In this document: positions 1 to 64,000 of the stretch, one piece after another
Position numbering within the stretch: position 1 is the first letter of the stretch
Layout: each line of letters opens with the position of its first letter
From: Leptospirillum ferrooxidans C2-3
Lineage (GTDB): Bacteria > Nitrospirota > Leptospirillia > Leptospirillales > Leptospirillaceae
Assembly (NCBI RefSeq): GCF_000284315.1
Contig: NC_017094.1
Location: 837,486-901,485, forward strand
DNA length: 64,000 nucleotides
Direction of reading: 5' to 3'
The notes under the pieces: model-generated
Seen by the model: the letters and a program-made list of their open reading frames with translations, nothing else
The model's database searches: none
What the model was told of the DNA's origin: nothing
Translations under genes and position numbers: made by a program

Positions 1-2
1 AG

Positions 3-239
3 TATCTCTCTTGTCGGACGGATAAAATGCTTCCTATTTCAGGCGTATTGATTCCTGATGTCGTTTTAAAGTCAGATTCAGAAGTTTTTCTGGATGATGG
101 GTGTCTTGATGATGTCCGTAATGGATTAGGAGTTACTGTTTACCAAGTTCCCTCTGACGCGAGAGGATTCTCAAACTGGATCGCTCAAATGATGCAATCC
201 CCTGAATCGAGTTGGCAACCTATGGTTCTTTCATTGTGA
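3..239 (+). CDS. DUF512-type protein, C-terminal fragment
   Basis: The reading frame is open from the window edge to the stop at 237-239, so this is the 3' end of a longer gene; the ATG at 27 is probably internal. The visible tail has the pattern 'IPDVVLK...VFLDDGCLDD' followed by a hydrophobic strand, which resembles the end of DUF512 proteins (PDZ plus radical-SAM-like family). The function of that family is not well defined. The stop overlaps or abuts the start of ispE, so the two are probably co-transcribed. The assignment rests on a short C-terminal motif only. Confidence 0.6.
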   Translation, partial: YLSCRTDKMLPISGVLIPDVVLKSDSEVFLDDGCLDDVRNGLGVTVYQVPSDARGFSNWIAQMMQSPESSWQPMVLSL

Positions 240-244
240 GTGAA

Positions 245-1129
245 ATGATTGAGTTTTTTTTACCTGCCAAAATTAATTTATTTTTATTGATATGCGGGAA
301 AAGAGCTGATAATTATCATGAGATAATTACCAGAATGGTGATGATCTCATGCTTTGATCGACTGCATTTGCAAATGGAGAGCCATACAGCCGAAGAATCC
401 TCAAGTGCTATCACTTTGCAGTTAAAGGGCAGGGTGATTGATGGGGATCCAGGCTCAAACCTGATTGTTCGTGCAGCTCAGATGGTTTTGAATCGGTATG
501 CCCTCAAGAGTATTCCCAGAATATCAATCATGCTGGAGAAAAATATTCCAGTTGGGGCCGGGCTTGGCGGTGGATCCTCTGATGCTGCCGGAACTTTATT
601 TGCTGTTAACCGCTTGTTAGGCTCACAACTTTCCTTGTCGGAATTGTCTGAAATGGCAAGTGAATTAGGAAGTGATGTTCCATTTTTTTTAGGGAATTCT
701 CATGCGTTATGCTGGGGGAGAGGAGAGAAAATCATCCCTCTGTCACCAATGGAGCCTAAAATTATCGTTCTTTGGAACCCAGGCTTCTCTTTATCAACGG
801 GACTTGTATACCAAAGTCTTCATGCCAGCGAGTCTGAAGAGTTGACAGAATCAGCTGCAATCTCTAAGATTGAAGGTCTTTTGCGGGAGGATGAATGTGT
901 GAATGACCTTGAGTCAGTCGCGTTTAACCTCCACCCGATTCTTTTTACTGTTAAAGAGAGTCTTTATGAATTTGGGGCAAAGAAAGCAATGCTAAGCGGT
1001 TCGGGCCCAACGTTATTTGGGATTTACTCCGATAGGGCCCAAGCAGAAAAGGCGTCCAGACATCTTCAGGAAAAATTTGGTGGGTGGTCTGATGTGTTTG
1101 AAACCCTGGAGGTGTCGCCACTGTTTTGA
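245..1129 (+). CDS. ispE: 4-diphosphocytidyl-2-C-methyl-D-erythritol kinase
   Basis: GHMP-family kinase of the non-mevalonate (MEP) isoprenoid pathway; it phosphorylates CDP-methylerythritol on its 2-hydroxyl. The N-terminus has the family's 'PAKINLFL' with the active-site Lys. The ATP-binding glycine-rich loop 'PVGAGLGGGSSDAAG' lies near residue 100, and a C-terminal 'LSGSGPTLFG' closes the fold. ATG 245 gives the usual N-terminus; GTG 236, which overlaps the upstream stop, is an alternative, and an ATG at 212 would lie inside the previous gene. Length (294 aa) is normal. IspE shows that isoprenoids are made by the MEP route in this organism. Confidence 0.93.
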   Translation: MIEFFLPAKINLFLLICGKRADNYHEIITRMVMISCFDRLHLQMESHTAEESSSAITLQLKGRVIDGDPGSNLIVRAAQMVLNRYALKSIPRISIMLEKNIPVGAGLGGGSSDAAGTLFAVNRLLGSQLSLSELSEMASELGSDVPFFLGNSHALCWGRGEKIIPLSPMEPKIIVLWNPGFSLSTGLVYQSLHASESEELTESAAISKIEGLLREDECVNDLESVAFNLHPILFTVKESLYEFGAKKAMLSGSGPTLFGIYSDRAQAEKASRHLQEKFGGWSDVFETLEVSPLF

Positions 1130-1159
1130 TTTTGGGTGTCATGTTAGTATGTATTCCAT

Positions 1160-1234
1160 TGGGGCGTCGACAAGCGGCAAGTCACGAGAATTTGGATCTC
1201 GCATTCCCAGGTTCGAATCCTGGCGCCCCAACCA
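1160..1234 (+). tRNA. tRNA-Gln (anticodon TTG)
   Basis: Cloverleaf read by eye. The acceptor TGGGGCG (1160-1166) pairs with CGCCCCA (1224-1230). The anticodon stem CGAGA/TCTCG encloses the loop ATTTGGA with anticodon TTG. The T-arm contains GGTTCGAATCC. The CCA end is encoded at 1232-1234. It lies between ispE and prs. Confidence 0.95.
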
Positions 1235-1425
1235 TTAACTTTTGCAGACATGATTGATGAACCTGATTTGACTGGATATGGAATTTCCTAAAGCTCTTTG
1301 GATGGCCTTGATCCCTATCCTGTTGTTCCTTGTCGGGAAGCCTATGATTTCTTCCTGCTTGTTAGACTTTTGATATGAGTGGATATTTCCGCGTCAGATT
1401 CAGACCTGAATAGAAAGGTAATCCG

Positions 1426-2367
1426 TTGCGGGCCGTTAAGATTTTTTCGGGAAATGCCAATGTTCCTTTGGCCTTAGAGATTGCCCGCTATTTAAATACA
1501 AGTTTGGGGCAGGCGACAGTTACCTCGTTTTCAGATGGTGAAACAAGGGTAAGGGTTGATGAAAACGTTCGCGGAGACGATGTTTTTGTTATCCAGTCTC
1601 TTTCAGACCCGGTTAACAATCATCTAATGGAACTTCTTGTCATGATTGATGCTCTCAAAAGGGCATCTGCTCAGCGCATAACGGCTGTCCTTCCGTATTA
1701 TGCATATGCCCGTCAGGACAGGAAAGATCAGCCCCGCGTCCCGATCACAGCAAAACTTGTTGCAGACCTGATCACGACTGCTGGTGCGACCAGAGCGTTG
1801 ACTCTGGATCTTCATACAGGTCAATTACAAGGTTTTTTTAATATTCCGGTTGACCATCTCCATGGTACTCCAATCCTCCTGGAGCCTTTGAGGAAAATTC
1901 TTCTTTCAGAAAAGCTGGTCATGTTATCGCCCGACGCAGGCGGGGTTGAACGTACTAGAGCTTTCGCCAAAAGACTGCAAGCCCCGTTGGCCATTATCGA
2001 CAAGCGGCGAGAAGGCCCAAATCAATCTCAGGTCATGAATATCATCGGGGATGTCGAAGGATTCACCGCGGTGATATTAGACGATATGATCGATACTGCT
2101 GGCACTATTACCCAAGGAGCTCAGGCTGCGAAAGATGCAGGTGCCAAGAGGGTGGTGGCTGTTGCAACACATGCCGTTCTTTCTGGCCCGGCATTGGATC
2201 GGTTGAGTCGATCGGTAATTGATGAAGTGATAGTGACAAACTCGATTCCATTAAACGGAAAAGAGTCGGTTTGTGAGAAGATTAGTGTTTATTCCGTTGG
2301 AGCACTTTTGGGAGAAGCGATCAAGAGAATTCACGATGATGAGTCTGTGAGTTCTTTGTTTGTTTGA
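1426..2367 (+). CDS. prs: ribose-phosphate pyrophosphokinase (PRPP synthetase)
   Basis: Makes PRPP from ribose-5-phosphate and ATP, feeding purine, pyrimidine, His and Trp synthesis; the purQLF genes at the other end of the window use this product. The 313-aa length is typical. Visible motifs are the N-terminal 'KIFSGNAN', 'SDGETRV', the 'YYAYARQDRK' catalytic flap and the PRPP-binding loop 'LDDMIDTAGT' near residue 220. The start is TTG 1426, with a GAAAGG Shine-Dalgarno just upstream. The order prs-rplY-pth-ychF is common in bacteria. A weak 6-bp inverted repeat (2370-2375/2382-2387) follows the stop. Confidence 0.95.
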   Translation: MRAVKIFSGNANVPLALEIARYLNTSLGQATVTSFSDGETRVRVDENVRGDDVFVIQSLSDPVNNHLMELLVMIDALKRASAQRITAVLPYYAYARQDRKDQPRVPITAKLVADLITTAGATRALTLDLHTGQLQGFFNIPVDHLHGTPILLEPLRKILLSEKLVMLSPDAGGVERTRAFAKRLQAPLAIIDKRREGPNQSQVMNIIGDVEGFTAVILDDMIDTAGTITQGAQAAKDAGAKRVVAVATHAVLSGPALDRLSRSVIDEVIVTNSIPLNGKESVCEKISVYSVGALLGEAIKRIHDDESVSSLFV

Positions 2368-2425
2368 AGCGAAGCTAAAGGGCTTCGATTATTGAGTTGA
2401 AACATATGTATTTTACATTGGGGGA

Positions 2426-3031
2426 ATGATGCAAAATCCGATTGTTGAAGTGAAGGTCAGAAATGATTCAGGTAAAGGTGTAGCCAGGACACTTCGCCGA
2501 GAGGGAATGATTCCAGCTGTGCTTTATGGAAAAGGTAAAACTGTTTCTTTGTCAATGGCGTTAAGCCATGTTCAGAAACTTTTTCATCGTCATGCGGGAT
2601 CTCATGCAATCTTTCAAATCGAGTTAGATGGTATCCAAGGGGAGAAAACTAGACTTGCATTGGTTAGGGATATTCAGCGGGATCCGCTGAATGGCCGTAT
2701 TCTGCATTTAGATTTTATGGAAATTTCTTCTGAAGATCTCGTTAAAAATCGAGTTCCTGTTGAAATAGTTGGGGAAGTTCCAGTTGGTGTGAAAATGGGT
2801 GGAACGTTAGATCACAATATTAGGGAATTAATGGTGGAATGTCTTCCTGCTATCATGCCAGACCATATTAAGGTTGATGCTTCAATGATGAATCTGAATG
2901 ATTCTTTCCATGTGAGGGATCTTCCTGTTATTTCCGGAATCAGAATCCTTGATAACCCCGATACAGTATTGCTGCACCTTGTTCCGCCTAGGTCTGAATC
3001 AGTAGCTGTACCTCCTGCAGGAAAGGCGTAA
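2426..3031 (+). CDS. rplY: 50S ribosomal protein L25/Ctc (5S rRNA-binding, long form)
   Basis: The 201-aa long form combines an N-terminal L25 5S-rRNA-binding domain (about residues 1-95) with the extra C-terminal beta domain seen in CTC/TL5 proteins (about 100-190). The segment 'RREGMIPAVLYGKGK' near residue 25 is characteristic. Two ATGs occur at 2426 and 2429; the GGGGGA purine run lies almost against the first, so the second may be preferred. A short spacer separates it from pth. Confidence 0.93.
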   Translation: MMQNPIVEVKVRNDSGKGVARTLRREGMIPAVLYGKGKTVSLSMALSHVQKLFHRHAGSHAIFQIELDGIQGEKTRLALVRDIQRDPLNGRILHLDFMEISSEDLVKNRVPVEIVGEVPVGVKMGGTLDHNIRELMVECLPAIMPDHIKVDASMMNLNDSFHVRDLPVISGIRILDNPDTVLLHLVPPRSESVAVPPAGKA

Positions 3032-3042
3032 GTCTATTTCTT

Positions 3043-3609
3043 ATGTCCTTATTAAAGTCTTGTGCAATCATAGGCCTCGGTAACCCAGGAGAAAGTTATC
3101 GTTGGACCAGGCACAACGCTGGGAAAATTTTTCTAGATAATCTGGCCAAAGATTTCAATATAGCTTTGGACCAGAGAAAAGATGCCATCTTGTGGGGAGA
3201 AGGGAAGATTGAAGATCTTAAGATCTTTCTTGCTTTTCCTGAAACCTATATGAATCTGAGCGGCCGTGTTGTTCCATGGTTAAAGCAGAAAAATGTGGGT
3301 CTCCCTGATAGGGTGCTCATTCTTTCGGATGATATCAATCTTTCTTTGGGGACTCTTCGTTACCGTGAAGGCGGCAGTGCTGGGGGACAGAAAGGTTTGC
3401 TATCCATTATTCAAGCTGCTGGGTCTGACCGTATCGCTCGAATCAGGATCGGTGTAGGAAGTCCACCAATTGGTGTTGATCTGAGTCATTATGTTCTTGG
3501 ACAGATTCCCCATGCTGAAAGAGAGTCTCTTGTTCTCGCATGGAAACCTTTTCGAGAGATCGTTGACCGGTGGTTACTCTCAATGAGGAAAGCCTCTTTA
3601 GAGGCATGA
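3043..3609 (+). CDS. pth: peptidyl-tRNA hydrolase
   Basis: Releases tRNA from prematurely dropped peptidyl-tRNA. The 188-aa protein keeps the family catalytic set: Asn14 in 'GLGNPG', the general base His24 in 'TRHNAG', Asn71 in 'TYMNLSG' and the Asp pair 96-97 in 'LSDDINL'. It sits 11 nt after rplY, the widespread rplY-pth pairing, and is followed 31 nt later by ychF. Confidence 0.95.
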   Translation: MSLLKSCAIIGLGNPGESYRWTRHNAGKIFLDNLAKDFNIALDQRKDAILWGEGKIEDLKIFLAFPETYMNLSGRVVPWLKQKNVGLPDRVLILSDDINLSLGTLRYREGGSAGGQKGLLSIIQAAGSDRIARIRIGVGSPPIGVDLSHYVLGQIPHAERESLVLAWKPFREIVDRWLLSMRKASLEA

Positions 3610-3640
3610 TTTCTGGTAAACCTGATTGGAGTTTGGCTGA

Positions 3641-4735
3641 GTGAGTTTTCAATGTGGTATTGTAGGATTGCCCAACGTGGGAAAGTCCACCTTGTTCAAT
3701 GCATTGACCTCGGGAAGTGCACAAGTTGCTAACTTCCCTTTTTGTACGATTGATCCGCATGTTGGTGTAGTGCCCGTACCAGACCATAGACTTGATCGGT
3801 TAACCCAAATTTATCATCCCAAAAAGAGGACTCCCACTTTTTTTGAGTTTGTTGATATTGCGGGTTTAGTCAAGGGAGCGAGTCAAGGTGAGGGACTTGG
3901 AAACCAGTTCCTGAGCCACATTAGAAATGTTGACGCTATTATTCAGGTCGTTCGCATTTTTAATGATCCCGATGTGATACATGTACAGGGAAAGGTAGAT
4001 CCTGTCTCTGATCTGGAAGTTATTGAGACAGAATTGTTATTGGCTGATTTGGCTACTGTTACAGCAAGAATCCTTAAATCGGAGAAGTTTTTCCGCGCAG
4101 GCGGAAAGGAAGCTGTTCTTCAAAAAGAAGCGTTAGAGCAGCTTCGGCAAGGATTGGATGAAGGGACTCCCGCTCGAATGATTCCATGCTCGGATGATAT
4201 GGAGGCGTTTAGGAAAAGTCTTTTCCTTTTGACCCAAAAACCCATCCTTTATCTGGCAAACATCTCTGATGATGGAACAGAGATTCATTCTGACGATTAC
4301 AATCGTTTGGAAACATCAGTGAAGGCTCGTGGTGGTGAATTGCTCGCGATTTCAGGCAAAATAGAAGCAGAAATAGCCTCACTTTCTCCAGCCGATCAAA
4401 AAGTTTTTTTGGCAGACCTCGGGATGAAAGAGTCAGGCCTTGAGCGCTTGATTAGGGAGAGTTACAGGCTGCTTGGTCTTTTGTCATTTTTAACGGCGGG
4501 GGAAGATGAGGTTCGTGCTTGGACTATCCAGGACGGCACACTAGCTCCCCAGGCAGCTGGCCAAATCCATTCAGATATCGAGCGTGGATTCATTCGGGCT
4601 GAGGTCATGAGGTTTGAGGATATCGACCGCCTCGGCTCAGAAAAGGCTGTCAAGGAAAAAGGTCTGCTAAAATTGGAAGGGAAAGAATATCGCGTGAGGG
4701 ATGGTGATATCATCTACTTTAGATTTAATGTGTGA
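3641..4735 (+). CDS. ychF: redox-regulated ATPase YchF (OBG-like)
   Basis: P-loop protein of the Obg superfamily with ATPase activity that associates with ribosomes. The 364 aa comprise the G1 loop 'GLPNVGKST' at residues 8-16, a G3-like 'DIAGLVKGAS', a coiled region around 130-200 and a C-terminal TGS domain ending 'GDIIYFRFNV'. The start is GTG 3641, with GGAG at 3628-3631 about 9 nt upstream. Length and domains are normal. Confidence 0.95.
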   Translation: MSFQCGIVGLPNVGKSTLFNALTSGSAQVANFPFCTIDPHVGVVPVPDHRLDRLTQIYHPKKRTPTFFEFVDIAGLVKGASQGEGLGNQFLSHIRNVDAIIQVVRIFNDPDVIHVQGKVDPVSDLEVIETELLLADLATVTARILKSEKFFRAGGKEAVLQKEALEQLRQGLDEGTPARMIPCSDDMEAFRKSLFLLTQKPILYLANISDDGTEIHSDDYNRLETSVKARGGELLAISGKIEAEIASLSPADQKVFLADLGMKESGLERLIRESYRLLGLLSFLTAGEDEVRAWTIQDGTLAPQAAGQIHSDIERGFIRAEVMRFEDIDRLGSEKAVKEKGLLKLEGKEYRVRDGDIIYFRFNV

Positions 4736-4803
4736 TTTGTTGTTTAACGATTGCCTTGTATGAAAACAATCATTAACTAATCTTTGAATGGAGAAAAATC
4801 ATT

Positions 4804-5181
4804 ATGTCAGCTTTCTATGAATGTGTTTTGCTTTTAAAGTCACAATTGACCGATGAAGAGTCCGCAGCGACTGTTTCCCGCTTTACGAATCTCATTGAGT
4901 CCAAGTCCGGTACTGTGCATCATATTCAGAAAATGGGCCGTAAAAGGATGGCATATGAATTGAATAAGGAAAAGCGAGCAGAGTACGTCGTCCTGTATCT
5001 GGAGTTGCAGAATCCTTCAGATATCGCAGAACTTGACCGACAGGCTCGTATCGATGAACGTGTTGTGAAGAGTATGATTGTTCGAAAAGAGAAACTGAAC
5101 TTTCCAAAATCGGACTCATCCCAAGAGGAGAGTCTCTCTGATCAAGATGATTCTGCCATCCTTGAAGGAGATGCTCATTGA
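4804..5181 (+). CDS. rpsF: 30S ribosomal protein S6
   Basis: Small-subunit protein that pairs with S18, whose gene is two positions downstream. The 125 aa include the ferredoxin-like S6 fold over residues 1-95 and an acidic Ser/Asp/Glu-rich tail of about 25 residues. Upstream, 4737-4764 could be a promoter (TTGTTG, 16 nt, TATGAA). An imperfect inverted repeat at 4742-4753/4767-4777 overlaps it. S6:S18 feedback on such leaders is known elsewhere, but I do not see its conserved motif clearly here. The stop overlaps the ssb start. Confidence 0.95.
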   Translation: MSAFYECVLLLKSQLTDEESAATVSRFTNLIESKSGTVHHIQKMGRKRMAYELNKEKRAEYVVLYLELQNPSDIAELDRQARIDERVVKSMIVRKEKLNFPKSDSSQEESLSDQDDSAILEGDAH

Positions 5182-5600
5182 GCAATTTCAACAAAGTGAT
5201 CTTGTTGGGAAATCTGACAAGAGATCCTGAAGTCAGATTTACGAGGGAAGGTGCGCCAGTTGCAAGTTTTACCCTTGCTATTAATAGCAATCGGTCTCGC
5301 CAGGAAGGTGACTCCAAGGATGATGTTTCATACATAGATCTGGTTGCTTTTGGAAAACAGGCTGATCTTGTAAAGAACTACTTGGAGAAGGGTGCACCTT
5401 TGTTAGTGGAAGGCCGCCTGCAACAGAGAAGGTGGGAGCAGGAAGGTCAAAAAAGAAGTAAGGTTGAGGTAGTTGTTCAATCGATAACCTTTATGGGTGG
5501 ATCAAAAAAATCAAACCAATCAGGATCTGCTTCCTTCCCTCAAGATGAAGATCAAGGTTTTGGTGGGTATTCCTCTAATGAAAGTGATGTTCCTTTTTGA
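5178..5600 (+). CDS. ssb: single-stranded DNA-binding protein
   Basis: OB-fold ssDNA-binding protein (140 aa) for replication, repair and recombination. The OB domain covers about residues 1-105, beginning 'NKVILLGNLTRDPEVR'. A Ser/Gly-rich linker leads to the C-terminal tip Asp-Val-Pro-Phe, close to the canonical protein-recruiting DIPF end. The start is TTG 5178, overlapping the rpsF stop by 4 nt. The rpsF-ssb-rpsR order is a standard operon. Confidence 0.95.
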   Translation: MSNFNKVILLGNLTRDPEVRFTREGAPVASFTLAINSNRSRQEGDSKDDVSYIDLVAFGKQADLVKNYLEKGAPLLVEGRLQQRRWEQEGQKRSKVEVVVQSITFMGGSKKSNQSGSASFPQDEDQGFGGYSSNESDVPF

Positions 5601-5667
5601 TATTCGGGGACAGAGCTGACGTAGTATTCATCGTTTTAATTTTGCCAACATTTTAAGGAGATCTATT

Positions 5668-5898
5668 ATGGCAATGCCAGCACGTTCCTATACAAGAAAA
5701 AAAGTATGCCGATTTTGCACCGAAAAGTTGGGAATTGATTACAAGGATGTCAATAACATCAAGAGCTTCCTGACCGAAAGAGGGAAGATCATACCGCGTC
5801 GTCTTTCTGGTACATGTGCTTTACATCAGCGCCATCTTGCTGCTGCAATAAAGCAAGGAAGAAATGTCGCATTTTTTGCTTTTTCTGAGGAAAAATAA
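5668..5898 (+). CDS. rpsR: 30S ribosomal protein S18
   Basis: 76-aa small-subunit protein that binds S6. '[10 protein letters not shown]' near residues 10-19 gives a CxxC pair. The core '[19 protein letters not shown]' motif and the basic '[14 protein letters not shown]' segment are typical. The AAGGAG Shine-Dalgarno at 5655-5660 is strong. Confidence 0.96.
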
Positions 5899-5900
5899 GC

Positions 5901-6869
5901 CTGAATACGAAATTTCCATTAGGAGCCCTGCTCCTGGCCGTCTCAACTTCATCTGCGTTGTTTTTGGGGGTCACCAATTACCCCCGAGTAGGGCTCTTTC
6001 TTGCTCTTTTCTCGGGAGTTCCTCTTGCACTTGCTCAGATATCTCATCACCGTCAGCAGTTAGGGCTGGGAGCGATGGTTTTGTCGGGTGCTCTTGTTGA
6101 AGTTCTAGCGCATAGTCCTCTGTGGCTAATTTTTTATTTGGCTTGGGCGGGAATGTCGGGCGTATTGACGGGGGAGCTGATCCGGCGGCATTACCCGATC
6201 TCAAAGATCGTGGCAATGGTATCACTTCAGATTGCAGGATTTTCCTCTTTTATTATTTCTTTGGCTTATTTCAAAACTGCAGGGCATATCGTTCAAGTCC
6301 TTCAAAAAAGCTTTTCTGATTCCTTCCATCTGTTTTTGGCCAATTATCTGAAAAACTCTCCGACACCTATTTCTCCCTCGGACTTGATTTTAATTAAACA
6401 GATGGAGCCTCAGTTATTTCAATCTTTCTTGGCAATTCTGCCTGGATTCCTTTTGTCAGGGATTGTTTTGACTGCATTTACTCAGGTATCTGTAGTTGAT
6501 GAGTTTCTTTTGAAAAAGTCCCAGTTAACGAGTCGTAAAGGGATTTCGAAATGGTATTTGCCGGATCAGATGGTATTTGTGTTTATAATTGCGCTTGCTC
6601 TTTTGGCCATACCACATGATTTTTCCCGAACCTTGGGTATAAATATTTTGCTTGTCATTGGGACCATCTATATTGCACAAGGTGCCGGTGTTATTACTAG
6701 CTATACCAAATCCCGTTCATTCGGCCTTTGGTTTTGGATTGTAACGAGTGCTTTTATTCTCATTCAGCCGTTAATTCTTCTGATGCTATCAGTTGTTGGG
6801 ATTCTAGATGTATGGTTAGATTTCCGTAAAATACGCCCTCCGAAAGAATCTACTAGCGAGACTGACTAA
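5901..6869 (+). CDS. DUF2232 (YybS-like) polytopic membrane protein
   Basis: Inner-membrane protein of about 300-320 aa with roughly eight hydrophobic segments. The conserved C-terminal stretch (strand 'WYLPDQMVFVFIIALALL', a helix with 'AQGAGV', then 'VGILDVWLDFRK') marks it as DUF2232. This family commonly sits behind rpsR, and its function is unknown. No ATG is usable. The TTG at 5958 lacks a Shine-Dalgarno and would cut the first hydrophobic helix. CTG 5901 lies 10 nt after GAGG (5887-5890) and restores that helix, so I use it tentatively. In many genomes rplI follows; here rlpA does, with a 1-nt stop/start overlap. Confidence 0.8.
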   Translation: MNTKFPLGALLLAVSTSSALFLGVTNYPRVGLFLALFSGVPLALAQISHHRQQLGLGAMVLSGALVEVLAHSPLWLIFYLAWAGMSGVLTGELIRRHYPISKIVAMVSLQIAGFSSFIISLAYFKTAGHIVQVLQKSFSDSFHLFLANYLKNSPTPISPSDLILIKQMEPQLFQSFLAILPGFLLSGIVLTAFTQVSVVDEFLLKKSQLTSRKGISKWYLPDQMVFVFIIALALLAIPHDFSRTLGINILLVIGTIYIAQGAGVITSYTKSRSFGLWFWIVTSAFILIQPLILLMLSVVGILDVWLDFRKIRPPKESTSETD

Positions 6870-7552
6870 TGAAGCTAAGATTCACTAAGAGCCTCATTGC
6901 CCTGACGGTGGCCTTCGTGTTTGGAGGGTGCAGTTCTTTTTTTGATACACATGCCCATTGGGGTTATCGGAGTAATTCATCAAGGATAGGGGGCTCTTCC
7001 GATCAGACATTCCCCCAGGTTGGGGTAGCGTCTTGGTATGGACCTACTTTTTATGGAAAGCCAACGGCGAGCGGAGATATCTTTAGGAAGAATGAGTTAA
7101 CAGCTGCCCATAGAACATTACCGCTCGGCACAAGAGTTCGAGTACAAAATCTTAACAACAATAAACAGGTCGATGTTCTCATTAACGATAGAGGGCCTTT
7201 TGTCGAAGGAAGAATTATTGATCTCTCTTGGCTAGCTGCCAAAAAAATTGATATGCTGGGAAAAGGGACCGCTCCTGTAAGAATAACCCCATTGAATGGA
7301 GCAGCTTTCGCCCAAGAAATTCAACAAGCTAGTTATGCGATACAAGTCGGCACTTTTACACACAAAAAAGATGCGATAACATTCATGAACCATCTTAAGG
7401 CGTATTCACATAGAAGAGTTGTGACAAGCTATTACAGGGGCGGGCAGGTATATCGTATTAGGGTTGGTCTTTATCCAACACTTAATCTTGCGCATGCTGC
7501 AGCAAGTAAGCTAAGGAAAAGTCTCGGAGAGGCTTTTGTCGTTAAACTTTAA
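6869..7552 (+). CDS. rlpA: RlpA-family septal lipoprotein (lytic transglycosylase) with SPOR domain
   Basis: 227-aa predicted outer-membrane lipoprotein. The signal peptide ends in a lipobox with Cys21. The double-psi beta-barrel RlpA domain covers about residues 50-140 and the SPOR peptidoglycan-binding domain about 152-227. The residues linked to RlpA lytic transglycosylase activity on denuded glycans appear present: Glu76, His81 and Asp107 ('NDRGPF'). By family knowledge it acts at the division septum. The ATG overlaps the DUF2232 stop by 1 nt, which implies translational coupling. Whether this copy is enzymatically active cannot be told from sequence. Confidence 0.9.
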   Translation: MKLRFTKSLIALTVAFVFGGCSSFFDTHAHWGYRSNSSRIGGSSDQTFPQVGVASWYGPTFYGKPTASGDIFRKNELTAAHRTLPLGTRVRVQNLNNNKQVDVLINDRGPFVEGRIIDLSWLAAKKIDMLGKGTAPVRITPLNGAAFAQEIQQASYAIQVGTFTHKKDAITFMNHLKAYSHRRVVTSYYRGGQVYRIRVGLYPTLNLAHAAASKLRKSLGEAFVVKL

Positions 7553-7573
7553 ACATTTAAAAGGATGAAAAAC

Positions 7574-7807
7574 ATGAGTGTTACAGAAAAGATTGAAGCA
7601 ATAATCACAACATGTACTGAGAAGTCTGAAAAGCTTAAAAGCTTGAGAAAAGAAATCCTCCCAACCATTTCTCCTGAAGAGGTTCCCGGCAACTCCCGTT
7701 TGAAAAGGATTAAGAAAAAGCTTCGACGGAACTATCAGAAAAAAGCCCAAGCCAAGTCAGTTTTGGCCACGCTAAACGGTGAGGTTAAAAAAGGGAAAAA
7801 GGAGTGA
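7574..7807 (+). CDS. small basic hypothetical protein
   Basis: 77 aa, very Lys/Arg-rich, predicted mostly helical. A mixed-charge N-terminal half precedes a basic cluster 'RLKRIKKKLRRNYQKK' around residue 45. I do not recognise the family. ATG 7574 is preferred over 7565 because the AAAAGG Shine-Dalgarno then lies 9 nt upstream. The stop overlaps the next small gene by 4 nt, so the pair is probably co-translated. A nucleic-acid-binding role would be only a guess from charge. Confidence 0.6.
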   Translation: MSVTEKIEAIITTCTEKSEKLKSLRKEILPTISPEEVPGNSRLKRIKKKLRRNYQKKAQAKSVLATLNGEVKKGKKE

Positions 7808-7968
7808 ATTCACGCTGGGAATATCGGGTTGTTGGGGTCAGTCGGGAACAGGTCGAAAACCAACTGAACTTTGTCGGCAATGATGGGTGGGAACTGGTTC
7901 AAGTCATTGTTATGAATAACCCCGATATTCCATACCAATGTATTTTTAAGAGACCCGAGCCAATTTAG
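7804..7968 (+). CDS. DUF4177-like mini-protein
   Basis: 54-residue open frame from GTG 7804 to the TAG at 7966-7968, coupled to the preceding gene by a GTGA overlap. It starts 'NSRWEYRVV', continues with 'LNFVGNDGWELVQV' and ends 'CIFKRPEPI'. This WEY-x-V ... GWELV ... FKR pattern is that of DUF4177, whose members are small single-domain proteins of unknown role. The motif match makes the frame convincing despite its size. Confidence 0.75.
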   Translation: MNSRWEYRVVGVSREQVENQLNFVGNDGWELVQVIVMNNPDIPYQCIFKRPEPI

Positions 7969-7985
7969 TTTTTTCGCTTATTTTT

Positions 7986-8447
7986 CTAGTTTCCTGAGTT
8001 GTTTTCCTTGGTTCTGATAGATCGTATGGACGACTGGGCGATAAGCAGCGTGTTTATCGCATCAGCGTTCATTGATTTTATTTCTGATTCTGCTTTTTCA
8101 AGATTGTTTTTAACTGAGTTTAAATCTTCCATATCTTTGTTTATTTTTTTTATTGAGTTTATGTCACCTAACGCAGACACAACTGCTTCATTAGCTTTCC
8201 CAAAATTTTTGTCAAGAAGATCCCTGGACGCAATTTCTATTGAGTTTTCTGTTAAGCGCAAGAGCAATGAGACTCTTATTTTTTTTACGGATTCCAAGGC
8301 TTTTTCTTTCCCATTGGAAACCCCTTTTGAAGTAATTCCAATATTTTCTCCCAGTTGAGTAAACTGGTTGTCTTTTCCTTTTTTTTCAGCCAGAAGGTAT
8401 CCTAGTCCAATAACAATAAAAATTAGAACGACAATCAAAAACCTCAT
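7986..8447 (-). CDS. membrane-anchored coiled-coil hypothetical protein
   Basis: 153 aa on the minus strand. An N-terminal hydrophobic helix (residues about 3-20) is followed by a Lys/Glu/Asn-rich helical region with heptad character (about 75-135). The predicted topology is one anchor with a periplasmic helical domain. ATG 8447 has a GGAG Shine-Dalgarno 5 nt upstream, which supports it being a real gene. I do not recognise the family. It converges on the DUF4177-like gene and diverges from rimO. Confidence 0.65.
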   Translation of the reverse strand: MRFLIVVLIFIVIGLGYLLAEKKGKDNQFTQLGENIGITSKGVSNGKEKALESVKKIRVSLLLRLTENSIEIASRDLLDKNFGKANEAVVSALGDINSIKKINKDMEDLNSVKNNLEKAESEIKSMNADAINTLLIAQSSIRSIRTKENNSGN

Positions 8448-8695
8448 TTTATCTCCAATATGATCTGAGTGGATGAATTTTTTTATACTAAGTTGACATG
8501 AGTTGGTTGAGACTTCTTCAAAGGAAAAAGATGGAATGGGTTAAGTACTGGATCTGACTCGTAAGACAAGATACACTCAATTTCTGTCCTTTTCTAATCG
8601 TAAGAATCGACTTGATTCTTTTCATTTCTTGTTGTGATTTTGTAATGAAACTTGAGTTGATAAATTGTTTAAACAATACTTTGAGTGAGGCTTTA

Positions 8696-10066
8696 GTGGA
8701 TTCAAAAAATATTATAGAGAAGACTGTAAATATTGTCAGTCTCGGGTGTCCAAAAAACTTGGTTGATACTGAAAATATGATAAATGATCTTGAGTCGAGA
8801 GGCTACAAGATTATTCCTGATGCTGAAAAAGCTGAAATTATTTTAGTCAATACTTGTAGTTTTGTAACCGATGCTAGGAAGGAATCAATAGATACTCTTT
8901 TAGATTTATCTAGATATAAGGAAGAAGGGAACGCTAAGCTATTGGTTGGTACTGGGTGCTTGATTTCTCGCTATAAAGATACATTGCCGAACCTTCTTCC
9001 AGAGGTTGATGTAATGTTATCAACATTCGAGGAATCACGTTTGGGAGAGCTTCTTGACGGGTTATCTCAACCCAACGTCAAAAAAAATAATACTACCGAG
9101 TTGATTATTCCCCAATCTATTCCTTTTAGGGAAAAGCGTCTCACTCCTAGACATAGGGCTTATGTAAAAATTTCTGAAGGATGTGATCACACTTGTACCT
9201 TTTGTTCTATTCCATTATCCAGAGGCCCTCAAATTAGTAGGAAGCCAGAGGATATTTTAAGTGAGATTACTCGCTTGGGAAACGAGGGTGTTGAAGAGAT
9301 CACCCTGATTGCGCAAGATTTGACCCGATATGGTTCAGACCTTGGGTTGAAGGATGGCCTTGCTGACTTATTGTTAATGATCGATAGGTTAAATAAGGTT
9401 TCTTGGGTGAGACTTTTATATGCTTATCCAACACTTGTAACGGATCGCCTCCTAGATGTCATTAGGGATTCTCCTTCTATTGTTAAATATCTTGATATAC
9501 CTTTACAACATGTCAATGGAGAGGTTCTCAGGAGGATGGAACGTCCTGGAAATATAGACTCTAGCAGGCGACTTATATCACGTATTCGGGAAAAAGTACC
9601 AGGTATTTCTTTAAGGACAACTTTTATTGTTGGGTTCCCGGGTGAAACTGATGAGGAGTTCCAAGAGTTGATGTCTTTCGTTAAATGGGCCAACTTTGAC
9701 CATTTGGGTGTTTTTTCTTTTTCTAGGGAGGAAGGTACCCCATCTTATAACATGGACGGACAAATTCCTGCCAGAATAAAAAACCAGCGCAGGAATCAGG
9801 TGATGGCTCTCCAAAAGAAAATATCATTTGAAAAAAATAAGAGTTATGTGGGGAAAGTTGTTCCTGTTTTAATCGAAGGGCCTTCTGAGCAGTCCCCTCT
9901 GGTCCTTTCGGGGCGAATTGCGACAATGGCGCCTGATTTGATTGATGGGGAAGTGCTTGTTTTGAGTGGTTCTGCTTCAGTTGGTGAAATTGTTGAATGT
10001 TGTATTACGAAAGCTCATCCTTACGACTTGGAAGCTTGGGAGATTTCCGTTCCTCCGATTGTTTAG
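8696..10066 (+). CDS. rimO: ribosomal protein S12 methylthiotransferase RimO
   Basis: Radical-SAM enzyme that adds a methylthio group to the conserved Asp of ribosomal protein S12, whose gene rpsL is in this window with that Asp present. It has an N-terminal UPF0004 domain starting 'NIVSLGCPKNLVDTE'. The radical-SAM CxxxCxxC motif 'CDHTCTFC' is in mid-protein, followed by a C-terminal TRAM domain. The frame is open from TTG 8612, but GTG 8696 with GAGG 5 nt upstream gives the N-terminus expected for RimO. That start yields 456 aa. The 'CPKNLVD' motif separates RimO from MiaB. Confidence 0.93.
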   Translation: MDSKNIIEKTVNIVSLGCPKNLVDTENMINDLESRGYKIIPDAEKAEIILVNTCSFVTDARKESIDTLLDLSRYKEEGNAKLLVGTGCLISRYKDTLPNLLPEVDVMLSTFEESRLGELLDGLSQPNVKKNNTTELIIPQSIPFREKRLTPRHRAYVKISEGCDHTCTFCSIPLSRGPQISRKPEDILSEITRLGNEGVEEITLIAQDLTRYGSDLGLKDGLADLLLMIDRLNKVSWVRLLYAYPTLVTDRLLDVIRDSPSIVKYLDIPLQHVNGEVLRRMERPGNIDSSRRLISRIREKVPGISLRTTFIVGFPGETDEEFQELMSFVKWANFDHLGVFSFSREEGTPSYNMDGQIPARIKNQRRNQVMALQKKISFEKNKSYVGKVVPVLIEGPSEQSPLVLSGRIATMAPDLIDGEVLVLSGSASVGEIVECCITKAHPYDLEAWEISVPPIV

Positions 10067-10125
10067 CGTTTGTATTGAGTTCGTTAAGTTATAAATTAAC
10101 GCAATTTCCCGGATATATCAGGTAT

Positions 10126-11112
10126 TCAGGTTTTGAGTTTGATTGCGTTTATTGTTCTAATTATGGTTGGAAAGCTTATGCGTAGTATAAGTCCGATCTG
10201 AGCTAGACCGCCAGAGATTGTTAACAGATCGTTTTGGTAGAGAAGGCCAAAAAGCATAGTTGCAGCCCCTATAACTCCCAAATAAAGTTGTAGATTTGAT
10301 TCTGGATTCCATGCAAGGATGCTTAAGAGCAAAGAATACCCCAAAAGAGTTAACCCAATAATTCCTCCATTAAAGTGGATATGGGAACTGAAGTAAAACA
10401 TCGGAAATATTGTAATTGAAAGAGCAGCGCCCAATATTTTTTTGTTTGCTAGAAAGATTCCCCAAGCTGATAATATAGCGACGAAGAAAATTAGGCTTTT
10501 CTTTGGTGTAGGCAATTGATAAAGATATAAAGATATTAATATTCCAACTGCAATGCATAATTTACTCATAGTGTATTTTTTATTTGTATTAAGAATAAGA
10601 TCTTTTTTGAGATGAAACAGAAAGATCATCGGTGTTAATGCAAGTAATAGCCCTGCTGTTGCATGGGTTGCGATTGCTGAAAAAGGGATGGGATCCACTG
10701 ATGATCGGTTAAGATTCGCTCCAAGTTTAATCCCTAATAAGCATGTTTCAATTAAAGCGACTGATGGCCAGAAGAAAATTGAGAATGGATCTCTTAAGTA
10801 TTCGCGCAATGCCAGAATAACTCCAATTGTAATAAATCCACCCCCATCTGAAATCATATCTGTTCTTGGCGCTAGGATAAAACCAAGCAATACTACCAAT
10901 ATTCCTAAAAGAATAAATGTCCAAGTAATTTTTTTGAATGCTCCTTGAGGAGAAAAGTATTTTAAGAGTAAAAGAAGAACAACGCCCAAGAGCAATTCAT
11001 GTAATAACATCAAGAGAGGGTAATGCATAATGGGGAGTTCAAGCTTGGGTTTCAACATTAAGCTACCAATGATACTTGAGAGCCAATAAATTAATGAAAT
11101 CATTTCAACCAT
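10126..11112 (-). CDS. polytopic membrane protein of unknown function
   Basis: About 328 aa with roughly nine to ten hydrophobic segments and almost no soluble domain. Histidines lie within or next to predicted helices: 'MHYPLLMLLHELL' near residue 30, 'ATHATAGLLLAL' in mid-protein, and 'SSHIHFNGG' late. Such a pattern can mean metal or haem binding, but no known oxidase motif is complete. ATG 11112 has GAGAGG 10 nt upstream; the in-frame ATG 11130 has no spaced Shine-Dalgarno. It is convergent with rimO. I cannot name the family. Confidence 0.7.
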   Translation of the reverse strand: MVEMISLIYWLSSIIGSLMLKPKLELPIMHYPLLMLLHELLLGVVLLLLLKYFSPQGAFKKITWTFILLGILVVLLGFILAPRTDMISDGGGFITIGVILALREYLRDPFSIFFWPSVALIETCLLGIKLGANLNRSSVDPIPFSAIATHATAGLLLALTPMIFLFHLKKDLILNTNKKYTMSKLCIAVGILISLYLYQLPTPKKSLIFFVAILSAWGIFLANKKILGAALSITIFPMFYFSSHIHFNGGIIGLTLLGYSLLLSILAWNPESNLQLYLGVIGAATMLFGLLYQNDLLTISGGLAQIGLILRISFPTIIRTINAIKLKT

Positions 11113-11293
11113 AACGTTTTGACCTCTCATTCCTGATCTGGAAGCTCCATTTCTTTAGTCGTGTCAAGATTGGAAGAAATTTAAATTCTATTGAAGGACT
11201 GATCTAGCTGCAAACCTATTAGATATCAAAAAAATTATCTATAAGTAGAACCGTTCATTTCCCTATACTTAAAGTAAAATTCTAATTTATCCT

Positions 11294-11321
11294 TTGCATA
11301 GTGTTAAAATTTTAGTAGACT
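11294..11321 (+). promoter_or_regulatory. candidate promoter for tRNA-Leu
   Basis: A TTGCAT -35-like hexamer (11294-11299), a 16-nt spacer and a TAGACT -10-like hexamer (11316-11321) lie 17 nt before the tRNA. It is plausible by consensus and position only. Confidence 0.4.
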
Positions 11322-11337
11322 AGTCACTGCTTCTATT

Positions 11338-11422
11338 GCGAGAGTGGCGAAATGGCAGACGCACCAGACTTAGGATCTGGCGGGTAACCCCCGTGCGGGT
11401 TCAAATCCCGCCTCTCGCACCA
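11338..11422 (+). tRNA. tRNA-Leu (anticodon TAG)
   Basis: The acceptor GCGAGAG (11338-11344) pairs with CTCTCGC (11412-11418). The anticodon stem CCAGA/TCTGG holds the loop CTTAGGA with anticodon TAG. A long variable arm, as expected of Leu, and an encoded CCA at 11420-11422 are present. Confidence 0.95.
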
Positions 11423-11935
11423 AGATTGATCTTTAAAGCAACGATTCACAACCGAATGGTATCGCCTAATCATCACATTATAAACTCAATTTAGCATCTA
11501 ACTAGCTTTATTATTTTTTAAACGTTTTTTAGTAAATGAGATGAAAGTTAGATTAGCTTTTATGAGTATTGATAAGATGGTCAGAAGAAATACTTGCCCA
11601 GGTAGTAGTCATCCTTACTCTTTCCTTTCAAGGCGTAAGGAGGGTATTGAATGAGTAAATAAAATGTTAATATGCCAAAAAATAAAGTTGTGTACTTATC
11701 AGCCCTCAGTTTTTATCCTCTGCTATCTTATAACGTATTTAAGATGTCTTAAGCCTTACTACTTTCATTCCAATAGGAAGGACTTTAGCCGCAATAATCC
11801 GTAACCTTAAATTGAAGCTTGTTTTAAAGTTTTCTGAGTTCTAGGGGGAGTTCCCGATACAATGCTTTTGTGTTTTAATCTTTGGGAAGAGTATTGAATG
11901 AATCTTCAAAAAGCTAAAAGTTGTGGGAGGATCTG
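11423..11935 (+). other. gene-poor interval between tRNA-Leu and the SQR-like gene
   Basis: About 510 bases without a convincing gene. A 30-codon frame runs from ATG 11562 to 11654 and matches nothing I recognise. A strong AAGGAGGG purine run near 11637-11644 is followed only by a 3-codon frame (ATG at 11651). This could be decayed coding sequence or a regulatory leader; I saw no clear terminator or tRNA. Confidence 0.4.
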
Positions 11936-13075
11936 ATGGGAAAGAGAATTCTGGTATTGGGCAGTGGTGTAGCTGGGTCAATTGTTTCTAATCAAATAGT
12001 GCGTAAAATTTTTAAAGAGTTACAGACTGGAGATGTTTCTATAACTGTTTTGGGAACAACCGATACCCATTGTTACCAACCAGGGTGGCTTTATTTACCA
12101 TTCGATCTTGTCCGTAATGAGGAGCTAAAACGGTCTGAACGTACTATTTTGGACCCGTTGATTAATTTTATTATTGATTCGGCAAAGTTAATAGATGTAA
12201 AAGCCAATAAGGTGACTGGCGTTTCCGGAAAAATATATGAGTACGATGTTCTTGTTATTGCAACTGGGTCTGTTCCTCGTCCAGATCTCATCCCAGGCTT
12301 ATCGGAGGCAGGACATTGGTTTCATACTGAAGAGGGAGCCTTAAAGCTGCAAGCAGCTTTAAGAGAGTTTACTGGTGGGAAAATAGTCATTGCTATGGGT
12401 GTTCCTCATAAATGCCCTGTAGCTCCTATCGAAGTGACCCTGATGTTGGATGACTACCTCCGTAAAAAAGGGATAAGGGAAAAAACGGATATCTTTTATA
12501 CATACCCTGTTGGGGCAGTGCATACTATACCTGCTGTTGCGAAGTGGGCAGTTCCCGTGTTTGAGGAAAGGGGAATCCGATATGAGACATTTTTTAATAT
12601 GAAAGAAGTTGATGTCTCAAAGAAGATGCTCTCTAGTTTAGAGGGTTCTTCTGTTGAGTTCGATCTATTAATCTCTATCCCTCCTCATAGGGGTGCTTCA
12701 GTTATTACTGAATCGGGTTTAGGTGAAGGTGGTTGGATTCCTACGAATAAGCAGACTCTTCAGATGGAAGGCTATAAAAATGTTTTTGTTGTTGGCGATA
12801 CAACAAACCTTCCTATATCAAAGGCGGGATCGACTGCACACTTTTCTGCTGATATAGCTGTTGAAAACATTATCTCTGTGGTAAGAGGTGGAGAAGCGAC
12901 TCATTTATACGATGGAAAAGTTTTCTGCTTTATCGAAACAGGAAAAAGCCAAGCAACATATATTTCCTTCAATTACTCTAACCCTCCAGTTCCACCCCCA
13001 CCCACCACCACTGTGCATTGGATGAAGTTATCCTATAACAGACTATATTGGTTGACTGCACGGGGAATATTATAA
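11936..13075 (+). CDS. sulfide:quinone-oxidoreductase-like FAD flavoprotein
   Basis: About 379 aa. An N-terminal FAD Rossmann loop 'LVLGSGVAGS' is followed by an 'ATGSVPRPDLIPGL' second glycine motif and a C-terminal 'VFVVGDTTNLP' FAD motif. The overall order matches the SQR branch of the disulfide-reductase superfamily. Cys160 ('HKCPVAPIE') and Cys331 ('FCFIETG') are placed like the SQR redox cysteines. The first SQR cysteine expected near residue 128 is absent, while Cys46 ('HCYQPGW') is extra. ATG 11936 has GGGAGG 5 nt upstream, so an in-frame TTG at 11921 is rejected. The likely role is oxidation of sulfide or a related sulfur species with electrons passed to quinone; the substrate is inferred. 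Confidence 0.8.
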   Translation: MGKRILVLGSGVAGSIVSNQIVRKIFKELQTGDVSITVLGTTDTHCYQPGWLYLPFDLVRNEELKRSERTILDPLINFIIDSAKLIDVKANKVTGVSGKIYEYDVLVIATGSVPRPDLIPGLSEAGHWFHTEEGALKLQAALREFTGGKIVIAMGVPHKCPVAPIEVTLMLDDYLRKKGIREKTDIFYTYPVGAVHTIPAVAKWAVPVFEERGIRYETFFNMKEVDVSKKMLSSLEGSSVEFDLLISIPPHRGASVITESGLGEGGWIPTNKQTLQMEGYKNVFVVGDTTNLPISKAGSTAHFSADIAVENIISVVRGGEATHLYDGKVFCFIETGKSQATYISFNYSNPPVPPPPTTTVHWMKLSYNRLYWLTARGIL

Positions 13076-13843
13076 ATGGGTGACGATATGCTGAGTGAAG
13101 ATAATGGACAAGATGCCCTATCAGTTCGCCTTGCTGACCCTTTAGTAAGGGCGCAATTACTCCGAATGCTTGATCGTTTAGATCTTATTGAAGATCTACT
13201 GACTTCAAAAAATGCCGTTTTAACTCTTCAAACCGAAGGTATGGTAGAACGATTGTCAGAGAGAATGGAAAGTGCGATCCAATTGTTGGATCAACTCTCT
13301 ACAGCAAACATAGTAAGCCTTGTTCGCGAAGTCGATAGGCACTCTTCTGTAATTTTAGCTTTGCTTAATGTCATTTCAGACTTAGAGAGGTCTGGTCGAC
13401 TGTCAAGCCTAATGGAGTTCATGCAGGGTGCCAAGGCTATAAATGATATCCTCAATGATTCACTCGTTGAACGAATGGCAATTCAAATGGAAACCATTGC
13501 GGCTACATTGGAGAAATTGAAAGCTGTTCCAGTAGAGGAGTTAGTCAACGCACTAAATAGTTTGAAGGATTCAGGGGCTCTTGAGATCATGCCAGAAGTT
13601 GTTGGATCGGTTGTGACTTTGAGAAGGCTGATGACGGATACTCTATTGGAAAGAGTCATGACATTGTTGGACCAGGGGATCGCCTATCAAAACAGTATTT
13701 CTACTGCGATTAGAATGATTCCCCAGAAGCCAGATAGATCTCCCGGATTAATTGGTTTATGGAGTTTGATTAAAGATCCTGAAGTCCAAAAATCATTGTA
13801 TGTGGTTTTCACTTCCCTGAATGCAATATTAAAAGGAAAGTGA
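13076..13843 (+). CDS. DUF1641-family helical protein
   Basis: 255 aa, almost wholly alpha-helical and Leu-rich, with no signal peptide or membrane helix. It ends in 'LIGLWSLIKDPEVQKSLYVVF', which matches the C-terminal DUF1641 signature (a Leu-Trp segment, then 'DPEVQ'). DUF1641 genes often accompany SQR-like or formate-dehydrogenase genes. Here the ATG follows the flavoprotein stop with no gap, implying a functional pair, perhaps membrane recruitment or assembly. The biochemical role is unknown. Confidence 0.75.
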   Translation: MGDDMLSEDNGQDALSVRLADPLVRAQLLRMLDRLDLIEDLLTSKNAVLTLQTEGMVERLSERMESAIQLLDQLSTANIVSLVREVDRHSSVILALLNVISDLERSGRLSSLMEFMQGAKAINDILNDSLVERMAIQMETIAATLEKLKAVPVEELVNALNSLKDSGALEIMPEVVGSVVTLRRLMTDTLLERVMTLLDQGIAYQNSISTAIRMIPQKPDRSPGLIGLWSLIKDPEVQKSLYVVFTSLNAILKGK

Positions 13844-14181
13844 TTCTTTGAAAAATTTTTATTGTATAAGTGTTTTTTAAGACTATTTTTATGAATTGAA
13901 GAGATTTCGCATAGGCCTATTCGGGTGTAAATGATAATAGACATCAGAATCTCTTAGAGGTAAATGGGTGCCTGTACCTAAAATCCGATATGGAAATTTG
14001 TAAATATAAATTGGGCGTCTGAACAAGATTCTCTGTATTTTTTTAAACGGATGACTATTCGTTTGAAATCGTTTAGTATGTAGCCTGCCGGGTGAGGGAA
14101 TCGTTTAATAGTAGAATAAGTAAAGAGTCTGAACCTGATTTTTGATTGTGGATTAAAAAACTAGCAGATATTTTACTACGC
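13844..14181. other. intergenic region upstream of the tRNA-tuf promoter
   Basis: AT-rich and without a convincing gene. It holds an 8-bp inverted repeat (13899-13906 with 13948-13955, AAGAGATT/AATCTCTT) enclosing a 10-bp palindrome ATAGGCCTAT at 13911-13920. The function is not evident; a terminator is unlikely because there is no T-tract after the repeat. Confidence 0.4.
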
Positions 14182-14210
14182 TTGACAAAGGTGGGATGTG
14201 TCAATATAAT
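14182..14210 (+). promoter_or_regulatory. consensus sigma-70-type promoter for the tRNA-tuf-sec-nus operon
   Basis: A perfect TTGACA (14182-14187), a 17-nt spacer and a perfect TATAAT (14205-14210). Transcription would begin near 14217, about 86 nt before tRNA-Tyr. It is the strongest promoter match in the window, as expected for tRNA and tuf expression. Confidence 0.85.
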
Positions 14211-14302
14211 CCCCTTTTGTTTTTTCCCGTTTTCTTGGTTTCTAAAAAATTGCGGTTCTCTTTTGAATGGCATTTTCTGGGATCCTTCGCGAAAGGGACA
14301 TT

Positions 14303-14388
14303 GGGGAGGTTCCCGAGTGGACAAAGGGAACAGACTGTAAATCTGTCGCCAGCCGGCTTCGGAGGTTCGAATCCTCCCCTCCCCACCA
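14303..14388 (+). tRNA. tRNA-Tyr (anticodon GTA)
   Basis: The acceptor GGGGAGG (14303-14309) pairs with CCTCCCC (14378-14384). The anticodon loop CTGTAAA carries GTA. A long class-II variable arm, a T-arm with GGTTCGAATCC and an encoded CCA at 14386-14388 are present. It is the first of three tandem tRNAs upstream of tuf. Confidence 0.95.
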
Positions 14389-14398
14389 AATATTTAAT

Positions 14399-14473
14399 GC
14401 GGGAATAGCTCAGCGGTAGAGCGCCAGCCTTCCAAGCTGGATGTCGCGGGTTCGATCCCCGTTTCCCGCTCCA
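14399..14473 (+). tRNA. tRNA-Gly (anticodon TCC)
   Basis: The acceptor GCGGGAA pairs with TTCCCGC (14463-14469). The anticodon stem CCAGC/GCTGG encloses CTTCCAA with TCC. CCA is encoded at 14471-14473. Confidence 0.95.
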
Positions 14474-14505
14474 ATTACAATCGAGCACGTTCAGGGCTAT
14501 TTGAT

Positions 14506-14581
14506 GCCCTTGTAGCTCAGTTGGCAGAGCACATCCTTGGTAAGGATGAGGTCACCGGTTCAATCCCGGTCAAGGGCTCCA
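14506..14581 (+). tRNA. tRNA-Thr (anticodon GGT)
   Basis: The acceptor GCCCTTG pairs with CAAGGGC (14571-14577). The anticodon stem CATCC/GGATG encloses TTGGTAA with GGT. CCA is encoded at 14579-14581, and tuf starts 69 nt later. Confidence 0.95.
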
Positions 14582-14650
14582 TTTAATTTCTTGAAAGAGC
14601 TCTCAATAATTCGTTGTTCCGCTAACCAATCTAAACTGGAGGCACTTTTT

Positions 14651-15850
14651 ATGGCAAAAGCGAAGTTTGATCGAAGCAAGCCCCATCTGAACATTGGCAC
14701 GATTGGTCATGTTGATCATGGTAAGACGACATTGACAGCGGCTATAACTAGGGTCTTGGCAGCGAATAAGATGGCAGAGTTCTTGGCTTACGACCAGATC
14801 GACAAAGCCCCAGAAGAACGGGAACGAGGAATTACGATTGCGATTGCTCATGTGGAGTATCAGACAGCAGCAAGACATTATGCCCATGTCGACTGTCCTG
14901 GACATGCTGATTATGTCAAAAACATGATCACAGGAGCCGCACAAATGGACGGAGCGATTCTGGTGGTGTCGGCAGCAGATGGCCCGATGCCGCAGACCAG
15001 AGAGCACATTTTGTTAGCGCGTCAGGTTGGAGTTCCCTATATCGTTGTGTTTTTGAATAAGGCAGATATGGTGGATGATCCTGAACTGCTGGAGCTGGTA
15101 GAGCTCGAAGTTCGGGAGCTTCTTTCCAAGTATGATTTCCCTGGTGATGATATACCAGTGACAAAGGGATCTGCGCTAAAAGCATTGGAATGTGGTTGTG
15201 GAAAACCTGAGTGCCCAGCCTGCAGTCCAATCCTGAAATTGATGCAGACAGTTGATGAGTACATTCCAACTCCTACAAGAGACGTGGATAAACCATTTTT
15301 GATGCCAGTAGAAGATGTCTTCTCCATTAGCGGACGAGGAACCGTTGTGACGGGTCGAGTCGAGCGAGGTGTTATTAAGGTTGGAGAGGAAGTCGAGATT
15401 GTTGGAATCAGGGATACAGCCAAGTCAGTTGTTACAGGCGTTGAGATGTTCCGAAAGATATTGGACTCAGGGCAGGCAGGAGACAATGTTGGTTTGTTGT
15501 TGAGAGGAACAAAAAAGGAAGATGTTGAGCGTGGGATGGTATTGGCCAAACCAGGATCAATCACACCGCATACAGTGTTTGAAGCAGAGGCTTATATTCT
15601 GACCAAAGAAGAGGGTGGGCGACATACTCCGTTTTTCAATGGATATCGTCCTCAGTTTTATTTCCGAACGACAGACGTGACAGGAGTTGTCACGTTGTCT
15701 GAAGGTGTTGAGATGGTGATGCCTGGAGATAATGTGCGCGTCAAAGTAACGTTGATCACGCCGATTGCTATGGAAGACGGATTGCGATTCGCGATTCGGG
15801 AAGGTGGCCGAACGGTTGGTGCTGGTGTTATCACCAAGGTACTTCAATAG
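14651..15850 (+). CDS. tuf: elongation factor Tu, copy 1
   Basis: GTPase that delivers aminoacyl-tRNA to the ribosome (399 aa). The G1 loop 'GHVDHGKTT' is at residues 19-27 and the catalytic His85 in 'DCPGHADYV'; 'NKADM' is the G4 motif. Domains 2 and 3 are complete. After 'SALKALE' there is a cysteine insertion, Cys181, 183, 188 and 191, which could bind a metal. ATG 14651 has GGAGG 8 nt upstream; upstream in-frame ATGs fall in tRNA-Thr. It differs from copy 2 only at residue 4 (Ala vs Val), residue 398 (Leu vs Val) and a few silent bases. It lies in the operon tRNA3-tuf-rpmG-tRNA-secE-nusG. Confidence 0.97.
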
Positions 15851-15881
15851 TCCGGATATTTCTGGGTGAAAGGTTAAATTT

Positions 15882-16031
15882 ATGCGTGAAATTATAACGT
15901 TAGCATGTACTGTCTGTAAGGAACGAAACTATTCCACTATGAAAAACAAGAGGAATACACCAGATAAGCTTGAGATGAAAAAGTTTTGCAATTCCTGTCA
16001 TTCTCACACGCAACATAAAGAGACAAAGTAA
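15882..16031 (+). CDS. rpmG: 50S ribosomal protein L33 (zinc type)
   Basis: 49 aa, beginning '[17 protein letters not shown]'. Two CxxC pairs ('CTVC' and 'CNSC') form the zinc site, and the 'KKFCNSC' C-terminal segment is typical. It sits between tuf and tRNA-Trp, the classic position before secE. Confidence 0.93.
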
Positions 16032-16037
16032 TTGAAT

Positions 16038-16114
16038 AGGCCAGTAGCTCAATCCGGCAGAGCACCGGTCTCCAAAACCGGGTGTTGGGGGTTCGATTCC
16101 CTCCTGGCCTGCCA
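16038..16114 (+). tRNA. tRNA-Trp (anticodon CCA)
   Basis: The acceptor AGGCCAG (16038-16044) pairs with CTGGCCT (16104-16110). The anticodon stem CCGGT/ACCGG holds CTCCAAA with CCA. CCA is encoded at 16112-16114. It begins 7 nt after the rpmG stop. Confidence 0.95.
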
Positions 16115-16132
16115 GATGTTGAAAGGGTATTG

Positions 16133-16342
16133 ATGGCTAACTTCTCTCTCGCTAAGTCTACTGAAAAAGGGAAAGAATTTTATCAAAGTGTAGTTGGAGA
16201 GATTAGGAAGACAACCTTTCCATCGCGTGAAGATACAGTCGGGTCGACCGGTATAGTATTTATACTAGTGATTATGCTGTCCATTTATCTTGCCTTGGTT
16301 GACGGTGTGTTTTCCCGAATTATGTCTGCTATTCTTTCTTGA
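16133..16342 (+). CDS. secE: preprotein translocase subunit SecE
   Basis: 69-aa single-span subunit of the SecYEG channel; secY is also in this window. The cytoplasmic amphipathic helix contains 'GEIRKTTFPSRED', with the conserved Lys/Thr-Pro pattern. One transmembrane helix (about residues 38-60) follows. ATG 16133 has a GAAAGGG Shine-Dalgarno; the upstream ATG in the same frame lies in tRNA-Trp. Confidence 0.93.
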   Translation: MANFSLAKSTEKGKEFYQSVVGEIRKTTFPSREDTVGSTGIVFILVIMLSIYLALVDGVFSRIMSAILS

Positions 16343-16364
16343 AGCCGTAATGGGAGGATACTCG

Positions 16365-16898
16365 TTGAGTGAAATGAATTGGTACGTGATTCATACTTAT
16401 GCTGGATTTGAAAATAGAGTAAAGACAAGCATAGAAGAGCGCGCCGAAATTAAAGGGCTTAAAGAAAGTGTTGGTCAGGTTCTTGTTCCGATCCAGAATG
16501 TAACGGAACTAAAGGAAGGTAAAAAGAAAACAACTTCTAGAAAAGTATTCCCTGGATATGTTTTAGTTCAGATGGATCCTACGGAAGAAGTTATTCAATT
16601 TATTGTCTCTACTCCTAAGGTTACCGGTTTCCTTGGAAATGGAGTTAACCCAATTCCTATGACCAATGAGGAGGTTAACGAGTTATTTGACAGGATTGAA
16701 TCTGGTACTGCAATGCCATCACCTGCGCTCCATTACTCTGCAGGAGAAAATATTCGAATTACAGATGGGCCATTTCAAGGATTTTCGGGGGTCATCTCGG
16801 ATGTTGATGGGGATCATGGGAAACTCAAAGTTCTTGTTAGCATATTTGGCCGACAAACTCCTGTTGAGTTAGATTTTTTGCAAGTTGAACGGTTATAA
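16365..16898 (+). CDS. nusG: transcription termination/antitermination factor NusG
   Basis: 177-aa RNAP-binding factor. The NGN domain begins 'NWYVIHTYAGFENRV' and includes 'RKVFPGYVLVQM'; the C-terminal KOW domain contains 'GENIRITDGPFQGFSG'. TTG 16365 is chosen because GGAGG (16353-16357) lies 7 nt upstream; ATG 16374 is the alternative. secE-nusG-rplK is the standard order. Confidence 0.95.
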   Translation: MSEMNWYVIHTYAGFENRVKTSIEERAEIKGLKESVGQVLVPIQNVTELKEGKKKTTSRKVFPGYVLVQMDPTEEVIQFIVSTPKVTGFLGNGVNPIPMTNEEVNELFDRIESGTAMPSPALHYSAGENIRITDGPFQGFSGVISDVDGDHGKLKVLVSIFGRQTPVELDFLQVERL

Positions 16899-16935
16899 AG
16901 ACAAAAGAACGAATAGGCTGAATTGAGGGAGTGAG

Positions 16936-17361
16936 ATGGCAAAAGAAATTACTGGGTATGTAAAACTTCAACTTCCTGCTGGAAAAGCAAATCCATCTCC
17001 ACCAGTTGGGCCTGCATTAGGCCAACATGGTGTTAATATTATGGAGTTTTGTAAACAGTTCAATGCAAAAACTCAGGGACAAGGAGACGCTATTGTTCCT
17101 GTATTGATAACTGTCTACAAAGATCGTTCCTTTACTTTTATTATGAAAACATCACCAGCTTCGGATCTTCTAAAGAAAGCGGCAGGAATTCCGAAAGGTT
17201 CAAAAACGCCAAATAAAGAAAAGGTAGCATCCCTGTCTAAAGCAAAAATCCTCGAAATCGCGAAAATTAAATTAGTTGATCTAAATGCTTATGATGTTGA
17301 ACAGGCGAGCAGAATTATTGAGGGTACCGCAAGAAGCATGGGTATTACTGTAGAAAACTAG
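16936..17361 (+). CDS. rplK: 50S ribosomal protein L11
   Basis: 141 aa, normal length. The proline-rich N-terminal hinge '[19 protein letters not shown]' begins near residue 14, and the C-terminal 23S-rRNA-binding domain contains '[14 protein letters not shown]'. It forms the stalk base with L10/L12 and is translated just after nusG. Confidence 0.97.
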
Positions 17362-17391
17362 TTCCAACGAAACTTCTTTAAGGATTATAAA

Positions 17392-18090
17392 ATGCCTGAA
17401 GGTAAAAAAGTAAAATTAGCAAAATCGAAAGTAGAAAAAAGACCTTATCTTGTAGATGAGGCTTTGCGGCTTATTAAAGAAGTTAAATTTGCAAATTTCG
17501 ATGAGTCTGTTGATTTGGCCGTAAACCTTGGAGTTGATCCAAGGCATTCTGACCAGATGGTTCGTGGGGCAGTTCTTCTCCCAAATGGAATTGGTAAAAC
17601 AGTAAAAGTTCTTGCTTTTGCAAAGGGTGATAAAGAAAAAGAAGCTCTTTTGGCAGGTGCTGACTATGTTGGGGCGGATGATCTTGTCGCAAAGATACAA
17701 GAGGGTTGGCTTGACTTTGATACTGTCGTTGCGACTCCTGATTTGATGGTTATGGTAGGAAAATTGGGAAAAGTCTTAGGCCCCCGTGGGCTAATGCCTA
17801 ACCCGAAAACTGGGACCGTAACTTTCGATATTGGAAAAGCTGTCAGGGAAGCAAAGCAGGGCAAGGTTGAGTTTAAAACAGAAAAAGGAGGTCTCCTCCA
17901 TTTTCCAATCGGAAGAGCATCTTTTGATGAAAATAAACTGAAAGAAAACCTTCTCGTGGCAATGTCTGCAATATCGAAGGCAAAACCCCAAACATCAAAA
18001 GGAAAGTACATTCAAAAAGCTGTACTTTCTACGACCATGGGCCCTGGTGTCTTAATCGACATCAATAGTTTGTTGAAAGAGGTTATCTAA
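17392..18090 (+). CDS. rplA: 50S ribosomal protein L1
   Basis: 232 aa. The family core '[21 protein letters not shown]' and '[16 protein letters not shown]' motifs are intact. L1 binds 23S rRNA at the E-site stalk and often represses the rplKA mRNA; I did not identify its binding site here. Its stop shares one base with the rplJ start. Confidence 0.97.
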
Positions 18091-18608
18091 TGGCTACAAA
18101 ATCAGCCAAAGTTTTTTCAATTGCCCAATTTAAGAGTAAAGCTTCTAAAAGTAAGCTTACTGTTATTGCTGAATATAAGGGTTTATCAGTTAAAAAACTT
18201 ACAGCTCTACGCCGGGAATTAAAAAATAGCGGTGCAGAATTTTCTATTTACAAAAACACTATGGCTAGAATTGCCAGTGAGGGAACAGAATCCAATCTCT
18301 TGGCAAAAGACTTCAAGGGTGCAGTTGGAGTTCTTTTTGTTGAATCCAACCCAATTGGAGCTCTTAAAACCTTAGTGAATTATTCAAAAGAAAACAATTT
18401 ATTGTTGATAAAATCAGGAGTGTTTGAGGGCCAGCGCCTTGATACAAATGCGTTAGTCGCTCTATCAACGATCCCAGACAGACCTGTTCTCCTTTCTCAG
18501 ATTGCAGGATTATTGTCTTCTCCGTTGGTTAATGTCACCAGAGGTTTGCATCAAGTTATTCAAAAGCTAGCATACGGCTTAAACGAATACTCTAAAACAA
18601 AACAATAG
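18090..18608 (+). CDS. rplJ: 50S ribosomal protein L10
   Basis: 172 aa. The N-terminal rRNA-binding domain includes 'YKGLSVKKLTALRRELK' and the C-terminal helix binds L7/L12 dimers. The 1-nt overlap with rplA leaves no room for a separate L10 leader RNA, so any autoregulation must act elsewhere in this operon. Confidence 0.96.
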   Translation: MATKSAKVFSIAQFKSKASKSKLTVIAEYKGLSVKKLTALRRELKNSGAEFSIYKNTMARIASEGTESNLLAKDFKGAVGVLFVESNPIGALKTLVNYSKENNLLLIKSGVFEGQRLDTNALVALSTIPDRPVLLSQIAGLLSSPLVNVTRGLHQVIQKLAYGLNEYSKTKQ

Positions 18609-18642
18609 AAGTCTTGCCGGACTATCTGTTCGGACAATGGCG

Positions 18643-18666
18643 GATGGTAGGCTAAGAAGCCCCATC
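18643..18666 (+). promoter_or_regulatory. hairpin in the rplJ-rplL spacer
   Basis: GATGG (18643-18647) pairs with CCATC (18662-18666) and GGCT (18650-18653) with AGCC (18658-18661), with a 2-nt bulge and an AAGA loop. It precedes the rplL Shine-Dalgarno by about 20 nt. It may tune the high L12:L10 expression ratio; this is inference. Confidence 0.45.
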
Positions 18667-18700
18667 TGAATGCTCATAACAATATGAAAGGGTTTGAAAA

Positions 18701-19084
18701 ATGTCTAAAATGTCAGTAGAAGAGATTCTTGGCGGAATTGAGAATCTGACCGTACTCGAGTTGGTTGGTCTTATTAAAGGTATGGAAGATAAGTTTGGCG
18801 TATCAGCAGCAGCTCCCGTTGCTGTAGCAGCAGCTCCTGTAGCATCAGCCGCAGCTGCTGTAGAAGAGAAAACAGAATTCGATCTGATTCTCAAATCAGC
18901 CCCTGCCGACAAGAAAATCAATATCATCAAAGTCGTTCGTGAAATCACAAGTCTTGGTTTGAAGGAAGCTAAAGATCTCGTTGAGGGAGCTCCTAAACCA
19001 GTGAAAAGTGGCGTCACTAAAGAAGAAGCTAATGCAGCTAAAGAAAAGCTTGTTGCTGCAGGCGCTGAAGTAGAAGTAAAGTAA
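18701..19084 (+). CDS. rplL: 50S ribosomal protein L7/L12
   Basis: 127 aa. The N-terminal dimerisation helix pair (1-35), the Ala/Val-rich hinge (about 38-58) and the C-terminal globular domain, with '[13 protein letters not shown]', are all present. This multicopy stalk protein recruits EF-Tu and EF-G, both encoded nearby. A strong hairpin follows the stop. Confidence 0.97.
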
Positions 19085-19116
19085 TACAAGAATATATTCT
19101 CTAGGATCTCTTTTTT

Positions 19117-19149
19117 AGGCAGGCTTACCTGTGTAAGCCTGCCTTTCTT
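19117..19149 (+). terminator. strong hairpin after rplL (terminator/attenuator)
   Basis: A perfect 12-bp stem (19117-19128 with 19133-19144) with a 4-nt loop is followed by TTCTT. The 3' T-tract is short, so it may be a partial terminator or an RNA-processing site that lowers rpoBC expression relative to rplL, as the E. coli attenuator at this place does. Confidence 0.7.
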
Positions 19150-19434
19150 AGTCAACCCTACAAATACTAATGTCTCCTTCGTTCTAAGGGTGAGTTTATA
19201 CATCTGTCATTCCTCTTTCAATGGTACAAACCCTGTTGCGGACAGGGAAATCGGAAAAACTATATTGCTGGGTGAATCTATTTTAAGGATATTTACGCCC
19301 TTTTTCCGATATTCCTTGTATTGGGATGTATTCACGTTTTCAAACATTATGTTTGAGGCAAACCAATAACTGGTTATTCCGTCTTCGGGATAACCGGGCT
19401 TTAATGACTCAATGCTTGAACAGAGGATCTCCGA
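19150..19434 (+). promoter_or_regulatory. structured spacer/leader upstream of rpoB
   Basis: No plus-strand gene is present. Several inverted repeats occur: 19231-19236/19242-19247 (6 bp perfect); 19246-19259/19301-19315 (14 bp with one bulged base); 19340-19345/19351-19356 (6 bp perfect); and 19372-19380/19387-19395 (9 bp with one G-T). The first two share 19246-19247, so they cannot form together. A weak promoter-like pair (TTGCGG 19236, 19-nt spacer, TATATT 19261) also lies here. The structure suggests a regulatory leader for rpoBC. Confidence 0.5.
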
Positions 19435-22400
19435 ATGAATAAGAATACATCGATAGAGCGTCATTTTTTTGGGATTGGGCAACATTATTTAGATGTTCAA
19501 GATCTAATCGAAATCCAAAAAAACTCATATGAAAGATTCCTTCAACTTGAATTGCCCCCAGGAAAAAGAGAAGACTGGGGCTTACAGTCTGCTTTCCTTA
19601 GCGTTTTTCCTATAGAAGACTACAATGGGAACATCAAAATTGATTTCCTTGAGTATTCTATTGGAACGCCCAAATATGACGAACGAGAAGCGATTGAAAG
19701 AGGAATGACACATGCTGCCCCTTTGAAAATCAAAGTGCGAGTAGCATTACTGGAGAAACTGAAAGAAAACGAAAAAATAAAAGTCATTAATTCAAACAAA
19801 AATAATGAATATACATTAAAAAACCTTAAAGAACAGGAAATTTATCTAGGTGATTTGCCCTTGATGACTTCTAAAGGGACTTTTATTGTGAACGGAACAG
19901 AGAGAGTTGTTGTCAGCCAGTTGCATCGATCTCCTGGAGTCTTTTTCTCTCATGACAAAACAAAAACTAGAGTTGCTGGCACTCCTCTTTATACTGCTCG
20001 GATTATTCCCTATCGCGGTTCTTGGGTAGATTTTGAATATGATCCAAAAGATAATCTCCATATAAGAATTGATAGAAAGAAAAAATTTCCCGCAACTGCT
20101 ATGCTAAAAGCTCTTGGGATGACTTCCACAGATATTATTCGTGAATATTATCATGTGGAAAAACTGTATATTGAACCAGGTCAACCGGAGTTGGGTGTTT
20201 TTTACTCTCTTGTTCCAGGAGAAGTATTACCCTTTCAATTAAGAGATCACGACGGAATGATTTTTCGGGAAGAACATCTTCCTTCAGATCCAGTAGAATT
20301 GCTACGAACAATTAGAGATAGAAGTGATATAACTCTTCGTTACTTAGACCCTACTATATCTCTTGAAGTAAATGTTCCAGATATTCGCATTATTTCTGAA
20401 ACAAAAAATCCAGGTATTCTGATACCGCTTTCATCTTGGATTTCTGCTATTGAAAAGACCTCCTTAGCAAGTCCTGAGTTAGCAGCTCTTGTTTCCCAGA
20501 TTTCTGCAGAGCTCAAAACTAGGGCAACCTTATCATCAAATGAAACGTTAACGCCTAAAGCGCTTCTGTCTATTCTGTCTGCTACAGGAAAAGCAAATGA
20601 AGCTCTTCTTCAAGGAATTCTTCCATTTGTCAATAAGTCTAAAGAGTTTATGATCAATCAAACTATGATGGTTTATCGATACTCAGAAGTTAAAGAGAAT
20701 GATCCGATTCCGTTTCGTATGGTTTCGCGTACATATAAAGATGATGGCGATAAGATAAAAAATCAGGATGAAACCGTTGTAAATGAAAAGGAACCCCTTA
20801 CCCAACAACTAGTCGCGAAATTATCAAAAATTAACAATCTTGGAACTATTCACCACCGATCTAAGATTTTTTACCCGGTATCTATTCGTCCTATTAATAA
20901 CTCGGCTAATACGTATGCGATTCTAGAGGCAATTTCAGAAAAAGAAATTGCGGAATATTATTCAGCTTTAGAAGTATTATCTCCCGAAAATTTTTCACAG
21001 ATTTTGCTCCACCCCACCCAGCAGCTTACTGGGTCAGATGGAGAAAAAGGTCAAAAACCCACGCTTGTGAATTTATATGAGCATGGAATTCAACATATCT
21101 CGGCTTACTTGGTTCCTCACAATCAAAGAGCAAGATCTGTTATCCACCAAACCTTATCTACTGACAAGGTCGGGATGATTGATAATGAGCGATCATTTTT
21201 TCTTCGAAGCCTTAGCTCACTTAATCTGACCCCCGAAGAACTCACAATGTCTCTTGTTTCCCGTTATTTATCCTATGAAGAGATTGACGTGCAGTCAAAA
21301 AAAAGGCTGTTCAGTGTTCGGGTAAATTCTAAATCCTCTTTTAAGTTTGTGACTAATGACGGAGAACTCCTTCTCAGTGAAGGTACACTTGTAAGTCCTG
21401 AATTGTATTCAGAGTTATCCAAGGTAAGAGAAGGTACTGTCATTAAATCTAAAAATGACGAATCTCTTGTTTCTATTTCTTTAGAAAAAGACTTCTTAGG
21501 TGAAAAAATTGTCTTTTCAACTAAATCGCAAGTTACCCCAGAATCCCTTTCTGGCCGGGTTCTTCTCTTTCCTTTAGGAGAGACTAAAAAAGGAGGGTTC
21601 CTTCGGGAATCTGGGGAACAGGTTGAAATAGAAGATATTGACCTTGCCAAAAAATCTAAAATGAATATTCTTCCAATCGTGTATTTACCTAATAATAAAT
21701 CCATTGATTTGTTTATGGAAGTACTTGATCTTGGACGGAATCCATTTAGAGTTGAATCAGATCCTGCAGTTATCGAAATTTACAAAAAAATCCGGCCTGG
21801 CGAGGTTCCGCATGTCGAAACAGCAAGAGCCTTTTTCGATCAGTCATTTTTTAATACAAAGCGATATGATTTGTCCTCAGTGGGGAGATTAAAACTTAAC
21901 TCAAAACTTGGACTAAAAGAAAACCTTGCTAATCGCTTATTAACCAAAAATGACATTGTTGAAGTAATTCGTTATATGGTCGGCCTTTTAGAAAATAAAG
22001 GGGAAGTTGACGATATTGACCATTTAGGCAACAGAAGAGTTCGTTCTGTTGGAGAATTACTTGAGAATCAATTCAGAGTTGGGCTGGTTCGGATGGAAAG
22101 AGCTATTAAGGAAAGGCTAAATTTAGGCGACCCTGAGACAGTTCTGACTTCTGACCTTATCAATGCAAAACCGGTTTCTGCCATTATCAAGGAATTTTTC
22201 GGGTCCAGTCAATTATCTCAGTTTATGGACCAAACCAATCCGTTAGCTGAAGTTACTCACAAACGGCGTTTATCTGCATTGGGCCCAGGCGGATTGACCA
22301 GAGAGCGCGCTGGTTTTGAGGTACGCGATGTTCACGGCTCTCATTATGGAAGAATATGTCCGATTGAAACTCCAGAAGGTCCAAATATTGGTTTGATCAC

Positions 22401-24594
22401 TTCATTGGCAACATTTGCTAGAGTTAATGAATATGGATTTATAGAGTCGCCTGTCCGAAAAGTCGAAAACGGTCGGGTGCTTCCCGAAATCGTGTATCTT
22501 TCTGCGATGGATGGAGATAAATACATCATAGCCCAAGCAAATACCCCAGTGGATAAGACTGGGGCTTTCACTGAAGCCTATATTACTGCCCGAACCAAGG
22601 GAGACTCTACTTTAGTTACTTCAGATAGAGTTCAATTTATTGATGTTTCACCTCAACAAATTGTATCTGTCGCTACGGCTCTTATACCTTTTCTTGAGCA
22701 TAATGATGCCAATCGAGCACTCATGGGATCCAATATGCAGCGGCAAGCTGTCCCACTGTTAAGGGCTTCTGCGCCATTAGTGGGAACCGGTATGGAAAAA
22801 ATTATAGCAAGAGATTCAGGTTATGTCGTTTATGCTGAAGAAGATGGTCAAATTGTGTCTTCAGATGGCAGATTTATAACTTTGAAATATAAAAAACGAT
22901 CCAATCCTGTGACAATTCCCATGATCAAGTTTCAGCGCTCTAATCAGAATACATGTTTAAACCAGAAGGTGCTTCTTCCCGCCGGTACAAAAGTCAAAGA
23001 AGGGGACGTGCTAGCAGATGGTCCCTCAACTGAACGCGGTGACCTTGCCATGGGACAGAATGTGCTTGTCGCGTTTATGCCATGGGCTGGTTATAACTTT
23101 GAAGATGCTATTCTGGTTAGTGAACGACTAGTACAAGAAGATCTTTTCACTTCCATTCATATAGAAGAATTTGAGTTAGAGGCACGTGAGACTAAGCAAG
23201 GCAAGGAAGAGGTTACTCGAGACATTCCTAATTTATCAGAAGAAGCTTTACGAAATCTTGATGAAAGCGGAATTATAAGAATCGGAGCTGAAGTTAAGCC
23301 TGGAGATATCTTAGTTGGTAAGGTTACGCCTAAAGCTGAAACACAGTTAACCCCGGAAGAACGTTTGCTTCGTGCTATTTTCGGTGATAAATCTGCAAAT
23401 TGGAAAGACGCTTCACTTACTGTTCCCGCAGGAATCGAAGGTATTGTTGTTGACGTCAAGATTTTGTCGCGTAAGGGAGTCGATCGAGAAGATCTCCCTG
23501 TTGTTACCTCCCAGCAAGATATCAACGCTTTGACGAAGAATTATCAGGAAGAGCTAAGGGAGTTAGATCGGGAGAAAAATGAACGCATTCGAAAGTTCCT
23601 TATAGGGAAAGTCATCAAAGAGGATATATTGGATTCGGAAAGCGGTGATGTCTTACTCAAAAAGAAAAGACGCTTAACACCGGAGTTAGTAGAAAAGCTT
23701 ACAGATTTGGCAATTATAACTCTATCAGATCCCAAGGAACAAGAAGAGTTAACAGCAATCGAAACAGAAACCAAAGAGAAAATTGAGTCAATTCAGTTAA
23801 GACACGACGAAAGAATTGGAAGGCTGAAGCGCGGGGATGAATTACCTCCTGGCGTATTGAAGCTCGTCAAGGTATATGTAGCAATGAAACGTAAATTGTC
23901 GGTTGGCGACAAAATGGCTGGAAGACATGGAAATAAAGGTGTGGTCTCTAGAATATTACCATTAGAAGATATGCCTTTTCTCCCAGATGGAACCCCTGTA
24001 GATATCGTTTTAAATCCATTGGGTGTTCCTTCTCGTATGAATGTTGGGCAAATACTTGAAACCCATCTTGGATGGGCTGCTAGAGCATTAAATATACATT
24101 TCGCTACCCCCGTTTTTGATGGAGCCAGTGAAACTGACATAAAAGAACAACTTAGAAAAGGCGGTCTCCCCGAAACGGGACAATCTGTTTTGTTGGATGG
24201 GAAAACAGGTGTTCCATTTGAAAGGCCGGTTACTGTAGGTGTTATGTATATGCTTAAACTCCACCACCTTGTAGATGATAAAATCCATGCCCGCTCTATT
24301 GGACCTTACTCCTTAGTAACACAGCAACCTTTAGGCGGAAAAGCTCAATTTGGAGGTCAAAGGCTTGGAGAAATGGAAGTGTGGGCATTGCAGGCATACG
24401 GGGCTGCATCGACTCTTCAGGAGTTTTTAACAGTAAAATCCGATGACGTTTCAGGTAGAAGCCGAATGTATGAAGCTATTGTTCGAGGAGAAAATTATTT
24501 AGAACCTGGTCTACCTGAATCTTTTAACGTTCTGATTAAAGAAATGCAGAGTTTGGCACTGGATATTGAGCTCCTTAAAACAAGGGAGAAATAA
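19435..24594 (+). CDS. rpoB: RNA polymerase beta subunit with very large lobe insertion
   Basis: 1,719 aa, far longer than E. coli beta (1,342). The N-terminal protrusion is normal to about residue 233. Then about 550 residues precede 'IRPGEVP' (787-793), where E. coli has about 150. The last part of this span aligns by eye with the end of the E. coli SI1 module, so it is an enlarged lineage-specific insertion. The rifampicin cluster (from 923) matches E. coli, with Asp932, His942 and Ser947 in the wild-type state. A second, coiled insertion (about 1310-1480) resembles E. coli beta-i9. The catalytic '[12 protein letters not shown]' and the C-terminal clamp are intact. ATG 19435 has AGAGGA upstream; rpoC follows 2 nt later. 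Confidence 0.97.
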
Positions 24595-24596
24595 GA

Positions 24597-27500
24597 ATGA
24601 ATAATAGTTCTTTCAATGAAAATGAGAAAAACCAAATGGTTCAATTTGATAAAGGCAATGCTGGTTTTCAATTTGATCAAGAAGAACAATCATTTGATGA
24701 TAACTCCGGTCATCAGCATCCAACTTCACTCTATCGAGATCAAGATGTCCTTTCTTTTGGAGCTATTAAAATTATGCTGGCTTCTCCCGAGAGAATAAAG
24801 TCTTGGTCTTTTGGAGAAGTGAAAAAACCAGAAACGATTAACTATCGCTCTTTTAAGCCTGAAAGAGATGGCCTGTTTTGTGCCAAAATCTTTGGTCCCG
24901 TTAAAGACTGGGAATGTAATTGCGGGAAATATAAGAGGATGAAACATAGAGGGGTTATCTGCGATAAGTGTGGTGTAGAGGTCATTCAAAGTAAAGTGCG
25001 TCGAGAAAGAATGGGGCATATTGAACTGGCTTCCCCTGTGGCTCATATCTGGTTTCTAAAAGGTCTCCCATCCCGAATCGGAAATTTATTAGATATGACC
25101 ATTAAAGATCTTGATCAAATCCTTTACTTTGAGGCTTATGTTGTCACGGAGCTCGGTGATATCCTTACTCAAATGGACTCTAATCGGAATAATCTGGTCC
25201 GCAATCTTTTGGTAAAGAATCATAAGTCTATTTATCGGGTTTCCTCAGAACAAGGGGTGTTTGAAAAGATTGACGAATCTCTTACAGATGAGTTTTTAAC
25301 AAATCATGAGACATCCCCTTTTATAGCTATCCAAGACAGGGACCTTTCTTTATTTGAAGAGTGGGGTAACGTAGCATCTGATTCAAATGAAAAGCCCAAA
25401 ACAAGAAAGTCCAAGCCTAAACTAAATTCAGAGGGTTTGCCCGCACCATTAAAACCTAAGTTTCGAAACCCTCTTACTTTAGACCTCTACTCAGAAGAGA
25501 CATCTGAAGTTATAACAAGGGCTGGTTTGAAACTTCCTGAGACCTCCCTAAAAGGGGAAGTATACCTAGTCATTTTAGATGAAGAGACTTTGCAAGTTGT
25601 TAACAAGGCCATTTCTTCTAATGAAAAGCGAAGAGAAGAGTTAGAGCAAGACTTCAAAAAACACAGACCTATTCCGAAAGAAGACTTTGAAAAAATAAAA
25701 AGAGAGTTTCCTCGAGCAAATTTTAAAGGTGAAATTGGGGCCGAAGCGATCAGGACTCTTTTGCGAGGTTTAAAATTAGAAGAGCTTTCCGTAGAAATGC
25801 ATATTCAAATGGCAGATCCAATGGTTAGCTCCGCTGCTAAAAAGAAAATTGCTAAAAGACAAAAAATTGTAGAGGCTTTTAGAAAGTCTGGGAATAAACC
25901 GGAATGGATGATTCTTGATGTTATTCCTGTCTTGCCTCCAGATTTAAGGCCATTGGTCCCGTTAGATGGGGGAAGATTTGCTACCTCAGATCTTAATGAT
26001 CTCTACCGAAGGGTCATTAACCGGAACAATAGGCTAAAAAGATTGTTGGATGTATCATCTCCAACACCACAATTGATCATTCATAACGAAATTAGAATGT
26101 TGCAAGAAGCGGTAGATGCCCTCTTTGATAATGGTCGCCGAGGCAGGGTAATCCGTGGTGCAAACCGGAGACCATTGAAATCCCTCTCAGACATGCTGAA
26201 GGGTAAGCAAGGAAGATTTAGACAAAATCTTCTTGGAAAAAGAGTTGACTACTCGGGTCGAAGCGTCATTGTAATTGGACCTGAGCTTAAATTGTCTCAA
26301 TGTGGTTTGCCAAAAAAAATGGCCTTGGAGTTATTTAAACCATTCATCTTCCAAAAGCTTGAAGAAAGAGGTCTTGTTAGTAACATCAAAACAGCAAAGC
26401 GACGCGTTGAAAAGGAAGATCCTATTGTATGGGATATTCTAGATGAGGTTATTCAAGAGCATCCAGTTTTGTTAAACAGGGCACCAACTCTTCATAGATT
26501 AGGAATTCAGGCATTTGACCCGGTATTAGTTGAGGGTAAGGCAATTCGACTCCACCCATTAGTTTGCGCAGCTTTCAATGCTGATTTTGACGGTGATCAG
26601 ATGGCTGTCCATGTTCCCTTATCGGTAGAAGCACAATTGGAAGCTCGTGTTTTGATGATGTCTGTCAATAACATATTGTCTCCAGCCAATGGGAAACCAA
26701 TTATGGTTCCAACTCAGGATATGGTGTTAGGGTGTTATTACTTAAGCAAAGAGAGAAAAGGAGCTAAGGGCGAGGGTGCTAATTTTAGTTCCGCACATGA
26801 AGTTCGCATAGCTTATGATGCTAATGTAGTAGAACCTCATGCCAGAATTACCGTTAGAATTTCTTCCGAAAAATATGGAAAGAAGAGAATAGAAACTACA
26901 GTGGGAAGAGTGCTCTTTTCTGAGATACTCCCCAAAGATATCGCCTTTGAAGAAATTAATCGGGAATTGACAAAAAAAGTTCTAACAAATCTGATTGACC
27001 AATGTTATAGACGGGTTGGTCGACAAGAGACGGTTGTTTTTCTCGACCGAATTAAACAAATTGGATTTGAATTTGCTACAAAGTCAGGCATCTCAATCGC
27101 GATAGATGATATGAAAATTCCTGGTAATAAAAGCAAGGCGATTGAAGTTGCCAACAGCGAGGTTCTAGAGATAGAAAATCAATACAACGAAGGACTTATT
27201 ACGGCAGGAGAGAGATACAATAAAGTCATTGATAAGTGGGCGCAGGTCACGGAACAAGTTGCAGATGAGATGATGGAGGAATTAAAAGCGGAAGAGTTAT
27301 CTGTTCAAAATGGGATTTCGCTTGGACGGGGAACAGATCCAGTTCGCTTTAACTCTATTTATATGATGGCAGATTCTGGTGCAAGGGGCTCTGCCCAACA
27401 GATCCGGCAATTAGGTGGTATGAGAGGCCTTATGGCTAAACCATCCGGCGAAATCATCGAAACTCCAATTACTGCAAATTTCCGGGAAGGATTGAATGTT

Positions 27501-29348
27501 CTTCAATATTTTATTTCAACCCACGGTGCAAGAAAAGGCTTAGCTGATACTGCTTTGAAAACTGCTAACTCGGGTTACTTGACCAGACGTCTGGTTGACG
27601 TTGCCCAAGACGTTATTATAACCGAGGAAGACTGTGGAACGGTGCATGGAATTGAAGTTTCTGCCCTTGTCGAGGGTGGAGAAACGATTGAACCGTTGGA
27701 AGAGCGCATTCTTGGAAGAGTTGCATCTGAAGATATTTCTTCAACTTATGGAATGGTAGGCTCTAAGAAAAAAGGTCAAGAGGTTTTAGTCGCTGCTGGT
27801 GAAGAAATTAATGAAGAGAAAATAGAAAAAATTAAAGAAGCCGGCATTGATATTGTGAGAATTCGTTCGGTTTTAACTTGTCAGGCAAAAAGAGGTGTAT
27901 GTGCTGCCTGCTATGGTCGTGATCTTTCTCGAGGCAAACGTGTTGAGCTAGGGGAGGCTATCGGAATTATTGCAGCCCAATCAATTGGCGAACCAGGTAC
28001 TCAGTTAACAATGAGAACATTCCATATCGGAGGAACTGCTCAAGTAGCAAAACAGTCCGTTCATGAATCTAAGAGGGATGGTGTGGTTAGATATGAGAAC
28101 CTTGTAACGGTCAAGAACAAAGAAGGTTCTCAGATTGCAATGAGTAAAAATGGAAAGCTAGTTATTATTGGGAAAGATGGAAGAGAGAAAGAACGCTATT
28201 CGATTGTGTATGGAGCTAGAGTACAAGTAGAAGATGGGGCTACTGTTACGTTAGGTTCTAAATTAGTTGAATGGGATCCTTTTACAACTCCTATTTTGAC
28301 AGAGGTCACGGGGCAAGTTCTTTTTAGGGATATTCAAGACAGATTGACAATGAGAGAAGAAATTGATGAGACGTCGGGTCTTAAGAGCCGAGTCATTATT
28401 GATAACTCTAAGCAAAATATGCGTCCAAGAATTGAAATAAGAGAAACTGGAAGCAAGATTCGCAAAGAATATCCGCTGCCAATTGGGGCTCATATTCTTG
28501 TGGAAGAAAAAGATATTGTCTCTCCAGGAGATGTTGTTGCAAAAATTCCGAGAGAATCCACGAAAACAAAAGATATTACAGGTGGTCTGCCAAGAGTCGC
28601 GGAACTGTTTGAAGCTAGAAAACCAAAAGAACAGGCTATTATCACTGAAATCGAAGGAGTTGTTGAATTTAAGGAAGGCCGTCAGGGGAGAGGTAATAGA
28701 ATCATTATCGTTAAAAACGATCAAGGTGAGGAAAGAGAATATATTATTCCGAAGGGTAAACATATTAGTGTTCATGAAAATGATTGGGTTGAAGCAGGTG
28801 AACCATTAATGGATGGCTCTGTAAATCCCCATGACATTTTAAATGTCTTAGGCCCTCAAGATCTCATGACTTATTTAGTGAACGAAGTTCAAGAGGTGTA
28901 TCGTCTGCAAGGTGTTTCGATAAACGATAAACATATCGAAGTCATTGTCCGCCAAATGTTAAGAAAAACCAGGATTGATGATCCAGGTGATACCGAGTTT
29001 TTGGTCGGAAGCCATGTTGATAGAGGTCAGTTTGATGCGGTTAACTCCGAGATGATATCAATAGGCAAAAAACCAGCAAATGGGTCAGCAATGTTATTGG
29101 GTATAACAAAGGCTGCCTTATCAACAGAAAGCTTTGTTTCTGCAGCATCTTTTCAGGAGACTACAAGGGTCTTAACCGAAGCAGCAATTAACGGGAAAAC
29201 AGATGACCTAGCGGGATTAAAGGAAAATGTTATTGTTGGTCGATTGATCCCAGCTGGTACTGGGTTCCCCAAATTTAGAATGACAGCTATTGCTAATTCT
29301 GATGCGGAAGTAGGAAATGGAGATATTTATGAAAAAGTATCTCCTTGA
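24597..29348 (+). CDS. rpoC: RNA polymerase beta-prime subunit with N-terminal clamp insertion
   Basis: 1,583 aa (E. coli 1,407). Visible landmarks are the N-terminal zinc cysteines ('[20 protein letters not shown]'), the catalytic '[10 protein letters not shown]' with the Mg-binding Asp triad at 663-667, the bridge-helix region, the second zinc site ('CGTVHG...[13 protein letters not shown]') and trigger-loop 'MRTFHIGG'. An E. coli-like SI3 insertion follows the trigger loop. Residues 184-378, after 'YFEAYVV' and before 'GAEAIR', exceed the E. coli equivalent by about 160 aa and include a Lys/Pro-rich linker. A polar 40-residue N-terminal leader is also present. Confidence 0.97.
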
Positions 29349-29403
29349 CTCAATTAGATTGTGTCTGTAGAATGATCCGGTTTTTCAAAATTAAGGAGGA
29401 CTC

Positions 29404-29778
29404 GTGCCAACAATTAATCAGTTAGTTAAACAAGGTCGGAAAAAGATTTCCGCTAAAGGAAAAAGCCCAGCTCTAACGTCATGTCCTCAAAGAAGGGGCG
29501 TATGTGTCAGGGTCTATACAACAACACCAAAAAAACCAAACTCAGCTTTGAGAAAAGTTGCTAGAGTTAGAATGACGAACGGTTTTGAGGTAACAGCCTA
29601 TATCCCAGGTGTTGGGCATAATCTTCAAGAACATTCTATTGTATTAGTTCGTGGAGGTAGGGTTAAAGATCTTCCCGGTGTTAGATATCATATTGTCAGA
29701 GGTGCACTAGATGCTGCTGGCGTTGCTAACCGGAAGCAAGGTCGATCTAAGTATGGAGCGAAACGAGCAAAGAAGTAA
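29404..29778 (+). CDS. rpsL: 30S ribosomal protein S12
   Basis: 124 aa decoding-centre protein. Lys43-Lys44 in '[11 protein letters not shown]' is the streptomycin-sensitive wild-type state. Asp89 in 'RVKDLPGVR' is the residue methylthiolated by RimO, which is also encoded in this window. The start is GTG 29404, after an AAGGAGG Shine-Dalgarno. It heads the str operon rpsL-rpsG-fusA-tuf. Confidence 0.97.
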
Positions 29779-29842
29779 GGTTTGTTCACTAAATGGTTCC
29801 AATTTTAAAGAATTTTATGAGAGTTCCTCAGGAGAAAAATAA

Positions 29843-30316
29843 ATGCCAAGACGAGCGGGTAGGGTTGTTCGCAGAGATGTTGTTCCGGATCCTAAGTTTA
29901 ACAGCAGATTAGTATCTAAGATGATTAATATCCTCATGAAAAAAGGAAAAAAAACTGTTGCAGAACAGATTTTTTATGATTCTTTGGATATTATGGCATC
30001 TCGGACTAATGGAGATTCCGTAAAACTCTTTAAGCAAGCTGTTGATAACGTTAAACCCATCCTGGAAGTGAAATCCCGGAGAGTTGGCGGAGCCTCATAC
30101 CAGGTCCCAGTAGAGATCAGGCCAAATCGAAAAGTGTCTTTGGCTTTGAGATGGCTTGTTGAGAATGCTTCAAAAAGATCAGGGCATTCCATGGAAGAAA
30201 AATTGGCAGCAGAATTTCTTGACGCGTCCAACAATGCAGGTGGAGCTGTCAAGAAAAAAGAAGATACTCACAGAATGGCTGAAGCAAATAAAGCTTTTGC
30301 CCATTATCGCTGGTAA
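29843..30316 (+). CDS. rpsG: 30S ribosomal protein S7
   Basis: 157 aa, the usual bacterial size. It starts '[18 protein letters not shown]' and contains '[17 protein letters not shown]', the 16S-rRNA-binding core. A primary assembly protein of the small-subunit head, it lies between rpsL and fusA. Confidence 0.97.
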
Positions 30317-30330
30317 GGGAGGCTTCACAG

Positions 30331-32409
30331 GTGCGTCAGTACCCTCTAGATAAAACCCGAAATATTGGAATCATGGCTCACATTGATGCCGGAAAAACGA
30401 CAACGACCGAAAGAATTCTCTTTTATACTGGTATGTTGCACAGAATGGGAGAAGTTCACGATGGTACGACTGTTATGGATTGGATGGATCAGGAGCGTGA
30501 AAGAGGAATAACTATTACCTCCGCCGCTACTTCTGCTGCATGGAAAGATCATCGAATCAATATTATCGATACTCCCGGCCATGTGGATTTTACTATTGAG
30601 GTAGAGCGTTCCTTAAGGGTTCTGGATGGTGCTGTAGCAGTTTTTGATTCTGTTCAAGGTGTAGAGCCCCAATCTGAAACAGTTTGGCGCCAAGCGGATA
30701 AATACCGTGTTCCTCGAATAGCCTTTATGAATAAAATGGACAGGATTGGAGCAGATTTTTATGAGTCAGTCAAGACCATGGTTGACCGTTTAAAAGCTAA
30801 CCCAATTCCGATTCAGATACCTATCGGGAAAGAAGGAGATTTTGTCGGGGTAGTTGATTTGATTAAAATGCAAGGAATCTACTACGACGATGAAACCTTA
30901 GGGGCCAAATATGTTGTCAGGGATATTCCTCAGGATTTAGCCGAAATAGCTCAATCTTATAGAGAGAAGCTAGTAGAATCTGTAGTTGAGCACGATGAAA
31001 GTCTTACTGAAAAATATTTAAGTGGCGAAGAAATAACAAATGATGAATTGATTGAAGGGTTAAGAAAGATAACCGTATCAATGAAAGGGACACCTATTCT
31101 CTGTGGCGCTGCTTTTAAAAATAAAGGAATCCAACTTCTTTTAGATGCAGTTGTAGATTACCTCCCATCTCCACTGGATGTTCCTGATACGGAAGGAATC
31201 GACCCGAAAACTCAGGAAACAATTTCTAGAAAAGCAAGCGATGATGCTCCTTTTTCAGGTTTGGCTTTTAAAATCATGACAGACCCGTTTGTCGGACAAC
31301 TAACCTTCTTCAGAGTATATTCAGGAAAACTTGAAGCAGGCTCTTATGTCTATAATTCGACAAAAGGTGCAAAAGAGAGAATTGGGCGCCTTCTTCGTAT
31401 GCATGCAGATAAGAGAGAGGATATTAAGGAGGTTCTCGCAGGGGATATTGCAGCAGCTGTCGGTCTCAAAAATACCACAACTGGTGATACCTTATGCGAT
31501 GAGGCTAACCCGATCATCTTAGAGTTAATTGATTTTCCTGAGCCAGTTATTTCGGTAGCGATTGAACCCAAAACAAAGAGTGACCAAGAAAAGCTTGGTA
31601 TGTCTCTTGGTAAACTAGGTCACGAGGATCCTTCTCTCCGAGTCCACACCAATGAGGAAACAGGTCAAACGATTCTTTCCGGTATGGGGGAGTTACATTT
31701 AGAAATTATTGTGGACCGATTGAAAAGAGAGTTCAAAGTAGATGCTAATGTCGGGAAACCACAGGTCGCATATCGGGAGACAATAACTTCCAACACTACC
31801 CAAGAAGGCAAATATATCAGACAAACAGGTGGCAGAGGTCAATATGGTCACGTAGTTCTGGAAATAGAGCCTCAGGAGAGGGGAGCCGGATTCTTATTTG
31901 AGAATAAAATTGTTGGGGGCACAATTCCAAAAGAATATGTTCCTGCGATTGAAAAAGGGGTCGTTGAAGCTCTTTCTGGAGGAATTATAGCTGGTTATCC
32001 AGTGGTAGATCTTAAGGTGGCTGTTGTTTTTGGATCCTATCATGACGTTGACTCTTCGGAAATGGCGTTCAAAATCGCTGGTTCAATGGCGATAAAAGAA
32101 GGCGTTAAAAAATCCAAGCCAATTATATTAGAGCCTGTAATGAAGGTTGAGGTTATTGTCCCAGATGAATATATGGGAGATGTGATGGGGGATCTCAATA
32201 GCCGCAGAGGAAAAATTTTGGGGATGCATGAGCGTTCAGGAGCTCAAGTTATAGATGCACACGTACCGCTTGCTGGAATGTTCGGTTATGCAACAGATCT
32301 CAGGTCAATGACCCAAGGTAGAGGTTTATTCACAATGATTTTCTCTTCATATGAACCAACGCCAAAGGTTGTTGCTGATGAAATTATGGCTAAAGCAAAT
32401 TTAGAATAA
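30331..32409 (+). CDS. fusA: elongation factor G
   Basis: 692-aa translocase GTPase. The G1 loop '[15 protein letters not shown]' starts near residue 16, followed by the switch region '[14 protein letters not shown]', G3 'DTPGHVDFT' and G4 '[10 protein letters not shown]'. Domains II-V are complete through the C-terminal '[13 protein letters not shown]'. The start is GTG 30331, following a GGGAGG Shine-Dalgarno. Confidence 0.97.
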
Positions 32410-32447
32410 CTATTAAGACTAACTTATAATGTTTTGAGGAGAAATAA

Positions 32448-33647
32448 ATGGCAAAAGTGAAGTTTGATCGAAGCAAGCCCCATCTGAACATTGGCACGAT
32501 TGGTCATGTTGATCATGGTAAGACGACATTGACAGCGGCTATAACCAGGGTCTTGGCAGCGAATAAGATGGCAGAGTTCTTGGCTTACGACCAGATCGAC
32601 AAAGCCCCAGAAGAACGGGAACGAGGAATTACGATTGCGATTGCTCATGTGGAGTATCAGACAGCAGCAAGACATTATGCCCATGTCGACTGTCCTGGAC
32701 ATGCTGATTATGTCAAAAACATGATCACAGGAGCCGCACAAATGGACGGAGCGATTCTGGTGGTGTCGGCAGCAGATGGCCCGATGCCGCAGACCAGAGA
32801 GCACATTTTGTTAGCGCGTCAGGTTGGAGTTCCCTATATCGTTGTGTTTTTGAATAAGGCAGATATGGTGGATGATCCTGAACTGCTGGAGCTGGTAGAG
32901 CTCGAAGTTCGGGAGCTTCTTTCCAAGTATGATTTCCCTGGTGATGATATACCAGTGACAAAGGGATCTGCGCTAAAAGCATTGGAATGTGGTTGTGGAA
33001 AACCTGAGTGCCCAGCCTGCAGTCCAATCCTGAAATTGATGCAGACAGTTGATGAGTACATTCCAACTCCTACAAGAGACGTGGATAAACCATTTTTGAT
33101 GCCAGTAGAAGATGTCTTCTCCATTAGCGGACGAGGAACCGTTGTGACGGGTCGAGTCGAGCGAGGTGTTATTAAGGTTGGAGAGGAAGTCGAGATTGTT
33201 GGAATCAGGGATACAGCCAAGTCAGTTGTTACAGGCGTTGAGATGTTCCGAAAGATATTGGACTCAGGGCAGGCAGGAGACAATGTTGGTTTGTTGTTGA
33301 GAGGAACAAAAAAGGAAGATGTTGAGCGTGGGATGGTATTGGCCAAACCAGGATCAATCACACCGCATACAGTGTTTGAAGCAGAGGCTTATATTCTGAC
33401 CAAAGAAGAGGGTGGGCGACATACTCCGTTTTTCAATGGATATCGTCCTCAGTTTTATTTCCGAACGACAGACGTGACAGGAGTTGTCACGTTGTCTGAA
33501 GGTGTTGAGATGGTGATGCCTGGAGATAATGTGCGCGTCAAAGTAACGTTGATCACGCCGATTGCTATGGAAGACGGATTGCGATTCGCGATTCGGGAAG
33601 GTGGCCGAACGGTTGGTGCTGGTGTTATCACCAAGGTAGTTCAGTAA
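32448..33647 (+). CDS. tuf: elongation factor Tu, copy 2
   Basis: 399 aa, in the standard str-operon position after fusA. Protein and DNA are almost identical to copy 1 at 14651: I find differences only at codon 4 (Val here), one silent Thr codon, and the last codons (Val398, Gln codon, stop TAA vs TAG). The same Cys181/183/188/191 insertion is present. Identity ends sharply at both gene boundaries, which fits gene conversion between the copies rather than a large recent duplication. ATG 32448 has GAGGAG 7 nt upstream. Confidence 0.97.
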
Positions 33648-33676
33648 ATCCATCCCATAATTCATAAGGAGATATT

Positions 33677-33982
33677 TTGGATCAGAAAATTAGAATTCGC
33701 CTTAAAGGCTACGATTATAGGTTATTAGATCAGTCATTGGTAGATATTGTTTCTACAGCAAAAAGGACAGGAGCTATCGTTAAAGGCCCAATTCCATTGC
33801 CTACTAAAATTGAAAAATTTACTGTCCTGAGATCTCCCCATGTAGATAAAAAATCTCGGGAACAGTTTGAGCGTAGAACTCATAAACGTTTATTAGATAT
33901 TTTGGATCCAACACCTGAAACGGTTGATGCATTGATGAAGCTTGAACTTCCATCTGGCGTCGATGTTGAAATTAAGCTTTAA
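33677..33982 (+). CDS. rpsJ: 30S ribosomal protein S10
   Basis: 101 aa, starting TTG with an AAGGAG Shine-Dalgarno. '[29 protein letters not shown]' is the core; the segment also makes S10 the NusE antitermination partner of NusB and NusG. It is the first gene of the S10 operon, joined here to the str operon. Confidence 0.97.
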
Positions 33983-33992
33983 GGAGTAATCA

Positions 33993-34607
33993 GTGAATAC
34001 TTTGCTTGGAAGAAAATTAGGAATGACCCAGATCTACTTAGAAAATGGTCTATCTGTTCCCGTTACCGTTGTAGAAGCAGGACCATGCGAAATTGTCCAA
34101 GTCAAGAAACATGCAGTTGATGGGTATAATGCTGTACAGCTAGGATTTGATGTTGTCACAATGAAAAATATTAATAAACCAGAACGAGGGCATCAACAAA
34201 AATATGCAAAGGACTTATACCGAATTTTGAAAGAAGTTAGAGTTCAAGATGAGTCCTTCGAATCTGGGACAATTTTCACTGTTGAGATGTTCAAAGAAGG
34301 TGAGTTTCTTGACGTAACAGCTACTACAAAAGGAAAAGGATTTGCAGGAGTTATGAAGCGTCACCATTTTCGTGGTGGAGACGCGACTCATGGATCCATG
34401 TTTCATCGAGAGCCTGGATCGATAGGGTCATCAGCCTATCCTTCTAGAGTTTTAAAAAATAAGAAACTTCCTGGACATATGGGAGCCAAAAGAGTCACTG
34501 TAAAAAATCTAAAGGTAATAGCGGTAAAACCTGAAGCAAATTTATTGTTTCTTAAAGGTGCGCTCCCTGGAGCAACTGGCTCTTTAGTCTTCGTTAATAA
34601 AAAGTAA
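33993..34607 (+). CDS. rplC: 50S ribosomal protein L3
   Basis: 204 aa with a GTG start. It begins 'LLGRKLGMTQIYLENG' and has 'GKGFAGVMKRHHFRGG' near the middle, the loop that reaches toward the peptidyl-transferase centre. An early 23S assembly protein of normal length. Confidence 0.97.
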   Translation: MNTLLGRKLGMTQIYLENGLSVPVTVVEAGPCEIVQVKKHAVDGYNAVQLGFDVVTMKNINKPERGHQQKYAKDLYRILKEVRVQDESFESGTIFTVEMFKEGEFLDVTATTKGKGFAGVMKRHHFRGGDATHGSMFHREPGSIGSSAYPSRVLKNKKLPGHMGAKRVTVKNLKVIAVKPEANLLFLKGALPGATGSLVFVNKK

Positions 34608-34623
34608 AAAGTGAAAGGTTGCC

Positions 34624-35277
34624 ATGGAAATCAAAACCGTTAAATCTGATGGAACAGCAGGGTCCTCACTAACGTTATCTGTTCCTAATGAGGATCTCGA
34701 CACGATCAACGTCCCATTGTTGCATGAAATAGTCAAGATGCAACAAGCTGGCTTACGTTCCGGTAATGCATCTACTAAGACCAGAGGCGAAGTATCCGGC
34801 GGTGGGAAAAAGCCTTATCGTCAAAAAGGAACAGGGCGAGCAAGACAAGGATCCAGTAGAGCTCCCCAATGGAGAGGCGGAGCTATTATCTTTGGTCCAC
34901 GACCCAGAGACTATTATTACCGACAGCCTGGTAAAAAGATGTTACTAGCTGTCAGAGAAGCCTTATTATCTCACCTCAAAGAACAAACTCTTCAAGTGAT
35001 TGATGGTATCGAACTCCCTACAAGGAAAACGAAAGAGCTAATAACATTCTTGGGAAAATGTGGTTTAAATACAGGTTCTTCAAGAATCCTTATTGTAGCG
35101 GTAACGTTAACTGAAGAAGTTTATTTTTCTGGGAGAAACATTCCAGGGTTAGAAATTCTCTTGCCTCATCAATTAAACCCGTATGATATTCTCTTAGCAG
35201 ATTCTATTTTAATTACAAAAGAAGCTTATCCAATGGTTGCAGGTTTGTTAGAAAGGAATATCAATGGAGTTAATTGA
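34624..35277 (+). CDS. rplD: 50S ribosomal protein L4
   Basis: 217 aa. The extended exit-tunnel loop includes 'KTRGEVSGGGKKPYRQKGTG', followed by 'ARQGSSRAPQWRGG'. In other bacteria L4 represses the S10 operon; no leader for this was evident here. It overlaps rplW by 14 nt. Confidence 0.96.
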   Translation: MEIKTVKSDGTAGSSLTLSVPNEDLDTINVPLLHEIVKMQQAGLRSGNASTKTRGEVSGGGKKPYRQKGTGRARQGSSRAPQWRGGAIIFGPRPRDYYYRQPGKKMLLAVREALLSHLKEQTLQVIDGIELPTRKTKELITFLGKCGLNTGSSRILIVAVTLTEEVYFSGRNIPGLEILLPHQLNPYDILLADSILITKEAYPMVAGLLERNINGVN

Positions 35278-35551
35278 CGTATTAATTCGTCCAATTCAAT
35301 CCGAAAAGGCCGATATTGTAAGAGAAAAAAATTCAACTTATGAATTTCATGTTAGAAAAGATGCTAATAAAATCGAAATAAAGAAAGCTATTGAAAACAT
35401 TTTTCAGGTAAAAGTGAAAAATGTAACAACAGTTATTCGCAAAGGCAAATCTAAAAGGTTAGGAAGATTTGAAGGGCATACTCCAGATCGTAAAAGAGCT
35501 TATGTAACTTTAGCTTCTGGGCATAAGTTAAATATTTTTGAAGGGGCATAA
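35264..35551 (+). CDS. rplW: 50S ribosomal protein L23
   Basis: 95 aa. It has '[17 protein letters not shown]' at the N-terminus and '[21 protein letters not shown]', the usual exit-tunnel docking protein for trigger factor and SRP. The start lies inside the end of rplD, indicating coupling. Confidence 0.95.
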
Positions 35552-35553
35552 TA

Positions 35554-36375
35554 ATGGCTATAAAAACTTTTAATCCCACATCCCCGGCCATGCGGTATAA
35601 GACGGGATATTCGTTTGATGAGATTACGTCAGACAAACCCTTCAAGCCGCTTACTAAAGGAAAAATCTCCTGCGGGGGGCGAAATAATAAAGGCAAAACC
35701 ACAGTTCGTCATAGAGGGGGCGGTCATAAAAGAGCCTTCCGCGAAATCGACTTAAAAAGAGTAAAAGATGGAATTCCAGCCAAAGTAGAGTCAATAGAAT
35801 ATGATCCTAATAGAACAGCTCGTATTGCCTTGATATGTTATCTTGACGGAGCAAGGTCATATATTCTTGCACCTGTTGGGCTGAAGGTAGGAGATACGGT
35901 TCTATCTGGTCCAGGTGCCGATATTAAACCTGGTAATTGCCTCGAATTATCTCAGATTCCAGTTGGAACAATTATTCATAATATCGAATTCAAAATTGCT
36001 GCCGGCGGCAAAATAGCTAGGACTGCTGGTACTTATTGCCAGATTCTTGGAAGAGAAGAAGATTATGTCATTATAAAAATGCCTTCAGGGGAAATGAGAA
36101 AAATCCATGGACGATGTCGAGCATCTATTGGACAAATCGGTAATCTGGAACATGAAAATATTTCGATTGGAAAAGCTGGTAGAACTCGATGGTTAGGAAA
36201 ACGCCCCAGTGTTCGAGGTGTTGCAATGAACCCCGTTGACCATCCCCTCGGTGGTGGAGAGGGAAAATCTTCTGGCGGAAGACACCCCGTTTCTCCTTGG
36301 GGACAACCGTCTAAAGGCTTTAAGACTAGAACGAACCAAAGGACAGATAAATTTATTGTCCGTAGAAGAAAGTAG
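35554..36375 (+). CDS. rplB: 50S ribosomal protein L2
   Basis: 273 aa. It has '[20 protein letters not shown]' in the N-terminal part and the conserved C-terminal '[16 protein letters not shown]', whose His is important near the peptidyl-transferase centre. It starts 2 nt after the rplW stop. Confidence 0.97.
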
Positions 36376-36381
36376 GAGTAT

Positions 36382-36666
36382 ATGCCGCGATCTATTAAAA
36401 AAGGACCCTTCGTCGATCAACATTTACTTGACAAAGTGCTTAAAACCTCTCCATCACAAGACAGAAAAATCATAAAAACTTGGTCGCGCCGGTCTATGAT
36501 ATTGCCAGAAATGATTGGACTTACTTTTTCAGTTCACAATGGGAAAAAGTTTATACCAGTTTACATCACAGAAAATATGGTTGGGCATAAAATGGGAGAA
36601 TTTTCTCCTACAAGACTTTTTAAAGCCCATGGTGGGTCTAAAGTTGAGAAGTCAGCGAAAAGGTAA
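36382..36666 (+). CDS. rpsS: 30S ribosomal protein S19
   Basis: 94 aa. It starts '[15 protein letters not shown]' and carries '[13 protein letters not shown]' and '[11 protein letters not shown]', the standard head-protein motifs. It lies 6 nt after rplB. Confidence 0.96.
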
Positions 36667-36683
36667 GATAAAAGGGGGCTAAC

Positions 36684-37016
36684 TTGGCTAGCGCTATTGC
36701 AAAAAATCGGTACATTAGAATTTCTCCTCGAAAAGTCCGGTATGTCGCTAATGCGATAAGAGGTAAATCCGTATTAGAAGCTATGTCAATTCTCGAGGTA
36801 ACGACAAGAGGTGCTACTAAAGTTGTTCAAAAAACATTAAAATCAGCAGTTTCTAATGCTATAGATTTAAAGATAGCAACACCAGAGACGTTACACATAC
36901 AAGAAATTTTTGTAGATGTTGGCCCAGTGGCTAAAAGAATTCAGCCTAGAGCCATGGGGCGGGCCTACTCGATTAAAAAACGCACATCGCACCTTACTAT
37001 TATTGTTTCTAACTAA
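36684..37016 (+). CDS. rplV: 50S ribosomal protein L22
   Basis: 110 aa with a TTG start. 'RISPRKVRYVANAIRGK' and the C-terminal beta-hairpin 'PRAMGRAYSIKKRTSHLTI', which lines the exit tunnel, are intact. Confidence 0.96.
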   Translation: MASAIAKNRYIRISPRKVRYVANAIRGKSVLEAMSILEVTTRGATKVVQKTLKSAVSNAIDLKIATPETLHIQEIFVDVGPVAKRIQPRAMGRAYSIKKRTSHLTIIVSN

Positions 37017-37037
37017 AGAAACAATTGGGAGAATCCA

Positions 37038-37718
37038 TTGGGACAAAAAGTTCATCCGATAGGCTTCAGGCTCGGTTATATAAAAACCTGGAATTCACGG
37101 TGGTATGCACAAAAAGGATTTGCCGATCTTTTACATGAAGATTTAAAAATACGCAAAGTCGTCAAAGCAAAACTCTTCCATGCTGGAATTGCCAAGATCG
37201 ATATTGAAAGAACCGGAAAGGACGCTCAGGCTAGAATTACAATCCACACAGCTAAGCCTGGATTAATTATTGGAAAAAAAGGTCTTGAAATCGAAAAACT
37301 GAAATCAGAATTAGAAACGCAATTAAAATCCAAAGTCAGTATCTCAATTAAAGAAATAAAAAAACCGGAGCTAGAGGCTCAATTAATAGCTGAATCGATA
37401 GCTGCTCAGTTAGAAAAAAGAATTTCGTATAGACGCGCAATGAAAAAAAGTGTATCCTCAGCTCTTCGTTTTGGCGCGCTCGGAGTCAAAATCCGCTGTG
37501 CAGGGCGTTTAGGCGGAGCTGAAATTGCCCGTACAGAATGGTATCGAGAAGGTCGGGTACCCCTTCACACCCTTCGAGCAGATATTGACTTCGGTTTTGC
37601 TGAAGCAGCGACCACTTTTGGAAAAATCGGCGTTAAGGTATGGGTATACAAAGGAGACGTTCTTCCTGGTCAAGAGGAACTATCTCCTAAAGTTAAGGAA
37701 AAGCGAGGAAGAAACTAA
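37038..37718 (+). CDS. rpsC: 30S ribosomal protein S3
   Basis: 226 aa with a TTG start. It begins '[19 protein letters not shown]', contains a KH domain with '[15 protein letters not shown]', and the C-terminal domain has '[18 protein letters not shown]'. It contributes to mRNA entry and helicase function of the ribosome. The last base overlaps the rplP start. Confidence 0.97.
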
Positions 37719-38134
37719 TGCTAAGTCCAAAAAAAGTAAAACACCGAAAAATGATGAAGGGTAACCTCAAAGGAAAAGCTTACCGAGGTTCCGAACTCTC
37801 TTTTGGTGAGTATGGATTGAAGGCTCTCGAACCAATCTGGTTAACAGCCAGGCAAATAGAAGCTGGTCGTATAGCAATCAATAGATATGTTAAAAGAGGC
37901 GGTAAAGTCTGGATTCGCGTTTTTCCTGATAAACCAATCACTAAAAAAGCTGCTGAAACTCGAATGGGTTCTGGTAAAGGTAACCCCGAGTATTGGGTAG
38001 CCGTAGTTAAACCAGGAAGAATCATTTTTGAAATGGAAGGTGTAACACCCGAAGTTGCAGAAGCAGCTCTCAGGTTAGCCTCCTATAAAATGCCAATGGC
38101 AACAAAAATAGTAAAACGGGGAGAGGAAGAATGA
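37718..38134 (+). CDS. rplP: 50S ribosomal protein L16
   Basis: 138 aa. '[14 protein letters not shown]', '[14 protein letters not shown]' and '[20 protein letters not shown]' identify this A-site-proximal protein. It overlaps rpsC by 1 nt and rpmC by 4 nt. Confidence 0.97.
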
Positions 38135-38331
38135 AAATCAATGCCCTTAGAGAACTGTCCCATTCTGATCTCAACCTGAAAATCGCAGATCTAAAAAAAG
38201 AACTTCTTATGCTAAGAATTCAAAGAGTTAACGGACGGCTCGAACAATCTCATCTTTTGTCTTCACATAAAAGAACTATTGCTCGAATTCTCACCGTATT
38301 ACAGGAGAAACGAGGAGAGGTCAATGTCTAA
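38131..38331 (+). CDS. rpmC: 50S ribosomal protein L29
   Basis: 66 aa, two-helix protein with '[19 protein letters not shown]' and the C-terminal '[15 protein letters not shown]'. It overlaps both neighbours (4 nt with rplP, 8 nt with rpsQ). Confidence 0.93.
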
Positions 38332-38623
38332 CAACCCGAGTGAAGTTACTTCTTCAAAAAAAATTGCAACGTTGCAAGGCATTGTAGTTAGCAACAAAAT
38401 GATGAAAACAGTCGTTGTCGAGGTGAGAAGAAGAGTCCTTCACCCTTTATACCATAAAGTTGTATCCAAGAGGTCTCGCATTAAAGCTCATACTGAAGAA
38501 CAGATTGATATAGGGACAGAAGTTCAACTTATGTCTACTCGACCTATTAGTAAAGATAAAAGTTTTAAAGTGATCAAAATTGTTTCAAAACCGAAACTGG
38601 CAGAATCGAATCTGGGAAGGTAA
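38324..38623 (+). CDS. rpsQ: 30S ribosomal protein S17
   Basis: 99 aa. ATG 38324 is used because GAGGAGAGG lies just upstream; an in-frame ATG at 38279 is inside rpmC. The OB-fold core '[16 protein letters not shown]' and '[17 protein letters not shown]' are typical. A 17-residue Ser-rich N-terminal tail is slightly longer than usual. Confidence 0.94.
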
Positions 38624-38627
38624 AACA

Positions 38628-38996
38628 ATGATCCAACTGAGAACAATACTTGAAGTAGCCGATAACTCCGGCGCTAAAAAGGTTATGTGTTTCCATGTAA
38701 TGGGTGGGTCACGGCGTGCTTATGCTCATTTAGGAGATACTATTGTTGTTTCTGTTAAAGAAGCAACACCGAATGCGACTGTTAAAAAAGGGGATGTTGC
38801 CAAAGCTGTTGTTGTTAGAACAGTCAAAGAGGCTAGACGAGACGACGGCTCTTATATTCGTTTTGATCAAAATGCAGCTGTTCTTATAAACGCACAAGGT
38901 GAGCCTATTGGGACTCGTATCTTTGGTCCAGTTGCAAGAGAGCTTAGAAAACGAAAATTCATGAAGATTTTATCATTGGCCCCTGAGGTCATCTGA
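38628..38996 (+). CDS. rplN: 50S ribosomal protein L14
   Basis: 122 aa. ATG 38628 gives the canonical start '[18 protein letters not shown]'; an earlier in-frame ATG at 38580 lies in rpsQ. The C-terminal '[20 protein letters not shown]' is typical. Confidence 0.96.
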
Positions 38997-39005
38997 GGAA
39001 AAAAA

Positions 39006-39362
39006 ATGAAATATTCCACATCTTCCAATTTGGATAATCCAAATTTTCCGCCAATAAAAAAAAATGACAAAGTTAAAGTTCTATCAGGCAAAGACAAAGG
39101 CAAAGAAGGCCAAGTACTTAAAGTCGACAGAACAAATAACAAGATTATTGTTGAAGATATAAATAAAATTACTAAAGCAGTTAAACCTGACCAAAAAAAT
39201 CCTCAAGGTGGGTTCGTTGTAAAAGAAAATTTTCTAAATGCATCTAAGGTAATGGTTATTTGTCCTTCTTGCAAAAAAACTACTAGAATTAGTCATATAA
39301 CCTTGCCTACCGGAAAAAAAGTAAGATCATGTAAACATTGCTCCGAACATATTGATAAATAA
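39006..39362 (+). CDS. rplX: 50S ribosomal protein L24
   Basis: 118 aa. The KOW motif 'DKVKVLSGKDKGKEGQVL' begins near residue 21 after a 16-20-residue Asn/Ser/Pro-rich N-terminal tail, longer than in E. coli. A C-terminal CxxC...CxxC pair ('CPSC' and 'CKHC') could bind zinc. Confidence 0.94.
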   Translation: MKYSTSSNLDNPNFPPIKKNDKVKVLSGKDKGKEGQVLKVDRTNNKIIVEDINKITKAVKPDQKNPQGGFVVKENFLNASKVMVICPSCKKTTRISHITLPTGKKVRSCKHCSEHIDK

Positions 39363-39399
39363 TTAACGATAATTTTACAAGTATTAAATAAGGAAAACC

Positions 39400-40077
39400 A
39401 TGGAAGATAAAAAGAAATCAACAACAAAATCTGCAGTTTCTTCAGGGGCAAATAAAAAGAAGCCCTCTGCAAAATCAGCAGAAACAAATGTTGAAAAAAA
39501 GAAAATCATCAGAACTTCCTCCTCTTTAGAAAATAAAGTACCAAGACTTCGTCAAAAATACGATTCTGAAATATCCAAAGAACTAGTGGCTTCTCTCAAG
39601 TTGAAGAATGTTATGGAAGCTCCAAAACTAAGAAAAATAACTATCAACGTAGCCTTAGGTGAAGCTGTCGCAAATCCTAAAATATTAGACACAGCAGTTA
39701 AAGAGTTAGAAGCAATTACTGGCCAGAAAGCAGTTAAAACCAAAGCAAAAAAATCTATAGCCGGTTTCAAACTTAGAGAAGGTATGCCTATCGGGACCAT
39801 GGTAACTCTTCGCGGAAATATTATGTGGGAGTTTTTGGATCGTTTCGTTTCGATAGCCCTCCCAAGGATTAGAGATTTCAAAGGTCTAAATGACAAATCT
39901 TTCGATGGTCGTGGAAATTTTACTACGGGACTTAAAGAACAGATCATATTTCCGGAAATTAAATATGACGAAGTCTCTATGTTCCATGGAATGGATATTT
40001 GTTTTACAACGACAGCAAAAAATGATGTCGAAGGAAGAACTTTATTAAAACTCTTAGGCATTCCATTCAAAAAGTAA
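39400..40077 (+). CDS. rplE: 50S ribosomal protein L5 with N-terminal extension
   Basis: 225 aa against about 180 in most bacteria. The normal L5 body starts near residue 47 ('[16 protein letters not shown]') and holds '[11 protein letters not shown]', '[24 protein letters not shown]' and 'FPEIKYDEV'. Before it is a Lys/Ser/Ala-rich low-complexity tail of about 45 residues. The AAGGAAAACC run before ATG 39400 is an adequate Shine-Dalgarno, and no ATG, GTG or TTG is placed at the body start, so the tail is probably translated. L5 binds 5S rRNA. Confidence 0.94.
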
Positions 40078-40091
40078 TTTAGGAGGCAAAT

Positions 40092-40277
40092 GTGGCAAAG
40101 AAATCATTAGAACTGAAAGCGTTAAAAGCCCCTAAGTTCTCTGTAAGGAAGTATAACCGGTGTCCCTTATGTGGGAGACCTAGGGGGTACATGAGAGATT
40201 TTAAAATGTGTCGTATCTGTTTTCGGAACTTAGCTTTACAGGGAGATATCCCAGGCGTAACTAAGTCTTCTTGGTAA
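40092..40277 (+). CDS. rpsN: 30S ribosomal protein S14, zinc type (S14Z)
   Basis: 61-aa short form with GTG start and an AGGAGG Shine-Dalgarno. The four zinc cysteines are in '[20 protein letters not shown]'. The segment '[15 protein letters not shown]' is the conserved C-terminus. Confidence 0.96.
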
Positions 40278-40300
40278 TAACCCAGTAGAAAGGTTTTAAT

Positions 40301-40699
40301 ATGTCAATGACTGATCCTATTGCAGATCTCTTAACCAGAATTCGCAATGCTAATATGAGACTTCATGCTCAAGTTAATTGCCAACATTCTAAAATTAAAG
40401 AAGAAATCTGCAGAATCTTAAAAGAAGAAGGGTTTATTTCTTCTTATTCTGTCGAAGAACAAAATTCCAAAAAAGATTTACTGATCTCCCTGAGATACGT
40501 AAAAGATAGAAAAAAAATATTAACCGGAATTAAAAGAATCTCTTCTCCTGGTTTACGGGTATATCGAAAAAGTGATGAACATAAATCTCTCATGGGTGGG
40601 CTTGGCGTAACAATTCTTACCACTTCAAAAGGTGTAATGACAGATACTAAAGCAAAATCCGAAAACCTCGGTGGAGAAGTTATCTGTCAAGTTTGGTAA
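40301..40699 (+). CDS. rpsH: 30S ribosomal protein S8
   Basis: 132 aa. It starts 'MTDPIADLLTRIRNAN' and has the C-terminal 'GGEVICQVW' signature. In E. coli S8 autoregulates the spc operon at the rplE translation start; no matching site was recognised here. Confidence 0.97.
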   Translation: MSMTDPIADLLTRIRNANMRLHAQVNCQHSKIKEEICRILKEEGFISSYSVEEQNSKKDLLISLRYVKDRKKILTGIKRISSPGLRVYRKSDEHKSLMGGLGVTILTTSKGVMTDTKAKSENLGGEVICQVW

Positions 40700-40722
40700 A
40701 ACGTTAACCAAAAGGAAATTCA

Positions 40723-41262
40723 ATGTCTAGAATTGGAAAAAAACCCATCGCAATTCCACTTGGGGTTGTCGTTATTGAAAAAGAAAAAACTCTTGAGTTT
40801 AAGGGCCCCCATGGAACATTAACTCATGAGCTTCCTGACGGTTTTACATTAGATAAAAAAGATAATGAACTCACATTAATTCGGCCAAGCGATGAACGGA
40901 AAGATAAGTCTTTTCACGGACTTCATCGTTCGTTAATAGCAAATAAAATTCAAGGTGTAAATGAGCCTTTCAAAAAAGTTCTTGAATTGGTCGGAATCGG
41001 TTACCGAGCTCAATTAAACGGATCTGTAATTTCTTTAAACGTTGGATTTACACATCCAGTAGAAATGCCACTACCTGCAGGAGTAAAGGCCTCTATCGAA
41101 AAACAAACAGTGATAACCTTAACTTGTTCTGATAAGCAACTATTAGGTCAATTTGCCGCGGACATCAGAGGAATCAAACCTCCAGAACCATACAAAGGTA
41201 AAGGCATTAAATACTCAGGTGAAAAAATCCTGAGAAAAGAAGGTAAAACCGGAAAAAAATAA
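40723..41262 (+). CDS. rplF: 50S ribosomal protein L6
   Basis: 179 aa, a duplicated alpha/beta fold. It begins 'SRIGKKPIAIP' and contains 'ELVGIGYRAQLNG' and the conserved C-terminal 'IKPPEPYKGKGIKYSGE'. Normal length. Confidence 0.97.
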   Translation: MSRIGKKPIAIPLGVVVIEKEKTLEFKGPHGTLTHELPDGFTLDKKDNELTLIRPSDERKDKSFHGLHRSLIANKIQGVNEPFKKVLELVGIGYRAQLNGSVISLNVGFTHPVEMPLPAGVKASIEKQTVITLTCSDKQLLGQFAADIRGIKPPEPYKGKGIKYSGEKILRKEGKTGKK

Positions 41263-41273
41263 AGGAGTAACAA

Positions 41274-41630
41274 TTGTCTAAAGATACAAGAGCCTCAACC
41301 CGAAAAATGAAACATACCCGGGTCAGAAAAAAAATACAGGGAACTCCTGAACGTCCTCGTTTGACAGTGTTCCGTAGCCTAAAATATATATATGCACAGG
41401 TTATTGATGATAAATCAGGTCATACTTTAGTATCAGCCTCTTCTTTGGTTAACTCTACCGCTAAGTCTAAAGATTCAGTCTTAGCAGCAAAAGAAGTTGG
41501 TTTAACTCTTGGCTCGTTAGCTAAAGAGAAGAATATACAAAAAGTTGTTTTTGACCGAGGTGGATATATTTATCACGGGCGGATAAAAGCCTTGGCTGAA
41601 GGAGCTCGAGAAGCTGGGCTTGAATTTTAA
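41274..41630 (+). CDS. rplR: 50S ribosomal protein L18
   Basis: 118 aa with a TTG start. '[27 protein letters not shown]' and the C-terminal '[21 protein letters not shown]' identify this 5S-rRNA-binding protein. Confidence 0.96.
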
Positions 41631-41657
41631 GGTATTTAATTACCAGGAGGACCATCA

Positions 41658-42140
41658 GTGATTCCCCAAACAGAACCAGGAACGATGAAAGATAAAGTAG
41701 TGTTTATCAACAGAGTATCAAAAGTTGTTAAAGGCGGTAAAAGATTTTCCTTTTCAGCCTTAGTCGTCGTAGGCGATGGTAATGGTAAAGTTGGCTTCGG
41801 AAAGGGAAAAGCTGGAGAAGTTCCTGATGCTATTAAGAAAGCTGTAGAAAATGCAAAAAAAAGTATGATCTCAGTTCCTCTTCGGCAGACCACGGTTCCT
41901 CATGAAGTATTGGGTCATTTTGGAGCGGAAGATGTAATGATCAAACCCGCCTCAGAAGGTACCGGTATGATCGCAGGTGGAGCGGTTCGAGCCGTCATGG
42001 AGGTATTGGGGGTTTCTAATATTCTTTGTAAATCTCTTGGCTCTGGCAATCCCTATAATGTAGTTAGGGCTACTATTGATGGCCTAAGTCAGCTTCATAG
42101 TTACCATGAGGTGATGTCAGAGAGAAAGTCTATAAATTAA
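41658..42140 (+). CDS. rpsE: 30S ribosomal protein S5
   Basis: 160 aa with a GTG start. The dsRBD-like half carries '[20 protein letters not shown]' and '[14 protein letters not shown]'. The C-terminal half has '[17 protein letters not shown]' and '[14 protein letters not shown]'. Confidence 0.96.
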
Positions 42141-42162
42141 AACTCTAACGATTGAAGGTGAC

Positions 42163-42354
42163 ATGAATAATCCTCCACAGAACCTTGAAATTACATTGAA
42201 GAGGAGCCTTATTGGGGTTCCATTAAAAGTAAAGAAAGTGGCTTTGGCTATTGGCTTGTCCAAGCCCAATCAAACAGTTACAAGAGTTGATCATCCTACA
42301 ATTCAAGGTATGATTTTTAAAATTCAACATTTGATCGAAGTTAAAACAGTTTAA
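42163..42354 (+). CDS. rpmD: 50S ribosomal protein L30
   Basis: 63 aa. 'EITLKRSLIGVPLKVKKVALAIGL' and 'VDHPTIQGMIFKIQHLIEV' match the family. It lies between rpsE and rplO as in the standard spc operon. Confidence 0.94.
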   Translation: MNNPPQNLEITLKRSLIGVPLKVKKVALAIGLSKPNQTVTRVDHPTIQGMIFKIQHLIEVKTV

Positions 42355-42372
42355 TCATGTTATGAGGGCAAT

Positions 42373-42828
42373 ATGAAAATACACGATTTATCTCCAGCGC
42401 CAGGATCAACCCATCGAAAAAAAAGAGTTGGACGTGGTCCAGGCTCAGGTCATGGAAAAACTTCCACTAAAGGGCACAAAGGACAACATGCGAGATCGGG
42501 AGGCGTTAAGCCACCAGGGTTCGAAGGTGGCCAAATGCCTTTAGTCTTAAGGATTCCTAAACGAGGATTCACTCCTCTAAATAGGGATAATGTAGTTATC
42601 TACAATTTATCCCGGTTAGAAGAGTATTCATTTCCTGATAATAAAGTATCTTATGAAACCCTAGCAGATCTGGGAATTCTTAAAGGTAAGTTCGACAGAG
42701 TTAAAATACTAGGAAATGGTGAAGTTTCAAAAGCCTACATAATTGAAGATTTAGAAGTTAGTGTTTCAGCTAAAGAGAAAATTGAGTCAGCCGGTGGCCA
42801 AGTGGTCTCAACCTTAATTTCTCAATAA
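42373..42828 (+). CDS. rplO: 50S ribosomal protein L15
   Basis: 151 aa. The Gly/Arg/Lys-rich N-terminal arm 'KKRVGRGPGSGHGKTSTKGHKG' and 'FEGGQMPLVLRIPKRGF' are canonical. It immediately precedes secY. Confidence 0.97.
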   Translation: MKIHDLSPAPGSTHRKKRVGRGPGSGHGKTSTKGHKGQHARSGGVKPPGFEGGQMPLVLRIPKRGFTPLNRDNVVIYNLSRLEEYSFPDNKVSYETLADLGILKGKFDRVKILGNGEVSKAYIIEDLEVSVSAKEKIESAGGQVVSTLISQ

Positions 42829-42853
42829 ATCTTAATAGGTTAGGACTAAAACT

Positions 42854-44167
42854 TTGTTTGAAAGAATATCAAAAGTAATCGGGAACATTGGAAAGATACC
42901 TGAGTTGCGTCAACGTATCCTATTCACTTTGGGGATGTTGGCTGTTTATCGAATTGGTGCATATATTCCAACGCCTGGTGTAAATGGCAATGCCTTATCT
43001 GCTTATTTACACCAAAACGGTGGAGCACTAATAGGTTTTTTTGATATGTTTTCCGGCGGTGCTCTATCAAGGCTCACAATTTTCGCCTTAGGTATAATGC
43101 CATATATATCTGCATCTATTATTCTTCAATTACTTACAGTTGTACATCCTTCCCTTCAGGCTCTGGCAAAAGAAGGAGAGCGCGGAAGGAAAGTGATTAC
43201 AAAATATACTCGGTACTTAACTGTTCTAATCGCCCTTATTCAATCGTTTGGAATAGCGATTGGACTCGAGAGTATGAACCGGGGACAATTTGTTCCTCAT
43301 CCCGGATGGCCTTTTAGAATACTTGTCGTCATTACTCTAACCACAGCAACAACATTCATCATGTGGCTCGGTGAGCAGATTACTGAGCGAGGCGTTGGGA
43401 ATGGCATTAGTCTGATTATTTTTTCAGGGATTATTGCAAGACTGCCTTCAGCTATTTTAAACACCTATAAACTATATAACCAAGGGGAAATATCAGGTTT
43501 TTTAATTATTGGTTTAGTGGTTATGGTGGCTGTAATTGTCGGTTCTATAGTCTTTATAGAAACGGCAAGAAGGAAGGTTCCTGTACAATATGCAAAGAGA
43601 TTGGTAGGAAACAAAATGATGGGTGGCCAGTCTACTTATATCCCTTTAAAAATAAACACGGCAGGGGTGATTCCTCCCATATTTGCCTCATCATTAATAG
43701 CTTTTCCAGCAACAATTGCAAGTTTTATTACTCTTCCTTGGATTCAAAATATTGGCAAATCCTTAGCTCCTGGAAGTTTTTCGTATACATTACTTTACGT
43801 CCTGTTGATCATATTCTTCAGTTTTTTTTATACAGCTGTAGTGCTTAATCCAGCTGATATAGCGGAGAATATGCAAAAATATGGTGGTTATATTCCAGGA
43901 ATAAGACCAGGCCAAAACACGTCTACCTTTTTTTACGGAATCATGAATAGAATCACCTTAGTTGGAGCACTTTATTTATCATTGGTGTGTGTAGTCCCAG
44001 AACTCTTGATATATAAACTTCACGTCCCTTTTTACTTTGGGGGAACATCTCTGTTGATCGTAATAGGCGTATCCCTTGACACAGCCCAACAAATCGAGTC
44101 CTATATGATGTCAAAAAATTATGATGGATTCTTAAAGAAAACTCGAATTAAAGGGAGGGCCTCCTAA
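42854..44167 (+). CDS. secY: preprotein translocase subunit SecY
   Basis: 437 aa with ten predicted membrane helices. A plug-region motif 'FFDMFSGGALSRLTIFALGIMP', 'TERGVGNGISLIIF' and 'YAKRLVG' are present. It partners SecE (encoded at 16133). The start is TTG 42854, with TAGGA about 8 nt upstream. adk follows after 1 nt. Confidence 0.97.
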   Translation: MFERISKVIGNIGKIPELRQRILFTLGMLAVYRIGAYIPTPGVNGNALSAYLHQNGGALIGFFDMFSGGALSRLTIFALGIMPYISASIILQLLTVVHPSLQALAKEGERGRKVITKYTRYLTVLIALIQSFGIAIGLESMNRGQFVPHPGWPFRILVVITLTTATTFIMWLGEQITERGVGNGISLIIFSGIIARLPSAILNTYKLYNQGEISGFLIIGLVVMVAVIVGSIVFIETARRKVPVQYAKRLVGNKMMGGQSTYIPLKINTAGVIPPIFASSLIAFPATIASFITLPWIQNIGKSLAPGSFSYTLLYVLLIIFFSFFYTAVVLNPADIAENMQKYGGYIPGIRPGQNTSTFFYGIMNRITLVGALYLSLVCVVPELLIYKLHVPFYFGGTSLLIVIGVSLDTAQQIESYMMSKNYDGFLKKTRIKGRAS

Positions 44168-44168
44168 C

Positions 44169-44834
44169 TTGATAAATGCGAGAATTGTTTTTATTGGGCC
44201 TCCAGGGGTTGGAAAAGGTACCCAAGCTAATATTTTAGGAGAGCTCTATCACATCTCTAAGCTTGCAACTGGAGATCTACTACGCGATGCGCTTAAAAAC
44301 TCTACGACCATTGGCCTTAACGCTAAATCCTATATGGACAGCGGGCAATTGGTCCCAGACTCTTTAGTCTTAGAATTAATTTATGAAAATATTCTAGAAT
44401 TACCTTCAATGACAGGTTTCATACTGGATGGTTTTCCTAGAACTTTATCACAAGCTAAATCACTAGATGAATTTCTAGAAAAAAAAGGTTATAATCTCGA
44501 TTTGGCCATCGAATTTATTATGGATGAGGAAGACCGAATTGCTCGTTTATCTGGTAGACGATTATGTCCTCAGTGTCAACGGACTTATCATATACTCTAT
44601 GCTAAGCCAAAAGTTGACTCAATTTGTGATGTTTGCAAAGTTCCCTTAAAACAAAGAACTGACGATCATGAGGATATTATTAGACAAAGATCAGCCGTCT
44701 ACTGGGAAGCGACCAATCCTTTAATTGATTACTATAATAAAAAACACATTTTGAAGGTAGTCAATGCGAGTGAATCGATTTCCTCTGTTACAGAAAAAGT
44801 TAAAAATATATTTGAGAGTTTAGTCACTAAATGA
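44169..44834 (+). CDS. adk: adenylate kinase (zinc-LID type)
   Basis: 221 aa, AMP + ATP = 2 ADP. The P-loop 'GPPGVGKGTQA' is near residue 9, AMP-binding 'KLATGDLLRDAL' follows, and the LID domain has four cysteines ('CPQCQRTYH...CDVCKVPL') for structural zinc, as in many bacteria outside the Enterobacteria. The TTG start has GGGAGGG in the end of secY. It overlaps map by 4 nt. Confidence 0.96.
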   Translation: MINARIVFIGPPGVGKGTQANILGELYHISKLATGDLLRDALKNSTTIGLNAKSYMDSGQLVPDSLVLELIYENILELPSMTGFILDGFPRTLSQAKSLDEFLEKKGYNLDLAIEFIMDEEDRIARLSGRRLCPQCQRTYHILYAKPKVDSICDVCKVPLKQRTDDHEDIIRQRSAVYWEATNPLIDYYNKKHILKVVNASESISSVTEKVKNIFESLVTK

Positions 44835-45589
44835 TTTATCTTAAGACTGACCTTGAAATTAGTAAGATTAAAAAATCATCCCAAATCGTGGCTCTAGGTT
44901 TAGAAAAAATCAAACGCCAAATTAAACCAGGCACAACGCTACTAGAATTAGACAAAATAGCAGAAGAACATGCTAATTCCTGTGGAGCGAAGCCTGCATT
45001 TAAAGGTTATCATGCCTATCCTGCTTCATTGTGTACCTCAGTTAATGATGTAGTTGTCCATGGAATTCCATCCAACTATGCATTAAAAGAGGGGGATATC
45101 ATCGGGATCGATTATGGCGTTTTTTTTGATGGTTTTTATGGCGACGCGGCGATGACAGTAGCAGTTGGAGAGGTATCTGATTCAGCCAAAAAGCTTATAG
45201 CTGTAACAAAAGAATCTCTTCTCCTTGGTATTTCAGAGGCAAAGCCAGGAAACCGGCTAGGAGATATCGGATTTGCAGTTCAAGCACATGCTGAATCATT
45301 CGGCTTCTCTGTTGTCCGCAATTTTGTGGGACATGGAATTGGTAAAAAGCTCCATGAAGATCCCCAAATTCCTAATTATGGAACTCGAGGTAAAGGCATC
45401 AAGATTGAAGTTGGAATGGTGCTAGCCATCGAACCTATGGTAAATGCTGGTCATTACGAAACTACTGTTCTCGACGATGGTTGGACGGCTGTTACACGGG
45501 ATCATTCCTTATCCGCTCATTATGAGCACACTATAGCGATAACAAAAGAAGGTCCGGTAATACTTTCTCTATTGCCAGAGACTTTTTAA
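44831..45589 (+). CDS. map: methionine aminopeptidase type I
   Basis: 252-aa metalloprotease that removes N-terminal Met. The expected metal ligands are visible: two Asp in 'DYGVFFDGFYGDAAM', His in 'GHGIGKKLHEDP', Glu in 'AIEPMVNAG' and the final Glu in 'AHYEHTIAI'. Overlap with adk implies coupled translation; the adk-map-infA-rpmJ order is standard. Confidence 0.96.
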   Translation: MIYLKTDLEISKIKKSSQIVALGLEKIKRQIKPGTTLLELDKIAEEHANSCGAKPAFKGYHAYPASLCTSVNDVVVHGIPSNYALKEGDIIGIDYGVFFDGFYGDAAMTVAVGEVSDSAKKLIAVTKESLLLGISEAKPGNRLGDIGFAVQAHAESFGFSVVRNFVGHGIGKKLHEDPQIPNYGTRGKGIKIEVGMVLAIEPMVNAGHYETTVLDDGWTAVTRDHSLSAHYEHTIAITKEGPVILSLLPETF

Positions 45590-45598
45590 GGAGTATTT

Positions 45599-45817
45599 GT
45601 GCCAAAGGAAGATATTATTGAAGTTCAAGGTTCTGTCCTTGAGACCCTTCCAAACGCTATGTTTCGCGTCGAACTCGAAAACGGGCACAAGGTCCTTGCC
45701 CATATCTCCGGGAAAATGCGGATGCATTATATAAAAATTCTCCCGGGAGATAAAGTAACAATCGAACTATCTCCCTATGACTTAACCCGGGGAAGAATAA
45801 CTTACCGTTTTAAATGA
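45599..45817 (+). CDS. infA: translation initiation factor IF-1
   Basis: 72-aa OB-fold protein with a GTG start. '[22 protein letters not shown]', '[18 protein letters not shown]' and '[12 protein letters not shown]' are canonical. An AAGGAG Shine-Dalgarno precedes it. Confidence 0.96.
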
Positions 45818-45826
45818 GGGATTAAA

Positions 45827-45940
45827 ATGAAAGTGAGAGCATCAGTTAAACCGATTTGTTCTAAATGTAAAGTTATCAGACGCAAAGGCATTTTAAGAGT
45901 CAAGTGCGAAAACCCTAGACACAAACAGAGACAAGGTTAA
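45827..45940 (+). CDS. rpmJ: 50S ribosomal protein L36 (zinc type)
   Basis: 37-aa frame from ATG 45827 to the TAA at 45938-45940. '[20 protein letters not shown]' and the trailing '[11 protein letters not shown]' give the Cys3-His zinc set typical of L36. It sits between infA and rpsM, as expected. Confidence 0.95.
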
Positions 45941-45952
45941 GGAGGAGATCCA

Positions 45953-46324
45953 TTGGCACGTATTGTCGGAATCGATTTACCTAAAAATAAAAGAGTTGAA
46001 ATAGGGTTGACGTATATATATGGAATCGGCCGCTCCACTTCTCAAGAGCTTTTAGAAAAATCCCAGATAGACCCCAATAAAAGGGTGAAAGATTTAACGG
46101 ATGAAGAAACAGCAAAACTAAGGGAAATGATAGAAGCTCTCACCGTAGAAGGTGATTTGAGGCGGCAAGTTACACAAAATATCAAAAGAAAAATGGATAT
46201 CGGATGTTACGCTGGCCTCCGTCACCGAAGAGGTTTACCTGTTAGAGGGCAAAGAACCAAAACTAATGCAAGAACTCGCAAAGGGCCCAAAAAGGGGATC
46301 GGCGCAAAGAAAAAAACAGGGTAG
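45953..46324 (+). CDS. rpsM: 30S ribosomal protein S13
   Basis: 123 aa with TTG start and GGAGGAG Shine-Dalgarno. '[21 protein letters not shown]', '[11 protein letters not shown]' and the basic tail '[20 protein letters not shown]' are characteristic. It opens the alpha operon. Confidence 0.97.
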
Positions 46325-46358
46325 CGTTTTCTCTTAAAAATAAGATTATGGGGGATTA

Positions 46359-46745
46359 ATGGGCGTCAAAAAAACTACAAAGAAAAAAGACAAAAAGTCG
46401 ATTCCGATGGGTGTTATACATATCCATGCTTCTTTCAATAATACTATTGTCTCAATCGCAGACCCAAATGGCGATGTTGTTTCTTGGTCCAGTTCTGGAG
46501 CCCAAGGATTTAAGGGGTCTAGAAAAAGTACACCGTTTGCAGCCCAAAAAGCAGCTGAAGTAGCTGTAAAAAAAGCTGTCGATTCAGGAATGAAGTCTTG
46601 TGACGTATTTGTTAAGGGACCCGGTTCTGGTCGCGAGTCCGCTATTCGAGCGCTTCAGACATTTGGTGTAAAAATCAATCTTATAAAAGATGTCACTCCA
46701 ATTCCCCATAATGGATGCCGACCTCCAAAACGACGTCGGGTCTAA
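46359..46745 (+). CDS. rpsK: 30S ribosomal protein S11
   Basis: 128 aa. '[18 protein letters not shown]', '[14 protein letters not shown]' and '[13 protein letters not shown]' match the platform protein S11. Confidence 0.97.
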
Positions 46746-46780
46746 CAGCTTAGTTTCCACTTTACCCAAAGGAGAAAATT

Positions 46781-47410
46781 TTGGCTCGTTATCGCGGAGC
46801 AGTATGTAGGTTTTGTCGCCGGGAAGGCGTTAAACTTTTTCTAAAAGGTGTCCGATGCTTATCCTCTAAATGTGCAATTGATCGGAGAACATATCCCCCT
46901 GGTCAACATGGACAGGCGAGAGCAAAAATCTCTGAATATGGAACGCAATTAAGAGAAAAGCAAAAAGTGAAAAGAATTTTTGGTGTTTTAGAACGACAAT
47001 TCCGAATAGCTTTTGAGCAAGCTTCCAGAAAAAAAGGAATCACCGGAGAATCTCTCCTTGCTAGCTTAGAGTTGAGACTGGATAGCGTTGTATACAGAAT
47101 GGGCATTGGCACATCTAGGAATGAAGCAAGAATGCTTGTTACTCACGGTCATATTGAGGTTAATGGAAAAAAAGTAAATATTCCATCCTACCAATGTAAA
47201 TTGCATGATGCCATATCTTTAAAAACTAAAACGAGATCTAATGAGCGAATTCAGATCAATCTTAGAGATGTAGAAGCTCGCGGAACAGTACCTTCTTGGC
47301 TGGATCTCGATAAAACCAACTTTAAAGCAGTTGTTCGCGAGTTACCCAAAAGAGAAGAAATTAATATCCTTATATCGGAAAATCTCATCGTTGAGTTGTA
47401 TTCTAGGTGA
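46781..47410 (+). CDS. rpsD: 30S ribosomal protein S4 (zinc type)
   Basis: 209 aa with a TTG start. The N-terminal cysteines ('CRFCRREG', then 'CLSSKC') form the zinc knuckle of C+ S4 proteins. The S4 RNA-binding domain contains 'RLDSVVYRMGIGTSRNEARMLVTHGHI'. In E. coli S4 represses the alpha operon. Confidence 0.96.
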   Translation: MARYRGAVCRFCRREGVKLFLKGVRCLSSKCAIDRRTYPPGQHGQARAKISEYGTQLREKQKVKRIFGVLERQFRIAFEQASRKKGITGESLLASLELRLDSVVYRMGIGTSRNEARMLVTHGHIEVNGKKVNIPSYQCKLHDAISLKTKTRSNERIQINLRDVEARGTVPSWLDLDKTNFKAVVRELPKREEINILISENLIVELYSR

Positions 47411-47456
47411 TATAAGTTTTTTTCACTTCGTTATCTCTTATTAAGGAGCATCAGGC

Positions 47457-48434
47457 ATGAATATGTTTTCTGATTTTCAGATGCCTAAATCTGTCGTGAT
47501 TGATAATGAAACACAGACAGACCGATTTCTGAAAGTAGTTGTTGAACCATTTGAAAGAGGTTATGGAACGACCTTGGGAAATTCTCTAAGGAGAGTTTTA
47601 TTATCTTCGATCCCTGGAGCAGCTATTACTGCAATTAGGCATCGAGGTATCTTTCATGAGTTCTCAAACATTCCGGGTGTTCTTGAAGATGTTTCAGATA
47701 TTGTTTTGAACCTTAAGGAGGTTCGAGTCAAATCTCACCATACTGACCCTATATGGGTCCATTTGAAAGCGTCTGGTCCAGGTAGGGTAACCGCTGGCCA
47801 AATCGAGACACAAGGAGTTATTGAAATTCTTGATCCAGACCATCTAATTGCTACACTTGATAAGGGTGCAACTCTCGATTTAGATCTACAGGTTTCAATT
47901 GGACGTGGTTATGTTCCAGCGGACAGATCTAAAGAGGACTCTTTAGAAGTCGGAGTTATACCCATAGACGCAATCTATACTCCAATAAAAAAAGTTAATT
48001 TTTATGTAGATAGTACAAGAGTCGGAAGAATGACAGATTATGATCGTCTTACTATGGAAGTAGAAACAGATGGCAGTTTAACTCCCGAAGAAGCAATTGC
48101 TCAGGCTTCTTCTCTATTAAAAGAACACTTGAGTTTGTTCTCCTTCGAAGAGACTAACGCCTCCGCTTCTAACAGCGCAGCTCATGCTCTTAAAATAGAT
48201 CAAGTTTCCTCTGATCTTCTTGCAAAACCTGTGTCCGAACTCGATTTATCGCTTCGTGCGTTAAGTTGTTTGAAGAATGCTCATATCTCAACTGTTGGGG
48301 AGCTTATTCAAAAGTCTGAACATGAGCTTCTTGATACAAAAATCTTTGGAAGAAAATCTATTTCAGAAGTTCGAGACGCTCTTGGCGCGATAGGGCTCTC
48401 TCTCGGTTTGGATCTGGAAAGTACTCAGGCCTGA
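47457..48434 (+). CDS. rpoA: RNA polymerase alpha subunit
   Basis: 325 aa. The N-terminal dimerisation domain (about 1-235) has 'EPFERGYGTTLGNSLRRVLLSS'. A flexible linker joins the C-terminal domain (about 250-320) with 'LRALSCLKNAHISTVGEL' and 'FGRKSISEVRDALGAIGL', which contacts UP elements and activators. Length is normal, in contrast to the enlarged beta and beta-prime subunits in this genome. Confidence 0.97.
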   Translation: MNMFSDFQMPKSVVIDNETQTDRFLKVVVEPFERGYGTTLGNSLRRVLLSSIPGAAITAIRHRGIFHEFSNIPGVLEDVSDIVLNLKEVRVKSHHTDPIWVHLKASGPGRVTAGQIETQGVIEILDPDHLIATLDKGATLDLDLQVSIGRGYVPADRSKEDSLEVGVIPIDAIYTPIKKVNFYVDSTRVGRMTDYDRLTMEVETDGSLTPEEAIAQASSLLKEHLSLFSFEETNASASNSAAHALKIDQVSSDLLAKPVSELDLSLRALSCLKNAHISTVGELIQKSEHELLDTKIFGRKSISEVRDALGAIGLSLGLDLESTQA

Positions 48435-48487
48435 AATTTCACCCTGATCAATTTAAATGTATGGAAATGTGAGGGAAAGGACTACTA

Positions 48488-48946
48488 ATGAGGCACCGAC
48501 TACAGGGAAGGCAGTTTGGCAGAGATTCTAATCACCGCCAAGCTATGTTTCGCTCTTTAATTACAGCTTTTTTTGAGCACGAGAGAATTGAAACAACTCA
48601 TATGAAAGCTAAAGAACTTCGTCCAATGATTGAAAAAATGATCTCAAAGGCAAGGGTTAAGTCAGTTACAACTCTAAGAAGTCTTTTAAAAGTCATTAGA
48701 GACAAAGATGTCGCTTTTCATCTTTTAGATGAAGTGGCTCCGCGCTTTATTTCACGTCCTGGAGGCTATACCCGAATTGTTAAAACTAGACGTCGCATCG
48801 GGGATGGCGCCGAAATGGCTATCATTGAGTTGGTCGAATTGGGACAAAGTCTCTCCGATAAACGCTCAAAATCTAAAACTTCTCCACCAAAACCAAAATC
48901 TCCCTCTACTCCCACTACTGAGGCGAAAGAGTCTTCCGCAGTTTAG
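48488..48946 (+). CDS. rplQ: 50S ribosomal protein L17
   Basis: 152 aa. The core 'MRHRLQGRQFGRDSNHRQAMFRSL' and 'GGYTRIVKTRRRIGDGAEMAIIEL' are standard. A C-terminal Lys/Ser/Pro/Thr-rich tail of about 30 residues extends beyond the E. coli length. It is the last ribosomal gene of the supercluster. Confidence 0.96.
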   Translation: MRHRLQGRQFGRDSNHRQAMFRSLITAFFEHERIETTHMKAKELRPMIEKMISKARVKSVTTLRSLLKVIRDKDVAFHLLDEVAPRFISRPGGYTRIVKTRRRIGDGAEMAIIELVELGQSLSDKRSKSKTSPPKPKSPSTPTTEAKESSAV

Positions 48947-48968
48947 AAGTCTATAAGGGGAAGCGACT

Positions 48969-49394
48969 ATGGATCGACAGATCAGACTGATCTGGGCCAT
49001 TTTAGGTTTAACTGTTTCGTTGGTTCTAGTCGCCCTCTTAGTAGTTCGACACTCTCTTCATTCTCATCGACTTCTTTATGCTAGAGAGGCTCAGATCTTG
49101 GATGCCCGAGGTCTCTCGCCTTCTAAACTTAAAGAAAATTCTATTCAAGAACAATACAGGTCAAGATCTACCGAGCTTTGGTATTTAGGGCATGGTCATT
49201 TTGAATACCATGCACCTCCAACCATCCGCCTTATTTTAATCAAAAACGCAAATCACCAAAACCAAGGAAAGATGGATAAAGTCGAGGTCCTTCCTCATTA
49301 CGTCCGTTACTCCTTTTCTCTACCATTAGTCTCTCCAATAACTGTTGTAACTAATGGCGGTACATTTGTTTTTAAATTGGTTCCGGTCAACTAA
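48969..49394 (+). CDS. single-span membrane-anchored hypothetical protein
   Basis: 141 aa with one N-terminal membrane helix (about residues 6-26) and a predicted periplasmic domain rich in beta-strand pattern. I do not recognise the family. An AAGGGGAAG Shine-Dalgarno precedes ATG 48969. It follows rplQ by 22 nt and precedes a secreted protein by 23 nt, so it may be transcribed from the alpha operon or with the next two genes. Confidence 0.65.
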   Translation: MDRQIRLIWAILGLTVSLVLVALLVVRHSLHSHRLLYAREAQILDARGLSPSKLKENSIQEQYRSRSTELWYLGHGHFEYHAPPTIRLILIKNANHQNQGKMDKVEVLPHYVRYSFSLPLVSPITVVTNGGTFVFKLVPVN

Positions 49395-49417
49395 CCTTTT
49401 TTCTATAGGGAGCTAAT

Positions 49418-49909
49418 ATGAAACTACATAGGATATTTCTTGTTTCTTGCATAAGTCTTTCTATGATAATGTTTTCCGCTATTTTTCATCCTCGATCCGG
49501 TTATGCAGATAGCAGCTCTTTTGATATGAACACATTCCAATCACAAATGCATTCTGATTTCATTTTGCCATCTGTTCTTGTAACACATCCAGGACCAATG
49601 TTTTATTTTAAAAATTCAAAAGAATTAAAACTTTCCGAACAGCAATTAAACAAAATAAAAAAAATCACCCATAAAATTATTCCCAAAACTCAAAAACAAC
49701 TCAAGCAAATTGAACGACTTAAAGGGAAATATCTAGATCTGATGAAATCTTCTAATCCAAATTACCATGCTTCCAGAAAACTCCTGCAATCTATTGGAAA
49801 ATTGGAAGCTATTGCTACTGCGGACCACCTAGAAGCCCATCTTGCTTGTTACAAAGTCCTGACTTCGGAACAAAAAAAGACTCTATCAACTCTGTTAGCC
49901 AAGCATTGA
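49418..49909 (+). CDS. Spy/CpxP-like periplasmic protein (LTxxQ type)
   Basis: 163 aa. A Sec signal peptide (about 1-30, ending near 'GYADS') precedes a helical domain with two repeats of the family motif: 'LKLSEQQLNKI' near residue 69 and 'VLTSEQKKTL' near 149. These resemble the LTxxQ motifs of Spy/CpxP envelope chaperones and metal-resistance sensors. One mature cysteine is present. Its role in envelope stress or metal response is inferred from the motif. GGGAGC precedes the ATG. Confidence 0.65.
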   Translation: MKLHRIFLVSCISLSMIMFSAIFHPRSGYADSSSFDMNTFQSQMHSDFILPSVLVTHPGPMFYFKNSKELKLSEQQLNKIKKITHKIIPKTQKQLKQIERLKGKYLDLMKSSNPNYHASRKLLQSIGKLEAIATADHLEAHLACYKVLTSEQKKTLSTLLAKH

Positions 49910-49915
49910 TTACTG

Positions 49916-50773
49916 ATGAAAGTTGGAGTTATCGGAAGCAGGGGCCAACTTGGGTCTGATCTTCTAAAGATTCTTGCGGATTCAATTCCTTTAGACAAGC
50001 CGGAATTCGATGTATTGATTCCCTCTTCCTGGCCTGAAATCACGGCCCGGGGAATTGATGTTCTCATTAATACAAGTGCTTACAATGAAGTCGATCAGGC
50101 GGAAATCGACATGGACTCATGTTTTAATTTAAACACATTTTCCCCTGCTAGATTAGCTAATTTTTGTGATATAAATAAAATTATTTTTATTACAATTTCA
50201 ACAGACTATGTATTTGGTTTCCCTCCCACTGTCCCACCCTTACCCTTTTCTGAAGAATCCGAAACTAACCCTTTATCTGTTTATGGAGTTTCTAAGCGCG
50301 CTGGTGAGATTTTAACTTTAAATCGTTGTAAGCAATCATATGTTATTAGAACATGTGGGCTTTATGGCTATGCAAGTATTGCTAGACCGAGAAGCAGTTT
50401 TGTTGAAACAATGCTGAGGTTGGCCCAAAAAGGTAACCCAATCAGTGTGGTTTCTGATCAAATTGTATCGCCCACTCCAACGTATGACTTAGCTCTTGCC
50501 ATCAATAAGCTAATCGAGCAACTACCCCCTTTTGGGGTTTATCATTTGACCGCTGACGGTTTCTGTTCTTGGTATGATTTTGCAAAAAAGATTTTTGATT
50601 TGGCGGGGTTATCTGTAATCCTTAAATCAACAACAATGTCAGCGTTTAATTCAAAGGCGAGAAGATCCCCTTATACCGTCTTATCAAACGAAAAAGCACG
50701 TCGATATGGGATTCAACTGCCACCTTGGGAAGTCGGTCTTGCTGCCTATTTAACTAATCGGAAAATGGAATAA
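49916..50773 (+). CDS. RmlD-like dTDP-4-dehydrorhamnose reductase
   Basis: 285-aa short-chain dehydrogenase/reductase. The NAD(P) loop is 'GVIGSRGQLGSDL' (residues 4-16); 'NTSAYNEVDQAE' is diagnostic for RmlD. The catalytic Thr/Tyr/Lys set appears in 'STDYVFG' and 'YGVSKRAGE'. It would complete dTDP-L-rhamnose synthesis, but rmlA, rmlB and rmlC are not in this window. It starts 6 nt after the Spy-like gene and its 3' end overlaps the convergent otsB by 20 nt. Confidence 0.85.
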   Translation: MKVGVIGSRGQLGSDLLKILADSIPLDKPEFDVLIPSSWPEITARGIDVLINTSAYNEVDQAEIDMDSCFNLNTFSPARLANFCDINKIIFITISTDYVFGFPPTVPPLPFSEESETNPLSVYGVSKRAGEILTLNRCKQSYVIRTCGLYGYASIARPRSSFVETMLRLAQKGNPISVVSDQIVSPTPTYDLALAINKLIEQLPPFGVYHLTADGFCSWYDFAKKIFDLAGLSVILKSTTMSAFNSKARRSPYTVLSNEKARRYGIQLPPWEVGLAAYLTNRKME

Positions 50774-51539
50774 ATGTATCGTCTTTTGACCACATTTCTA
50801 AGTCTTTCCATATTTCTTTTGGACTGATTCGTTTTTCTGGTTTATAGGTTTCTATAGGGTATGGAAAATTCTCTCCAACCCATATCCCTTTACCGCCAGA
50901 GTTTCCTGCCCATATAATTGAGTTCCAATCTGTTAGATCATCTCCTATAAAGACGTTTCTTGTTTTTTTAAGAGATGCTTCTTTTTCTTTTATCTTTTCT
51001 ACAAACCACGATACTGCTTTTTCTTTCCTTGCATCTGGGTGACGATATTCCCAAACGGACTTTCCTTTTGCTTCTACAAGAATATTGGTTGTGTCTACTC
51101 GCCGTTTGATAGCAGAGATCTTTTTGTAAAGATCAGGAACTTCTTCCTCTGGCAAATTCCTATAGTGAATAGAGAGCGAGAAATCTTTCGTTTCCACTAG
51201 CATTTTGGGGTATTCTGATTCTAACGAGAAGATTTCTTTAGATAGTGTTTTAAGCAATTCTTTAATTGTCTGACCTGCTGGAATAATAAATACTTCTTTG
51301 CCAAATTCTCTGATGGCTCCATGGTCCCCTGATAGGCCTGCAAGCGATCTTGGAACTCTCTTCTGAATGTCATGGAAGGAACGGCCTGATAGAACGAATA
51401 AAGAATGTTTTTTTGACAGGTTCTCCAGAATCATCCATTGTTCTTGATCAAGATAGACTTCATCAGGGGTATCCCTTATCTCAGCAAGGGTCCCGTCGAA
51501 ATCAAGAAACAGTATTGTTTCTTCTAGTATTGGTTTCAT
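50754..51539 (-). CDS. otsB: trehalose-6-phosphate phosphatase
   Basis: 261-aa HAD phosphatase. Motif I 'LFLDFDGTLAEI' is near residue 10, with 'FVLSGRSFHDI' (motif II) and 'GDDLTDWNSI' (motif IV) following; a Lys in 'DARKEKAVSW' is likely motif III. It dephosphorylates trehalose-6-phosphate made by the upstream otsA, which ends 6 nt away. Trehalose is an osmolyte and stress protectant. Confidence 0.93.
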   Translation of the reverse strand: MKPILEETILFLDFDGTLAEIRDTPDEVYLDQEQWMILENLSKKHSLFVLSGRSFHDIQKRVPRSLAGLSGDHGAIREFGKEVFIIPAGQTIKELLKTLSKEIFSLESEYPKMLVETKDFSLSIHYRNLPEEEVPDLYKKISAIKRRVDTTNILVEAKGKSVWEYRHPDARKEKAVSWFVEKIKEKEASLKKTRNVFIGDDLTDWNSIIWAGNSGGKGIWVGENFPYPIETYKPEKRISPKEIWKDLEMWSKDDTFIPFSD

Positions 51540-51545
51540 TATTGC

Positions 51546-53018
51546 TTAAGCAACCAGTGATTTTTTTATATTAGCGTAAGACGAGATATTTGACATTAAT
51601 GAAGATATCCAATGGCTGATGTCATTTTGGCGAATTTGTTCTAATAAAGATAAGTTTCTATTGCGTCTCAGTTCAATAGGAAGTGCTAGTTCTGAAATAA
51701 TTGTTTCAGCGGATTGAAGCGGGTCCAATGGATCAATTGCTGTAGCATTTTTCAGAATAGTGGCTGTTCCAGTGTATCGACTCAGAAAAAGTACCCCGTG
51801 TCCTCCATGCTGACTGGCCAAAAATTCTTGGGAAACGAGATTCATTCCATCTATGGTAGAAGTGATGAGAGCACCTTCTGCGAGTCTGTATAGCCCTGAT
51901 AATGTCTCTTGGTCTAATGTTTCCTCAATCGATATAATGGGTAGCCAGTTTTTATCACCAAATTCCTGATTAATAGCCAATACTCCCTGACGAATTTTTT
52001 CTTGGTGATTTCTATAGACCTTCTGCCCTGTGCGGGTTGGAACTGCTATTTGTAGCAGAGAGATTTTCCCCCGGAGTTCAGGGTTAATGCTGAATAGTTT
52101 CCTTAAGATTTCAAATCGTTGAATGAAGCCTTTTGTATAATCCATTCTGTCGACCGAGATTAAAAATCTTGCATTATTTCCTAGCTGATTAGCTGTGAGT
52201 ATTGCATGGGCTTTGGCCAAATTTCTGGGATTATTTGCCATGCGGTCGAACATTGCTGAGTCAACACCTATCGGCATGGAAATGGCTTTAATCAGTCGAT
52301 CATTCCATCTGATCATTCCGTCTGGACGAATTTCAGTATTTCTAATAAAAGAAGTGGTCGCCTGGAGAAAGTTCTCTCGATCCTGTTCTGTTTGGAATCC
52401 AATGAGGTCATGAGATAAAAGGCCCTCAATAATTTCCTTATGTTCTGATATATATGTCAAATGCTCTTTTTTTGGCCATGGAATATGACAAAAAAATGCC
52501 AAAGGAGGAAGATTGGGAATGTGTTCTTTCCTGAGCCATAAAGCGACTCTTGTTAGTTGGTAGTCATGAATCCAGACTACAGAAGGGTTTGCTGTACAAA
52601 GAACTTTTCCGATTTTTCTAGCAAACATTTGATTAACTTGGTCGTAGCTTGAATAAAAAGAGGGTGCTGGTGCCATAAACTCTGGACATCCATGAAATGC
52701 TGGCCAAAGGACGTCATTCGAAAATCCTTCATAAAATTCTGATTTGAGATTAGCTGGAATATTCATCCTCTCAAGGTCATAACCAGGCCCTTCAGAAGAT
52801 TCGACATGAAGTTGGTCTGGCCCTCCAGAATCTCTTGAGGCAATCCAAATGCCCCCTTCTTTTAATAAAAGCCGGTGGAGAGATTGACTGACTCCACCAG
52901 CAGGGTGTTTGATTTGATCCCCTTTAATGACGATAGGCTCTCTGTTTGTTACAACAAGAAAACGGCTATTTTGGTCGCTTAAAATCGATCTTTCATCAAT
53001 GTCCATTTTATTATCCAC
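51546..53018 (-). CDS. otsA: trehalose-6-phosphate synthase
   Basis: 490-aa GT20 enzyme that joins glucose from UDP- (or other NDP-) glucose to glucose-6-phosphate. The N-terminal loop 'VVTNREPI', 'VWIHDYQL', 'VDRMDYTKG' with the phosphate-binding Arg and Lys, and 'DGMNLVSQEF' are all present. GTG 53018 or ATG 53006 could start it; the latter has GGTGG 7 nt upstream. It forms an operon with otsB and probably with the upstream GT4 and MFS genes. Confidence 0.95.
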   Translation of the reverse strand: MDNKMDIDERSILSDQNSRFLVVTNREPIVIKGDQIKHPAGGVSQSLHRLLLKEGGIWIASRDSGGPDQLHVESSEGPGYDLERMNIPANLKSEFYEGFSNDVLWPAFHGCPEFMAPAPSFYSSYDQVNQMFARKIGKVLCTANPSVVWIHDYQLTRVALWLRKEHIPNLPPLAFFCHIPWPKKEHLTYISEHKEIIEGLLSHDLIGFQTEQDRENFLQATTSFIRNTEIRPDGMIRWNDRLIKAISMPIGVDSAMFDRMANNPRNLAKAHAILTANQLGNNARFLISVDRMDYTKGFIQRFEILRKLFSINPELRGKISLLQIAVPTRTGQKVYRNHQEKIRQGVLAINQEFGDKNWLPIISIEETLDQETLSGLYRLAEGALITSTIDGMNLVSQEFLASQHGGHGVLFLSRYTGTATILKNATAIDPLDPLQSAETIISELALPIELRRNRNLSLLEQIRQNDISHWISSLMSNISSYANIKKSLVA

Positions 53019-53075
53019 CCTATCCTTTGTACTCGATTGGTGTAGAAAAAAGATTGAATTCCCCTTTGTTGATCA

Positions 53076-54149
53076 TCAGGATATTGAAGCTGCCTGATGA
53101 GAAGGTGCTCTACGGGAAAAAGTCTCTTTACGATTCTTCTGAACGAGACTTTGGAAAAGGTTTTCGTATTGTGCAACCATTGTATTTGTTGAAAATCTTT
53201 CAACGGCTCTTTTTCTACAAATGGCCCTGTTAAATTTATCGAGTTTATTTTTTATGACTTCAGCCATTTCTTTTTCGGAGTCTACTAGAAATCCTGTGAC
53301 GCCTTCCTCAACGAGTTCCGGAACAGATCCACGCCTAAATGCAATAACTGGTGTTCCGCAGAGCATTGCCTCGATAATGACAAGGCCGAAAGGTTCTTCC
53401 CAGCGAATGGGAACCAAGAGTGCCTGAGCTCCTTGAAGGAGAGCGACTTTCTGGACATGGTCAACTTCTCCAACCCATTGGACATTTGGTTTTAGCAAGA
53501 GAGACCTGAGATGATCGTTGTAAAAATCGTTATCAACCCAATGAACCGAGCCCGCTAATTTTATCGGAGTCATTGCAAGCTGAGCTGCCCTGATGGCTGA
53601 GTCTGGTCCCTTTTCTGGTGCAAGGCGACCAAGAAAGGCCACATAGTTCTGTGGATGCTCCGAAGGAGGATAAGCATTTGGATCTAGACCATGATGAATA
53701 ACGCTCATATTTGGCAATGCTACTTCTCCTTGGCGCTGTGATTGACTAATCGCGACAAAGTTTGCATCAGGATACTGCAGGTAAAGAGATGAAAAATCCT
53801 GAGTTCGGGGATGGTGCAATGTCACTACGGTAGGAACTCCCAGCATGTTTGCAAAAGGAAGCGCATAGGGGGAGTTGATATGAACGATATCGATATCATC
53901 CATTCCCTGGATCCTTTTTGCTGAAAATGCGATATGGGACAACTCATCCATCTGATTTATGGGCCATTGACCTTTTGGGAAGAGAAACTCAAGCTCTGCT
54001 CTGGATTTTGAATCTCCTGTTGCGAACAAAGTGATATTATGACCCCGGTCTATTAGTTTTTCGGTCAAATGAGAGATAAAAAGCTCCGTCCCACCGTATT
54101 TTAGTGGTGGAACAGATACGAAAGGGGTCGATACAATGGCTATTTTCAT
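53076..54149 (-). CDS. GT4-family glycosyltransferase
   Basis: 357-aa GT-B retaining glycosyltransferase. The N-terminal acceptor domain starts 'KIAIVSTPFVSVPPLKYGG'; the C-terminal donor domain has 'AFLGRLAPEKGPDSAI' and the E-x7-E motif 'EEPFGLVIIEAMLCGTPVI'. Its ATG overlaps the MFS stop by 4 nt, and otsA follows after 57 nt, which suggests a role with trehalose or another glucoside. The donor and acceptor are unknown. Confidence 0.88.
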   Translation of the reverse strand: MKIAIVSTPFVSVPPLKYGGTELFISHLTEKLIDRGHNITLFATGDSKSRAELEFLFPKGQWPINQMDELSHIAFSAKRIQGMDDIDIVHINSPYALPFANMLGVPTVVTLHHPRTQDFSSLYLQYPDANFVAISQSQRQGEVALPNMSVIHHGLDPNAYPPSEHPQNYVAFLGRLAPEKGPDSAIRAAQLAMTPIKLAGSVHWVDNDFYNDHLRSLLLKPNVQWVGEVDHVQKVALLQGAQALLVPIRWEEPFGLVIIEAMLCGTPVIAFRRGSVPELVEEGVTGFLVDSEKEMAEVIKNKLDKFNRAICRKRAVERFSTNTMVAQYENLFQSLVQKNRKETFSRRAPSHQAASIS

Positions 54150-55459
54150 GATTCATTCCTATTCGTTCCAATGGATATCGGTAAATGTTGAGCGATTGAT
54201 AATGTCTCCTGGGGAGACTCTTTTTTGATGGAGCGCCTGAGAAAGATTAATCCTCCTATAAGAAAAATAAGACCCATTATTGAAAAGACAGGGCCAACTC
54301 CTATGAGATGGAGAAGTGCTGGGAATAGCCCCATTCCTCCAATAGCTCCAAGAAGGAATCCAATAGACATTGTTGAAAGTGTTCTTGCTAAAAGAATTTC
54401 AGGTGCCTGTGTTTGAATAATAGTATGAGCTAATGGATTGAATGCGGAAAAAGATGCTCCTATAAGTGCAATTGTAATAGAAGCGAACAGAATCGGTTGT
54501 AACCAACCTGTTGCCGTTAGCATAAGTCCGCCAAAAATTAAAGCTCCTGCAATCCATTTTTCGTATTGTATAGGTGGTGCTGATGTGAGCAACATTGAAG
54601 CACCCAACATACCAAGCCCCATGATTGATAGAAGAAAACCAAGCGTTTGGGGGCCTTGATGGAGAACAAGTTTTGTGTATACGGGCAAAATGAGTGAAAA
54701 AGGACCGGTAATAAATCCGTACAGAGTCATGATGACAAACAATGGCAGGAGATTACTTTTTCCATTAAATACAAACTGGAACCCTTCACGTGTTTCCTGG
54801 AGTAATGTTAAGAAAGAAAAAGCTGTTGACCTATGTGGGGAAGGTAGTTTCATCATTAATAGAAAGAGTGCGGAGAGAAAAAAAGTAACAGCATTCACAA
54901 TCATTACGAACGGAGCGTTCCAGAGACCGATGAGAACACCTCCAGTAATTGGGCCGAGAAGCATTCCAACTTGACCTGTCGTTTGCATGAGTGCATTTGC
55001 GGATACAATTTGATCCCGACGGACAAGTTCAGGTATCGAGGCATAGAGAGCTGGACCAAAAATTCCGGAGACCACAGAGATCAGAAACACAAGTATGAAT
55101 AGGATTGGAAGGGTAAGAAGCTCGTTATGGTAAAGGACCGGAATCAGAAGAAGTAGAAGACCCCTGGTGATATCAATAAAGATCATAACGTTTTTTCGTG
55201 ACACCCGATCGAGAATGGGACCTGTGAACCAACCAAAAAGAAGGGGAGGAAGTGTTTGAAGGATTCCAACCCATGCAAGGTCTGCCGCTTTGTGGGAAAA
55301 CTGGTAGACAAACCACAACATAGCGACCTTGTTGAGGTTCTCCCCAAGCTGAGAAATAACCTGCCCCATTGTCAACAAGCTGAAATTTCGATTTTTTAAG
55401 ATATCGATGGCTATCTGAATGTTCAACGATCCCTCCATGGAATTGAGGCCACTACTCAC
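54146..55459 (-). CDS. MFS transporter (DHA3/EntS-like)
   Basis: 437 aa, about 12 membrane helices. 'LDRVSRKNVMIFIDITRG' after helix 2 is the cytoplasmic loop typical of the DHA3 macrolide/siderophore exporter branch. The start is GTG 55459 or ATG 55438; neither has a strong Shine-Dalgarno. A 4-nt overlap with the GT4 gene indicates an operon with the trehalose genes. The substrate is unknown; a sugar or glycoside is only a context guess. Confidence 0.85.
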   Translation of the reverse strand: MSSGLNSMEGSLNIQIAIDILKNRNFSLLTMGQVISQLGENLNKVAMLWFVYQFSHKAADLAWVGILQTLPPLLFGWFTGPILDRVSRKNVMIFIDITRGLLLLLIPVLYHNELLTLPILFILVFLISVVSGIFGPALYASIPELVRRDQIVSANALMQTTGQVGMLLGPITGGVLIGLWNAPFVMIVNAVTFFLSALFLLMMKLPSPHRSTAFSFLTLLQETREGFQFVFNGKSNLLPLFVIMTLYGFITGPFSLILPVYTKLVLHQGPQTLGFLLSIMGLGMLGASMLLTSAPPIQYEKWIAGALIFGGLMLTATGWLQPILFASITIALIGASFSAFNPLAHTIIQTQAPEILLARTLSTMSIGFLLGAIGGMGLFPALLHLIGVGPVFSIMGLIFLIGGLIFLRRSIKKESPQETLSIAQHLPISIGTNRNES

Positions 55460-55579
55460 TAAATAAGCAAGTCCTATGCCTATAACTTTTAAGCCGATTA
55501 ATTTGTTCGTTTTATATTGTGTTAGCTGTATGAAATATGGTTTTCTTATTTGAATGGTGTGCTGATATGGTTCTTTTGG

Positions 55580-56929
55580 TTACAGTGATTTGTCTTTCTT
55601 TGTCCCATTGGGTAACACAATGATGATGGCTATAATGAGTAAGATGGCGGCAGCTCCGGAGAGATAAAATACAGTCCCTTTGTTAGAAAGAATTCGTGTG
55701 CCTAAGTAAATTCCACCCATTGCAGCGATTAAAAAGAAAAAGCCTGAGAGGGATAGGGCTCTGCCTAAGGTTGATTGCGGAGATTCTTTTTGTATTAATG
55801 ATGTTGACAAAGGAAGGATTAAACCAAGTCCAGTTCCAGCGGCCCAAAGTAGAACGATTGCTTCCATTGATGTTCTGGATGCTGATAAAAGGAATAGGGA
55901 TATGGAACTTATGAATATCCCTCCTGCAATTGTTTTTTTAGGATTCCACTTTTGAAATCTTACCAAAATCCAGCCTGCAGTGAGACTTCCGGCAAAATAG
56001 CTTCCTGATAGCAAAGAAAAAAGACTTTTCCCCTGATGAAAGACCTCTGTTGTCAAAGCAGGAAACAGAAGTGACATGGGGGCATTGATCAGTCCAAATA
56101 CTGCCCCTAGAAGCATCGGCAAAAGTAGGCTTGGGTGAGATCTCAGAATATGAAAGAGCGAGCTCTCACCCTTCCTTTTTGTTTGAGGCGAAGTGTTTTT
56201 TGTTAATTGATCTTCAAAAACGGTCGAGGGTGTAATTGTTTGGGGTATCAATATAAAGAGGGATGCCGAAAGTACATATCCGACTCCTGAAACAAGAAGT
56301 GTTTGGGGTGCATTCATATGCAAGAGCAAAAATGCAAATAGTAATGGGCCAAGAAAATAGCCTCCCTGTCCAAATAATTGGATATAACCATTCGCTCTTT
56401 GTAGACGGTCGATGGGTACAAATGAAGGGAGTAAAGCATTAAATGCAGGTCCAAAAAATGACGAGAGGAAAGCGGTAGCAGTTACAATCGTTAACAGTTG
56501 TATGGAGGATGTCTGATTAAAAAGCGCGATAAGCGGTAAGATGGCATAGGTAGCTCCCTTGAAAATATTAATTCCTGAAAGCAATGGAGGTTTTGGCAGC
56601 TTGTCTATGACAAATCCTATGGGCAGGATGATTAGGAAGGGGATGAGTGTTTGCAAAAAACTGATTTTGGAAATCAGTGTCAGTTTTTCTACCGCCATTT
56701 TATAGGCGATCCATGTAATAGCTGTCTGAGTCAGACCCTCACTCAACTGGGACAATGAATAGGCAAAAATCACACCTCTCAAACGATTTTTGTCTATTGA
56801 CTGCTTGAGAAATGAAAAGGGGCCCAAAAGTGCTGATTTCCGGGTCGATCTCAGGGTGAACTCCAATCTTTGTTCAGTTGTCTTGGTTTTAAAAAGCATT
56901 CGCTGCTCAACCCCGATGCATTCTATCAC
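55580..56929 (-). CDS. MFS transporter, second paralogue
   Basis: 449 aa, about 12 helices, with the DHA3-like order seen in the neighbouring gene ('IDKLPKPPLLSG' in the helix 2-3 loop; 'FFGPAFNALLPSFVP' like 'IFGPALYASIPELVR' in the neighbour). The two genes are probably old tandem paralogues that have diverged. A 50-residue polar N-terminal stretch precedes the first helix, so the true start may be internal. It is divergent from the epimerase gene. Confidence 0.83.
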   Translation of the reverse strand: MIECIGVEQRMLFKTKTTEQRLEFTLRSTRKSALLGPFSFLKQSIDKNRLRGVIFAYSLSQLSEGLTQTAITWIAYKMAVEKLTLISKISFLQTLIPFLIILPIGFVIDKLPKPPLLSGINIFKGATYAILPLIALFNQTSSIQLLTIVTATAFLSSFFGPAFNALLPSFVPIDRLQRANGYIQLFGQGGYFLGPLLFAFLLLHMNAPQTLLVSGVGYVLSASLFILIPQTITPSTVFEDQLTKNTSPQTKRKGESSLFHILRSHPSLLLPMLLGAVFGLINAPMSLLFPALTTEVFHQGKSLFSLLSGSYFAGSLTAGWILVRFQKWNPKKTIAGGIFISSISLFLLSASRTSMEAIVLLWAAGTGLGLILPLSTSLIQKESPQSTLGRALSLSGFFFLIAAMGGIYLGTRILSNKGTVFYLSGAAAILLIIAIIIVLPNGTKKDKSL

Positions 56930-56968
56930 GGAGTTCAGTTTTATCGACCGGCTCTTCCATATTTTTTA

Positions 56969-56998
56969 TTGGCCAAGTGTCTGGGTATTGTGTAAAAT
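56969..56998 (+). promoter_or_regulatory. candidate promoter for the epimerase gene
   Basis: TTGGCC (56969-56974), an 18-nt spacer and TAAAAT (56993-56998), 47 nt upstream of the start codon. Placed in the divergent intergenic region; supported only by consensus similarity. Confidence 0.35.
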
Positions 56999-57044
56999 TA
57001 AGCAAAATTCGGTTTTTATGGAAATTGAATGAGGAGGGGGATTG

Positions 57045-57959
57045 ATGCGTTATTTGGTAACGGGTGGTGCTGGTTTTATCGGTTCAAACATTGTTCTTCG
57101 TTTGGAAAAGGATCGACATGATGTAACGGTTATCGATGATTTTTCTTCCGGCGTTTTTCAAAACCTAAAAGGTTTTCGTGGAGATTTTCGTTGTGGTGAT
57201 ATCTCGAAGATGAATCTAATCGATTTATTTAAGAGCTATCCTCCGTTTGATGGCATCATTCATCAGGCATCTATAACTGATACTACCGTTATGAATCAGG
57301 AAGAGATGGTTCAAAAGAATGTCGAAGGATTTCATCGTATAGCTGAATATGCGAGGGTTTACCAGACAAGGGTTGTGTATGCTTCTTCAGCAGCTGTTTA
57401 TGGAAATAACCCCAGTCCACAATCCGAAGATCAATATCCCAATCCCTTAAATGTTTATGGATTTTCAAAAATGCTGCTTGACAATATTGGCCGAAAACTA
57501 GCTTTGGAAATATCGAAACCGGTTATTGGCCTGAGGTATTTCAATGTTTTTGGTCCGGGAGAAGGGCATAAGGGCAAGTTTGCGAGCATGATCTACCAGC
57601 TATATCTTCAAATGCGGGCTGGTAAAAATCCCCGGGTTTTTAAATGGGGAGAACAAGGTAGGGATCATGTTTATGTCAAGGATATTGTTGAGGCAAATAT
57701 TCTTGCCCTTTCGGCAGAGACTTCCGGAGTTGTCAACGCAGGGACAGGAGTTGAAACATCCTTCAATGAAATTATTGATGGGTTGAATAAGGCATTAAAG
57801 ACCAATCTGACTCCAGAATATTTCGATAATCCGTATTCCTTTTTTCAGAATCATACAAAGGCATCCATCCAGGGAACAAAGACTTTGTTGGGATATACTC
57901 CACGATTTACTGTGGAAGAGGGGATACAGGATTATGTGAATTATCTTGAGCATTCTTGA
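57045..57959 (+). CDS. NAD-dependent sugar-nucleotide epimerase, HldD (heptose-6-epimerase)-like
   Basis: 304-aa extended SDR. The NAD loop 'TGGAGFIGSNI' is at residues 6-16; 'YASSAAVYG' and the Tyr-x3-Lys 'YGFSKM' form the catalytic set. The stretch 'LRYFNVFGPGEGHKGKFASM' is close to ADP-L-glycero-D-manno-heptose-6-epimerase (HldD/RfaD), implying LPS inner-core heptose synthesis; UDP-glucose 4-epimerase is the alternative. ATG 57045 has GAGGAGGGGG 4 nt upstream. Confidence 0.82.
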   Translation: MRYLVTGGAGFIGSNIVLRLEKDRHDVTVIDDFSSGVFQNLKGFRGDFRCGDISKMNLIDLFKSYPPFDGIIHQASITDTTVMNQEEMVQKNVEGFHRIAEYARVYQTRVVYASSAAVYGNNPSPQSEDQYPNPLNVYGFSKMLLDNIGRKLALEISKPVIGLRYFNVFGPGEGHKGKFASMIYQLYLQMRAGKNPRVFKWGEQGRDHVYVKDIVEANILALSAETSGVVNAGTGVETSFNEIIDGLNKALKTNLTPEYFDNPYSFFQNHTKASIQGTKTLLGYTPRFTVEEGIQDYVNYLEHS

Positions 57960-58038
57960 TTCATGCGATTCGCAATCCGCGAGGAGATGTTCCGTCTTCG
58001 TTCTTTCAGAGCGCGTTGCTGTGTGTTGAAGGAGGCTT

Positions 58039-59880
58039 ATGGCGATTTTTGTGAGTAGATGGTCTTATGCGATATTTTTTTTTCTGACGCTAGGCGGGGT
58101 CTTTTTTTCTCCTGCTCAACTGATTGCCCAAGCCCAGGTGATAGACTCTACCAAGGGTGTTACGGGCGATGTCCGTGATCAGAAAATCCAAAATATGGAC
58201 GATCTTAACAAGCTAATACTCAAGTATGGGCTAGTTCGAAATCGATCGGCCAACGCCTCACTTAAAGCCATTAGTCTTCGTTTGGGTCCGTATTTTGATC
58301 ATCCTGAATTCAAAATTCGTATAGTTATTCTTGATCGCCAAAAGCCTATTGCATACCTCTTGAAAGGTCAGACTCTTGTTTTATCAAGGGGCATGATCTA
58401 CTCAGGACTTCTTGAAAATACAGATGAGGTTGCCGGCGCTCTTGCATATCTTTTATCTGAAAGAATGTTTTCAAAACTTGGGAACCATTTTGTGGGTGTG
58501 GCTGCATCAGATCATTCCTTGCCATCCCCTGTCGATGGCAAACAAATTTTAGATCCTGTTTTATATGCTGCACTTGCAATGGTTCAGGCTGGTTATCATT
58601 ATCAAGGGATTATCAGTGCTGTAGAACTTTTGGGAAAACTTCGCTCGGACCCTGTCCTGGGGGGTGAAGGAAAGTTCCTGTTAGATGAAAAGATTCGGGT
58701 GTTGAAAGGTTCTGCCCTATACTTTGAAGGGCAAATAGCCACATTTGTTCATCATAACATGACTGCCATTTATGATCTTTCCCGATTCCTTGCAAGATTT
58801 CCTCTATCTGCCGGCGGCCATTTTCTGCTAGGGCTTGCTTATTATCAGTCCTTTTCTGAGAGTCGATTCTTTCATCCGGATCGTTTTCTTTTTGTAGATG
58901 ATCCTATACCCACTATCAGAATACATGCAATTCCGCTTGATATCGGAGCGCTTGATGCTGCTGAGTCGGAATGGGAGATGTCTCTCCAGCTTAACCCGGC
59001 TTTTGTTCCGGCACTTAACGCTGAAGGCAGGCTGTTATTGTTGAAAGGGGAAAGGAAGCAGGCCAGAGCCTATTTTCGAAGAGCCTACAATCTGATTCCC
59101 GACTCTCCTTGGTATGCTGCAGATTATGGCCTTTCGCTTTTAATGGAGCATCATACTGTTAGTGGGGCCAGGTTACTCGAAAAATCCGTAAAGAAAGCTT
59201 CCTATGATCCAAGGCTCATGTACGATGAGGGGCTGTGGAGCAACCTTAACGGAGATAAAACTCAGAGTATGGATTCTTTTGCGGAGATTGGAAAAATTGC
59301 CGGTTGGAGAGAAGTTGCGTCTATTTCATCCGGTCTGGAGCCTGTCAAAGTTCCTCATCTTAAGAAAGAAGCGGTCGCATCATTATTTACCAAGCCAGGA
59401 ATTACAATGGAAGAAATCACAAAAAAGCTGGGGATACCCAAAACTCCTCCTATTATTGTTGCCGGAAGAACGATCTGGAATTACAGTCATCGTGGTATCC
59501 GTTTGATTTTCCATAAAAATATTCTTTATTACTCAATTTTTGAGAAAGCCAGTGCGGATCGTTTTTTGGGAGCATTATCAGTAGGGGAAAGATATGATCC
59601 AGAAGATCCTTTGTCATTGAAGCCATCTTGGGTTATTCCATTGGGGAGAACGCCTGTTTTGGTCTTCAAGAAAAACTATGGGTATGTCACGATCGATACA
59701 AAAGATGGGACTATCTCGAGGGTTCTCCTTAGTGCACTTCCTCAAAACGAAACAGTGGAGCAGGATCGAATGAATTCGAAGGGAGAACCGCTTATTGTTG
59801 GGCCTCAATCTTCCCCATCAACAAATAATGAGACGGGGAAGAGGAGCATAAAGAGTGGTCATGGAGATGGTAGCCATTAG
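58039..59880 (+). CDS. exported TPR protein with degenerate M48-like protease domain
   Basis: 613 aa with a signal peptide (about 1-32). Residues about 60-240 follow the layout of M48 metallopeptidases (BepA-like): 'LVLSRGMIYSGLLENTDEVAGALAYLLSERMF'-type region at 115-145, shown here only in part by key residues. Where an active enzyme has HExxH after 'LA', this protein has Tyr137-Leu138 and Glu141, so both zinc His and the catalytic Glu are lost. TPR-like helical repeats occupy about 305-420, and a C-terminal beta region with a Ser/Asn-rich tail follows. It is probably a non-catalytic periplasmic chaperone or scaffold. The stop overlaps the convergent purF by 4 nt. Confidence 0.65.
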   Translation: MAIFVSRWSYAIFFFLTLGGVFFSPAQLIAQAQVIDSTKGVTGDVRDQKIQNMDDLNKLILKYGLVRNRSANASLKAISLRLGPYFDHPEFKIRIVILDRQKPIAYLLKGQTLVLSRGMIYSGLLENTDEVAGALAYLLSERMFSKLGNHFVGVAASDHSLPSPVDGKQILDPVLYAALAMVQAGYHYQGIISAVELLGKLRSDPVLGGEGKFLLDEKIRVLKGSALYFEGQIATFVHHNMTAIYDLSRFLARFPLSAGGHFLLGLAYYQSFSESRFFHPDRFLFVDDPIPTIRIHAIPLDIGALDAAESEWEMSLQLNPAFVPALNAEGRLLLLKGERKQARAYFRRAYNLIPDSPWYAADYGLSLLMEHHTVSGARLLEKSVKKASYDPRLMYDEGLWSNLNGDKTQSMDSFAEIGKIAGWREVASISSGLEPVKVPHLKKEAVASLFTKPGITMEEITKKLGIPKTPPIIVAGRTIWNYSHRGIRLIFHKNILYYSIFEKASADRFLGALSVGERYDPEDPLSLKPSWVIPLGRTPVLVFKKNYGYVTIDTKDGTISRVLLSALPQNETVEQDRMNSKGEPLIVGPQSSPSTNNETGKRSIKSGHGDGSH

Positions 59881-61322
59881 CCTTCAAACAGGCCATGCTG
59901 GATTCTTTCTTCTTTTGAAAAAGGGATTGGGTAGCAGCCAGTAAAGCAGGCTGTGCAGAAGCCTTTTCTGGAGTTGTTTTGATCTTTGGCTCTTTCTATT
60001 TCTTCCTGCATGGCATCCACAGACAGATATGCCAATGAGTCTGCCTTTACATATCGCCTGATTTCTTCAAGACTATGAGTTGCTCCTATTAGTTCAGTTC
60101 TTGTTGGAGTGTCAATACCATAGAAGCATGGTGAAATGATGGGTGCTGATGCAATTCGCATATGAACTTCAGATGCACCTGCAGCACGCAGCATGGAAAC
60201 AATTTTCCGGCTTGTTGTTCCCCTGACGATAGAGTCATCAACGACAACAATGCGCTTGTTCTTTAAAATTGATGGGACAGCATTAAGCTTTATTTTGACC
60301 CCAAAGTGACGGATGGATTGTTGAGGCTCAATGAAGGTTCGCCCAACATAATGGTTTCTGATTAAACCCATATCAACAGGAATTCCTGATGCTTCTGAGT
60401 ATCCAAGTGCTGCAGCAAGACCGGAGTCGGGAACGGGAATAACTAAGTCCGCTTCAACAGCTGAATCTTTTGCCAGTCTTCCTCCCAGTCTTTTTCTGGA
60501 GAGATAGACCGGATAACCAAAAACTTGGCTATCCGGTCTGGCGAAGTAAACAATTTCAAATATGCAGGGTGCATCCTTCCGAACAAAGAGTTTATGGCTT
60601 TCCATGCCTTTCTCATTGATAACAACCATTTCACCTGGATCTACATCCCTGATGAATTCAGCACCAATAAGATCAAACGCACATGTTTCAGATGCAAGAA
60701 CATAAGCATCGCCAATTTTTCCGATCGAAAGGGGACGAAGTCCCAGTGGATCCCTTACTCCAAGCATTGAGTTTTCAAGAAGGACAATGAAGGAATAGGA
60801 TCCTTTGACAGATGAGAGAGCTGCACCCATTTGTTCAACCATGGTCATACCTGTTGACCTGGCAATAAGGTGGACAAGAACCTCCGAATCAACCTCCGTT
60901 GTAAAGAGTGCACCCTCGTTTTCCATTTCGCGTTTGAGCTCAATTGCATTGGTCAAATTTCCATTATGAACAAGAGCAATTGGTCCTTTTGAGTAAAACG
61001 CTGTCAGTGGCTGGAGATCTTTTTCAGGATCTCCACCAGCTGTTGCATAACGGTTATGTCCAATTGCGATATTCCCTTTTAAGTCATTCAACAGGTCTTC
61101 TGTGTAAAACTCCGAAACTAGTTTTGGTGATTTTCTAAGTAAAAGTTTTCCGTTTTCCAAGCTGGCAATACCCGTTCCTTCCTGTCCCCTGTGCTGCAGT
61201 GCATACAGGCCGAGGTAAGTCAGGTTGGCTGCTTCTGGATGACCATAAATTCCGAATACGGCACATTCCTCATGAAAATGGTCATCGGGAAGATCTGTTG
61301 GGGATGATGTATTGGAGCTCAA
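59877..61322 (-). CDS. purF: amidophosphoribosyltransferase
   Basis: 481 aa. First step of purine synthesis: PRPP + Gln to phosphoribosylamine. A short propeptide (19 residues) precedes Cys20 of 'HEECAVFGIYGH', the N-terminal nucleophile glutaminase. The PRPP loop 'VVVDDSIVRGTTSRK' is in the C-terminal half, and 'CTACFTGCYP' near the end suggests the iron-sulfur-type (Bacillus-like) PurF. The TTG start overlaps the purL stop by 4 nt. Confidence 0.95.
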   Translation of the reverse strand: MSSNTSSPTDLPDDHFHEECAVFGIYGHPEAANLTYLGLYALQHRGQEGTGIASLENGKLLLRKSPKLVSEFYTEDLLNDLKGNIAIGHNRYATAGGDPEKDLQPLTAFYSKGPIALVHNGNLTNAIELKREMENEGALFTTEVDSEVLVHLIARSTGMTMVEQMGAALSSVKGSYSFIVLLENSMLGVRDPLGLRPLSIGKIGDAYVLASETCAFDLIGAEFIRDVDPGEMVVINEKGMESHKLFVRKDAPCIFEIVYFARPDSQVFGYPVYLSRKRLGGRLAKDSAVEADLVIPVPDSGLAAALGYSEASGIPVDMGLIRNHYVGRTFIEPQQSIRHFGVKIKLNAVPSILKNKRIVVVDDSIVRGTTSRKIVSMLRAAGASEVHMRIASAPIISPCFYGIDTPTRTELIGATHSLEEIRRYVKADSLAYLSVDAMQEEIERAKDQNNSRKGFCTACFTGCYPIPFSKEERIQHGLFEG

Positions 61323-63619
61323 GGTGCATCCTCCATGTATTGTGTTATTGCATTCATAAAAAGATTCTGAAGAGTCTGGGGAGAATCAGCAAGATGTTTT
61401 TCATGACCGGCAAGTTCACGGTAACTTACGGAAAATGTTTTTTTGGCAGTGATACCTATCGTTTGGAATGGAACCCCCATTTCTTTAGCCCATTGAATGA
61501 TCTCTTCCTGATCAGTCGTTGAGTGACCAATGAGAATTCGTCCCGGAGCCTCGGAGAAAAAGTAGGAAAGAGGTTCTATTGGGTTCGGGATTTTTATGAT
61601 GACTCCAAGATCAGTTGCCCCAAGAGTCATCATAAAAAGACTTCTTAAAATGCCGCCTTTCCCAATTGCCCGGGAGCAGGTGACCAGACGTCTTGATGAA
61701 AGCCCAGACATCAGGTTGACTATTCTCTTGACTTGAGATGGATTCGGTTCAGGGACGGGTCCAAGAGAGGTATCTCCTGAGATCCATTCGAAAAAGGAGC
61801 CTCCGAGGGAAAGATCATTTGAAGATCCCAGCAGAGAGATTGTAAGACCAGGGGTTTTTGTGATTCCTGCTATTCTGTTTCTGTAATCAGATACACGGCC
61901 TGTAATAACAATCATGGGTGTCGGAGGAATGCTTTGTTTGTTTGTTTCGTTGTAGAGGCTGACATTGCCGGAAACAACCGGGATCTCTAGGGCTGCTCCT
62001 ATATCGGCTATTCCGGAGATTGCTTCCGTTAACTGCCCCATGATTTCCGGGTTTTCAGGATTTCCAAAATTGAGGCAATCCGTCATTCCAAGCGGGATAG
62101 CTCCCATGGCAGCCAAATCGGTAACCGCTTTGAGGACAGTTATTCCCGCTCCCCTATAGGCATCTTTCGAAAGTGTATGTGGAAGGCTGGATAAAGCTAT
62201 TGCAACAGATGATTTTTGGGGAGACTTAAGGTTCATAACGGCCCCGTCATGTCCTGGACCCATGAGCGTTGCTCCACCAACAGCCTTGTCAAACTGCTGA
62301 TGAATCCATGTCGTGTCACCACCGTTTGGATGCGAGATCATTTCCTTGAATGTTTCCAAGATGGCGTGGGATCCACTTTGAGCTTTGATATGATTTGGCA
62401 TCACAATAGCGGGATTCGTGCTCGTTGGGCGATCATAGACAGGGGCTTTGTCTGTTAAAAGCTCAATGGGAATTTCTGCCAGGAGCTGGCCTTTCATTTT
62501 AACGCGGAATAGTGGCTCGGTGATCGTTTCTCCGACGACACTGGCTGCCAATTGGTAGTTCCTGGCGATCTGGAGTATTGGTTCTACCTGTTCTGGTTGG
62601 GCAAGAAATAACATCCTTTCCTGACTTTCAGAAAGGAGAATCTCCCATCCTTCCATCTTGGTTTCCCGAAGAGGAACCGAGGAAAGGTCCAATTCCATTC
62701 CAAGTCCTCCACGTCCTGCCATCTCGGTCGAGGAGCTTGTCAGGCCGGCTGCGCCCATATCCTGAACGGCAACAGGAAGTCCTTCCTGAATGATTTTAAG
62801 AGTCGCTTCGATCAAATTTTTTCCTACATAGGGATCTGCAACCTGAACCTGTGGTCTAAGGTCTCCATCTGACGAGTTAAAGCCTCGTGAAGCCATTGCT
62901 GCTCCAGATACTCCGTCCCGTCCGGTTCTGTTTCCCATATAAATGGCAATAAGGCCTGCCTTTGGCGCTTTAGCTGACATAACACTATTGACGTTAACAA
63001 CGCCAAGGGCAAAAACATTGACGAGAATATTATTCAAATATCGATCATCGAACCACACTTCACCTGCAACAGTAGGAATTCCTACTGGATTTCCGTAGCC
63101 TGCAATCCCTGCTACGACACGTCTGAACAATGTTCTGTGGCGGGGATGGCGTAATGATCCAAAGACCAAGCTGTTTGCCAAAGCGATTGGGCGGGCTCCC
63201 ATTGCAAAAATATCCCGGAGAATTCCTCCAACACCTGTGGCAGCCCCCTGAAATGGCTCCAGAAAGCTTGGGTGGTTATGACTTTCCATTTTAAAGGCAA
63301 TCCCGATCCCCTCACCAATATGGATGATTCCAGCATTTTCGCCTGGGCCTGAGACTACTCGTGAGCTATGGGCAGACTGAAATCTTCTGAGATGCTTTCT
63401 TGAAGACTTATAACTGCAGTGCTCACTCCACATGGCAGAAAATATCGCTTCTTCTGTCAGGTTTGGGTCTCTTCCCAGAAGGGAAAAAATGGCTGCCATT
63501 TCGTGTGATGGAATTCGAAATCGGGATTCTCTATTGTCTGCTGTCAATGTCATGATTTTTCCGGGAATATGCCTTGAGTAAGGCGGGTTATGGTGCTCAC
63601 CGGAGTTTGATTGGTCCAT
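61319..63619 (-). CDS. purL: phosphoribosylformylglycinamidine synthase subunit PurL
   Basis: 766-aa small-type PurL; with PurQ (and PurS, not seen here) it converts FGAR to FGAM. 'AMWSEHCSYKSSRKHLRRF' near residue 65, 'MESHNHPSFLEPFQGAATGVGG' and 'GGGTLMGPGHDG'-like loops mark the ATP and substrate sites. ATG 63619 overlaps purQ by 23 nt; ATG 63553 ('MTLTADNRE') is an alternative that fits the family N-terminus better. It is translationally linked to purF. Confidence 0.94.
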   Translation of the reverse strand: MDQSNSGEHHNPPYSRHIPGKIMTLTADNRESRFRIPSHEMAAIFSLLGRDPNLTEEAIFSAMWSEHCSYKSSRKHLRRFQSAHSSRVVSGPGENAGIIHIGEGIGIAFKMESHNHPSFLEPFQGAATGVGGILRDIFAMGARPIALANSLVFGSLRHPRHRTLFRRVVAGIAGYGNPVGIPTVAGEVWFDDRYLNNILVNVFALGVVNVNSVMSAKAPKAGLIAIYMGNRTGRDGVSGAAMASRGFNSSDGDLRPQVQVADPYVGKNLIEATLKIIQEGLPVAVQDMGAAGLTSSSTEMAGRGGLGMELDLSSVPLRETKMEGWEILLSESQERMLFLAQPEQVEPILQIARNYQLAASVVGETITEPLFRVKMKGQLLAEIPIELLTDKAPVYDRPTSTNPAIVMPNHIKAQSGSHAILETFKEMISHPNGGDTTWIHQQFDKAVGGATLMGPGHDGAVMNLKSPQKSSVAIALSSLPHTLSKDAYRGAGITVLKAVTDLAAMGAIPLGMTDCLNFGNPENPEIMGQLTEAISGIADIGAALEIPVVSGNVSLYNETNKQSIPPTPMIVITGRVSDYRNRIAGITKTPGLTISLLGSSNDLSLGGSFFEWISGDTSLGPVPEPNPSQVKRIVNLMSGLSSRRLVTCSRAIGKGGILRSLFMMTLGATDLGVIIKIPNPIEPLSYFFSEAPGRILIGHSTTDQEEIIQWAKEMGVPFQTIGITAKKTFSVSYRELAGHEKHLADSPQTLQNLFMNAITQYMEDAP

Positions 63620-64000
63620 CCGGTACAGATGATTTCAGAAGGCTGCTTAGAAGTGAGGTAAAGATTGTCAATCCTTCGGTACTTCCCGTTTCGTCAGAGG
63701 ACCTTCTTTCGGGGTGAGGCATCATTCCAAGAATATTTCCTTCGAGATTTGAAATGGCTGCAATATCATGTAGTGCACCATTGGGATTTTTTTGATACCT
63801 CATGACAACCTGAGCATTCTCTTCCAGTAATGCCAAATCTTTTTCGTTAAGGTAGTATCTGCCTTCTTGATGGGCTATAGGCAGATTCAACCTGCTTCCT
63901 GGGGAGAAAAGAGAGGTAAATGGTGTTTTTGTTTGTTCAACAATCAACGGAGTATCAGCGCAGATAAATTTTCTGCTGCTGTTTTCGAGGAGGATTCCTG
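63597..64000 (-). CDS. purQ: phosphoribosylformylglycinamidine synthase subunit PurQ, C-terminal part
   Basis: Class-I glutamine amidotransferase that supplies ammonia to PurL. The window edge removes the N-terminus with the nucleophile Cys; the frame is open to base 64000. Visible are 'ENSSRKFICADTPLIVEQ', 'LPIAHQEGRYY' and the catalytic His-Pro-Glu 'GNILGMMPHPERR'. It lies upstream of purL on the same strand, with overlapping ends, in a purQ-purL-purF operon. Confidence 0.93.
   Translation of the reverse strand, partial: GILLENSSRKFICADTPLIVEQTKTPFTSLFSPGSRLNLPIAHQEGRYYLNEKDLALLEENAQVVMRYQKNPNGALHDIAAISNLEGNILGMMPHPERRSSDETGSTEGLTIFTSLLSSLLKSSVPDGPIKLR

Follow-up and report, generated by a model that had tools for sequence, protein, structure and literature searches.

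The rplL–rpoB junction and its structured spacer

The region studied is the rplJ-rplL-rpoB-rpoC cluster contained in a 64-kb window (the whole stretch of DNA that was analysed) of the genome of an iron-oxidizing Leptospirillum, assembled as a single contig of 2,559,538 bases. Protein family models identify the products of the flanking genes as L10, L7/L12, and RpoB, and the junction between rplL and rpoB lies inside an rplKAJL-rpoBC cluster, the location expected of an attenuator between these genes. The two genes and the structural elements that separate them are as follows:

18701 to 19084, forward strand: rplL, the upstream gene, encoding ribosomal protein L7/L12 (open reading frame; TIGR00855 at 156.9 bits, cut-off 84.4)
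19117 to 19144, forward strand: 12-bp perfect hairpin with a U-rich tail (UUUCUUAG), a putative attenuator or intrinsic terminator (terminator scan, folding, recurrence)
19231 to 19247, forward strand: small hairpin, predicted to be transient and superseded by the long stem (−8.4 kcal/mol; folding probabilities)
19243 to 19318, forward strand: long stem-loop with an outer stem of 17 pairs and one bulge, a candidate double-strand processing site (−24.9 kcal/mol, P about 0.9–0.95)
19319 to 19368, forward strand: stem-loop with an inner hairpin at 19339–19357 (folding)
19370 to 19397, forward strand: 12-pair hairpin with a UUCG-type loop (−16.8 kcal/mol)
19435 to 24594, forward strand: rpoB, the downstream gene, encoding the RNA polymerase beta subunit of 1719 aa (open reading frame; TIGR02013 at 1757 bits, cut-off 801)

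The spacer is 350 nt long here, 375 nt in the g2 MAG, 139–148 nt in genus g5, and approximately 75–140 nt in other Nitrospirota. It contains two small open frames, of 59 aa on the forward and 92 aa on the reverse strand, neither of which has gene-like marks, and a scan for a separate rpoB promoter returned a single weak match (19239–19266), which such a scan cannot discriminate. The idea that the spacer is a mobile or repeated element was rejected, as no second copy is present in the genome; a search of viral contigs found no relative, and plasmids gave no match. Over its first 320 residues RpoB shares 75% identity with the nearest named relative, a Leptospirillum MAG. The protein is several hundred residues longer than the TIGR02013 model (1238 positions), the best-scoring stretch of which starts only at residue 732, and its N-terminal half apparently carries a large insertion that is common to the other Leptospirillum loci (open frames of about 1730 aa). 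The GC content of the window is 41%, compared to 47–55% in 18 stretches sampled from this genome, with the AT-richness spanning all 64 kb and extending beyond the ribosomal genes.

A preliminary description of this DNA had presented the spacer as a structured, possibly switching leader, and the elements it listed are indeed there: the 12-bp perfect hairpin directly after rplL (19117–19144, −20.9 kcal/mol), the four further inverted repeats, and the sharing of bases between the small hairpin and the long stem, which overlap at 19243–19247. Folding of 19085–19450 yielded z = −4.96 relative to dinucleotide shuffles, none of 100 of which was as stable, and the corresponding value for 19150–19450, which leaves out the terminator-like hairpin, was −3.48, again with 0 of 100 shuffles as stable. 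By raw energy, 8 of 182 non-overlapping 350-nt windows are at least as stable as the spacer (39% GC), the most stable among these eight being GC-richer than it. When hairpins with an uninterrupted stem of at least 12 pairs and a loop of 3–8 nt are counted, two of the three in the 64-kb window fall inside the spacer. The third, on the minus strand at 60506–60539, has 15 pairs (AGACCGGATAGCCAAG-TTTT-TTGGTTATCCGGTCT), and no other short-loop hairpin in the window is as long.

The hairpin at 19117–19144 has the form of an intrinsic terminator with a U-tract, its tail (TTTCTTAG) being C-interrupted and of moderate, not strong, quality. Hairpins stand 16–37 nt past the rplL stop codon in all four of the other Leptospirillum spacers (L002 and L006–L008), followed by a clearly U-rich tail (TTTTCTCATTTT) in each of the three g5 spacers and by a tail of poor quality in that of g2, and across genera the position of the element is constant while its sequence turns over. 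We think it likely that the hairpin is an attenuator of the kind known from E. coli, and from the hairpin, its tail, and its positional recurrence, all of which are observed, we infer partial termination at 19117–19144. The structured leader and the attenuator-like element of the preliminary description are thus borne out, the latter by its terminator-type hairpin and positional recurrence, and the switch pair that it proposed is not, as discussed below. In L007 and L008, both of g5, the motif CTCATTT in the U-rich tail of the terminator can pair with AAATGAG farther along the spacer, in what may be an antiterminator-type interaction; L006 lacks it.

Complementarity between the leader and the rpoB coding region

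The strongest feature of the spacer, which the preliminary description did not contain, is a complementarity between the leader and rpoB itself, discovered through a genome search with the spacer as query that returned a reverse-strand match inside the gene. The following features are involved:

19192 to 19221, forward strand: leader side of a predicted closed-state helix with 19416–19449, which covers the Shine-Dalgarno sequence and the AUG (pair probabilities)
19201 to 19222, forward strand: leader arm, complementary at 21 of 22 positions to the rpoB coding arm, with the Shine-Dalgarno/start region as its alternative partner
19422 to 19427, forward strand: rpoB Shine-Dalgarno sequence AGAGGA (mean unpaired probability 0.01–0.06 before and 0.52 after 19706 is transcribed)
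19693 to 19714, forward strand: rpoB coding arm, +259 to +280, about codons 87–94 (IERGMTH), partner of 19201–19222

The perfect core of the match is 18 nt long (19205–19222 against 19693–19710), within the 22 positions of 19201–19222 and 19693–19714. Its ungapped complementarity score of 19 compares with a maximum of 12 among 60 dinucleotide-shuffled leaders, and the 17-base core, with at most one mismatch allowed, occurs at exactly two places in the 2.56-Mb genome, namely the two arms, which lie 487 bp apart in opposed orientation. In a background sample of 424 kb, made up of the 64-kb window and 18 stretches (360 kb) of the same genome, it is the sole exact inverted repeat of at least 15 nt within 1 kb and of at least 16 nt within 3 kb. 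Shorter inverted repeats within 1 kb number 605, 174, 52, 12, and 5 at lengths of 10 to 14 nt, an approximately fourfold drop per base, from which we estimate by extrapolation that about 0.02 repeats of 18 nt would be expected in the 424 kb. Such rarity makes a chance match implausible; the complementarity exceeds chance, as a long-range switch would require, and reflects a function, a copying event, or the two together. Sequences in G004 and G007 that resembled parts of the arm were rejected as short pyrimidine-rich chance matches that do not derive from rpoB.

Partition-function models describe two states of the start site. For modelled 3′ ends from 19460 to 19700, the Shine-Dalgarno sequence is unpaired with a probability of 0.01–0.06 and the start codon with 0.09–0.13, with Shine-Dalgarno pairing to the leader amounting to 0.96–1.0 at the ends 19460 and 19520 and to 0.87–0.91 at 19690, and with pair probabilities of 0.4–1.0 per base along the closed helix. 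As soon as the bases up to 19706 are present, the long-range helix reaches P = 1.0, and the unpaired probabilities rise to 0.52 for the Shine-Dalgarno sequence and 0.53 for the AUG, the predicted opening of the start site being only about half. The pairings of the leader with the coding arm and with the start site are mutually exclusive in these models, which is the behavior of a switch, and this choice of partners is better supported than the pair of stems put forward earlier. Permuting the coding arm leaves the start site closed in seven of eight trials, and permuting the leader arm opens it. The transition is kept from three different 5′ ends, and its contrast is slightly weaker at 30 °C. 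Of the shuffled leaders, 3.5% reach closure as complete as the native one, and of 40 leaders into which a different rpoB segment had been placed in inverted orientation, none does; these frequencies are moderate, post-hoc probabilities obtained from one sequence. The models take no account of kinetics, pseudoknots, proteins, or ribosomes, the last of which would melt the coding arm when translating it.

These observations lead us to suggest, tentatively and with somewhat less than even confidence, that the spacer uncouples rpoBC from rplJL through two layers of control. In the first layer, the hairpin at 19117–19144 would terminate transcription partially and thereby yield less rpoBC mRNA than rplJL mRNA. 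In the second, the leader strand 19192–19222 of the read-through mRNA would have two mutually exclusive partners: it would occupy the rpoB Shine-Dalgarno sequence and start codon until the polymerase has advanced about 270 nt into rpoB, and, once 19693–19714 has been transcribed, would shift to that segment in a long-range helix of 18–22 bp (about −34 kcal/mol), leaving the start site half open. Translation of rpoB would consequently be delayed or limited; ribosomes passing codons 87–94 would free the strand and allow the site to close again, in what would amount to a self-limiting loop, and under poor translation the perfect duplex could become a target of RNase III. The parts of this proposal differ in strength. 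On balance, the folding models lead us to expect that the long-range helix between leader and gene forms in untranslated mRNA, but that it regulates the translation or stability of rpoB is a possibility to which we give clearly less than even weight. The most specific version, which we regard as speculative and rather improbable, is that the rpoB mRNA both times and limits its own translation by means of an internal decoy, with a strand copied from the gene closing the start site until the matching segment is transcribed and with passing ribosomes releasing that strand.

It is an old question how bacteria balance RNA polymerase against ribosomal proteins made from one shared transcript, and the mechanisms are not fully known even in E. 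coli (PMC4670729). The decoy, if real, would be an autoregulatory governor of RNA polymerase translation that works without protein or ligand, and a leader that pairs with either the start site or its own gene would offer a simple means, independent of any ligand, of tying translation to the progress of transcription and to ribosome traffic. The nearest known counterpart is the attenuator/RNase III region between rplL and rpoB of E. coli, which occupies the same junction and gives the spacer a similar role: a structured spacer, with a terminator-like hairpin following rplL, decouples rplJL from rpoBC (PMC4670729; Barry 1980, as cited in PMC5371410). The likeness is one of gene position and of the predicted role of the spacer, homology of sequence or hairpins not being implied. 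We know of no complementarity of this kind between leader and coding region described for the E. coli junction.

In anti-Shine-Dalgarno/anti-anti-Shine-Dalgarno switches, a leader strand masks the ribosome site and is capable of shifting to an alternative partner. The arrangement described here differs from them in that the alternative partner belongs to the coding sequence itself, about 260 nt past the start codon, and in that the predicted trigger is the progress of transcription or translation rather than a ligand. Long-range RNA pairing is also used for translational control in a ribosomal-protein operon by the L20 operator of E. coli infC-rpmI-rplT (PMC10931766), but there the L20 protein binds a pseudoknot, whereas here an upstream strand would pair with either the start site or an internal segment of the gene downstream, with no known protein taking part.

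Origin of the leader arm and possible processing of its duplex

The coding arm encodes conserved RpoB residues (IERGMTH) in a stretch that is similar in all five loci, for which reason the leader arm is best regarded as the derived copy, its most likely origin being the inverted duplication of coding sequence. The main rival of the regulatory reading starts from the same point: a template switch during replication would have placed about 22 nt of rpoB reverse complement into a stretch of the spacer under no other constraint, as a neutral inverted duplication, the resulting pairing would have no role, and only the attenuator would be functional. We consider this a serious contender, to which we give somewhat less than an even chance. 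It accords with the conserved residues on the coding side, which make the leader side the copy, with the confinement of the arm to this genome, and with the variation of both length and sequence of the spacer between genera (139–148, 350, and 375 nt). Template switching is known to produce reverse-complement copies that are able to form RNA stems (PMC8794818), and the pattern found, a near-perfect reverse-complement copy nearby that relatives do not have, is the one expected of it. Template-switch inverted duplications, or quasi-palindrome mutations, likewise place a reverse-complement copy nearby in one event (PMC8794818), but the arms here are about 490 bp apart, and one of them is coding. 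The near-perfect identity would require a recent event. For typical local template-switch events, a shorter distance between the arms than about 490 bp would be expected. Two further points weigh against a copy without function: among 41 modelled segments, comprising the native one and 40 surrogates, full closure of the start site ahead of the transition is achieved by the native segment alone, and unusual structure extends to the remainder of the spacer. Against the regulatory reading, reverse-complementing a purine-rich coding stretch will almost by necessity give a sequence of anti-Shine-Dalgarno type. Should the arm prove to be a neutral inverted copy, it would be a clean natural example of the one-step birth of regulatory RNA helices.

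Comparison with relatives bears on both readings. The leader/rpoB complementarity is absent from the spacers of L002, L006, L007, and L008, and hence not conserved, with no equivalent complementarity in the relatives exceeding 10–11 nt; the 13-nt match between leader and rpoB in L002 has direct rather than inverted orientation. When the spacer was aligned with five other Leptospirillum loci, which represent four distinct spacers, no usable homology emerged beyond the gene ends. With the arm absent from relatives and the spacer not alignable, these loci offer no covariation signal either for or against pairing, and no sign of selection. The Shine-Dalgarno sites of the relatives show no comparable transition from closed to open, that of L008 alone being closed, and this in part of the range. 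Neither rplL nor rpoB was found in the incomplete assemblies of two other genomes of the genus and of other family members; rplL is found some 3 kb or 12 kb into its contig in many Nitrospirota genomes, and these assemblies may break at repeated genes near rplL.

A further reading, which we hold to be rather unlikely, assigns the spacer to RNase III, which would cut the long stem at 19243–19318, the 18–22 bp duplex, or both, separating the rplJL mRNA from that of rpoBC and setting the stability of the latter, as in the corresponding spacer of E. coli. In its favor stand a perfect 18-bp duplex that is longer with its flanks and a stem of 17 pairs, but stems of such size are not specific for RNase III. 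A cut at 19693–19710 would moreover destroy the rpoB mRNA and would have to be a step of quality control or repression. For E. coli, attenuation and processing of the rplJL-rpoBC RNA are the subject of Barry 1980, cited in PMC5371410. This genome holds two genes of the RNase III family, which also favors processing; they are separate genes (G000:C1:1979473-1980132 and G000:C1:2467329-2468069), each with TIGR02191 above the cut-off. Most bacteria have one RNase III gene.

Other readings of the spacer hairpins and a gene fusion upstream

The attenuator reading of the hairpin after rplL has its own alternative, namely that the hairpin is merely a stabiliser of the mRNA 3′ end or a processing stop that does not terminate transcription. 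Many other Nitrospirota have a hairpin after rplL that lacks a U-rich tail, and the strong hairpins which they carry at the same place would fit such a role, but the tail is U-rich both in this genome (TTTCTTAG) and in g5 (TTTTCTCATTTT), and we judge the alternative unlikely.

The switch pair of the preliminary description, made up of 19231–19247 and 19246–19315, behaves differently from what had been supposed. The partition function points to sequential refolding, in which the small hairpin comes first, with a probability of about 0.6–0.96 in transcripts ending before 19312, and is then replaced by the long stem, its probability falling to 0.01–0.03 past 19318, where the long stem is complete, and standing at 0.36 in a model of 19150–19760 that includes the site in the open reading frame. 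As modelled, the two do not form a bistable or equilibrium pair. Sensing of a ligand by the leader, which had also been suggested, found no support: an Rfam scan of the 64-kb window returned tRNAs only and no known cis-regulatory RNA family, and the failure of the spacer to align across genera argues against a conserved riboswitch. A ligand- or protein-sensing switch through these stems, for example by autogenous binding of RNA polymerase, is therefore very improbable, for although the two stems do overlap and rpoBC is autogenously controlled in E. coli (PMC10931766), the long stem, favored by about 16 kcal/mol, wins nearly always, and the leader shows neither a known RNA family nor conservation across genera.

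Upstream of the junction, the Nitrospira-type genomes (L014–L040, families f10 and f17) differ in the organization of the ribosomal-protein genes, as rplJ and rplL form one uninterrupted frame that encodes an L10-L7/L12 fusion of about 310–350 aa. Open frames of fusion length occur in nearly all f10 and f17 genomes and in none of Leptospirillum, and our literature search found no report of an L10-L7/L12 fusion. In L014 the fusion extends over approximately locus positions 890–1881, with NF000955 matching residues 26–193 and TIGR00855 residues 205–329. The fusion contains an internal Shine-Dalgarno-like stretch followed by an ATG (KKGEGDM), from which free L12 may also be made.
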